Virus record (IMG/VR): IMGVR_UViG_3300036466_000106 | Span: 1-38,700 of that record | Direction: 5' to 3' (one strand) | DNA from: a virus | DNA: 38,700 nt | Part shown: one piece after another, positions 1-38,700 of the stretch | Layout: every line of letters begins with the position of its first letter | Numbering within the stretch: the first letter of the stretch is position 1 | The notes under the pieces: model-generated | Told to the model about the DNA's origin: nothing | Database searches by the model: none | The model's input: only the letters and a program-made list of their open reading frames with translations | Made by a program: the position numbers and the translations under genes

Positions 1-265
1 TACATATCTGACCTACTGGAGACCAGATAGTTGTAGCTGTACCTGCCTTGACATCAATCTTAGCCCTAGCCCATGCCTTTCCAGTTAGACGTCTTTGACG
101 CTTAATGAATCGAGATGCAGCAGCCTCGATCTTAGCCTTAGCAGCTTTATTCTCCTTCTTAGCAATCTCCTTGTCAGGATTATTTAAATCGAATTTAGAT
201 ACATCAACACTGATTACCTCCTGTTGTTCTATTGCTGAAGATGGAACTCCGAACTGAAACTCATC
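1..265 (-). CDS. Family A DNA polymerase, exon 2 (C-terminal part, runs off left edge)
   Basis: This is the downstream exon of the split DNA polymerase gene. Read on the minus strand from 265, the frame opens with GAT GAG TTT CAG TTC (DEFQF). Joined to the last exon 1 codon CAT it restores the motif C triad HDE, which carries a catalytic metal-binding Asp of family A polymerases. The frame stays open to base 1 (88 codons) with no stop, so the C-terminus lies outside the window. The segment after motif C is rich in Lys/Ala/Glu and is already longer than the roughly 50 residues that follow motif C in T7 DNA polymerase, which suggests an extended tail. There is no ribosome binding site, as expected for an internal exon. 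Confidence 0.85.
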
Positions 266-1043
266 CATACACTTCAACATTGCTCGTTAGGCAATGCCCG
301 TTACACTTAGGTAACTGCCCTTGCTTTCGCAAGGTATGCGACTATATCACAACCCACCTAAATGGGTTCCCTCTGTTTCGATTGCACTTGCAACCTACCC
401 TACTAAGTTCAGCTATTACTGCTTTTCGGTAGTCTGTGAACGTTGGTTTAAATATCTATAAGTTATGTGTGACCATTGTCTCCCACTGCGTATGCTATTG
501 ATAGTCCCTCTGCTCACACCGAGGCCTCTCGCCAGCTTACTTATGTTCAACTTGGTACTTGAATTTAGTGCTTCACAGATCTTTATGATAGTTTGTTCAC
601 TTATCTTACAGTTGGCATTATTGAAGCCAACTGCACTTCTGTTTCCATTATCATAACTCTGCTGGTTGTTCTGTGACTTAGTTACGTAACTTAGGTTGTC
701 TGGATGATTGTTTGTCCTATCATCATCTTTATGTCCAACCTCATATCCTTTTGGACATTCTCCATAATATGCTAATGCAACAAGCTGATGGTGTGATATT
801 GCAATCCTTTTACCCTCAACATGTATTGCGCTCACCATATACCCCTTCCCATTATTAGACCACTTCAGTGGACTACCATTACGTTTACTCAGAACAGTAC
901 CATCTTCTAGAACTTTATATCCAAAAACTTCTTTCATACTTAAACCCTCGCTGCTGATTGGCATATCCCTTCAGGACTTAGCTTTCCAGCAATTAAGAAG
1001 GTTATTCAATGACAGTTACCTGCCAAGGCCACAATTATTATTT
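266..1043 (-). ncRNA. Group I intron interrupting DNA polymerase motif C, with HNH ORF
   Basis: A 778-nt intervening sequence on the minus strand. Exon 1 ends in U (CAT) and the intron ends in G (GTGTATG), the group I rule. Exon CCAT pairs with intron GTGG near 1033, giving P1 with a U.G pair at the splice site. Core elements read in order: P motif AATTGCTGG (981-994), Q motif AATCAGCAGC (947-959), R motif GTTCACAGACTACC (428-441), S motif GATATAGTCGC (338-348); GACTA of R pairs with TAGTC of S to form P7. P9 is a CCTTGC/GCAAGG hairpin with a GAAA tetraloop (319-334). A further CATTGC/GCAATG hairpin lies near the 3' end. The HNH gene is inserted between Q and R, that is in P6/L6, as in the T4 td intron. 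Confidence 0.93.
416..937 (-). CDS. Intron-encoded NUMOD4/HNH homing endonuclease
   Basis: A 173-aa protein beginning MKEVFGYKV. The N-terminal part fits NUMOD4 (FGYKVLEDGTVLSKR), followed by an HNH nuclease region with HHQLVALAYYGECPKGY, VGHKDDDRTNNHPDNLSYV and Asn-rich residues, and a C-terminal helix-turn-helix of NUMOD type (LARGLGVSRGTINSI). The open frame extends upstream to 964, but the ATG at 937 is preferred because GAGGG lies 7 nt before it. The product would cut intronless DNA polymerase alleles and drive intron homing. The last codons overlap the intron R/P7 element, so the same bases serve protein and ribozyme. The Shine-Dalgarno sequence also lies directly beside the Q element. 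Confidence 0.9.
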   Translation of the reverse strand: MKEVFGYKVLEDGTVLSKRNGSPLKWSNNGKGYMVSAIHVEGKRIAISHHQLVALAYYGECPKGYEVGHKDDDRTNNHPDNLSYVTKSQNNQQSYDNGNRSAVGFNNANCKISEQTIIKICEALNSSTKLNISKLARGLGVSRGTINSIRSGRQWSHITYRYLNQRSQTTEKQ

Positions 1044-3329
1044 ATGGTAGAATGTAAACAGTTCGACAAAGGTGTTGGCTTTATACCCATCACCCAATAC
1101 TACTAAACCTTGTTCCTCCAATTTTTCCATTGCATACACCAAGGCTGTCTTACAGATGATAGCACCTGTGGATTGCAGCTTTAGGTTTAATGCACTATGG
1201 GTTGAACGAACGATTAACTTACGACCATCAAGGCCAACTAAGAAACCTTTCTCAGCTTGTTTGGTAATACGATCTATACAGGCACCTAGTGGTGTTAAAC
1301 CTTCCATGATACGCTTACGGACAATACCACCTAAGATTGTATCTTGGGCTGATTTTAGTGTAAGTGACTCTTTCTTTGGATTCCAGCGGCTGTGTCTCCA
1401 CATACCTGCACCATCTTGTACCCATCCACGTAATGCCATTTTCTCTAATGAGGCAAACTGATCACGGCAATTAGGTACATCCGCTAGAGATCCCAATTTG
1501 TCATCTCCAGCTCCGTACATCAACGCATAGGTTGGGCCTTTCGCAACACTACGAGTGGTAAACATGTCAGGGTTTAGCTGCCAAAAAATGTGGTGTATAT
1601 CCCCATCAACAATTTCTCTTGTGGTATCCTCATCTCCCATTTCATGAGCCAAACATCTAAGCTCCAAGCCCGAGGCATCTGCCCCTACCATCTTTCCACT
1701 TTCATAGGCAGTGAAGCACCTACGCATATCCTCTCCATAGAGAGCACCACCAGAAGGAACGTTAACTATCCCAGCGTGTCTCGATCTTGCGGTGGGGGTT
1801 CCCATAGGATTGTTAACAGGTGTAATCCTCCCATCAGGACGTATTTTATTCATCCAACCCTTAGTAGGATCTTCGAAGTTAAGGATTGTTGTTCTACGTG
1901 CCTTGGTGATCAGATACTCTTTCAGCATCTCACCAACACCACTACCTCCAATAGTATCAAAACTATCTTCTGTCAATCTGGGATTACCTTTCTCAGTAAA
2001 CTCAGAGGGAACCCATGTTGTATAGCGTTGCAGATACTCTAACACTTGGGCATTTGAACCTAGATTATAGTTAGCCCACTTGATCCTTGTGAATGGCCCA
2101 ACAACATCCTCATGTGTCATTCTATACTTTGATGGTGACTGCAATCCAGCATCATCCTCATATGCATTTGGGATCCTGTCTTTTGCTTCCACAGCAGGTT
2201 TGGCCTTTTTAGCCCTTATTGCCTTCTGTATCACCTTCCCATTCTCATCCTTAACAGCCTCTACAGCTTCCACAGCAGGAACTTCAGGTTGATATGGCTG
2301 TGCATCTTTACCAAGCCAATAAGTCTTCACTGCGCTTGATATAGAGCCATCCTTGTTGAATGGTTTCCATACTGGTTGTGGTTTGTTACCAGAATCTTCA
2401 GGCCACTCAAACCCATCTGGAATACGTGATAGTCCAGAGAACTTCAACATAGCTTCCTTATAGGTTTCCCAATTGACCTTAGTCCCGCACCGATAAAAAT
2501 CCAAACGGAATGGCATAGTTGGGATTAGTTCAGCTTCAATTTCAGCCAACCGTTTGTCAAGTCTAGCTACTAGATTCTCTGCATGTTCTTTGTCGAAGGG
2601 AAATCCCCAAGCTTCAGAGTGAGAGATCCAAAATGCTGCCATGTGCTCAGTATGGAGTGCTTCAGTCCAGTCAATGTTGCATTCAATTAGATCAGCTTCA
2701 CGTTCAGCTTCAAGTGCCATGTGTACATCTTCAAGGATCTCTACGTCACGATAGCAACGTCTGTACATGTCAATACTAAAATTGAGCCAGTCTTCATGAA
2801 CAACTTTCTCACCCTTACCAATACGTAATGCCCAACTCTCAATGCTGTGTGGGCCTGTTGTTGAACCATCCACATACGGCCTATCTGAGAACTGGGTCTG
2901 CGACTGCACTAATGTATCTAACATGTTGTTGCGATGTACATGTACATTTAACAATTTACGCATTAATGGGAAGTCAAATCGGCAACCATTATGGAAACAC
3001 TGTACACCAATATGGTTTGTGAACTTACCCAATAGGCTCAAGGGTAGTACAGTAACATTTTTACGTTGATACTCTCTATTGTGCCTTTCAATGGATCGTC
3101 TGTGGAGCTTCAATACATCATCATTGATAAAATCGAAGCAATGTCCACCTTTGCCTTTTAACTTATAACATGCCATCCAGACTGTATCAGCTTCTTTATG
3201 AATTACAAGCTGACCACCTTCAATCTTCTTGATGTCCTCCAGTAATCCATTAGCCTCAATGTCACCATACATCATAGCTCCACGTATTTCCTCTGGGAAT
3301 GTGTAGCTCTTAATTTCATCTTCGGTCAT
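1044..3329 (-). CDS. T7-like family A DNA polymerase, exon 1 (exonuclease and most of polymerase domain)
   Basis: Codons 1-762 of the replicative polymerase. The 3'-5' exonuclease domain shows motif I DIEANG (D23, E25), motif II FHNGCRFDFPLMRKL and motif III YRRCYRDVEIL. Polymerase motif A is VGADASGLELR (D551), and motif B is RSVAKGPTYALMYG (K597), with Tyr at the T7 Tyr526 position. The frame runs one codon past H762 into a stop inside the intron, so unspliced mRNA yields a 763-aa protein lacking the motif C Asp. Splicing at 1044/265 gives HDEFQF. An AGGAGGTG sequence lies 11-12 nt before the ATG. The gene is last in the leftward replication operon, 23 nt after the SF1B helicase gene. Thioredoxin-loop length was not assessed. 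Confidence 0.96.
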
Positions 3330-3352
3330 AAGTGTTCTACACCTCCTGTTTG

Positions 3353-4633
3353 CTAACCGTGTCTGCTAATCCAAGTAAGTCTATTTATAGCCCTCGTGAG
3401 GACTGTATATAGCCATCTACGTTTCATATCAGTTGACTGTCCACGCATCACCTCTTCGATGACACAAACACTGTCCCACTGACTGCCCTGACAACTATGT
3501 CCTGTAAGACAATATCCAAACTCAAATATGTCAAGAGTTGTTCTACCAAATATCTTGGGATGTTCATACCCATCAAAGTAATTGGTGTAAACCTTTAGCC
3601 CATAATATTGATTACCAGCTTCATCCTTTCCATCCATGATCAAACAACTTTCTTCTTCACGAATAGCGGTTACTTCAAGTATAAGACCATTAGTCATACC
3701 TGTAATTTTGTTGTTACGCTTACAGATAAGTGACTCACCAACCTGCGGATATCTACCACTGAAACCCTTGTACTCGCGTAATGCTTCATTGAATGAGTGT
3801 CTGGTAGCGTTGGTATAGCACACAACCATATCATGACCTGCAATGAACTCTAGGTTGTTTGCCCATTCCTTGCCAAGTTTAGTAGCGTCACCATTAACAC
3901 CATAAGTACCTTTAGCAACTGTAATACCCTTACGTACATCTGTGGCTACTTTGATGATCCCACTGTTAAGTGCTTGTCTATGAACCTCTTCAAGTTTGTA
4001 GTCTGGGACTTCCATAACATTACCATCACCAGACACAGGTGGTAGCTGCCCGTGGTCGCCAGTATAGAGTATGGGGATACCTAATGATTCTAGATCCGAG
4101 CGCATTGAGTCATGAACCATAGAGGCCTCATCTACAACAATCAATTCATACGGAATGGATTGAGGTGCCTTTAACTCAAACACCATTTCGGAGGGATCAT
4201 CCTCAGAAGGAACAACATCATAAATCAATGAATGGATTGTCTGTGCTTCAAGTCCCTTGGCTCTTAACACATTGGTTGCCTTCCCTGTATATGCACAGTA
4301 AACAATACCCACCTCAGATCCGTCAGCATTCCTAAGTGCAGGAAAAACAACGCTAAGCAGACTCGTCTTGCCACACCCAGAATATCCACCCAGTACCAGT
4401 GGCTTGAGTGCTCCAGCATCCCACCAGTCATGTATGCCACGATAAGCATGAAGTTGGTATGCATCTAAGTCTTCAAATGTAATAACCTTCTTCATGCCTG
4501 AGGCTTCATGAGTGGATGCTGGTGAGACTTTCATATTAAACTTTGCCTTACGTCTTTCTTCACGTTCACGCCTTGATGAACGCCTCTGAGAGCGTATTTG
4601 AGAGGGTGTTAGCTCAACTTGCTCTATTGTCAT
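3353..4633 (-). CDS. Dda/RecD2-like SF1B DNA helicase
   Basis: A 426-aa ATPase. Walker A is GGYSGCGKTSLL (K89), Walker B IVVDEASMV, then motif III GDHGQLPPV, an Arg-containing motif IV region, motif V with TGHSCQGSQWDSV and motif VI RRWLYTVLTRA. This order is diagnostic of UvrD_C_2-type SF1B helicases such as T4 Dda and RecD, which move 5' to 3' on single-stranded DNA and help replication start or bypass bound proteins. The first 35 residues are a highly basic Ser/Arg stretch (QRRSSRREREERRKAKF), unlike Dda. Its start overlaps the end of the primase-helicase gene by 20 nt, and GGGAGGA precedes the ATG, so the two are translated from one leftward mRNA. Confidence 0.92.
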   Translation of the reverse strand: MTIEQVELTPSQIRSQRRSSRREREERRKAKFNMKVSPASTHEASGMKKVITFEDLDAYQLHAYRGIHDWWDAGALKPLVLGGYSGCGKTSLLSVVFPALRNADGSEVGIVYCAYTGKATNVLRAKGLEAQTIHSLIYDVVPSEDDPSEMVFELKAPQSIPYELIVVDEASMVHDSMRSDLESLGIPILYTGDHGQLPPVSGDGNVMEVPDYKLEEVHRQALNSGIIKVATDVRKGITVAKGTYGVNGDATKLGKEWANNLEFIAGHDMVVCYTNATRHSFNEALREYKGFSGRYPQVGESLICKRNNKITGMTNGLILEVTAIREEESCLIMDGKDEAGNQYYGLKVYTNYFDGYEHPKIFGRTTLDIFEFGYCLTGHSCQGSQWDSVCVIEEVMRGQSTDMKRRWLYTVLTRAINRLTWISRHG

Positions 4634-6515
4634 ACCATCCTCCCATTTTAGGCTTGTTTGATTCTGAGTATTGTTTCTCTTTAGCTTTCAATGGACACAC
4701 CATATCTTTATGTAATGATGCATCGTAATTCAGCTTACCAGTTTTATTGTCATACACATAACCACCATCAACAAGACCTACTGCCTCACCTATCTCCCTA
4801 CATTTAAGTATACGGAAGAAACGGGCACCACTAAGGGTCTCATGTTGAATATCTGCTTCCACGGAAATACAATTCCACACCTGCTGGAGTACACCTGCTG
4901 AACCACGGATGTTGTTCTCACTGATCTCAGCTCCACGGGCAAATTGGTTGTTACCCCCACCCCTATTCAAGTGTATTACTGATAGCAGATGAACATCGTG
5001 TAGTTCGGTAAACTTGTACATCTCTTCTAAGAGTGTATCCAATTCACGCCTCTCATCATCACTTCCATTTGTTGCCATAGAAAGATGATCCACAAGAATC
5101 ATTGTTGCCCCTTTAGCATGGAGATAGCGTATCTTTGACATCAGTGCATCCCTGCCTATAGACCCATTATGGGTGAGGAAGATGTGCTTGTCTGCAATGT
5201 AAGACATAGCACGATCACGATCTTCTTGTTCAAACATGTCAGGGTCTTTACGTAATAGATTGAGTGCAACCCCGAGTTCAGCAGCAATGTACCCTTGAAC
5301 AGTTTTCTTATCCTGCTCCTCTAGGAAGATTGAACCAATACACCAACCATGCTCTTTAGCCATATGGTGTCCGATCAATCTAGCAATGGTTGACTTTCCT
5401 ACACCACTCGCTGATAGCAGTAAGGTGTGTTCTCTTAGTCGGAATCCACCGATTCTATCACTCACACTTTTAAATGGTATGTCATATCCAATAACTGGAT
5501 CAGCAAAAAGTTCCTCCCATGTGTACTCACTACCAGCTTTGATATCTGAGGGGCTGAATGGCTTTGCATCAAAATACATTGATGCATAAATGTCAATAGC
5601 CTCATCACCACCAACCTTGAGTATGTCACATGGGTCTTTTTTAACACCTACCCACTCTGGTACATAAATCTTGTCCACCCCAAAGATGCTGGTTGCCACC
5701 TCTAATGATTCCCTTCCATCCCTATCAATAACTGGGTTATCACCTAACCAGTAAATCTTACGGTACTTTGATAATTCCTCGTAGTGATGCATCAGTGCTT
5801 TATGAGCACCCTTAGCTCCATTAGGAAGGGAGATTACCTGTGGTATAGTTTTCTTGATGCGTCTGTTTTCTGAACGCTTATTCATTGCAAGATGTAGTTG
5901 ATAAGCAGCAGCAGCATCCTCCTCACCTTCAACTATGATGATCAGATTGTAGTTGTTATTCCTGAGGTTCCAACCAAACATATCTGTGCCAGTGATGTTA
6001 CCAATATCTGTATCCCAGCGCTTTGGTAACTCACGAACCTTATAACCATATAGCTCATCCTCCACATAGTAAGGGTAGTACCGTTTAAGTGGCTTACGGT
6101 TGCCCTCAGAGACCTCTGTCTTAATTCCAAAGTGTCTGTCAGCATCAGGTGTAATACCTCTATGCTTGTCTCCTAGAAAGCCAAAGTGTGCAATGTCATC
6201 AATGGTAAGTTTCTTCTGGTATGTCTGTTGGTATGTATATCTTGGTGCTCTACGTGATGTACGTTTGTCATCAGAGGCTTCAACCTCCTCCTTTGAGAAG
6301 TGTTTGTTACAGCGACTACAGTAGCCAGTACCATTGTCCCTCACCATCAGATGATTTCCTGTTTTATCACCCCCATTCTCACGGCAGGTTGGGCATGGCT
6401 TATTACCTACAATGGTTGACTTTTCCTGAGTTCGCCTGCTTCTACGGGAGGTTCTGCGGGAGGTTCTTGATGATGGTGCTGATTGTGACTCAGGAATGTT
6501 ATTATTAATGATCAT
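4614..6515 (-). CDS. T7 gp4-like primase-helicase
   Basis: A 633-aa bifunctional replication protein. The N-terminus has a Cys4 zinc ribbon (C41, C44, C66, C69; CPTC...CSRC) for template recognition. It is followed by a TOPRIM-type primase core (IIIVEGEEDAAAAYQL, then YWLGDNPVIDRDGRE). The C-terminal RecA-like helicase has Walker A SASGVGKST (K374), Walker B TMILVDHLSM and the QVWNCISVE region. It would unwind DNA and lay primers for the adjacent polymerase. Length fits gp4 (about 560-570 aa) plus additions. Residues 15-30 form an SR-type repeat (SSRTSRRTSRRSRR) ahead of the zinc ribbon. It is first in the leftward operon, with a good GGGAGG site before the ATG. Confidence 0.94.
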   Translation of the reverse strand: MIINNNIPESQSAPSSRTSRRTSRRSRRTQEKSTIVGNKPCPTCRENGGDKTGNHLMVRDNGTGYCSRCNKHFSKEEVEASDDKRTSRRAPRYTYQQTYQKKLTIDDIAHFGFLGDKHRGITPDADRHFGIKTEVSEGNRKPLKRYYPYYVEDELYGYKVRELPKRWDTDIGNITGTDMFGWNLRNNNYNLIIIVEGEEDAAAAYQLHLAMNKRSENRRIKKTIPQVISLPNGAKGAHKALMHHYEELSKYRKIYWLGDNPVIDRDGRESLEVATSIFGVDKIYVPEWVGVKKDPCDILKVGGDEAIDIYASMYFDAKPFSPSDIKAGSEYTWEELFADPVIGYDIPFKSVSDRIGGFRLREHTLLLSASGVGKSTIARLIGHHMAKEHGWCIGSIFLEEQDKKTVQGYIAAELGVALNLLRKDPDMFEQEDRDRAMSYIADKHIFLTHNGSIGRDALMSKIRYLHAKGATMILVDHLSMATNGSDDERRELDTLLEEMYKFTELHDVHLLSVIHLNRGGGNNQFARGAEISENNIRGSAGVLQQVWNCISVEADIQHETLSGARFFRILKCREIGEAVGLVDGGYVYDNKTGKLNYDASLHKDMVCPLKAKEKQYSESNKPKMGGWYDNRAS

Positions 6516-6751
6516 ATACCTCCCTTGGTTTGGTTGTTATTGTCCCGTTATGGGTTATCACAATGAGGGTGGTTAACGAATATCCATAACAATCAATAAG
6601 TTACAGTTGGTGTTTTTCAGGCACTTTCAAGACCACTCCCCTCAACTTCATACTTGAAAATTTATTATCAATATAATATTGACAAGGTGATTAAGAAAGT
6701 TGATACTTACCTCACCAGATTAGATGACAGATATGAGGAGTAATCTGACAA
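6516..6751. promoter_or_regulatory. Divergent control region between replication operon and RNA polymerase gene
   Basis: This 236-bp non-coding segment separates the leftward replication operon from the rightward RNA polymerase gene. The stretch 6651-6685 is very A+T rich, which suits promoter melting or an origin in T7-like phages, but no iteron or clear origin motif is visible. A sigma70-like promoter for the plus strand is listed separately. No convincing minus-strand promoter was found. Both flanking genes have strong ribosome sites. Confidence 0.6.
6679..6707 (+). promoter_or_regulatory. Sigma70-type promoter for phage RNA polymerase gene
   Basis: A perfect TTGACA -35 (6679-6684), a 17-nt spacer and GATACT as -10 (6702-6707, 4 of 6 consensus). 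It lies 45 nt upstream of the RNA polymerase ATG. Position and orientation are right for early transcription by the host enzyme. Confidence 0.6.
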
Positions 6752-9391
6752 ATGAGAGATATCCAATTAGAAAGAGAGAGGCTGCAACTAGATGGTGCGA
6801 CAAGTAAAGATATCTTATTATCAATGGAGGAGAATAAGTCTGGTGGCTTCCTTGGTGGTATGCTTGCCAAGGTTCTTAGCAGTGAGCATATAAGAGATCA
6901 CCATGACAAGGCTGTAAGGAAGAGACATGCATTCTTCAAGATAACTAAAGATCTCGAAATGGAGGAGGTCGCATTCTGTGGCTTATCCATCCTGCTCTCA
7001 AGTATAGCAAGCTCACCTTCTCTAACTGTTACTGATCTTGCAGTTAGGATTGGGGAGGATTTACTTATACGTAGTGGATCTCCTGAGAAGGTATTCTCCA
7101 CCGATGAGGCTACTATCCGTCTGAAGGTATCAGCAGGTATTTCATTACTTGATCTAACCCTGAATGCATTACCTTCAAGTTGGTTCCATGTAGCACTGCG
7201 TAGGGTGTCTAAAGTTGAGTCTGTGTGGGAGGTATCCTCAACAGATAAGTTTAACAAGGTTGTAGAGGATAATGCTGAAATCTTCCCAATGTTTAAGCGT
7301 GAGTTTAAGCCTATGGTTTGCCGTCCAGATTCTTGGGAGGGTATCACTGGGGGTGGCTACCTTTCTGAAGTGGCTAAGAAGATAGTTCCACTAATGAAGC
7401 GGAATGCTCAACATGAGTGCCCTAGTCAACTTGCACTCGATGCTATTAATCAGATACAGCAAACACCTTACAGAGTTAATAAGCGTATTTATGATGTTAT
7501 GCTTAAACTTAAGGAAATTAAACCTGCTGCAATGGGTGATGTGTTTCGTGAGGTAAAGGGTACTTTTGATGTTCCTTGCCCAGTTGACAAAACAACTGAT
7601 GCTTATATATGGGATAAGGTTGAGGGTGAGAAGTTAGATCCTAGAACTGGTAAAATGAAAAAGGCTATGGTTCTCGCTAATCGTGATGAAGAGTCAGTAG
7701 CCAAACGGAAGGCTTTCTTCTCTTGGGCAGCAGAGAGGGATGCACATAAGAAGCATGAGTTAGGCAGGGAAGGTATAGCTAAGACACTAGACGACTGCCT
7801 TAACCTAGCAGATGAATTGTTAATGTATGAGAACTTATATTGGCCTATTACAAATGATAGTCGTAGCCGTATGTATCCAGCAGCAATGTCTGGTATTAAC
7901 ATACACGGTTCTGACTTCCAGAAAGCTATTGTTGAGTTTTCAGAGGGATTGCCTTTAGATCATGATGGTGATGGTGAAGGTGCTGTCTACGCTATCATTA
8001 AGACGCTCTGTAACCACTGGGGCAAGGATTCAGGTAATGGCGTTAAGACTGACAAGCTAACTAGGAAAGCTGCTGAGGATTGGATTGAGGAAGCCTCAGA
8101 GTGGGTTGTTAAATGTGCAAGAGATCCTTTTGGTGAAGATAGTCAGCAATGGATGTCTGCTGATAGTCCATTATTGTTCCTAGCTGCTGCTATGGAATGG
8201 GCTGACTGGTTAGATTATTATGCTGAACACGGTGACTATGGTTTTGTTAGTAGACTTAGTGATCCTAATGATGCTTCGTGCTCCGGTGCTCAAATCTTAT
8301 CAGCAATGACTCGTGATGAGATTGGTGCTATGCACACTAACCTCATGAATATGGATGTTCAGGATCTCTACATGGCTGTAGCTGGTAAGGTGACTGAAAA
8401 TTTATTGGAGGTATTTGAATCAGAGACATTAGCACAGGATTGGTTAGGCCGCAGTGGTATCATTGCTGCAATCACTAAAGTTATAGCTGGTGAAGGTCAT
8501 GATGTTTTATCTGACAAAACTCAGGAATTAATCATTGACTTGCACAATAATGGACTCCATACTGATGACATCTTCTTGGAAATATACAAGGAAATGGATG
8601 ATGTTGAAAGGTTGAGAATGAGTTATATTATTCGCAATCTAGTTAAGAAACCAGTGATGGTAAAGTTCTACTCTGGTACTCGATATGGTAATATTGAGCA
8701 CGTTTCTGAATTTATAACAAAGGAGAAGTGGGGCACCCATTTTAGGTGTGAAAGTATAGGCAAGGCAGCGGTATTCATGGGTAACTTGATTTATGATTCT
8801 ATCAATCAAGTTGTCAAAGGTGCTGGGCAGGTTATGGAGTGGTTTGTGCATGTTGCAGATGTATTTGGTAACTCAGGTAAGGGTATTCGACATGTAACCC
8901 CTGCTGGGTATCCAATATCACTGAAGAAGTACAAAACCAAGGGTGTAAGGCTAAAGGAGCTATTTCAAGGGAACTTGTGTAAGTTTACTGTACACATACT
9001 TGATCTCAAGGAAGATGAGGATGGAAGCTTAAAACCACAGATTGATGTGGCAAAGTTTAAATCAAGTATTGCACCTGACATTGTTCACAGCTTTGATTCG
9101 TCACTATTGATGATTGTTGCTGAAAGATGTAAACGGGAGGGTATCAACAACTTGTGGATGATCCATGACAGTCTAGGTGCTCACTGCTGCTATTCAACTA
9201 GATTCAGCAGGATCATCAGAGAGAGTTTCGTGGAGATGTTTAGCAAAGATGTTTTACAGGACATGTATATCAACTTCTGTGAGCAACTAGGTGATGACAG
9301 TTTCTTGTTGCAATCACCAGAGGATTTCGGTATAAAATACGGAAAATACGATTTGAATGAGATTCTAAAATCTGAGTTTGCATTCAAGTAA
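6752..9391 (+). CDS. T7-like single-subunit DNA-dependent RNA polymerase
   Basis: An 879-aa protein, close to the 883 aa of T7 RNA polymerase and collinear with it. The NDSRSRMYPAAMSG segment matches T7 DWRGRVYAV. Motif A is PNDASCSGAQILSAMTRDE with D507 at the T7 Asp537 position. Motif B is VKKPVMVKFYSGTRYG with K632 and Y640 (T7 Lys631, Tyr639). Motif C is MIHDSLG with H805 and D806 (T7 His811, Asp812). The C-terminus SEFAFK matches the T7 foot SDFAFA. It should transcribe phage genes from its own promoters independently of host sigma factors. GAGGAG lies 11 nt before the ATG. One oddity is Ser where T7 has Gly640 after the discriminating Tyr. Its specific promoter could not be recognised in this window. 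Confidence 0.96.
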   Translation: MRDIQLERERLQLDGATSKDILLSMEENKSGGFLGGMLAKVLSSEHIRDHHDKAVRKRHAFFKITKDLEMEEVAFCGLSILLSSIASSPSLTVTDLAVRIGEDLLIRSGSPEKVFSTDEATIRLKVSAGISLLDLTLNALPSSWFHVALRRVSKVESVWEVSSTDKFNKVVEDNAEIFPMFKREFKPMVCRPDSWEGITGGGYLSEVAKKIVPLMKRNAQHECPSQLALDAINQIQQTPYRVNKRIYDVMLKLKEIKPAAMGDVFREVKGTFDVPCPVDKTTDAYIWDKVEGEKLDPRTGKMKKAMVLANRDEESVAKRKAFFSWAAERDAHKKHELGREGIAKTLDDCLNLADELLMYENLYWPITNDSRSRMYPAAMSGINIHGSDFQKAIVEFSEGLPLDHDGDGEGAVYAIIKTLCNHWGKDSGNGVKTDKLTRKAAEDWIEEASEWVVKCARDPFGEDSQQWMSADSPLLFLAAAMEWADWLDYYAEHGDYGFVSRLSDPNDASCSGAQILSAMTRDEIGAMHTNLMNMDVQDLYMAVAGKVTENLLEVFESETLAQDWLGRSGIIAAITKVIAGEGHDVLSDKTQELIIDLHNNGLHTDDIFLEIYKEMDDVERLRMSYIIRNLVKKPVMVKFYSGTRYGNIEHVSEFITKEKWGTHFRCESIGKAAVFMGNLIYDSINQVVKGAGQVMEWFVHVADVFGNSGKGIRHVTPAGYPISLKKYKTKGVRLKELFQGNLCKFTVHILDLKEDEDGSLKPQIDVAKFKSSIAPDIVHSFDSSLLMIVAERCKREGINNLWMIHDSLGAHCCYSTRFSRIIRESFVEMFSKDVLQDMYINFCEQLGDDSFLLQSPEDFGIKYGKYDLNEILKSEFAFK

Positions 9392-9420
9392 TTCAATTAA
9401 ATAATAAGGAAACATAATTA

Positions 9421-9810
9421 ATGACTAACAATAATAACACTACAAACTCAGCTACATCTTCTACTAACTCAATGCAGTGGGATACAGCACAAATCTGTGA
9501 AGCAAGCTTCATGTTCCCTACAAGTGACTTCAATGATGTTGATGAGTTGAATAATGCTGATGAAGAAGTGTTCTCAAATATGATGATTGCAATGATTGAA
9601 CTCTTGCCACCATTGAGTGATGTTGAGCAACAAGGGCTGAAGAAGGCTGTATTGTCTGGTAATCGTTTACGAACTTACTACCTTGTACTTAAGCTGGTTG
9701 ACCACTATGCCGATTGTCTGGCTGAAACTCAGGTGACACATCAAAGTGAGCATACACCAGATTATCTAGAAGCCCGTGGGTATCAGATGGATTCACAGGA
9801 AGCTCTGTAA
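9421..9810 (+). CDS. Small acidic protein of unknown function
   Basis: A 129-aa protein, not recognised. It opens with an Asn/Thr/Ser-rich low-complexity stretch (about residues 2-17), followed by an acidic, mostly helical body (DFNDVDELNNADEEV, then LRTYYLVLKLVDHYADCL). There is no signal peptide or membrane segment and a single cysteine pair is absent. AAGGA lies 10 nt before the ATG, 29 nt after the RNA polymerase stop, so it is probably co-transcribed with it. An early regulatory role is possible from position only. Confidence 0.7.
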   Translation: MTNNNNTTNSATSSTNSMQWDTAQICEASFMFPTSDFNDVDELNNADEEVFSNMMIAMIELLPPLSDVEQQGLKKAVLSGNRLRTYYLVLKLVDHYADCLAETQVTHQSEHTPDYLEARGYQMDSQEAL

Positions 9811-9897
9811 TCAACCCTAAGAGATTATCAATAATAAGTGGTGTGTTGGTGTGGATTAGTTTAGAAGTCTTCACCAGCAGCCATTAAGGAGGTTTAA

Positions 9898-9936
9898 ATG
9901 GATAACAGTCATAATGTTAAGGGATTTTATGGGTAA
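9898..9936 (+). other. Possible 12-codon leader ORF overlapping the DUF3223 gene start
   Basis: The only strong Shine-Dalgarno in this gap, AAGGAGG (9886-9892), is placed 5 nt before ATG 9898. That ATG opens a frame of 12 codons (MDNSHNVKGFYG) ending inside the next gene. The DUF3223 frame starts at ATG 9914 or 9929, shifted by one base. Either this is a translational leader that delivers ribosomes to the next gene, or a sequence error or frameshift has split one start. Confidence 0.3.
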
Positions 9937-10612
9937 AGCTACTTATGAGGTTGGAGGTGAGTTTTTTGAGAACAAATCCGCAATCTATGATCGTTGTAAA
10001 TATGTATTAAACAATTCTTGGGGTAAGTTGAATGGACAAGATTTCACTTTTATGGATGCAGTATTCAGAATGCATCCTCGTTATGAAGATAAGAGAGGAA
10101 ATGGTGCCTACAGTATTCACGTAGTCTCTAGTATATCAAATGCCAGACATAATATGTTCCTTGTGCACCGATCAGATGGAAGTGTTGTAGATTTCAGCTA
10201 TGTAAAAGTAGTTAACCCTATATCACAAGAGACGAGGATAAAAAAGATACTTCGCCACTCTGTAGCGGGACAGGTAAGATCAGTGCGTTCTAAGCTAATC
10301 AGGGAAAATCAAGACTGTAGGGGGTACGTATTATGTGAGGTAACAGGTTTAAAGATAAAACCAAAAGATATGCATTTAGATCACTACCCTCTGCAATTTG
10401 AAGAAATTGTGGCTATGTGGTTTAAGCGGAATAATCTGACAATTGGATCCTTTAAGATAAAACCACCTAAAGGTGTCTCCACTTATTGGACATTACCCCC
10501 AGACGTTGAAGTGTCCTTTATCAAGTTCCATCTAGAGGTTGCAGAGTATCGTATGGTACTGGATAAGGTAAATCTTCAGAGAAGTAAATCTGGTGTAAAA
10601 CTAGATGTATAA
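9914..10612 (+). CDS. DUF3223 (DCL-like) protein with HNH-like C-terminus
   Basis: 232 aa. Residues about 10-100 match the DUF3223 pattern: an F-x-NKSA start, a central FxxxxFRMHPRYEDKRGNGAYS, and a VHRSDGSVVDFSYVKVV end. Residues about 125-165 carry a CxxTG...HLDHYPLQFEE segment that looks like a degenerate HNH nuclease centre (His-Asp-His). Proteins of this kind are common as free-standing phage genes and are assumed to be nucleases or DNA-binding proteins; no function is proven. It lies between the RNA polymerase and TV-Pol-like genes. ATG 9914 has no good ribosome site; ATG 9929 (MGKATYEV) with AAGGGA 4 nt ahead is an equally plausible start. Confidence 0.65.
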   Translation: MLRDFMGKATYEVGGEFFENKSAIYDRCKYVLNNSWGKLNGQDFTFMDAVFRMHPRYEDKRGNGAYSIHVVSSISNARHNMFLVHRSDGSVVDFSYVKVVNPISQETRIKKILRHSVAGQVRSVRSKLIRENQDCRGYVLCEVTGLKIKPKDMHLDHYPLQFEEIVAMWFKRNNLTIGSFKIKPPKGVSTYWTLPPDVEVSFIKFHLEVAEYRMVLDKVNLQRSKSGVKLDV

Positions 10613-10893
10613 CAGACCTTGACAATAAACACCTCCTTGTACTAAGATTCAAGGAGGTAGGACTTGGATCAAGTGGGTTTTTAGCTAAATATAAGGAGAT
10701 TTAGGGCACTCTTCCTAGTACAAGTTTTATCACCACAAAATAGCCTATTAAACTATCTATTTTTTGAAGGTAAGTGTCGGTTTTTAAACAATAAAAAGCT
10801 AAGATTTATAAAAATTTCTTTGCTAGTGGGGTACACACTCATAATACTACCCAATTATGCTACTGGACTACCATTAAGATTATAGGAGGATAC
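10613..10893. promoter_or_regulatory. Non-coding gap with two hairpins before the TV-Pol-like gene
   Basis: 281 bp without a credible ORF. It holds a perfect 9-bp hairpin (10631-10639 with 10650-10658), a weak ACTTG/CAAGT hairpin followed by GGGTTTTT (10662-10680), and a 6-bp hairpin showing AAGGAG in its loop (10685-10704). The 10730-10815 part is A+T rich. The first two may together end transcription of the RNA polymerase cluster. No clear promoter was found. Confidence 0.5.
10631..10658 (+). terminator. Hairpin burying a Shine-Dalgarno sequence; possible attenuator or terminator
   Basis: ACCTCCTTG pairs perfectly with CAAGGAGGT over 9 bp, with a 10-nt loop. No T-run follows directly, so it is not a textbook terminator. 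The 3' strand is a full Shine-Dalgarno motif but no start codon follows it at usable distance. Confidence 0.35.
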
Positions 10894-12198
10894 ATGTATG
10901 TAATAGATTATAAGATACCTCAACAACTGAATGGTGTATCTTCAAAGATAGAAGATATGTATTGGAGGGGTAAGGAAGAGAAAGGTACACCTGCAAAGAG
11001 ACTATCAGTGTTGAATGCAATTAAATGTATTATACTGAATGTGCACAACCAGAGGAAGTATTCTAAAAATAAGAAAATAATAATCTCACTTGATGAAGCA
11101 AAATACAGCCTTAAGAGGATTGTTAATGGAAGGTCTACAGGTAGGAAGGTTAGCTATACTTCAACCAAGGAGGTTCTTGATTTCTTAGTTAACAACAACC
11201 TGATCAAGTTGATTGTAGGTGGTAGGCGAGAGGGAGGAAAAACGGGGTGGGGTTTTAATGTCCAAGAAAGAATTTTCAGTGATAAAAAATGGATACCTGT
11301 AAAAGTTGAGTATAGTGTATTGGTTGTGCTCCCCTTATTGGAAGTCTTGTTACCAGAGTACCAACCACATGAGATTGATAATGTGATGGTGTTAAAGGTT
11401 AAGAAGGGGAAAGGGTCTAGAGAGTCAACTTACAGATTCACTAATTGGAACAGGGAACCATATCACTTCCAGAGAGAGTATAATAAATTTAGCCTTAAGA
11501 GGGATGTGATGCTCGATGGTTACAAGAGAGATGTACAAAGCTACAAGGTTTTTAACAATAACTTTAATCAAGGTGGGAGATCATACATGAGTGAATATAT
11601 GAATATACAGCAGTTAACTAAGGCTGAGAGGAAGATGGTTGAAATTGATGGAAAGGAGACAGCGATACTTGACTACACAGCATTTGAGGTAACTATCCTA
11701 TATACACTTCTCCAAGAGGTTATTGAGGATGATGACCCATATGAAATTGAGGTAGATGGGTATAACAAAGAACTTCTTCGGAAGATTAGTAAAGGTTTAC
11801 TGTTAAGGATGATAAATACAGAAAGCCCCTCTGAAGCTTATAGGGCTGCTAATAATTTTATCCGTGAAGAGTTTGACGTACAAAAGCTATATGATGACCA
11901 CTTAATACCAGAGGATCGGGTCTGTGTTAAGCACATGCTTGAGTTACTTGAGGATAAGCATTCTCAGGTAATGCACAAGTTCTATGAGGGGATTGGTGGT
12001 CAGTTACAGTATTATGGTAGCTTGATTACTGACTATATACTGGAGTATTTCATGCAGCGTGGCATCTTAGTTATACAGGTGCACGATGAGTATATTATCC
12101 AAGAAGAATCTGTTGATGAGCTACATTCTGTCATGAAGAAGGCATTTACAAAGGTTCTTGGTTTTGATGAGAATGTCCGCATTAAGAGGGAAAAGTAG
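10894..12198 (+). CDS. TV-Pol-like minimal superfamily A polymerase (candidate primase-polymerase)
   Basis: A 434-aa protein whose C-terminal half carries all three palm motifs of superfamily A polymerases in order. Motif A is AILDYTAFEVTILY (D260), motif B is LRKISKGLLLRMIN (R296, K300) and motif C is VIQVHDEYIIQEE (H397, D398, E399). A preceding FNNNFNQGGRSYMSEYMN segment and the DDDPYEI stretch after motif A fit the TV-Pol family described from bacterial mobile elements and Sputnik-type viruses, for which combined primase and DNA polymerase activity was proposed. There is no exonuclease domain. The N-terminal half is basic and probably helical, with wHTH-like segments. AGGAGG precedes the ATG. 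Function in this phage is inferred only; confidence in the polymerase fold is good, in its activity moderate. Confidence 0.72.
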   Translation: MYVIDYKIPQQLNGVSSKIEDMYWRGKEEKGTPAKRLSVLNAIKCIILNVHNQRKYSKNKKIIISLDEAKYSLKRIVNGRSTGRKVSYTSTKEVLDFLVNNNLIKLIVGGRREGGKTGWGFNVQERIFSDKKWIPVKVEYSVLVVLPLLEVLLPEYQPHEIDNVMVLKVKKGKGSRESTYRFTNWNREPYHFQREYNKFSLKRDVMLDGYKRDVQSYKVFNNNFNQGGRSYMSEYMNIQQLTKAERKMVEIDGKETAILDYTAFEVTILYTLLQEVIEDDDPYEIEVDGYNKELLRKISKGLLLRMINTESPSEAYRAANNFIREEFDVQKLYDDHLIPEDRVCVKHMLELLEDKHSQVMHKFYEGIGGQLQYYGSLITDYILEYFMQRGILVIQVHDEYIIQEESVDELHSVMKKAFTKVLGFDENVRIKREK

Positions 12199-12257
12199 CT
12201 TGATATCAAGATATTTGTAAGTCATTGATTTACAATGATGCCCTTAAATACCCTCAA

Positions 12258-12295
12258 TGTGATAGTAGGGTTGTTAATTAACACTTACTATCACA
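12258..12295 (+). repeat. 38-bp inverted repeat, possible operator or packaging site
   Basis: TGTGATAGTA (12258-12267) is the exact reverse complement of TACTATCACA (12286-12295). The 18-nt centre contains the smaller palindrome GTTAATTAAC. No T-run follows, so a protein-binding dyad is more likely than a terminator. Confidence 0.55.
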
Positions 12296-12440
12296 ATAAC
12301 CATTGACCTCAACACAGCCTATAGGCAGGTTCTAGAATGTCTCAAAAAAGGGAATAGGTGTGTTGGGGGTTTGGTGGTGGATGATCACTGATTGTCCACT
12401 TGAGATTATTGTTGCTAATGCCGATAGTCCAATTTTAGAT

Positions 12441-12486
12441 GTGCCATCCAATCAATTATTAAAAATAAAGGATGGCACTCTTTTTT
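12441..12486 (+). terminator. Rho-independent terminator after the TV-Pol-like gene
   Basis: GTGCCATCC pairs perfectly with GGATGGCAC (9 bp), followed by TCTTTTTT. The loop is about 20 nt and A+T rich. It closes the middle transcription unit just before terS. Confidence 0.85.
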
Positions 12487-12514
12487 AATTTATAAAATAG
12501 ACCGTGGGGGTATC

Positions 12515-13099
12515 ATGGCAGAAGATAAAAGTAAGCCAAGGAAATCAAAACGCGGTTTTGCTGGGATTGATCCAGAGATTGCTGAACAGTCCAGACTTAA
12601 GTCATTGGAGACTCGTAGGGCTAACGCAGAGATGCGTAACAAGAGACTTGAGGCAGCTAAGAAGCTAAGGAATCAAGTTACTGAGTTGCGTAAAGAGATT
12701 GAGATACTTGAACAGAAGGCTGATGAGTTAGATGGTGAGATAACCGCTAACAAGAATCGCAGGAAGTATGAAGCTCAACTCACAGCAGACTTAGAAGAAT
12801 TGATAGGTGGTGTGGTCAGTCCGCAGTACCTGAAACAAACTATTGCACATGCAATCAGAACTGGATTGTCAGCAGACCAAGTTATTACACCAATACAGGC
12901 TGCAATGGACATATTGCATGATCCAGATGTTACTCGCAAGGAGCGACTTGATGCAATCAAGCTACTGTCAGCATTTGAGAGCAGCAAGCCTGTTGCAAAA
13001 GAATCTGACACGAGTGATACACTTGGCTCAGTGCAGGATGAATTAAATAAGCTAAAAGCCAAGCATGGTGACTTAGCGCCTAAACGTAAGAAGGTGTAG
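12515..13099 (+). CDS. Terminase small subunit (probable)
   Basis: A 194-aa protein immediately upstream of the large terminase gene, which is the standard place for TerS. It opens with a basic segment (KSKPRKSKRGF), then a long coiled coil (about residues 28-80, RLEAAKKLRNQVTELRKEI...). A helical region follows with ISxQYLKQTIAHAI-like content and a basic end (PKRKKV). Sequence similarity to a named TerS family is not evident, so the call rests on position, size and coiled-coil oligomerisation potential. It would recognise phage DNA and regulate TerL. GGGGGT precedes the ATG by about 5 nt. It ends 2 nt before terL begins. Confidence 0.65.
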   Translation: MAEDKSKPRKSKRGFAGIDPEIAEQSRLKSLETRRANAEMRNKRLEAAKKLRNQVTELRKEIEILEQKADELDGEITANKNRRKYEAQLTADLEELIGGVVSPQYLKQTIAHAIRTGLSADQVITPIQAAMDILHDPDVTRKERLDAIKLLSAFESSKPVAKESDTSDTLGSVQDELNKLKAKHGDLAPKRKKV

Positions 13100-13101
13100 C
13101 T

Positions 13102-13369
13102 ATGAAGAATGCACTAGCTAGGAAGACATTTGAACATCCGTATGATCTAAAGACCGCCAGATGGATACGAGAGAAATTCATTCTTGAGGAAGACACAGAG
13201 AAGCGGGATGCATTCCTAGCTGAGCTAGTTGAGATGTTCGGAAAGAGAGCATCCGAAGTCTTAGCATATATTGGTAATGATTATCGAGTGCTTATGCGTG
13301 ATGATCAAATGCACCCTGAGTTTAATGACAGAACATGGAATGGTTTAGTGTTCTGTTGTGGACGTGCGT
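13102..13369 (+). CDS. Terminase large subunit, exon 1 (N-terminus to Walker A)
   Basis: Codons 1-89 plus one base of the packaging ATPase. It ends ...FCCGRA and T, the first half of the Walker A loop. Joined to exon 2 the codons read GRAYGKT (G87 to T93), a normal terminase P-loop. Unspliced, the frame continues only 12 codons into the intron to a stop at 13405-13407, giving a 101-aa fragment with no ATP site. The spliced gene is 1581 nt (526 aa), a typical TerL length, and the exon lengths sum to a whole number of codons. AAGAAGG within the end of terS is the likely ribosome site. Confidence 0.93.
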
Positions 13370-14476
13370 TAACAAGGTTTAGCCAGGCGCACGATAAACC
13401 CCTTTAATTGCTGGAACACCCAATAGGCTTACACTACAATATCACCCAGTAATGAGGTGACGACCTGTGAAAATGTGTAGGATGTTTAATGGGCAATCAG
13501 CAGCCAAGGTTCCCAAGTGGAACAAGGTTCAACGATCATCGAAAAGCACAGCAATGTGAACCTAGTAGAGTAGGGATAAAATAATCCTGAAACGGGGGGA
13601 TCTGGTATTGACACCAGATATGATATGATCTAATCTAGTTGGAGACAACTAGCAGTCACGGAGACTACAATGGACTATAAGAAAATTTATGATTCAATAA
13701 TTAAAGCAGCAAACAACAGGGTGATAATCTCTGGATGTTACACTGAATTGCACCACATACTGCCTATTTGCATAGGAGGGACAGATGATGGTGATAATCT
13801 AGTTAGGCTTTATTATAGAGAACACTTCTTGGCTCATTGGTTGTTATCCAAAATTTACAAAGGTACAAACAAAGAAAAACTTATGCTTCGTGCTCTAACT
13901 GCGTTGAACATGAATGGTGGTGAAGGTCTCAGGAAGATAGAGCCATACATGCGGACTGTGTTCAAGAGAGCTTACTCTCTTTCTGTTGCAGGAGACATGA
14001 ACCCTATGTATAACAGGAAACCTCATAACTTGGAAAAGCCTGTGTGGTATAGTGGGTCAGAAGGTAGGCATATATTCTCAGATGAGAGGCCAACCGATGA
14101 TGCAGTCTTGGGGAGGAAATTATCCAAGGGGCATTCATCTGTTTCCGGCGCTAACAATCATATGTATGGGGTTAATTTACTTGAGAGTATGCCAGAGAGT
14201 AAGTTGCTGTCAATGATGCGTAATAGGAAAAACACATATAATAGTAAATCAGATGAAGAAAAGGCTTTGATTAACAAGGCCAGAGCTTTTGGATACAGGT
14301 TTAATATAGATGGTGTTTATTATCCGACTATGACACATGCAACTGCTGGTACTGGACTTGGGCATAAGGCAATTACCCGTAGGTGTAAGTCTGAAGAATC
14401 AAAATATTCTGAATGGAAGATGTTTGTAAGAGAAAGTAAATTTAAGGCTGGAGAGTATTAACTCTTTAATAATATG
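13370..14476 (+). ncRNA. Group I intron interrupting the TerL Walker A codons, with HNH ORF
   Basis: 1107 nt. Exon GTGCGT (13364-13369) pairs with intron GCGCAC (13387-13392), a 6-bp P1 with U.G at the splice site. The intron ends in G (AATATG). Core: P motif AATTGCTGG (13406-13414), Q motif AATCAGCAGCC (13495-13505), R motif GTTCAACGATCATC (13527-13540), S motif AGATATGATATGATC (13616-13630); GATCAT pairs with ATGATC for P7. P9 is CTAGTTG/CAACTAG with a GAGA tetraloop (13635-13652). Unlike the first intron, the endonuclease gene lies after the core, between P9 and the 3' splice site, leaving only 15 nt after its stop. Confidence 0.93.
13670..14461 (+). CDS. Intron-encoded HNH homing endonuclease
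   Basis: 263 aa. The HNH centre is at the N-terminus: TELHHILPICIGGTDDGDN, LVRLYYREHFLAHWLLSKI, which is the common phage HNH form with the HH pair, GGTDDxDN and REHFxAHxLL. The middle part contains AGDMNPMYNRKP and GANNHMYGVN, NUMOD3-like Asn/Gly DNA-binding patches seen in HNH and GIY-YIG homing enzymes. The C-terminus (residues about 200-263) has a possible further DNA-binding motif. It should cut intronless terL near the Walker A codons. GGAG lies 6 nt before the ATG, directly after the P9 hairpin. It is unrelated in architecture to the HNH protein of the DNA polymerase intron. Confidence 0.9.
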   Translation: MDYKKIYDSIIKAANNRVIISGCYTELHHILPICIGGTDDGDNLVRLYYREHFLAHWLLSKIYKGTNKEKLMLRALTALNMNGGEGLRKIEPYMRTVFKRAYSLSVAGDMNPMYNRKPHNLEKPVWYSGSEGRHIFSDERPTDDAVLGRKLSKGHSSVSGANNHMYGVNLLESMPESKLLSMMRNRKNTYNSKSDEEKALINKARAFGYRFNIDGVYYPTMTHATAGTGLGHKAITRRCKSEESKYSEWKMFVRESKFKAGEY

Positions 14477-15789
14477 ATGGAAAAACCTTCTGTGGTGCTC
14501 CAGCAGTAATTGATTACGCCATAGAATACCCTAATGCTCGTATTGGTTTGATTGCCCCTACATTTGGTATGGGACGAACCAACATGATTGAGGGTTCATC
14601 TGGTATTCTCCAGATATCCCCAAAAGGGTTCAAACCATCTTATAACAAATCTGATGGTTCTCTGACTTGGCCTAACGGTGCTACCGCTAAGCTATTCTCC
14701 GCTGAAAACGGAGACCGTGTTCGTGGTGAGAACTTGCACTTCCTATGGGCAGATGAGTTCTGCTTTTTCAAATTCACCAATGGGGACGATGATGTATGGA
14801 AGATGGCTAAGATGGCATTACGTGCTGGTAGAGATCCTAAGTACCTTATCACCACATCTCCTAAGCCAATTAGCCAAATTAAAGAGCTTAAGGACTTATC
14901 TGATAAACCAAGAAGCAAGATCATCTTCCGTACAGGGACAACATTCGACAACTACTCACTACCTCAATCATACATTGATGAAGTTAAGTTGGGCGAAGGT
15001 ACAAGTCTATACAACCAAGAAATCTTAGGTATGATCCTTGAGGAGAATACCAATGCCATCTTCACTATGGAGAGCATCAAGCGTATCGAATTGGATGTTG
15101 CTGGTGAGAACTATGATGATTATGATACTCGCCTACAGAAGCTTGTAGAGAGCATGGACAGCATTGTCATAGGTGTTGACCCTAACGTGGTTGAAGATAT
15201 TAAGTCGGATGAAACAGGTATTGTGGTTTGTGGCAGGAAGGGTGATAAGGGTTATGTCTTTAAGGATGCTTCCCGTAGAGGAAAGATTTCAGATATCTAC
15301 AAGACAGTAATTGAACTCTATTACACCTATCGTGCTGATGCAATTGTTGTTGAAACAAACAACGGTGGGGATTTTATCCCTAATGCCATTTTCAACATTG
15401 ATCCATATGTGGTAGTTGAGAAAGTGTTTGCAAGTCGGGGTAAACGTGCTAGGGCAGAGCCAATTGGTCTTCTATATGAACGTGGTAAAATTTATCATGT
15501 TGGTATTCATCGTGAGTTAGAATCACAGATGACAGAGTATAACCCACAGGTGCATAGTAAATCACCAGATAGACTTGATTCTACAGTATGGGGTTTGACC
15601 TATTTATTCAAGTCAACTATGCGTGGATTATTCTCAGGTGAAGGTGTTGCTGCTGCATATGCAAGACCTAAGACTGAAGGTATCAGTAATCTGTATCAGG
15701 ATATGGAAGACTTACTTAAGACAGGCAATGCTTACAATCCATATGATATGACGACTGATAGTATAGATGATGATTGTTATGCAATCTAA
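14477..15789 (+). CDS. Terminase large subunit, exon 2 (ATPase and nuclease domains)
   Basis: The frame begins at the splice site with (T)AT GGA AAA ACC, completing GRAYGKT. The 413-aa open frame seen from TTG 14548 is only part of it. Motifs in spliced numbering are Walker B LHFLWADEF (D182, E183), coupling motif LITTSPKP, then the RNase H-like nuclease domain with GVDPN (first Asp D324), VVETNNGGDF and SPDRLDSTVWGL. The protein pumps DNA into proheads through the portal and cuts the genome at start and end of packaging. It ends DDDCYAI at 15789, followed by a long non-coding region rather than directly by the portal gene. Confidence 0.95.
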
Positions 15790-15904
15790 CTCACCACCAT
15801 CCATAGGCGGGGATGTGCATATATTGACATTAATAAGAGATTGGACTGGTAACTTAGTCAACTATGGCAACCATAGCAGTCCGTGAAGCTGCTGTTAAAT
15901 AAAC

Positions 15905-15975
15905 TACCACATAGCATAATGATAATGCAGCTAACTGATAAATAGTTTATACAGGTTCAACTCCTGTTGTGGTAG
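15905..15975 (+). tRNA. tRNA-like structure, possibly degenerate tRNA-Ile(GAT)
   Basis: The acceptor stem TACCACA/TGTGGTA is 7 bp and can extend by two more pairs. T8 and A9 are present. D stem is GCAT/ATGC with loop AATGATA. The anticodon loop CTGATAA has T33 and anticodon GAT. T arm is ACAGG-TTCAACT-CCTGT, a perfect canonical TTCRANY loop. Against it: the D loop lacks the GG pair, the anticodon stem has an A-A mismatch and a G.T pair, and no CCA is encoded. It could be a worn tRNA gene or a tRNA mimic. Confidence 0.4.
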
Positions 15976-16452
15976 TATTTTGAAGCTGAAAAGCAACCAA
16001 TTAAGTGTATTATTCTGCCGTATCTAGCCAGAGATGTTAAAGCAGTCTTATCTTAAAAGAACTTACTCTGGATGAAGGTAAAACACTGCCCGTCCCAACA
16101 AAGGTGCTGGATACTTATAAGTTACCCAGAGTTGTTGGTTGTGTTTCCATACCTGTAATAAGGTCAAGCCTGTGTGCGGTAAAGTGGTTTAATTCAGGGT
16201 TATGTCATGGTTCCAAGTTATCCAGACGTTAAATAAAATAAAACTAGGTTACAACCTTATGAGTGTATTGGGTTGTGTAAAACCACTCTGGACTAATAAC
16301 AACACCCCTCACGCTTATAACGGATTACGAGATTGTGGTCGGGCGCACCCAGAGGGGTTACTCTACAAAGACGGAAAGCTACCGTTAAAGTCCTCAACTC
16401 CACCCAGCCCAGCCACTGAGCTAGGCAAGTGGATAGGGGCAATATTCACATG

Positions 16453-16489
16453 ACACTGGTTTCTGCAATTTGTACGCCAGTGTTCTTTA
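16453..16489 (+). terminator. Possible terminator before the portal gene
   Basis: ACACTGG pairs with CCAGTGT over 7 bp around a 17-nt loop, followed by TCTTTAT. The U tract is short, so termination would be weak. It could instead process or stabilise the downstream mRNA. Confidence 0.4.
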
Positions 16490-16513
16490 TCATTATAACT
16501 AAAGGAGGGTTTG

Positions 16514-18034
16514 ATGGGAAAAGAAAAAGACCCATTCCATGAATTAATCCCATCACCCGATCTTACAGAAGGTGTTGCACCACCAGACGTTGGTGATTCA
16601 GATGGTTATGTTGATTATAACCTCTATCTGGATAAGAGAGTACCCGTCCCTACGCTGAAAACAATCAGTGGTAAGGTGAGGGTGTTTAATGAGATGAAGA
16701 TGAACTCTACCATCTCAGGTATACTACTCGCATTCAAATCACTTTGTCAAACACCCAAAGTTTCCGTGATGGAAAACCAAGATGATCCAGACCGTGAGAG
16801 GGCAAAGAAGAGGGCTAAGTTCCTTGAGCAATGCCTTGAGGATATGCAAACCCCGTTCTCTGATGTGATTGGTGAAATTCTTGATATGTTGGAAATGGGC
16901 TTCAAGGTTATGGTTCCACAGTTCAAAGCCCGTACAGGCTATGACATGGATTCCAACTTTAACAGTCGATACAAAGATGGTAAGATTGGGTGGAAGAACT
17001 TCACTCCGATTGATCCACTTACAATTGAGAAGTGGAACACACCAGCAGGTGGTGGATACCTAGGTTTAACTGGGATCACTCAGGTATTGCAGCGTAATGC
17101 TGTTGAGATTAAGATACCTAAGTCACGTATGTTGCTATTCCGAACTACAGCATCGAACAATGATCCAACTGGTAAGAGTATCCTTGAGGGTGCCTACCTA
17201 GATTGGGTTGACTTGATTGATGCAAGTAAGATCCAGATGGTTGGCCTCAGACGTAGTTTAGAGGGTATTCCTTACACCCGTATACACTCGAAGATTGCTG
17301 GAAGTCAGGCTCCGAATGATCGTGCTGCTGTTGCTGCTGCTAAGGCTGCTGTACGTGGCATTGACTCTCGTAAAGATAATGCATTCTCATTACCAGCAGA
17401 CAGAGATGAAAACGGGCACCTCCTTATTGAAGTTGGTCTTATGGGCTCTCAGGAGGGAGGTGGCAACACTCGAATTCAAGATGCCAAGGTAGTTATTGAC
17501 GCTAAAGAACAGACCATAGCTCGGTCTATGCTTGCTCAATTCATGACTATCCAAGGTAAAGGTGGTAGCTATGCACTGAGTAAGAATCAGTCAGAAGTGT
17601 TCATAAACTCTCTACGTGGGTATATGGCACAGATTGCAGGGGTTATCAATGGTGAGGCAATACCAAGACTGTTCGCCATCAACGGAGAGGGCGTCACTGA
17701 TAAAGATCATTATCTTCCTAAGATTTCATTTAGTGAGTTTGTCAAAGATGATATTACAGAATTCTTTGGTGCATTGCAGAAGTCAATTGAGATGGGTCTA
17801 TTCGACATCACACCGCAGATTCAGAACAAAGCTGGTCAAGTGTTAGGTGTAGATGTGGCTGGTCAGGATGAGCTTCTGAGGGAGCGTAGAGAGGCTAAGT
17901 CTAAGTTACAAGGGCTTGGAGATCAAGAACCATTGAAGAATGGAGATGGTTTTGTTTCTGAGGAGGAAACTCCAGAGACAACCATAGATGACATAACAGA
18001 TCCTACATTGAAATCTATCTTGAAAGATGAGTAG
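16514..18034 (+). CDS. Portal protein
   Basis: 506 aa from ATG 16514; an in-frame TTG at 16511 is too close to the AAGGAGG site (16502-16508), while the ATG has 5-nt spacing. The pattern fits DUF935/Mu gp29-type and related siphovirus portals: an N-terminal clip/wing segment with KVRVFNEMKMNSTISGIL, an FTPIDPLTIEKW stretch, the stem/crown helices after DASKIQMVGLRRSLEGIP, and an Ala-rich segment near residue 270. It forms the dodecameric DNA channel at one prohead vertex and binds TerL. The C-terminal tail is acidic. The next gene starts 6 nt after its stop. Confidence 0.82.
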   Translation: MGKEKDPFHELIPSPDLTEGVAPPDVGDSDGYVDYNLYLDKRVPVPTLKTISGKVRVFNEMKMNSTISGILLAFKSLCQTPKVSVMENQDDPDRERAKKRAKFLEQCLEDMQTPFSDVIGEILDMLEMGFKVMVPQFKARTGYDMDSNFNSRYKDGKIGWKNFTPIDPLTIEKWNTPAGGGYLGLTGITQVLQRNAVEIKIPKSRMLLFRTTASNNDPTGKSILEGAYLDWVDLIDASKIQMVGLRRSLEGIPYTRIHSKIAGSQAPNDRAAVAAAKAAVRGIDSRKDNAFSLPADRDENGHLLIEVGLMGSQEGGGNTRIQDAKVVIDAKEQTIARSMLAQFMTIQGKGGSYALSKNQSEVFINSLRGYMAQIAGVINGEAIPRLFAINGEGVTDKDHYLPKISFSEFVKDDITEFFGALQKSIEMGLFDITPQIQNKAGQVLGVDVAGQDELLRERREAKSKLQGLGDQEPLKNGDGFVSEEETPETTIDDITDPTLKSILKDE

Positions 18035-18039
18035 TGATT

Positions 18040-18342
18040 ATGAGTGGATTCTATTATGACATACGTCTGTCTGAATTCAACCTGACAAAATCACAACTAA
18101 ACAAAATCAGAGACTATCTACGAGAGAAGGTCAGAGGTGTAGCTGCTGTTGATTCAGGGGTTTTCCTCCGCAGCCTAGCTACTCGTTGGGATAGTACCAC
18201 TAGTACACTCAGGGTTCAATCTGATCTGTATTACTCTGGTTATATTGAGGGTGGGAATAAGAACTACATGTATCATAAAAATAAAATCAGAGATGCATTA
18301 GTTGGTATGGGTTTGAAGCCTAGTAATATTCAATATTTTTAA
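18040..18342 (+). CDS. Small protein of unknown function in head operon
   Basis: 100 aa from ATG 18040 (a GTG at 18034 overlapping the portal stop is possible). It starts MSGFYYDIRLSEFNL, has a helical LTKSQLNKIRDYLREKVRG segment, and ends with a basic YMYHKNKIRDALVGMG part. No family was recognised and no motif, signal or membrane segment is visible. Tight packing between portal and protease suggests a role in head assembly, without further support. Confidence 0.6.
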   Translation: MSGFYYDIRLSEFNLTKSQLNKIRDYLREKVRGVAAVDSGVFLRSLATRWDSTTSTLRVQSDLYYSGYIEGGNKNYMYHKNKIRDALVGMGLKPSNIQYF

Positions 18343-18352
18343 GGGGATTAAT

Positions 18353-18757
18353 TTGGAAGTTATAATTCCAGATGTTAGGGAGTTTGATGATGTAAAGCGT
18401 CATCTTATTGGCCCAGTTCTTGTCCCTAACAGGTTTGACTTACATGACGAAGCACTTTCTTTTAATGAAGTTGAAGCGGCTTGCCATTATTACAATAAGA
18501 ACCATTTTGGTGAATGTGATATAAACCACCAATTAGATGTTGATTGCGCCAGAGTGATTGAATCATACATCTTAGAGGGAGATTGTGAGATCAATGGTCA
18601 ACTTATGACTGCTGGTACATGGATGGCTAAGACTGAAATTGATCACAGTCATGTTGGTGATGTTATTTGGGAAATGATTGTCAGTGGGGAGCTTGCTGGG
18701 TACAGTCCAGAAGGTGGTGTGTATGAACATGATATTCTCAACGAGGAGTCAGTATGA
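18353..18757 (+). CDS. XkdF-like prohead protease
   Basis: 134 aa starting at TTG 18353, with AGGGGA 6-8 nt ahead and no ATG in the right place. The pattern matches XkdF (putative phage serine protease): a His in DINHQLD, IESYILEGDCEINGQL, then TAGTWMAKTEID, VIWEMIVSGELAGYSPEGG with the likely catalytic Ser in YSPEGG. It should trim scaffold and capsid proteins during head maturation. Its stop overlaps the scaffold start (ATGA), a coupling typical for protease-scaffold pairs. The TTG start may keep its dose low relative to scaffold. Confidence 0.72.
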   Translation: MEVIIPDVREFDDVKRHLIGPVLVPNRFDLHDEALSFNEVEAACHYYNKNHFGECDINHQLDVDCARVIESYILEGDCEINGQLMTAGTWMAKTEIDHSHVGDVIWEMIVSGELAGYSPEGGVYEHDILNEESV

Positions 18758-19929
18758 CAGTTGAAAGTAATATCCCCATTATAGATCGTGAGGGTAGTGC
18801 TGGTAAAGTCTTGACTGATTACCAAGTACACACCATTTCGATTGTGGGTGAAGGGGCATTGGGTATTAATTTAACAAAACTTAAGGGTGTATCTCTTATA
18901 GAAACTGAGGAGGGTAAAGCTTTGAAGGAAAAACTTGACAAAGCTAAATCTCTTGATGCTGCTGAGGCAGTTGTAGAGGAAGTCACGACTGAGGAGGTGG
19001 TAGTTGAAGATGCACCTGTTGAAGAAGTGGTTGTGGAAGAAGTTGTAGCAGAGGGGGTTGTAGAAGCTCCTGTGGAAGCTGTGGTTGAACAAACAGAAGA
19101 AGTGGCAGCAGTTGCAGATGAAACAGAAGAAGTCATTACTGAGGAGCAACCAGAGGAATTGGTGGTTGAATCAGAAGGTACTGAAGGTGTAGCTGCCAAA
19201 ATGCTGTCAGTTGAGGAGCATGTTGAGGCATCCAAGGTTGCATTAGATGCTATCTCCAAGATGGTTAATGATATCAAAGCTAAGGCTCCAGAAGCCGATT
19301 CTTGTGAAGTATTTAACATCATCTATGACATTGTGTGTAATTTGGATTGTGCACAGTGGTATGAGGATACAGCTATGTGGAACAAGATATGGGATGAAGT
19401 CTGGGATGAGACCAATTCACGAGTTGAGAAGTCTAAAGCATTGAAGGTTTCAGGTGAGCGTTCATTTGAAGATAAGATGAAAGCACTTGAACTAGTTGAT
19501 CCCTCTCTAGCTGATCTAGCCCGTACTGAAAGAGCTAAAGCACTTAAGCTAGAAGCTGAATTGAAGGCGACTGTACGAGCTAAAGCACTCGAAAAAGGTG
19601 CAAGTGAATATAAGCGTATCAGTACAGAGGACAACCCCACTGATGCTATCGTTGATGCAATGCTGCATATTGAACAACTGGCACCAGAGCAACATGCAGT
19701 AATCGCCAAAGCTTTAGCTGTTGCAGCTAATATCACTATGGCTGGTGATCTGTTCCGAGATACAGGTTCTACTGAGGAGGCTTTACACCTATCCCCAGAA
19801 GAGTATGTAGACACCAAGGCTAAGGCATTAGTTGAAGCCAACGGTGGTAATTCTGATGACAAGTCTGCACTAGCTGCTGCTCGTGCGAGTGTCCGTCAAA
19901 CAGCAGAATTTACTGCTATCTATGGTTAA
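18754..19929 (+). CDS. Capsid scaffold-like protein with Val/Glu-rich repeat
   Basis: 391 aa between protease and major capsid genes, the usual scaffold place. Residues about 70-145 are a low-complexity Val/Glu repeat (units like VEEVVVE) that is strongly acidic. The C-terminal half is helical with repeated KALKLEAEL / RAKALEKG units suited to coiled coils. The first 45 residues (MTVESNIPIIDREG..., then HTISIVGEGALGINL) resemble a segment found fused after XkdF domains in other phages. It probably fills the prohead and is removed by the neighbouring protease. An alternative is a structural head protein. Confidence 0.65.
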   Translation: MTVESNIPIIDREGSAGKVLTDYQVHTISIVGEGALGINLTKLKGVSLIETEEGKALKEKLDKAKSLDAAEAVVEEVTTEEVVVEDAPVEEVVVEEVVAEGVVEAPVEAVVEQTEEVAAVADETEEVITEEQPEELVVESEGTEGVAAKMLSVEEHVEASKVALDAISKMVNDIKAKAPEADSCEVFNIIYDIVCNLDCAQWYEDTAMWNKIWDEVWDETNSRVEKSKALKVSGERSFEDKMKALELVDPSLADLARTERAKALKLEAELKATVRAKALEKGASEYKRISTEDNPTDAIVDAMLHIEQLAPEQHAVIAKALAVAANITMAGDLFRDTGSTEEALHLSPEEYVDTKAKALVEANGGNSDDKSALAAARASVRQTAEFTAIYG

Positions 19930-19984
19930 TTATTTATTCCAATAATAATAACTACAAATAATAAATAATACAAGGATAAAATTA

Positions 19985-21091
19985 ATGTCTGAACAAGTAA
20001 ACAAAGCTAAATCCGTAATCACTGAAAGTGTAGTTCACTATGACCGCCCTCTTTCTGATTACTCAGTTAAAGTAGTTCAAGAAGATACGGAGTTCAAGGC
20101 TCGTAGCATCGTTTCTAACTTTAACTCCTCTAAGAAGTCAGATCAATACTACTTCTATGAACCAGCATACTTCATGGTCAACCAAGTTAAAGCTCGTGCT
20201 GAAGGCACTGAAGCTTCAATGGCTAAGTATGGTGTAAGCCGTAAGACCTTTACAACTGCTGTATTCGCACTGAAGCAGCCAGTCACCGATGAACAAGTAG
20301 CTAACGCTGATATGCCTATTGACCGTGTATATGAAGATGCAACTGCATTCATTACACGCCAGTTCCTGCTTAACAAAGAGAAGGCTCTCGCCACTGCATT
20401 CTTAGCTCCTGGTGTATGGGCAACTGACTGGACTGGACAAGATGGCGCTACAGTAAGTGAGCCAGTAGAAGCTGGTGCATTCCAGAAATTCACCAAGGCA
20501 ACTTCAGCACCTTTGGATGTGCTAGATGCGGCTATGGAGACTATCCAATTGAAGTCTGGTCTGCGTCCTAACACTATGGTTATGCCACGCTCTGTATTTA
20601 CAGCTATGAAGCGTAACCAAGTGATCAAGACAACCAAACTGTATACCAATGGTAATAGTGGTTCTGATGATGCTGTGCTAGATACTATTGCATCTCACCT
20701 TGGCCTGTCACCATCACGTATCTTCGTATTGGATGTAGTTGAACCTGCTGCTGCTGCAACTATTGATGGTGCAACTTATGCCATCACTGTGAACTCAGAA
20801 GGTTATGCAACTAATGCCGCTGGTGATACTGATCTAGCTAACCAATTCGTTGGTGGTAATGGTATCCTATTGATGCATGTTGATATGAATTCCAGTGGTC
20901 AATACTCTGCTACTGCTGGTGTTTGCTGTCAGTGGACTGGTCTCTACCCTGACGGAGGTGCGTTGGGTAACACAGCTATCAAACGGTATCGTGAAGAGAG
21001 TCTAAGCTCTGAGATGATTGAAGGTCAGACTGCGTTCAGCTATCACGTTGTAGCTCCAGCACTTGGTTTGTACCTTGCTGATGTGATCTAA
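19985..21091 (+). CDS. Major capsid protein
   Basis: 368 aa. Position after protease and scaffold, size and sequence style fit an HK97-fold major capsid protein. An N-arm (about residues 1-40) is followed by FKARSIVSNF, the KYGVSRKTFTTAVFALKQPV beta segment, DEQVANADMPIDRVYEDATAFI (spine helix entry), and GLRPNTMVMPRSVFTAMKRN. This last segment is highly characteristic of the A-domain region in this type of capsid protein. An A+T-rich leader of 55 bp with AAGGA precedes the ATG, and a strong terminator follows, so the mRNA is probably abundant. The chain may be trimmed by the XkdF-like protease; no cleavage site is evident. Confidence 0.88.
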   Translation: MSEQVNKAKSVITESVVHYDRPLSDYSVKVVQEDTEFKARSIVSNFNSSKKSDQYYFYEPAYFMVNQVKARAEGTEASMAKYGVSRKTFTTAVFALKQPVTDEQVANADMPIDRVYEDATAFITRQFLLNKEKALATAFLAPGVWATDWTGQDGATVSEPVEAGAFQKFTKATSAPLDVLDAAMETIQLKSGLRPNTMVMPRSVFTAMKRNQVIKTTKLYTNGNSGSDDAVLDTIASHLGLSPSRIFVLDVVEPAAAATIDGATYAITVNSEGYATNAAGDTDLANQFVGGNGILLMHVDMNSSGQYSATAGVCCQWTGLYPDGGALGNTAIKRYREESLSSEMIEGQTAFSYHVVAPALGLYLADVI

Positions 21092-21100
21092 GTTTAAATT

Positions 21101-21143
21101 AAAAAGGGCAAGATAGGGACATATCCTTGTCTTGCCCTTTTTT
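21101..21143 (+). terminator. Strong rho-independent terminator after the capsid gene
   Basis: AAAAAGGGCAAGA pairs with TCTTGCCCTTTTT over 13 bp and is followed by further T residues. An inner AAGG/CCTT-type pairing shortens the loop. It would cap capsid mRNA and lower expression of the neck and tail genes. Confidence 0.92.
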
Positions 21144-21160
21144 CGCAACATGGAGTATTT

Positions 21161-21631
21161 ATGAAAAATTTAAACATTGAGTCACGTATCTTTAACCCGT
21201 GGGATGCAAAGTGGTTTGTCCTGTGTGATGACATCTTCATTGGTGGTATGCGTTTGAAGTTCCGTGATCAAGTCCCAACATTTGCCAGTTTATACCACCT
21301 TCATGTACATTTCTATAATGGGGTAATTGGTACTGAAGCTGAAATGAAGAGCTTGGTGAGCCCTGTAGAGCTTTCCTTGTCTGACCCTATTAACCCTATT
21401 GCTAAGTTTGTAAAATCTCCACAAGAGGTTCCTACACCACTAGAGCTCGATAAAGATCGTGGTGTGTTCGCTATGGAGAATGCCAAACTACTTCTAACTA
21501 AAGATGACTTGATTGGATATGCTGCACAGTTTGATATCGAATTAAAGAAGTCTAGTGCAATTAGTATGAAATCTATGCTAGCTACTCTAGAAGAAGAGGC
21601 TATTAAGAAAGGGTTACTACCTGCTGAATAA
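21161..21631 (+). CDS. Head-proximal protein of unknown function
   Basis: 156 aa, first gene after the capsid terminator. It has a beta-rich first half (WDAKWFVLCDDIFIGGMRLKF...) and a helical C-terminus (KLLLTKDDLIGYAAQFDIEL, then SMKSMLATLEEEAIKKG) with a form like short SAP/HeH-type ends of some capsid-associated proteins. The position fits a head decoration or completion protein, but no family is recognised. GGAG lies 7 nt before the ATG. Confidence 0.62.
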   Translation: MKNLNIESRIFNPWDAKWFVLCDDIFIGGMRLKFRDQVPTFASLYHLHVHFYNGVIGTEAEMKSLVSPVELSLSDPINPIAKFVKSPQEVPTPLELDKDRGVFAMENAKLLLTKDDLIGYAAQFDIELKKSSAISMKSMLATLEEEAIKKGLLPAE

Positions 21632-21645
21632 CATAAGGAGCACCA

Positions 21646-22410
21646 ATGCCACTTATCACTGATATACCAGAAAGAGATGGCTTGGATGGTGCTGCACAGT
21701 TGGCATTGCTCAGGTCTTATTTAAAGGACTTAGTTGTACCTTATAAATTTCCAGATACACTATTGATCCCTCTCCTTGTGGTTGATACAAGAGTCACTGT
21801 GTGGAGAAACGTCACAGGAGAGCCTGTAACAGATGTTCCTTGGACATATAACCCATTAAACATACAAGATCCGATCACACGAATTAGGGTGCTTACAGGT
21901 GATGTAGATGAGGGTGAATTGATATACACTGATGCTGAGTTGTGGAGAATGTTAGACGTAATACCACTACGGTATGTTGTTTCTATGATCAATGCAAAGA
22001 TTGCTGGATTAAGTACATGCCCATCAGACAATAACAACCCTATTACTATAATGCGTGATTACTTAGATGACACTGATATCTCCACACCAAAGTACACAGA
22101 TGCACAACTAGTTGACATGATCGTTGAGAGTAAATCTAGTCCATATGGACTTGTAATAGCTATCCTTGAGAATAACGTGGCTATTGACTCTTCTAGTCAA
22201 CTTTTGTCATCTGGTGGTGAACTAGCATCACTTGATGGGATAACCTTCTCTAGCCCTTCTGAGGCGCTTACACAGAAGACCATCAACAAAGAATCTATCT
22301 CCACTGCTTACATGAACTCACCTTACTGGAAAGAAGATGTTGCAGCTTGGTATGTTGATGGTGTCAACGTAACAGAGCGAGAATGGGGGGTGAGATGGTA
22401 TGCCATTTGA
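21646..22410 (+). CDS. Putative head-tail connector (adaptor) protein
   Basis: 254 aa located between capsid and tail genes. Two segments repeat a pattern used by gp6/gp15-type connectors: TRIRVLTGDVDEGELIYTDA and, later, MRDYLDDTDISTPKYTDAQL, each followed by a helix. This may be an internal duplication of the adaptor fold. It would bind the portal ring to extend the DNA exit channel. The start has AAGGAG 6 nt ahead. Its end overlaps the next gene by 11 nt. Confidence 0.55.
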   Translation: MPLITDIPERDGLDGAAQLALLRSYLKDLVVPYKFPDTLLIPLLVVDTRVTVWRNVTGEPVTDVPWTYNPLNIQDPITRIRVLTGDVDEGELIYTDAELWRMLDVIPLRYVVSMINAKIAGLSTCPSDNNNPITIMRDYLDDTDISTPKYTDAQLVDMIVESKSSPYGLVIAILENNVAIDSSSQLLSSGGELASLDGITFSSPSEALTQKTINKESISTAYMNSPYWKEDVAAWYVDGVNVTEREWGVRWYAI

Positions 22411-22783
22411 GAGAGAACAGCAACAGGTATTAGCCACAATTAAAAAGGCTGGTAATCTCCAGAAGGGGAGGATTAAAACATATAAAGCTGATCCTATGGG
22501 GGGTGGTACAGTGTTGGTACTGAACATTGAAACTTACTTTGCACAGGTAGCTTATAATGGGCGTGACTTTGCTGATCCCAGTTTAGCCAACGGACTCTTC
22601 AAGATTATTGTTCCTGCCATTAATGATGAGGGTGTGGCTAATAATGATCTTAAGAAATTGATAACAAATAAATCAGCAAAGTTTGTCTACCCAGATGGTC
22701 GTGAGGTTGGTGTCATTAACACCCGTATTACTATGCCAGATGGTGTTACACCAATACTGGTTAGAATGTACTTGGGAGGTTAG
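22400..22783 (+). CDS. Putative head closure / neck protein
   Basis: 127 aa, overlapping the gene before and abutting the gene after. The N-terminus is basic and helical (REQQQVLATIKKAGNLQKGR), the rest beta-rich with TYFAQVAYNGRDF and a late VYPDGREVGVINTRITMPDG. Gene order (adaptor, this gene, terminator, tube) indicates a stopper or neck protein. Direct similarity to a named neck family is not clear. Confidence 0.55.
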   Translation: MPFEREQQQVLATIKKAGNLQKGRIKTYKADPMGGGTVLVLNIETYFAQVAYNGRDFADPSLANGLFKIIVPAINDEGVANNDLKKLITNKSAKFVYPDGREVGVINTRITMPDGVTPILVRMYLGG

Positions 22784-23284
22784 ATGTCAATATTTATTGA
22801 TCTACAGGTAAGAAGAGCACTGGCTACACATTTACTCACCATAGGTACAGCATCACCATCCGCTGAACCAAATGAGAGGATTGTTGATCTCACTCCCTAT
22901 GGAGTTACTACCACAGGTAATCTGCAAATAGTTGCAGGTGAGGCGCCAACAGACATGAGTCAATCATCATCTTGGGTTGAAGCTTTCTTGGTGAAGACAC
23001 CCCAATTTATAAGAACACCATCTGAAGCAGGCTTATCTCACAAGTTGTATCAATACAGTCTATGGGTGAAGACAATCAAGGATTTTGGGCTACATACAAA
23101 TGAAGCCATATGTGGTGCTATTGAAGATCACTTTCCAAATAACAAGCACATAACAGTTGGTGATAATGTGCTGACTATTTTAAAAACATACCAACAACCT
23201 ATAGTTGTAGCAGACAATGAGACTGGAAGGTTATTCAACAGAGTCTTTATTGATTGTGAAATCTACTATAAAAATAATAACTAG
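22784..23284 (+). CDS. Tail terminator protein (probable)
   Basis: 166 aa just upstream of the tail tube gene, as in lambda gpU and DUF4128-type terminators. It begins IDLQVRRALATHL and contains AGEAPTDMSQSSSWVEAFLV, HKLYQYSLWVKTIKDFG, EDHFPNNKHI and RLFNRVFIDCEIYY. This alternation (N-terminal helix, central strands, NRVFIDCEIYYK end) is the usual pattern of tail terminators, which cap the tube and join it to the neck. The ATG follows the previous stop by only 1 nt. Confidence 0.65.
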   Translation: MSIFIDLQVRRALATHLLTIGTASPSAEPNERIVDLTPYGVTTTGNLQIVAGEAPTDMSQSSSWVEAFLVKTPQFIRTPSEAGLSHKLYQYSLWVKTIKDFGLHTNEAICGAIEDHFPNNKHITVGDNVLTILKTYQQPIVVADNETGRLFNRVFIDCEIYYKNNN

Positions 23285-23297
23285 GAGCAATTAATAT

Positions 23298-24542
23298 ATG
23301 ACAGCTAATGTAGTTTTTAAGGGTGACAACTCAACCATCTCTTTACTTGAAGAAGATAACGGTTGGGGAAAGCCACCTAGTGCCTATTCCGGTGCTAAAT
23401 ATTTTCAAAACAATGATGGTACTTTCAATTCAACTCGCAACGCTTTAGAGTCTGAAGCACGCACACCTAATTCACAATTAGCAGGTGTTCGTCTTGGCAA
23501 CAACAACGTGGCAGGTTCATTCCCTGTTGAAGTTGATCCAGAGAACTATAACAAGTTGTTTGAGTCTCTACTATACAGTGAATTCACCCTTACTGGTACA
23601 GAACAAGTATTGACTGGTGTATCTGTTACTGGTACTTTGTACTCTGTAACCATCCCATTGACGACTGTGGAACAAACAGCATTGGATGCCAAGGTTGGTA
23701 ACATCTACCGTCTGTCAGATATCTCCGCAACTGCTGTGCAGGGCTTAATTGGTGTTGTGGTGTTAACAGGCATCACAGGTACAACTGCAACATTTATGTC
23801 ACCACTTCAGAAGTTGGCTACACTAGAAGCAACTCCAACAGACATTACCATCTCTCCAGTATCAACACTCCGTCCTGCTAAGAAATTAAAGTCTTTCAAC
23901 GCAGAGGAAATCCTGTTTGCTGAGGATGGGACTACTGTTGCACGATTCATGACTGCTGGTGCTGTGGTTACAGGTACTTCATTTGACTTACCTTCAGAGG
24001 GTACAGTGAAATCAACCTTCTCGATGATTGGGGCTGGTAAACGGGCAAGTGCTGAGTATGAAGACTTTGACCCAACATTAACCAATGGTGAATCTGCTCA
24101 CATCACACCAGCAGCGCATATTAAGTATGATCCTGTTGTACTACAAGATGGTGCAATTATCTCTAATACAACTGATACTCGTTGCATTTGGGTTTCGGGG
24201 ACATTAGGTATTGAGAATGGTACATCAACGTTCTTCACTGGTTGTAGTTATGATGCTGCTGGTGCAATCTCTGCTAAGCTGCGTATCACACTCGACTATG
24301 AGGCATTGTTCCAGAGTGAGCAAGATTACATCAACTTCCAGAATGAGAATAGTGCTCGTATCATGCTGCAATTGAAGGATCGCGCTACTGACAAATCACT
24401 TGTTATGTACCTGCCCTCCTTTAAAGCCACTGGCTACACTCTAAACAACTCCACAGGCTTAGTGACAGCATCCATCACTGGATCTGCTATCGTTGATGCA
24501 GAGAGTGTTGACAGCTTCATAATGGCATCATACGTGGCATAG
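23298..24542 (+). CDS. Tail tube (major tail) protein
   Basis: 414 aa, beta-rich, placed between the terminator and tail chaperones. N-terminal residues FKGDNSTISLLEEDNGWG and FNSTRNALESEARTPNSQ are typical of the Phage tail tube 2 type, which uses a duplicated tube-like fold. The central LTGTEQVLTGVSVTGTLYSV part and the late FTGCSYDAAGAISAKL, TDKSLVMYLPSFKATGYTL segments look like tube domains with an Ig-like insertion. It polymerises into hexameric rings around the tape measure. Length is well above lambda gpV (246 aa), consistent with a double-domain tube. Confidence 0.75.
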   Translation: MTANVVFKGDNSTISLLEEDNGWGKPPSAYSGAKYFQNNDGTFNSTRNALESEARTPNSQLAGVRLGNNNVAGSFPVEVDPENYNKLFESLLYSEFTLTGTEQVLTGVSVTGTLYSVTIPLTTVEQTALDAKVGNIYRLSDISATAVQGLIGVVVLTGITGTTATFMSPLQKLATLEATPTDITISPVSTLRPAKKLKSFNAEEILFAEDGTTVARFMTAGAVVTGTSFDLPSEGTVKSTFSMIGAGKRASAEYEDFDPTLTNGESAHITPAAHIKYDPVVLQDGAIISNTTDTRCIWVSGTLGIENGTSTFFTGCSYDAAGAISAKLRITLDYEALFQSEQDYINFQNENSARIMLQLKDRATDKSLVMYLPSFKATGYTLNNSTGLVTASITGSAIVDAESVDSFIMASYVA

Positions 24543-24546
24543 CTCT

Positions 24547-24963
24547 ATGGCGTCTCTATCGGAAGCGATCAGGGATTCTATTAAAGAGTTGAAGAGGGTT
24601 AAGGAGAATTTAATCCTCTCTTATGAAGCCACCTTGTATGATATAGGTGGCTCATTAGTTTGGCACACACCTCTCAGAACGGGGTTGGCATCCTCTAATT
24701 GGAATGTAACAAATTCTGATCGTGGTGAACCTGTGAGGGAGCCATCTGGTTTTGAGAAAGGTAAGGCATCACTTGATGCAATGCAAGGGCAAATCAAACA
24801 ACTCAAATTAGGATCTGAGGTTATTTACTATAACCCAGTTGAGTACATAGATGACCTAGAAGGTGGCTTCTCAAGACAAGCACCATCTGGTATGGTTACA
24901 CCTACTATAATGCGTATAAACGGGATATGGGTTCAGAATTTGGAATATTTTAAAGTTATTTAA
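24547..24963 (+). CDS. HK97 gp10-like tail completion protein
   Basis: 138 aa. Typical gp10-like features are a leading helix, then HTPLRTGLASSNWNVTNSDR, a loop, and VIYYNPVEYIDDLEGGFSRQ with APSGM, which is the family's consensus for neck/tail completion proteins. It lies out of the most common order, after the tube rather than before the terminator. There is no clear ribosome site; the ATG follows the tube stop by 4 nt, suggesting translational coupling. Confidence 0.7.
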   Translation: MASLSEAIRDSIKELKRVKENLILSYEATLYDIGGSLVWHTPLRTGLASSNWNVTNSDRGEPVREPSGFEKGKASLDAMQGQIKQLKLGSEVIYYNPVEYIDDLEGGFSRQAPSGMVTPTIMRINGIWVQNLEYFKVI

Positions 24964-24975
24964 AGGAGTATAAAG

Positions 24976-25458
24976 ATGGCGGTTAAATTGCCGAAGATGA
25001 CACTCAAGGGTGTTCAGTTCAGAAAGCTAAAGTTAGATATCACAGCAGATGTATTGGTTGGTGATGAAGTAGTAGAAGGCTATCCAGTTGGGTGGGTTTT
25101 GCTCCGTGGTCAACAAGATTCTGTGTTCCTTAAGAAGTATACACCACATCTACGTGAATACCAAGACATCCTAGCTGATGCTCAGGAAAAGATCAAAGGT
25201 GAACCAGAAAACAAGGAATTGGTTGATGAGCAAACTAAGTTATTGGAAGATGCCACTCAGAAGCTCTTGGTTCTTACTGTAGCGTGTGCAATTGAAGAAT
25301 GGGATGAAGAGTTCTTTGGTGAACCGTTCTCTCAACAGGCAGCGATTGACTGCTTCTCAGATGATGACAATAACCAAGTTTACAATCAAATTGCGGTAGC
25401 TGTGAGGGAGAGAGAGAATTTTTTGCCAGTTGCCAGCATAGAGCATACGAATGGATAG
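24976..25458 (+). CDS. Tail assembly chaperone, short form (gpG-like)
   Basis: 160 aa. Located between tube and tape measure genes, with a long helical, acidic middle (ADAQEKIKGEPENKEL...) and a C-terminal part that continues by frameshifting. Such proteins coat the tape measure during tail assembly. AAGGAG precedes the ATG. The zero-frame stop (25456-25458) lies inside the loop of the frameshift hairpin, as expected for a G/GT pair. Confidence 0.82.
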   Translation: MAVKLPKMTLKGVQFRKLKLDITADVLVGDEVVEGYPVGWVLLRGQQDSVFLKKYTPHLREYQDILADAQEKIKGEPENKELVDEQTKLLEDATQKLLVLTVACAIEEWDEEFFGEPFSQQAAIDCFSDDDNNQVYNQIAVAVRERENFLPVASIEHTNG

Positions 25459-25470
25459 AGCTCTATGCTG
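25419..25470 (+). promoter_or_regulatory. -1 ribosomal frameshift site with stimulatory hairpin
   Basis: The slippery heptamer T TTT TTG (25419-25425) is in the correct zero-frame phase. After an 8-nt spacer, CAGCATAGAG (25434-25443) pairs perfectly with CTCTATGCTG (25461-25470), a 10-bp stem with 17-nt loop. Spacing and geometry match lambda-type G/GT signals. Confidence 0.9.
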
Positions 25471-25793
25471 AACTGGATGTCTCAGATCGTAAAGGGAAGA
25501 GGGCGAGAAATCTTCACAAGCTAAAAGAGGAGAACTTTGGAGAGGTGTCACCACTTCTTGAAAGGGAAAGGAATCTAGATGTATCTGACATAGCGCCGCT
25601 ACAAGAACTCTTTTGGAGCTTACACTTTATAAGAAGAACCTCCTCGGAAGGGATAGAACCCCTAGATCCTCTTAAAATAGAAACGCACATGAGGTTATCA
25701 GGTGAGAGCATATCCCCTTGGGAGTATAAGACCATTATGGAAATGGATCTAATATTTAGAGGGGCAGTAATGAATAAATGGGGGAGCGATTAA
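25425..25793 (+). CDS. Frameshift extension of tail chaperone (T part of gpGT-like fusion)
   Basis: In the -1 frame, reading is open from the slippery site to 25793. The fusion is 24976-25425 joined to 25425-25793, 272 aa in all. The extension contains ASCQHRAYEWIELYAELDV, LHKLKEENFGEVSPLL, and SGESISPWEYKTIMEMDLIF. The last segment resembles the T-domain motif of other GT proteins, which binds tail tube subunits. A GTG at 25545 could open the second half alone, but no ribosome site supports it. The stop TAA overlaps the tape measure ATG. Confidence 0.88.
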   Translation, partial: ASCQHRAYEWIELYAELDVSDRKGKRARNLHKLKEENFGEVSPLLERERNLDVSDIAPLQELFWSLHFIRRTSSEGIEPLDPLKIETHMRLSGESISPWEYKTIMEMDLIFRGAVMNKWGSD

Positions 25794-28700
25794 TGGCTGG
25801 AGAAGCTGAACTCAAAATTGGCTCAGAGAGCGTAGAGAAAACCACAGCAGCACTTGATTCACTCATAACCACATTAGAGAAATTACTTGTTGCTCAAAAC
25901 AAACAAACAAAGATAAATGATGATGCAGCCAAGTCTACAGATGCAGTGACTAATGCTGTTAAGCAAAGTGAGATTGCACGAAACAAGGCTATTGCACTTC
26001 TTGATCTAGAGAGTAAGGGTCTCTCTAAGACTAGTGATTCCTATAGTAAGCTTAAAGGGGAAATCCTTGCCCAAGAGGTTGCTGCTAAGAAGAATATTGA
26101 TACAGCAGAAAAGGATTACCAACAACTACTTGAGAATATCTCTGCTAAAGAAAAGGCTGTAGCTGCTAATAAGGAACTAGTTGCAACTACTAACTCGACA
26201 ACCAATGCATTAAAAGCTAGTGAAGCTGCATCAATAAAGGCTAATAGTCTACTTTCTCTCCAGCAGAGAGGTTTGGATGAGTTAAGTGATGAGTATGCTG
26301 AACTCAAGGCAGAGATCCTCGCCAAAGATGTTGCACTGCGTAAGGGTATTGATACCGAATCCAAAGAATACAAGCAGATCCTCAAGACAACTAAAGCCCA
26401 AGAGGTTGCCACCGCAAGATTAAAGGCACTTAGAAAGGCACAAAACTCTGCAAATGATGGTGCAGAAGAGGGCTCTGAGGCATTTGGAAAGTTCGCCAAG
26501 GGATTAGATGATGCTGGAAAGCAAGTACAGGTCCTTGATGGCCCTCTTGGTGGTATAGCCTCTCGTATGACAGCACTCTCTAGCATTCTTAAGAGTGGTG
26601 CAATTTCACTTGCAGCAGTTGGTCTTGGAATAGGTGCACTGGTCTTAGGTCTTCGGTCAGGGATTAAAACAGCCTCTGCCACAGAAGTTGCAATGAAACA
26701 GCTAGAAGCACAGGTGCTAATAACAGGTGGTGCAGCGGGTTATACAGCAGCACAGTTTGATGACATGGCGAGATCTTTTGCAATGTCCACACTGGGCAGT
26801 ACCGAAGAGATGAGGGGGCTAATCTCCTCTTTACTTGTATTTGATAGGGTATCTGGAGATGCATTTTCTAGAACGATAGCACTGGCTAACGACTTCCAAG
26901 CAACAGGACTATCTTCCGCAGGAGAAGTTGTTAAGAAGATAGGGAAAGCACTACAAGATCCAGTTAAAAACTACACAGAACTTAAGGAACTTGGTGTTGA
27001 TTTTAATAAAGAGCAATATGAAGCTGTAAAACAGGCAGAAGCCCTTGGTGACACATATGGTGCACAAGTTATCATACTAGATGCGCTAGAAGGTAAGGTA
27101 AAGGGTATAGCAGCAGCACAGGCAGATACACTTGCAGGTGATCTAGATACCTTTGGACAGAAGTGGAGCGAGTTGTGGGAGAAGGCAGCAAGTAATGCAA
27201 TGCCAATCCTGAGAGAGATAACCCAGACAGCAAACACAGGTTTAGATTTAATACTGCAAAGTGCAGAGACAGATTCACAGACGGATCTCCGCAGGTACAA
27301 GGAAGAACAAAACCTCACGGCTCAATCTACAAAAACCTTGAAAGAGGAAGTTACCCGATTAAATGATGAGCTTGCTGCAAATGCAAAGAGGTTGTATGAA
27401 CTGAGCAACAGCGCAATACCACTAATAGAGATGTCTGATTCATGGGGTGCGGTAACACAGGTGGTAGATCCAAGGTTTACCGCAGAAGTTGCTCTTCTTG
27501 ATAAAAGAAAAGAATCCCTTGTAATGCAAAAGAAAGAAGTTTCAGAGGTGCTTCAAGCAAGGGAATCTGCTGTAGTTTCTACTAAAAAACTTACCCTAGA
27601 ACAAGAGCTTTTCATAGAGTCACTAGAGAAAGAGCTTTCTGGACAAAAGAAGGTACAAGACCTTTTCATCTCTACCAGAGACATACGGTCTGCTGCTTAT
27701 AGACAGGCGAAGGTAGAGGAAGAGACACTAGCTATTGCTAGGGAGAAAGGCTTAGATCCGAAAGGGAATAAAGAAGAAGTTGATCAGATTAGGCGGGTAA
27801 TCCAAGCCAAGTCAGACTTGACTGAACAAAACATCCTACTTAACATCAGTATCCAAAAAGAGAAGTCACTTCTCAACCAACAAGACTCTCTTAAAAAAGA
27901 GATTGAGTTGAATAGGTTGGTTGGGGAAGGCTTACAGAAGAACTCCCTTGAGTATAATAAGATATCTGCTCTTATTGACTTGAGGAACAAAACCCTTTCC
28001 TCTGGTGGCTCTATCACAGATGACAACTTTAAAAGGCTTGAAAAGGAAACTGTTGCCCTTGTAGAGCTACAGGCTGAGATGCGTAAACTCACAGCACTCA
28101 GACAGTTTGACTCCAACAGTAGTACAGTTCAATCTCTAGAGAAATCCATAGAGCTTAATAGACTTCTTGCCACTGGTGTGTCAGAAACTTCTGATGAATA
28201 TATCCGCTATAACATGGAGCTTAACGCAAGGAACACAGCACTACAGCAAGGCATTGATCTGGAGTCAGAGGACTACCAGCAGTTACTTGACAAAGCTCAG
28301 GCTGTTGCGGATCTCCAGATAAAGCTGCAAGACCTGAAAGATATAGAGTCACTAGGTTTAACATTTGATTTGTCTGGGGGTTTAATCCGAGAGGATTCAC
28401 TTGCTGGAATACAAGATGCAGCCAGTAGATCAATCCAAACCATTATGGATGTAGCACTCTCTCAAGGACTTGAGGTTGATGATCCAGTTATAGAGGCTCT
28501 TCTCGCCTCAGTTAATGAGAAGTTTCAGGATGAGAAGAATCAGTTATACTTACCACTAGGGTTGGTAGTTGATGAGGAAGGTGCACTTCTCGCAGTAGAG
28601 TCCGCTGATGCTGTGAAGCTAGAGTTGAGAGAGCGGCTCAGGGAGATGGATGCTGAGGCAAAAGAACTCGGTATAGAGGATGAGATTGCGTATCAGGAAA

Positions 28701-29389
28701 GACGTGCAGAACTCATAAGGGAGTACGAAGACAAGGCCAATGAAGCAAGGGTAGAGAGTTTCAGAAAAAGTGCTGAAAATATGAGCCTCATCAGGGCAAA
28801 AGATACTGCTGACAGCATTTCTGCTGGTCTAGCTAATCTATCCGCAGTCGCTGGTAATAACAAGAAACTCGCTAAGCTATCAAAAGCAGCAGCGGTTTTC
28901 TCTGCGTCAGTGTCCCTTGTTCAGGGTATAGCAGAGGCTAATAAGCTCCCTTGGCCCGAAAACATACCAGCATACGCCCAGGCATTCTTGCAGGGAACAC
29001 AGATAATCCAGATGGCCTCATCCCTCAATGAGCCATCATTTGCATTTGGTGGTGTTGATATCCAAGGTGCTGGAACTGGAAGGTCAGATAGCATCAAAGC
29101 AAACATCGCTCGTGGTGAATCTGTTATCACAGCGCCTGCCACATCTCAATACAAGGACACATTGAGAAGGATGAATGCTGGACTGCCAATAAGTGCTGGT
29201 GGAGGCAACAGGAGCGTATCTATGCCACTTTCTATCAATATCCAAGGGGATGCATCAGAGAACACAGTTAGACTCATTGACGAGTCTCTGAGGAACTTTG
29301 AGACTAGGGTACAGCAAATCTCTGAGGGTGTTTCAATGGAGACAATACAACATGAACAAAACTATGGTGGATTGTTGAACCAGTTCTAG
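25793..29389 (+). CDS. Tail tape measure protein
   Basis: 1198-1199 aa from ATG 25793 (GGGGGAG 6 nt ahead); an in-frame ATG at 25778 lies before that site and within the GT frame. Long Lys/Glu/Ala-rich coiled coils occupy most of the chain. A hydrophobic segment (about residues 270-295, AISLAAVGLGIGALVLGLRS) is followed by a TMP-type domain (STEEMRGLISSLLVFDRVSG, LQDPVKNYTELKELGVDF). A second hydrophobic part lies near residues 1040-1080. The C-terminal 150 residues (FAFGGVDIQGAGTGRSDSIK) are typical of tape measure ends. Using about 1.5 angstrom per residue, tail length would be near 180 nm. No lysozyme or peptidase domain is evident. Confidence 0.93.
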   Translation: MAGEAELKIGSESVEKTTAALDSLITTLEKLLVAQNKQTKINDDAAKSTDAVTNAVKQSEIARNKAIALLDLESKGLSKTSDSYSKLKGEILAQEVAAKKNIDTAEKDYQQLLENISAKEKAVAANKELVATTNSTTNALKASEAASIKANSLLSLQQRGLDELSDEYAELKAEILAKDVALRKGIDTESKEYKQILKTTKAQEVATARLKALRKAQNSANDGAEEGSEAFGKFAKGLDDAGKQVQVLDGPLGGIASRMTALSSILKSGAISLAAVGLGIGALVLGLRSGIKTASATEVAMKQLEAQVLITGGAAGYTAAQFDDMARSFAMSTLGSTEEMRGLISSLLVFDRVSGDAFSRTIALANDFQATGLSSAGEVVKKIGKALQDPVKNYTELKELGVDFNKEQYEAVKQAEALGDTYGAQVIILDALEGKVKGIAAAQADTLAGDLDTFGQKWSELWEKAASNAMPILREITQTANTGLDLILQSAETDSQTDLRRYKEEQNLTAQSTKTLKEEVTRLNDELAANAKRLYELSNSAIPLIEMSDSWGAVTQVVDPRFTAEVALLDKRKESLVMQKKEVSEVLQARESAVVSTKKLTLEQELFIESLEKELSGQKKVQDLFISTRDIRSAAYRQAKVEEETLAIAREKGLDPKGNKEEVDQIRRVIQAKSDLTEQNILLNISIQKEKSLLNQQDSLKKEIELNRLVGEGLQKNSLEYNKISALIDLRNKTLSSGGSITDDNFKRLEKETVALVELQAEMRKLTALRQFDSNSSTVQSLEKSIELNRLLATGVSETSDEYIRYNMELNARNTALQQGIDLESEDYQQLLDKAQAVADLQIKLQDLKDIESLGLTFDLSGGLIREDSLAGIQDAASRSIQTIMDVALSQGLEVDDPVIEALLASVNEKFQDEKNQLYLPLGLVVDEEGALLAVESADAVKLELRERLREMDAEAKELGIEDEIAYQERRAELIREYEDKANEARVESFRKSAENMSLIRAKDTADSISAGLANLSAVAGNNKKLAKLSKAAAVFSASVSLVQGIAEANKLPWPENIPAYAQAFLQGTQIIQMASSLNEPSFAFGGVDIQGAGTGRSDSIKANIARGESVITAPATSQYKDTLRRMNAGLPISAGGGNRSVSMPLSINIQGDASENTVRLIDESLRNFETRVQQISEGVSMETIQHEQNYGGLLNQF

Positions 29390-29434
29390 CCTTGTGCTAC
29401 AGTATCAGTCCGTAACTTGTAAAGAGGAATAAGA

Positions 29435-29509
29435 ATGGGAAGTGAAGAGGGTTGGTTTGATGCATTTCCACCAATGTTGGGTATTTTGTATGTAGATTGC
29501 AGAGTGTAA
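29435..29509 (+). CDS. Possible 24-aa protein between tape measure and tip genes
   Basis: ATG 29435 with AGAGGAA 5-8 nt ahead opens a 24-codon frame, MGSEEGWFDAFPPMLG and onward, ending 18 nt before the next gene. A good ribosome site and snug fit between genes favour it, but the length is too short to be sure. No family recognised. Confidence 0.4.
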   Translation: MGSEEGWFDAFPPMLGILYVDCRV

Positions 29510-29527
29510 GGGCATAAGGAGTTAATA

Positions 29528-29929
29528 GTGGCAATTATACAGTTGCCACACCAAGATAAGATAGACAGGTCATCTGCACCAAGAAGTGAGGGGTTTGCCA
29601 TTAATGAGGTTTCATACTCAAGTAAGGTGTTCCAACGATCTTTTGCTGGTGCAGATGCAGAGTCTAGTCGGGAAGAGGTGTGGACAGTAAAATGGATGCA
29701 TCTGGAATACTACTCACCAGCGGAGGTGTTGGCTGGAAAGGTGAGTACGATAGATGATATCAGAAGTTTTTATAAGGCAGCACATCTTAATAAAGTAGAG
29801 TGGAAGCCTTTTGAAATAAACCAAAACAGGATATGGACTGTAGTCCCGAACACACTCAAGGTGGTTAACCCCGCTGGCAATGTATTCGAGGCAAGTCTTG
29901 ACCTGAAGTTTTTATACAACACAGTTTAA
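29528..29929 (+). CDS. Minor tail protein (gpM-like)
   Basis: 133 aa with a GTG start, AAGGAG 7 nt before. It has the form of lambda gpM/phage minor tail proteins that follow the tape measure: an early FAINEVSYSSKVFQRSF, then WTVKWMHLEYYSPAEVLA and a final WTVVPNTLKVVNPAG, EASLDLKFLY. The product helps build the tail tip that caps the tube. The order M-L-K-I-J is conserved in this window, which supports the call. Confidence 0.7.
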   Translation: MAIIQLPHQDKIDRSSAPRSEGFAINEVSYSSKVFQRSFAGADAESSREEVWTVKWMHLEYYSPAEVLAGKVSTIDDIRSFYKAAHLNKVEWKPFEINQNRIWTVVPNTLKVVNPAGNVFEASLDLKFLYNTV

Positions 29930-29944
29930 ATTGGAGGTGATATT

Positions 29945-30520
29945 GTGGCAACACTGGCACAACAAAGGGCTGGAGAATTCTTAGGGGGCATTGTCTACCT
30001 TCTGACTATTGATATGACACATATCACCAACAACCCACTACACATAAGGCGGTTTACAAATTCGTATGGAGAAGATGGAACAGGGTATCTTTACCAAGGG
30101 AATAGGTACACACCCTATCCGTATGAGCTTAAGCAGGTGAAGAGAAATGCTAAGGCCAACAAGTCAGGGTCTAAACTTGTCATAGGGGACAATGAGGACT
30201 TTGTACTCTCAAGGTTTATAGATCAGGTTGGTGGCTCCTTACAAGGGGCAAGGGTGTTAGAGCTAAAAGTATATGGTGATTTCCTTGACACAGGTGCAAC
30301 CCCCAACCCGCTTGCATATTCTAAAAGGATCGATCATATAGTTGATTACATAGAAGATAATGACAAAATTATAGGGGAAAAGACCATTCACACTCAAGAC
30401 CCCCTCTCCCGTGATATCCAAGTCCCGACTGTGACATTTAGTGCAGGAACACCAAACAGCGGCGAGTCACTTATTAACGTATTCCCTGCACTCGATAGAA
30501 CTATTGCCAAGGACAGATGA
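29945..30520 (+). CDS. Minor tail protein (gpL-like)
   Basis: 191 aa starting at GTG or the same position's reading with GGAGGTG ahead. The text AQQRAGEFLGGIVYLLTIDM, YLYQGNRYTPYPYELKQVKR and ARVLELKVYGDFLD fits the gpL type of tail tip protein. Lambda gpL carries a C-terminal Fe-S cluster; this protein ends without a cysteine group, so the cluster is absent. Its stop overlaps the next start (ATGA). Confidence 0.7.
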   Translation: MATLAQQRAGEFLGGIVYLLTIDMTHITNNPLHIRRFTNSYGEDGTGYLYQGNRYTPYPYELKQVKRNAKANKSGSKLVIGDNEDFVLSRFIDQVGGSLQGARVLELKVYGDFLDTGATPNPLAYSKRIDHIVDYIEDNDKIIGEKTIHTQDPLSRDIQVPTVTFSAGTPNSGESLINVFPALDRTIAKDR

Positions 30521-30849
30521 TGAAAGAAGATCTTAAACTAGAAATAGAAAGGTGTGCCTTAAAAAGGTTTCCAAACGAAATGGTTGGGTGTGTTGTAGGT
30601 GGTAAGTTTGTTGAGCTAGATAATGTATCTAATGAACCAGAGAATAGGTACAGATTAAGTGCAAAAGATAAGGTTCTTATTTTTGAAATAGGAGAGTCAC
30701 TTGATGCGCTAGTACATTCACATCCTAAAATGGACAACACCCCCAGTGGTGCAGACCTTAAATCACAGCAGATGTGCCAGTTCCCCTTTTGGATAATTGG
30801 AACTGATGGTGTGAGTTGTACAGAAATAATGGTGGTGGGAAATGAGTAA
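30517..30849 (+). CDS. JAB/JAMM-domain tail tip peptidase (gpK N-terminal domain only)
   Basis: 110 aa. A JAMM metal site is visible as HSHPKMDNTPSGAD (His-x-His, then Ser-x2-Asp) with an upstream Glu in EIGESLDA. In lambda, gpK joins this JAB domain to an NlpC/P60 cell-wall peptidase; here the second domain is missing and the gene ends just after the JAB fold. The ATG at 30520 has better spacing to AAGGA (7 nt) than the one at 30517. It might cleave a tail protein or just form the tip. Confidence 0.75.
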   Translation: MMKEDLKLEIERCALKRFPNEMVGCVVGGKFVELDNVSNEPENRYRLSAKDKVLIFEIGESLDALVHSHPKMDNTPSGADLKSQQMCQFPFWIIGTDGVSCTEIMVVGNE

Positions 30850-31330
30850 ACATCAGGTAATTTTTCATGGGAAGTTTAAAGAGAGTTATTGTGACCAACC
30901 TGTAAGCTTCTCCGCTGATAGCATGACCATGCTGATGAGGCTTATATTTAAAAGTGCATTCCCATCTTTCATAAAAAATGAAGACCATTTCTCAATCGTT
31001 ATTGAGGATGAGTCGGGAAACTTTACAGAAATATATGATCCAGAGCAAGCCCTTCCACTTAGTAATTGCAAGGTTCATATCCTCCCCAGTACAGATGGTG
31101 CATACGTCTATGAGATTATTGCGATAGTCATTGCCATTATTGCTGTAGGTGTTGCGCTCCTATTGGCACCAAAACTTGATATGAATAAAGATACAGCATC
31201 TGGTGCTAACTGGGAATCCCCTGAAAACGTCATAGGGCAGGGAGGTGTTACACCAGTCCTCCTTGGCACAAGGCTTGTAGGTAGTCGTGTTGTTTCTCAT
31301 GGAATAGATTCAAGCCTTTATGTAAAGTAA
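30842..31330 (+). CDS. Tail tip assembly protein (gpI-like)
   Basis: 162 aa. A ubiquitin-like beta half (VIFHGKFKESYCDQPVSF..., KVHILPSTDGAY) is followed by a strong hydrophobic segment at about residues 90-112 (YEIIAIVIAIIAVGVALLLA) and a Gly-rich end. This layout is that of lambda gpI and TipI-like proteins, which assist insertion of the gpJ tip. It overlaps the JAB gene by 8 nt. Confidence 0.82.
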   Translation: MSKHQVIFHGKFKESYCDQPVSFSADSMTMLMRLIFKSAFPSFIKNEDHFSIVIEDESGNFTEIYDPEQALPLSNCKVHILPSTDGAYVYEIIAIVIAIIAVGVALLLAPKLDMNKDTASGANWESPENVIGQGGVTPVLLGTRLVGSRVVSHGIDSSLYVK

Positions 31331-31340
31331 GAGAGGTAAT

Positions 31341-34300
31341 ATGTTTGACAGTAAACCTGTAAGATACAAGGTACAACCCACGGAGACCCCTCCTGAGGGA
31401 TTTGACCACGAACTCTATAAAATAAGAGGTCAAAAGGTCGTTTATGGTAGTAAAAGTAATTCTCACTTTGTAGATGTAATCTCTCTTGGCCCAGTGGGAG
31501 GTATACAGCGGGTTTATCTGGATGAGACACCCTTAACAGTGGGAGAATTCCCACAATCTAAAATGTACTTCCATGATGGTAGAGGTTCATCATTGCCTTG
31601 GGATGGAAATTTCAAGTATGTAGAAAGAACAATACAAATTGGCAAACAAGCAGACATTACAGATGTAGGTGAGGGTAATTTCTCAACAACGACTTTTAAC
31701 AGGAAAGTAACTAGCTTAGGTGTTGTTGGTTTGCGGGTGAACTTCACATCCCCAAGTTTCACCCACAAAGATGACAAAAATAGAGAGAAGACAGCAAAGG
31801 CTAGATTCTCTGTTACCGCGCTAAATCCTGATGGATCTGTTGCTGCTCATGGGAGTACAAGGTACACAGATTTCTCTGCCAAAAACCCAACAGCAATACA
31901 GGTTACACTGGATGCCCCATCAGGTTTTGAGTCTAGCCTGTGGGAATATAGGGTTGAGATGGAAGTCAGGGGTAATTACTACAGAACTTCTGTGAACGGG
32001 GGCTGGACTGCTGCGACAGTAACTGAGATTTATAGAGACACCCAAAAGTATGATAAAATTTCTTATGCTAGTGGTACAATCGTTGCGAGTGATGTGTCTG
32101 GCAAGATACCCAAGAGGCAATACCTTGTAGATGGTTATCAGGTACTAGTCCCTGTATACCAGACTATAGGTCAAGAGCAAGTTCTTACTGGAGACTTCTC
32201 CCGCTCAACCTCTGACAGTCCTGCATGGAACGCTATGGCAGTCCTAACCGATGGCCTTTGGGGTGGAAACCTCCCTATAGACAAGATTGATATAACCTCT
32301 TTTGATGAGTTGCATAAATATAGCCAAGAGATGGTGGGTGGGAGTAAGCGGCACTCTTTCAGCCAATATGTTATCAAGGCAGACAATTACTATAAGCTTG
32401 CCTCTGAGATTGTTGGATCAGCAGATGCTAAGTTGTATGAAGACACATCAGGCAGGATCGGTGTCATTATTGACAGGCAGATACCTGAGAGGAGGATAAT
32501 AACCACTTATGATATTGTTGGTGGTTCTGTAAAAAGAACAACTGTGTCTGATAATAAGAAGATAAACTTTGTTGAAGCGGAGTTTGAAGATCAGGATAAC
32601 GTTTACAAGAAGACTATCATCTATGACCAGAACCAAGATGCAATTAATAAGTATGGTGTTGTTAGTAAGAAGCTAAAACTAGACAACTGCACCAGAGAAG
32701 CTGAGGCGAGAAGAGCAATACGTAAATTGTTAATTACCTCTCAGATTGCTACATCCTCTTATGTGTTCAAAGTTGGACATGCTCACGAGGATATTCAGAT
32801 TGGAGAAGTTGTTGAGCTATATGATCGCCTACACTCCAACATAAACTATTGTGGAAAGGTGGTAAAAGAGGGATCAACAACCACAAAAATTAACATTGAC
32901 CCAAGGACACCTATTGATCTTACTGGACTGTCTTCCCCAGTGTTCACTGTGGATAATGGCAGAGGTGTTCCTACAAAAATTGCAATCCAATCTTGGACAC
33001 CTCAGAGTATAACATTAGTAAGCCCACTACCCACACTGCTAGAGGACTTCACCTCCTTTGGTGTAGATGATGCTGATGTGGAGGGAGTGAAACCAACACT
33101 AATTAAGGTGCTTGGCGTTGATGATTCAAATGGTGTACTCTCTGTAGAGGGGGTAGAGTATAATGACTCTTTGTATAGTCATGTAGAAAACGGCACACCA
33201 CTTGTTGTTCACAAATACAGATACACCCCCTCTCAGACACAGCAAGATATCCTCAATTTAACAATCCAGCAAAACTTAGGTGGAATTACAGCTACATGGG
33301 GCGCTATTGTTGGTGGGTATGAGTATGGGTACACTTGGGAATTTACCCCAATAGGAGAAGATAACTCAAGAGTTGTTTCTAGTGGGATTGTGTCATCACC
33401 TTCATCCTCCGTAAACAATCCTCTAGAGGAAGGTGTATATTCTATAAGGGTGTTTCCTGTACTTGCAGGGCAACAAGCTGGACAACCTATATCTGAAACT
33501 ATTTCAATAAGTGCAACTGCTGGATCTGTCTTGCCATCACCTACAAACTTGAAAGTGCTGTTGCCAGACGGAACTCCAAGTAGTGAATACTTCAGTGATG
33601 AGTTTATGGTCTCATGGGATCAAGTTGAAGAGTCGGGTGGTACAACCTTATCACATTTCAAGTTGAGGATTGCACAGGGTGTGATTCAAAAAGAGGTAAT
33701 TGTTAGTGGGCAAGATAGGAGTCACTTCTTCTCAAGTGATGAGCTCACTGACTTCTTTGGGGAATATGAGAGGACGTTTGATTTAGAAGTGCTTGCTGTG
33801 GACTCTGAGGTTCGTTCTACTGGACTTGCTCAACTGACGACTACTAACATAGCACCACCTGCACCAAACGTCACAGTAGAGGATATAGGGAGCTTACAGT
33901 TATCATATTCACCATCTATTCCTTCAGATGTTGTTGGTGCAATAGCTAGGATGTGGGAAGGTACAGACATTAATGAGGCTCCTCCTGTTGGATATAAAGA
34001 GGTAATATCCTCTACACCACAGACAATAACCATCCCTGATGGATTAATTTTGACAGATGGAACACCTTATGTGTTCAACATCACTTGGGTTGATGCTTTT
34101 GGTGAGAGTACAAATAAGGCTAAGCAGGTAATATCCTTTGATCCTGACATAGTTATACCTGTACCGCCTGAGTTAACAACTGTAACTCCTGTTGACAGTC
34201 AGACAGTTGTGGTTAACTTTACACATGATGGTACTTACCTTAGCAAGATAAAGCTCAGCTACCAGAGAGTAGGGACGGATACATGGGTAGAACTTGCTGA

Positions 34301-37300
34301 GGTGTTTAATATCCCACAAACTGGGGGAAACAATGATTACGACCAACTGACGGACACTGGATTTATACGTGTATCTGGTCTTGTAAGAAACTTTGAATAT
34401 AACTTTAAGGTTGTAGCGGCTAATGTGGACAGTCCATATTCCCCAGAGTCTAATATTGTAACTGGAAGCCCCTATATTGATGCAGCAACTGGTGGTGAAC
34501 TAGGAGATCTTACTGACTTAGTAAATAACATCAATGATGACTTTTTACTGAGAATAAGCTCGGAAGAGATTAGCCGTAAGGATACAGATAAGGCACTATT
34601 CGACACAGCAGCAGCATCTGTTCAGCTAAGGAGAGATCTAGATAGCGGAATGTCAGGATTGACAGATGCCGTATTTGAAGTTGATCCAAGTAATGGACAA
34701 ATAAGGAATAGGGCATTCTCTTATACTGACAATGCGTTCTCTGAGGCCAATCTCCTTATTGATGGTGTTAACTCAGAGGTAGCAATTCAGGCAGGAAGGA
34801 TAACAGATGCTGAAGGAAGAATAACAGATGCAGAGTCAGAAATATCTGTTCAGGCAGGGCAGATAGCGCTAAAGGCATCCTACACAGAGGTTAATGAGAT
34901 TGTAGCAGGTGCTATTGATGCAATCTTGCCAGTATACTCCTTTGGATTTTTCAATTCATCTGAAGGTTGGTCAGCAGTAAATGGCACACTTACACCTGCA
35001 ACAAGTAAGATATCTCTTACATGGGGTGATATAGAAAACCAAGCACTTAATTACAGTGCAGATGAAAACCCATTCATAAGTGTCAGTATAGAGAGGACAG
35101 ATGGTACAGGTTGGTCTGGTGATCTCGTTGTAAGCTTTGATTCTGCACCTGATCAAACGTACTCTGGGGTTATACTTCCAGTTGAGGCAGGTGGTGTTGT
35201 TGTACGTAACCTTAACCTGAGTGGAGAGCCGACATATACAGGCACTGTAACAGGTATCCGTCTCAAGTTAGGCACATCGGTTTCAGATACATTTGATATT
35301 AGCAGCATCACAATTGGGAAACCATCAGCAGCTCAAGAATCTCTAGAGGGGATCACTGTACAAGTGAATCAGCTTGGTATTGACATTGATGCAGTTGAGG
35401 GTAGCCTATCAAATTATGTAACTACAGCATTCTATACAGCCAATTCTGTCACATTTAATAACCTAGATGTCACGCTTGATGGTGCTGATGCCATAATAAG
35501 CCTCAAAGCAACACAGCAAGAGTTAGATAACAATGGCACACTCTCCAAAGCTAATGATGCTGCTATCTGGATTGATGCTAGTGAATCAAATATAACACAG
35601 GTAGTGTCAAGCTATAATGCTCAGGTGGGTGGGATAGATGATCAGATAAGTGGTTTGAATGATCAATATAGTGCTGTACAATCAGAGATTGATGCTAGTT
35701 TAGGACTTATACGTGATCAGGCTGTTAGTATAAATAGGCTTGGAAACAAAGATAAGGATGTCGAGAAGAATGCATTCTATGCAGCAACGCAATTACTCAA
35801 GCAACGAGATGGGCTATTAGAGGTTGGTGAGTCAGTTGCAACTGCTGACAGGCAGCTACAGTCACTCACTGATGATGTCAGCGCACTCTCTCAAGAGGTT
35901 GTGGAATTAACAGCAAGTGTTGGTAGTGAATTTGGGCAGATAGATGCAATCTTCACGAATCTGAACCGAGTTATTGCTAATGAAACAAGTGCAAGGGTGT
36001 CTAATGATACCCTGATGTCAGCAAGTGTTCAAGAAAACAGTTCTGAAATAGTTAGATCCAATCAAGCTATTGTTGATGAGACAAATGCTCGTGTATCTGC
36101 TATTAGTCAGCTAACTGCGCAGGTTAATGAAGATATTGCTTTGGTTGATCAATCAGCGAAGGCAGCTATAGGGTACTGTGTAATTGGAGGAAACCCATCC
36201 TCTCAAGAAACCAAGTCACTTTGTGAGGCAGCGGGTGGGACATGGATAAATAGTACACTTGCAACGGCAACCAGAACGGTTCAGGTATCCTCTGGTGGGA
36301 ACACAGCCACTGTTGGGGATTTCTATGAATCATATATTGACCTTGAAGGCAATGTTAATGGTAAGGCTGTTATAGGTGTTGATGTTAATGGCACTTGGAC
36401 TGGAATGTCGGTTGTAGGTGGCAATAATTACAATAAAATAACCTTTAAAGGGGATGCTGTAGAATTCCAGACAGCGGCAGGTGTGCCTGCATTATATTGG
36501 AATAGTGCGGATAACGTGTGGGTCTTCAACGGAAGGCTGGTTGTTGGCGGCTATCAGGTAGATGGTGAAAATGATATACGGGCGCTAGATGGTGATACCA
36601 TTTATGAAGTGTATCAATACTCTGTCAACGGGTCTACTAATTGGCATACAAATTATACCACAGGAGATTTATACAGACGTACAGCTACTGTAATTAATGG
36701 GGTGACAGGTTCATGGTCTGCTGCTGCAAGAATAACTGGACTGGATGGTGCTGATGGTGAAAGTGGGGCAGGGTTTTATGGTTCAGTGTATACAGCAATT
36801 GACTGGACAGCATCAACGGCTAATAGTAGATTCACAAGCCTTGTTGGTCGAGCACCTGTCAAATTAGATATCTTCACACAGACCAGATCTGATGGCACAG
36901 ACTCACAAGCTAGGCAGTATAATGGAAGCTCATGGGTATCTGTTGCACTTCAAGTGAATGGATCAATAGTTGCCAAGGACACCATTGCGGGGGACAGGTT
37001 GGTTGCTGGGACGGAAATAAGTGCTCCAGTAATAAAAGGTGGATCTTTTGAGCTGGTGGGAACAACCTACCTTAAGTATCAATCATCAACACCTTTTGGC
37101 CCACACAACCTTATAGAGTGGTACGGGCCAAAGTTAAATGGGGTTACTTGGAATACTACTACCTCTCGCCCAATACCAAGTGGTATGGCGAAGAGTAATG
37201 CAACCACTTATTTTGATTCTAGTGGAAAGGCATTCTTTGGTGGGGGTATAATAGCTGGTGATCTCCGGAATGCTATAACTACTACAGAAAATTCCTCTAC

Positions 37301-37688
37301 AGCCACTACACCCAGTTTAGTGTTTGGTAGTAACGGTGGACTTATTGATATATCTCTCACAGGTTCCTTCTCAGGGGGGTTCTTCCGGATGGATAGAACA
37401 ATACCCGCAGGAAGTGGTGACACGTCATTCACTATACTCCTAGAGAGGAATATGGGTGGTATATGGTCCACTGTTGCTGCACTGGAGGGCACAGGTGAGT
37501 GGGAAATAGTAGCAGAGGGGGTTGACAGAATAGGAAGTACGAATTGTAGTGGATCTTTGACGTATACAGATCCACTACAGAGTACAGACCAAAGAGTGTA
37601 TAGGGCGAGGATGATTACCCGTAATAGTGGGGCTGTAGTTATAACAAGGCAATCAATATCAATCGTGACATCGGAGTTTAACAGTTGA
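31341..37688 (+). CDS. gpJ-like tail tip protein / central fibre
   Basis: 2115 aa, nearly twice lambda gpJ (1132 aa). The N-terminal 500 residues form the hub part (DVISLGPVGGIQRVYLDE, then SPAWNAMAVLTDGLWGG, KIDITSFDELHKYSQEMV). Residues about 730-1050 hold fibronectin III-like repeats, and about 1140-1180 short coiled coils (RITDAEGRITDAESE). Further helical segments and a DUF1983-like part cover about 1350-1750, with a small Cys loop at C1613-C1628. The C-terminus has a GADGESGAGFYGS joint and beta-rich receptor-binding type sequence. It contacts the cell surface and probably decides host range together with the next gene. Confidence 0.9.
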   Translation: MFDSKPVRYKVQPTETPPEGFDHELYKIRGQKVVYGSKSNSHFVDVISLGPVGGIQRVYLDETPLTVGEFPQSKMYFHDGRGSSLPWDGNFKYVERTIQIGKQADITDVGEGNFSTTTFNRKVTSLGVVGLRVNFTSPSFTHKDDKNREKTAKARFSVTALNPDGSVAAHGSTRYTDFSAKNPTAIQVTLDAPSGFESSLWEYRVEMEVRGNYYRTSVNGGWTAATVTEIYRDTQKYDKISYASGTIVASDVSGKIPKRQYLVDGYQVLVPVYQTIGQEQVLTGDFSRSTSDSPAWNAMAVLTDGLWGGNLPIDKIDITSFDELHKYSQEMVGGSKRHSFSQYVIKADNYYKLASEIVGSADAKLYEDTSGRIGVIIDRQIPERRIITTYDIVGGSVKRTTVSDNKKINFVEAEFEDQDNVYKKTIIYDQNQDAINKYGVVSKKLKLDNCTREAEARRAIRKLLITSQIATSSYVFKVGHAHEDIQIGEVVELYDRLHSNINYCGKVVKEGSTTTKINIDPRTPIDLTGLSSPVFTVDNGRGVPTKIAIQSWTPQSITLVSPLPTLLEDFTSFGVDDADVEGVKPTLIKVLGVDDSNGVLSVEGVEYNDSLYSHVENGTPLVVHKYRYTPSQTQQDILNLTIQQNLGGITATWGAIVGGYEYGYTWEFTPIGEDNSRVVSSGIVSSPSSSVNNPLEEGVYSIRVFPVLAGQQAGQPISETISISATAGSVLPSPTNLKVLLPDGTPSSEYFSDEFMVSWDQVEESGGTTLSHFKLRIAQGVIQKEVIVSGQDRSHFFSSDELTDFFGEYERTFDLEVLAVDSEVRSTGLAQLTTTNIAPPAPNVTVEDIGSLQLSYSPSIPSDVVGAIARMWEGTDINEAPPVGYKEVISSTPQTITIPDGLILTDGTPYVFNITWVDAFGESTNKAKQVISFDPDIVIPVPPELTTVTPVDSQTVVVNFTHDGTYLSKIKLSYQRVGTDTWVELAEVFNIPQTGGNNDYDQLTDTGFIRVSGLVRNFEYNFKVVAANVDSPYSPESNIVTGSPYIDAATGGELGDLTDLVNNINDDFLLRISSEEISRKDTDKALFDTAAASVQLRRDLDSGMSGLTDAVFEVDPSNGQIRNRAFSYTDNAFSEANLLIDGVNSEVAIQAGRITDAEGRITDAESEISVQAGQIALKASYTEVNEIVAGAIDAILPVYSFGFFNSSEGWSAVNGTLTPATSKISLTWGDIENQALNYSADENPFISVSIERTDGTGWSGDLVVSFDSAPDQTYSGVILPVEAGGVVVRNLNLSGEPTYTGTVTGIRLKLGTSVSDTFDISSITIGKPSAAQESLEGITVQVNQLGIDIDAVEGSLSNYVTTAFYTANSVTFNNLDVTLDGADAIISLKATQQELDNNGTLSKANDAAIWIDASESNITQVVSSYNAQVGGIDDQISGLNDQYSAVQSEIDASLGLIRDQAVSINRLGNKDKDVEKNAFYAATQLLKQRDGLLEVGESVATADRQLQSLTDDVSALSQEVVELTASVGSEFGQIDAIFTNLNRVIANETSARVSNDTLMSASVQENSSEIVRSNQAIVDETNARVSAISQLTAQVNEDIALVDQSAKAAIGYCVIGGNPSSQETKSLCEAAGGTWINSTLATATRTVQVSSGGNTATVGDFYESYIDLEGNVNGKAVIGVDVNGTWTGMSVVGGNNYNKITFKGDAVEFQTAAGVPALYWNSADNVWVFNGRLVVGGYQVDGENDIRALDGDTIYEVYQYSVNGSTNWHTNYTTGDLYRRTATVINGVTGSWSAAARITGLDGADGESGAGFYGSVYTAIDWTASTANSRFTSLVGRAPVKLDIFTQTRSDGTDSQARQYNGSSWVSVALQVNGSIVAKDTIAGDRLVAGTEISAPVIKGGSFELVGTTYLKYQSSTPFGPHNLIEWYGPKLNGVTWNTTTSRPIPSGMAKSNATTYFDSSGKAFFGGGIIAGDLRNAITTTENSSTATTPSLVFGSNGGLIDISLTGSFSGGFFRMDRTIPAGSGDTSFTILLERNMGGIWSTVAALEGTGEWEIVAEGVDRIGSTNCSGSLTYTDPLQSTDQRVYRARMITRNSGAVVITRQSISIVTSEFNS

Positions 37689-37730
37689 TACAACCACAAG
37701 GATGTGGTCAACATAAAATAGGAGAAATAA

Positions 37731-38700
37731 ATGACTTGGTTCACAGCAACATCGGTAACGATCTCTAACGGGTCAACAGTAGTCAGCGTTAATGCTGGAG
37801 ATGACATAGCAATAGCACAAGTGGCGGGTGGATTAATTGTAGGCCAAAACCCCCCAGTTGAAATTAAAAGAACATATTTAGATGGTGGAGGGGCTAAGAA
37901 AATTGAGCTTAGAAGCGCTTGGCCTTATGCTACACAGACAAACCAAGCAGCAGTGGCATTCCCTACTGATGGAGACTTAGCTGCTGCTACAGCGGTATTG
38001 AAGCAGCTTATTGATGGGTTCACCATCGCATCCCAAGTTGAGTCAGAAGCAGGAACTGATAATACTAAGTTGATGACACCATTAAGGACTAAGCAAGCCA
38101 TCACAGCTAATGCTACAACATACCTAAAGACATCAGATATTGTCCAAGTTGAGGGGACTGCTACAAATAAAGTAATGAGTCAAGCAGCAGTTAAGACCAG
38201 CTTAGATAGTATTAAGGCTATGGTTGATAAGGCCACACCTTACTCATCAGCTATTTGGAATCAAAACTCTGACACCATGTCCGGTGAGGGTGTTCAAAAT
38301 GGTGTGACAAAGGTGCACTCTTCAATGCGAAGATGTTTGTTGTTAGATAATGGAACAGTGAATTACTACCTAGATGCAAATAATTCAGCACTCAAAGAAG
38401 ATGGAACAGCTTCCGTACTCACAGGTGCTCATGGGCAGGTGATGGTAGAAATACCTAAATGCTATGTGAAGGCTGTCTACATACAAGGTGGGAGTTCTCC
38501 AATTATTGAGTGGTCAGTTAGCGCTGAACCTAAACTTGGCTATGTTGTCCACCCTGCCTTTACTAAAGATGGCAATCTAGTTTACAGCAAACAGCTTGGC
38601 ATGTGGCACTATGAAAACGTAACCAAAGAGCTAGACTATATTTATGTTGGTGCATATCAAGCAAGTGTATATGATGTATCTGCAAGTGATTATATTGATG
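37731..38700 (+). CDS. Tail fibre / receptor-binding protein (partial, runs off right edge)
   Basis: Open from ATG 37731 to the last base (323 codons, no stop). GGAG lies 7 nt before the ATG. The N-terminal 90 residues (MTWFTATSVTISNGSTVV..., then EIKRTYLDGGGAKKIEL) resemble a fibre anchor domain. Residues about 120-170 carry TKLMTPLRTKQAI and ATNKVMSQAAVKTSL, typical fibre shaft repeats. The distal part (GAHGQVMVEIPKCYVKAVYI, LGYVVHPAFTKDG, YIYVGAYQASVYD) is the common tail fibre tip sequence preceding a C-terminal receptor domain. It would bind the tip protein made by the preceding gene. Confidence 0.82.
   Translation, partial: MTWFTATSVTISNGSTVVSVNAGDDIAIAQVAGGLIVGQNPPVEIKRTYLDGGGAKKIELRSAWPYATQTNQAAVAFPTDGDLAAATAVLKQLIDGFTIASQVESEAGTDNTKLMTPLRTKQAITANATTYLKTSDIVQVEGTATNKVMSQAAVKTSLDSIKAMVDKATPYSSAIWNQNSDTMSGEGVQNGVTKVHSSMRRCLLLDNGTVNYYLDANNSALKEDGTASVLTGAHGQVMVEIPKCYVKAVYIQGGSSPIIEWSVSAEPKLGYVVHPAFTKDGNLVYSKQLGMWHYENVTKELDYIYVGAYQASVYDVSASDYID

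Follow-up and report, generated by a model that had tools for sequence, protein, structure and literature searches.

The closest described relatives of the polymerase considered here belong to divPolA2, a family described in 2024 in barbaviruses and their relatives by Yutin et al. (PMC11348598), whose members have an active-looking palm, lack both the exonuclease and the PolA thumb, and carry an N-terminal globular domain. There are up to three paralogues per genome, encoded beside a regular polymerase in variable neighbourhoods, and a role in repair or as an RNA polymerase was proposed as possible (PMC11348598). TV-Pol, which is named once in the same paper, in its introduction, was defined by Iyer et al. 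in 2008 on the basis of a beta-hairpin arginine, two catalytic aspartates, an RxxxK motif and a fingers aspartate, together with a two-helix coiled-coil thumb and, where present, an all-helical N-domain (PMC2579912). A subset of TV-Pols carries this N-domain and adjoins recombinases, and the carriers listed include Paracoccus, Sulfitobacter, Loktanella and Roseovarius, as well as Ma-LMM01 (PMC2579912). A third system is CcPol-MP, the PolA-SSB primase of SCCmec, which primes DNA synthesis (PMC7581432, PMC10061031), CcPol requiring its partner MP for priming (PMC7581432).

The locus compared here with these systems lies in a virus record of 38,700 bases (hereafter the window, meaning the whole stretch of DNA that was analysed). 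An open reading frame on the + strand (10894..12198) encodes a 434-aa protein that, judging from its residues and its model, is apparently an active polymerase of superfamily A (the DNA polymerase I superfamily), and its assignment to the divPolA2/TV-Pol type draws on the reading frame, PHROGs, the AlphaFold2 model and the conserved residues. The family phrog_4756, of unassigned function, matches the protein over its full length (E 1.8e-84), no Pfam family matches it above its cut-off, and no exonuclease domain was found in it, as a previous sequence-only reading of this DNA had stated.

The same window encodes a phage DNA polymerase I-like replicase (1038..3329, - strand; PF00476, E 2.4e-14; PHROGs) whose last part is probably missing, the phage's own DnaG/DnaB-like primase-helicase (4614..6515, - strand; Pfam, PHROGs) and a single-subunit, T7/N4-like RNA polymerase (6752..9391, + strand; PF00940, E 1.6e-57; PHROGs), 88% identical to its counterpart in the sister phage KASIA, a Shewanella phage of 91 kb. 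Three members of superfamily A had been said to sit within 12 kb, and the DNA polymerase, RNA polymerase and divPolA2 do lie within 11.2 kb; the third enzyme is additional to the other two, but the trio is not unique to this phage, since KASIA has all three as well. The novelty attributed to such a third polymerase was overstated: divPolA2 had already been described in tailed phages (PMC11348598), and tblastn detects relatives in 278 phage records, all below 60% identity, among phages of Vibrio, Rheinheimera (barbaviruses), Aeromonas, Pseudoalteromonas, Shewanella and others. In passing, the large terminase (13102-15789) and DNA polymerase (2-3329) genes of the window look split by HNH genes (13670-14461 and 416-964, respectively), the KASIA terminase and Pol I genes are annotated as three-piece joins around HNH genes, and this arrangement suggests introns or inteins.

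The motifs of the 434-aa protein occur at the residues previously assigned to them. Motif A, ILDYTAFEV (11665..11691, + strand), contains the metal-binding D260, followed by E265, which aligns with the Glu of DYSQIE; the core of motif B, R296-x3-K300 (11779..11793, + strand), is followed by L304 and N308, the latter closing the RMIN segment (305-308); and motif C, VHDEYII (12079..12099, + strand; H397-D398-E399), contains the metal-binding D398. Before motif A lies a GGR...Q...R segment (G228-R246; 11575..11631, + strand), with the beta-hairpin arginine R229, then Q239 and R246, which the profile alignment matches to the GR..LQN.P.R stretch in Pol I. Conservation of the motif residues among homologues, which the earlier reading had taken as decisive, holds for D260, R296, K300 and D398, invariant like R246 and Y283 in 33/33 phage homologues, but not for E399, since position 399 is E in only 13 of the 33 phage proteins; H397 is mostly conserved. 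Across the 33 phage and 61 bacterial homologues together, R246, D260, Y283, K300 and D398 remain invariant, R296 has a single exception (one bacterial Lys), and R229, Q239, D281 and N308 are near-invariant. Position 265 is more variable: Glu in 19/33 phage proteins, His in 13 others, and His in nearly all of the 61 bacterial homologues.

A palm fold, whose absence from a predicted structure would have counted against the earlier reading, is present in the structural model. An AlphaFold2 model built from 48 sequences is confident (mean pLDDT 90.4, pTM 0.86; residues 112-138 disordered), and its best 50 PDB fold matches are all family-A DNA polymerases, with E down to 1.3e-6 and probability 1.00; the TM-scores are modest (0.26-0.36), as expected because palm and fingers alone are held in common. 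Sequence searches of the PDB gave less: with the single protein as query there was no meaningful match, and none with a profile of the bacterial relatives, while for a profile of 19 homologues the best match was DNA polymerase I (8jrb), a weak one (E 0.037) in which GR..Q....R...D and HD fall in register. In the model, the palm with motifs A, B and C is preceded by an N-terminal globular domain (residues 1-200; 10894..11493, + strand), which would stand in place of the PolA thumb. This domain shares homology with the N-domain that integrase-linked TV-Pols of bacteria carry, and its predicted order of helices and strands would suit a winged helix.

To which family does this polymerase belong? 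It is a new member of divPolA2, since the protein AUR84708, modelled by Yutin et al. (PMC11348598) and encoded in locus L012 of our set, shares a supported clade (98) with it in our tree, and since a barbavirus protein ranks third in the viral fold search with the window model. A tblastn comparison with Barba19A gives E 3e-19, and the relatedness to the founding barbavirus proteins and AUR84708 extends over the whole length of the sequence. The setting differs in two respects: the regular polymerase of barbaviruses is a PolB, whereas that of the window, a KASIA-related siphovirus, is a PolA (1038-3329), to which divPolA2 is again additional; and, unlike the divPolA2 genes of Yutin et al., that of the window lies near a T7/N4-like RNA polymerase. 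Scans of viral contigs needed alignments as queries: the single window protein found no relative and KASIA p092 no match, nor did an ICP1-type alignment match anything in bacterial genomes; distant members, once aligned, differed too much to be of use in a pattern search. Two shorter viral divPolA2-like reading frames (L039 4743-5699 and L040 4701-5684; 318 and 327 aa) branch in the tree between phage and bacterial sequences.

The link to TV-Pol comes from the bacterial side. Two proteins of Rhodobacterales plasmids match the KASIA divPolA2; searching bacterial genomes with this Paracoccus/Thioclava pair brought up 180 relatives, and 79 loci were kept. When the phage profile was compared by hhalign with that of 34 bacterial proteins in an Iyer-type context, the two aligned over 378 columns (probability 100, E 1.8e-55), a stretch that takes in the N-domain. 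The viral fold searches of the window model and of a bacterial TV-Pol model are led by an identical set of 11 phage proteins, with a large gap after them in both. The tree places all 33 phage proteins across one branch from the 61 bacterial proteins. In 46/79 bacterial loci a tyrosine integrase of one DUF6538-bearing cluster lies within about 6 kb, and such an integrase gene is directly upstream of the Paracoccus TV-Pol gene. Several genera listed by Iyer et al. recur among these relatives, the match being at genus level. The copy of Paracoccus denitrificans DSM 413 (L044 2081-4148) is 97% identical to the query, its match is not one open frame, and it looks broken.

Homology to the integrase-linked TV-Pols that bacterial mobile elements carry thus extends over the full length of the window's divPolA2, and the features defining TV-Pol (beta-hairpin Arg, two catalytic Asp, RxxxK, fingers Asp) are all present, as R229, D260 and D398, R296-K300 and D281. 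The bacterial genes stand near tyrosine integrases, whereas the window has neither a recombinase nor a D5 helicase beside the polymerase gene, and the N-domain is mixed helix and strand in both phage and bacterial models. The fit to TV-Pol proposed by the sequence-only reading therefore narrows to the integrase-associated, N-domain-bearing branch: Ma-LMM01 gave no match to the divPolA2 profile, and the replication protein of the virophage Zamilon, a viral fold match at E 7e-4, is no closer than ordinary PolAs, so that the D5-helicase branch of TV-Pol, that of Sputnik and Ma-LMM01, seems to have no special closeness to divPolA2. A literature search found divPolA2 named only in PMC11348598 and its preprint, where the link to TV-Pol is apparently unstated; within the literature searchable, the connection seems to be stated here for the first time.

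Comparison with KASIA shows the gene to be an exchanged allele occupying a swappable slot, not a fixed replication gene. The DNA of the two phages is about 85% identical on both sides of a window-specific stretch (exchange slot, 9901..12217), and the proteins flanking it are 88-94% identical, whereas no sizeable alignment is found in its interior, the contents of the slot being replaced. In KASIA, the slot holds a BCS1-like AAA ATPase and p092, another divPolA2, whose identity to that of the window is 20% in the multiple alignment and rises to 26% when the best 258 columns are taken. The polymerase of the window shares its slot with a gene for a HamC2-like DUF3223 protein (9914..10612, + strand; 232 aa), HamC2 being a Hachiman-type component in PADLOC. 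This HamC2 match covers nearly the full length (E 4.1e-20), and HamA or HamB neighbours were not seen; the KASIA ATPase is p094 (L024 9366-10628, - strand; BCS1_N and AAA). Just beyond the right end of the slot, a palindrome, TGTGATAGT...ACTATCACA (12258-12295), is largely conserved in KASIA. Colwellia phage 9A, which shares the replication module, gave no match to divPolA2.

Taken together, we favour, with a probability of about 0.6, the reading that the gene encodes a divPolA2, or integrase-linked TV-Pol, that would be catalytically competent and exonuclease-less, and that forms an exchangeable accessory cassette outside the replication operon. The palm fold, the catalytic residues, the full-length homology to TV-Pols and the allelic replacement in near-identical phages come directly from the computations; the enzyme itself is most likely an accessory DNA polymerase or primase-polymerase rather than a replicase. 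An accessory role is suggested by the exchange of the cassette and by the primase-helicase and PolA that the phage encodes separately. The clade of the window probably makes DNA rather than RNA, since E265 takes, in the alignment, the place of the sugar-gate Glu in motif A of Pol I, a preference read from this single residue; with Glu at position 265 in 19/33 phage proteins and His there in nearly every bacterial homologue, the choice of sugar may differ across the family. Fidelity would be low, given the missing proofreading domain and an Asn, N308, at what the RxxxK spacing leads us to take as the position of the O-helix Tyr of Pol I. The N-domain, replacing the thumb, may hold the template or a specific site.

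By analogy with the TV-Pol relative CcPol and its partner protein, the enzyme might also start strands itself. Both are superfamily A polymerases of the type found in mobile elements, without proofreading; CcPol, however, is a Pol I derivative that works with an OB-fold protein, whereas divPolA2 has another N-domain, and neither a conserved partner nor an SSB-like gene was seen beside it among the phage loci. No neighbour cluster is widely common to these loci, neighbours having been compared as clusters and not by fold. A likely use would be synthesis beyond the reach of the phage's primase and PolA, for priming or bypass where the DNA is damaged, blocked or defended, and conflict, be it with hosts, satellites or other phages, may drive the exchange of alleles; the benefit to the phage is a guess, and the literature search found no report of enzymatic activity for any member of this branch.

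A non-coding leader of 281 bases (10613..10893, + strand) lies directly upstream of the polymerase gene, and according to annotation tables leaders of about 100-280 bases precede divPolA2 in most phage loci. That of the window contains a promoter-like TTGACA-18-TAAGAT (10619-10648, + strand) that is by itself not above chance, a GTAAGTGT-type motif (10770-10783, + strand) and a Shine-Dalgarno AGGAGG (10884-10889, + strand); a scan of 9800-12600 for promoters found no more than in shuffled sequences, and a de novo motif search of the leaders gave no clean motif. Short-loop palindromes scoring at least 14 occur in 10/15 leaders of the window's clade and in 17/131 control gaps from the same loci (p 1.6e-5), in a test that was not blind, the palindromes having first been noticed by eye. 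Leaders fetched later have a palindrome in 3/3 cases, two of them scoring at least 14; examples are found in L002, L004, L026, L027, L031-L033 and L132-L134. The palindromes vary in sequence and often overlap a -10-like box, and the plain reading is an autoregulatory operator; in the window's own leader the palindrome is weak, and none contains G+C. A GTAAGTGTWTGAWT-like motif, which also came to notice by eye, hardly occurs outside divPolA2 leaders in the genomes tried; in held-out leaders it stands out within the clade (p 0.001) but not across the whole set (p 0.07), it is present in one of the three leaders fetched later, and it is a lead only. Two further candidates, an upstream non-coding RNA comparable to those of defence reverse transcriptases and N4-like hairpin promoters, were considered and are not put forward, the palindromes often lying on -10-like boxes, differing in sequence and being weak in the window.

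Could the enzyme make RNA instead? A small single-subunit RNA polymerase or RNA primase, transcribing a few genes or making RNA primers, is in our view an improbable alternative to an accessory DNA polymerase, although several features point to it. The D-P-Y at 281-283 resembles the DxY of T7 RNA polymerase, with Y283 invariant, and in most other family members the sugar-gate position is His instead of Glu. An RNA polymerase function was considered by Yutin et al., who reported mitochondrial and N4 RNA polymerases among the divPolA2 fold matches (PMC11348598), and the small-loop palindromes of the leaders have a shape known from N4 vRNAP promoters (PMC4496689). Against this, the best fold matches here are DNA polymerases, Glu occupies the sugar gate in the window's clade, and the phage already encodes an RNA polymerase. 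The palindromes, which often overlap a -10-like box and vary in sequence, would equally suit a repressor operator, and a G+C-containing one is missing from the leader of the window. T7/N4-type RNA polymerases have the same superfamily palm, and differ in their N-terminal RNA polymerase domain, which the protein of the window lacks.

The strongest case of allelic exchange is seen in ICP1. A block of 2.4-2.6 kb differs between two isolates whose flanks are 98.6-99.2% identical (L015 4282-6657 versus L018 4462-7077), each block containing its own helix-turn-helix (HTH) gene and a divPolA2, and the two polymerases are 21% identical and fall in distant clades of the tree. Among the ICP1 records of the phage collection, 39 have one block, 43 the other and none both, and each of the 53 isolates MW794140-MW794192 has exactly one of the two alleles, accompanied by its own type of HTH gene; the literature search found no paper on this pair. 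More widely, an HTH_3/HigA-like gene is directly upstream of divPolA2 in five loci (L004, L007, L015, L019 and L132), and an HTH_37-like gene in four others (L018, L020, L021 and L036), with a weaker case in L017; no upstream HTH gene is recognisable in the window or in KASIA.

These observations raise the possibility, which we hold only tentatively and consider unlikely, that the polymerase acts as effector in a conflict module, whether repressor-controlled, toxin-antitoxin-like or inter-phage. A small HTH protein would silence the polymerase until something triggers it, and the synthesis that it carries out, with or without a template, would harm the host, a satellite or a competing phage. 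Such a reading draws on the HTH genes lying directly upstream in distant clades, on the mutual exclusion of the ICP1 alleles, each travelling with its own HTH gene, and on the HamC2-like and BCS1-like genes that the slot holds in the window and in KASIA. It has to face the lack of a PADLOC match to the polymerase itself, the window and KASIA copies without a recognisable upstream HTH gene, and the many phage morons that are HTH-regulated yet are not toxins. In its widest and equally doubtful form, divPolA2 would be the effector of a widespread phage conflict module made of a cognate HTH protein, a palindromic leader site and an interchangeable polymerase. If so, the polymerase would be low-fidelity or self-priming, the leader palindrome would be an operator or an initiation site, deeply diverged and mutually exclusive alleles would be kept in one slot of phages that are identical elsewhere (as in ICP1, and in the window and KASIA), and divPolA2 synthesis would counter or trigger the defences of the host, a satellite or a rival phage. 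A core replication function, for instance as a dedicated lagging-strand or terminal polymerase, is very improbable: the gene has an intact active site and lies less than 12 kb from the replication genes, but it stands beyond the RNA polymerase in a slot filled with unrelated DNA in KASIA, is unmatched in Colwellia phage 9A despite the same replication module, and belongs to a family with variable neighbourhoods (Yutin et al., PMC11348598).

The accessory polymerase favoured here joins two families treated separately in the literature consulted, the divPolA2 of phages and the TV-Pol of mobile elements, the latter with a proven primase-polymerase among its members. ICP1 is a tractable laboratory phage in which both divPolA2 alleles exist in natural, otherwise nearly identical isolates, and the purpose of an extra phage polymerase is therefore testable.
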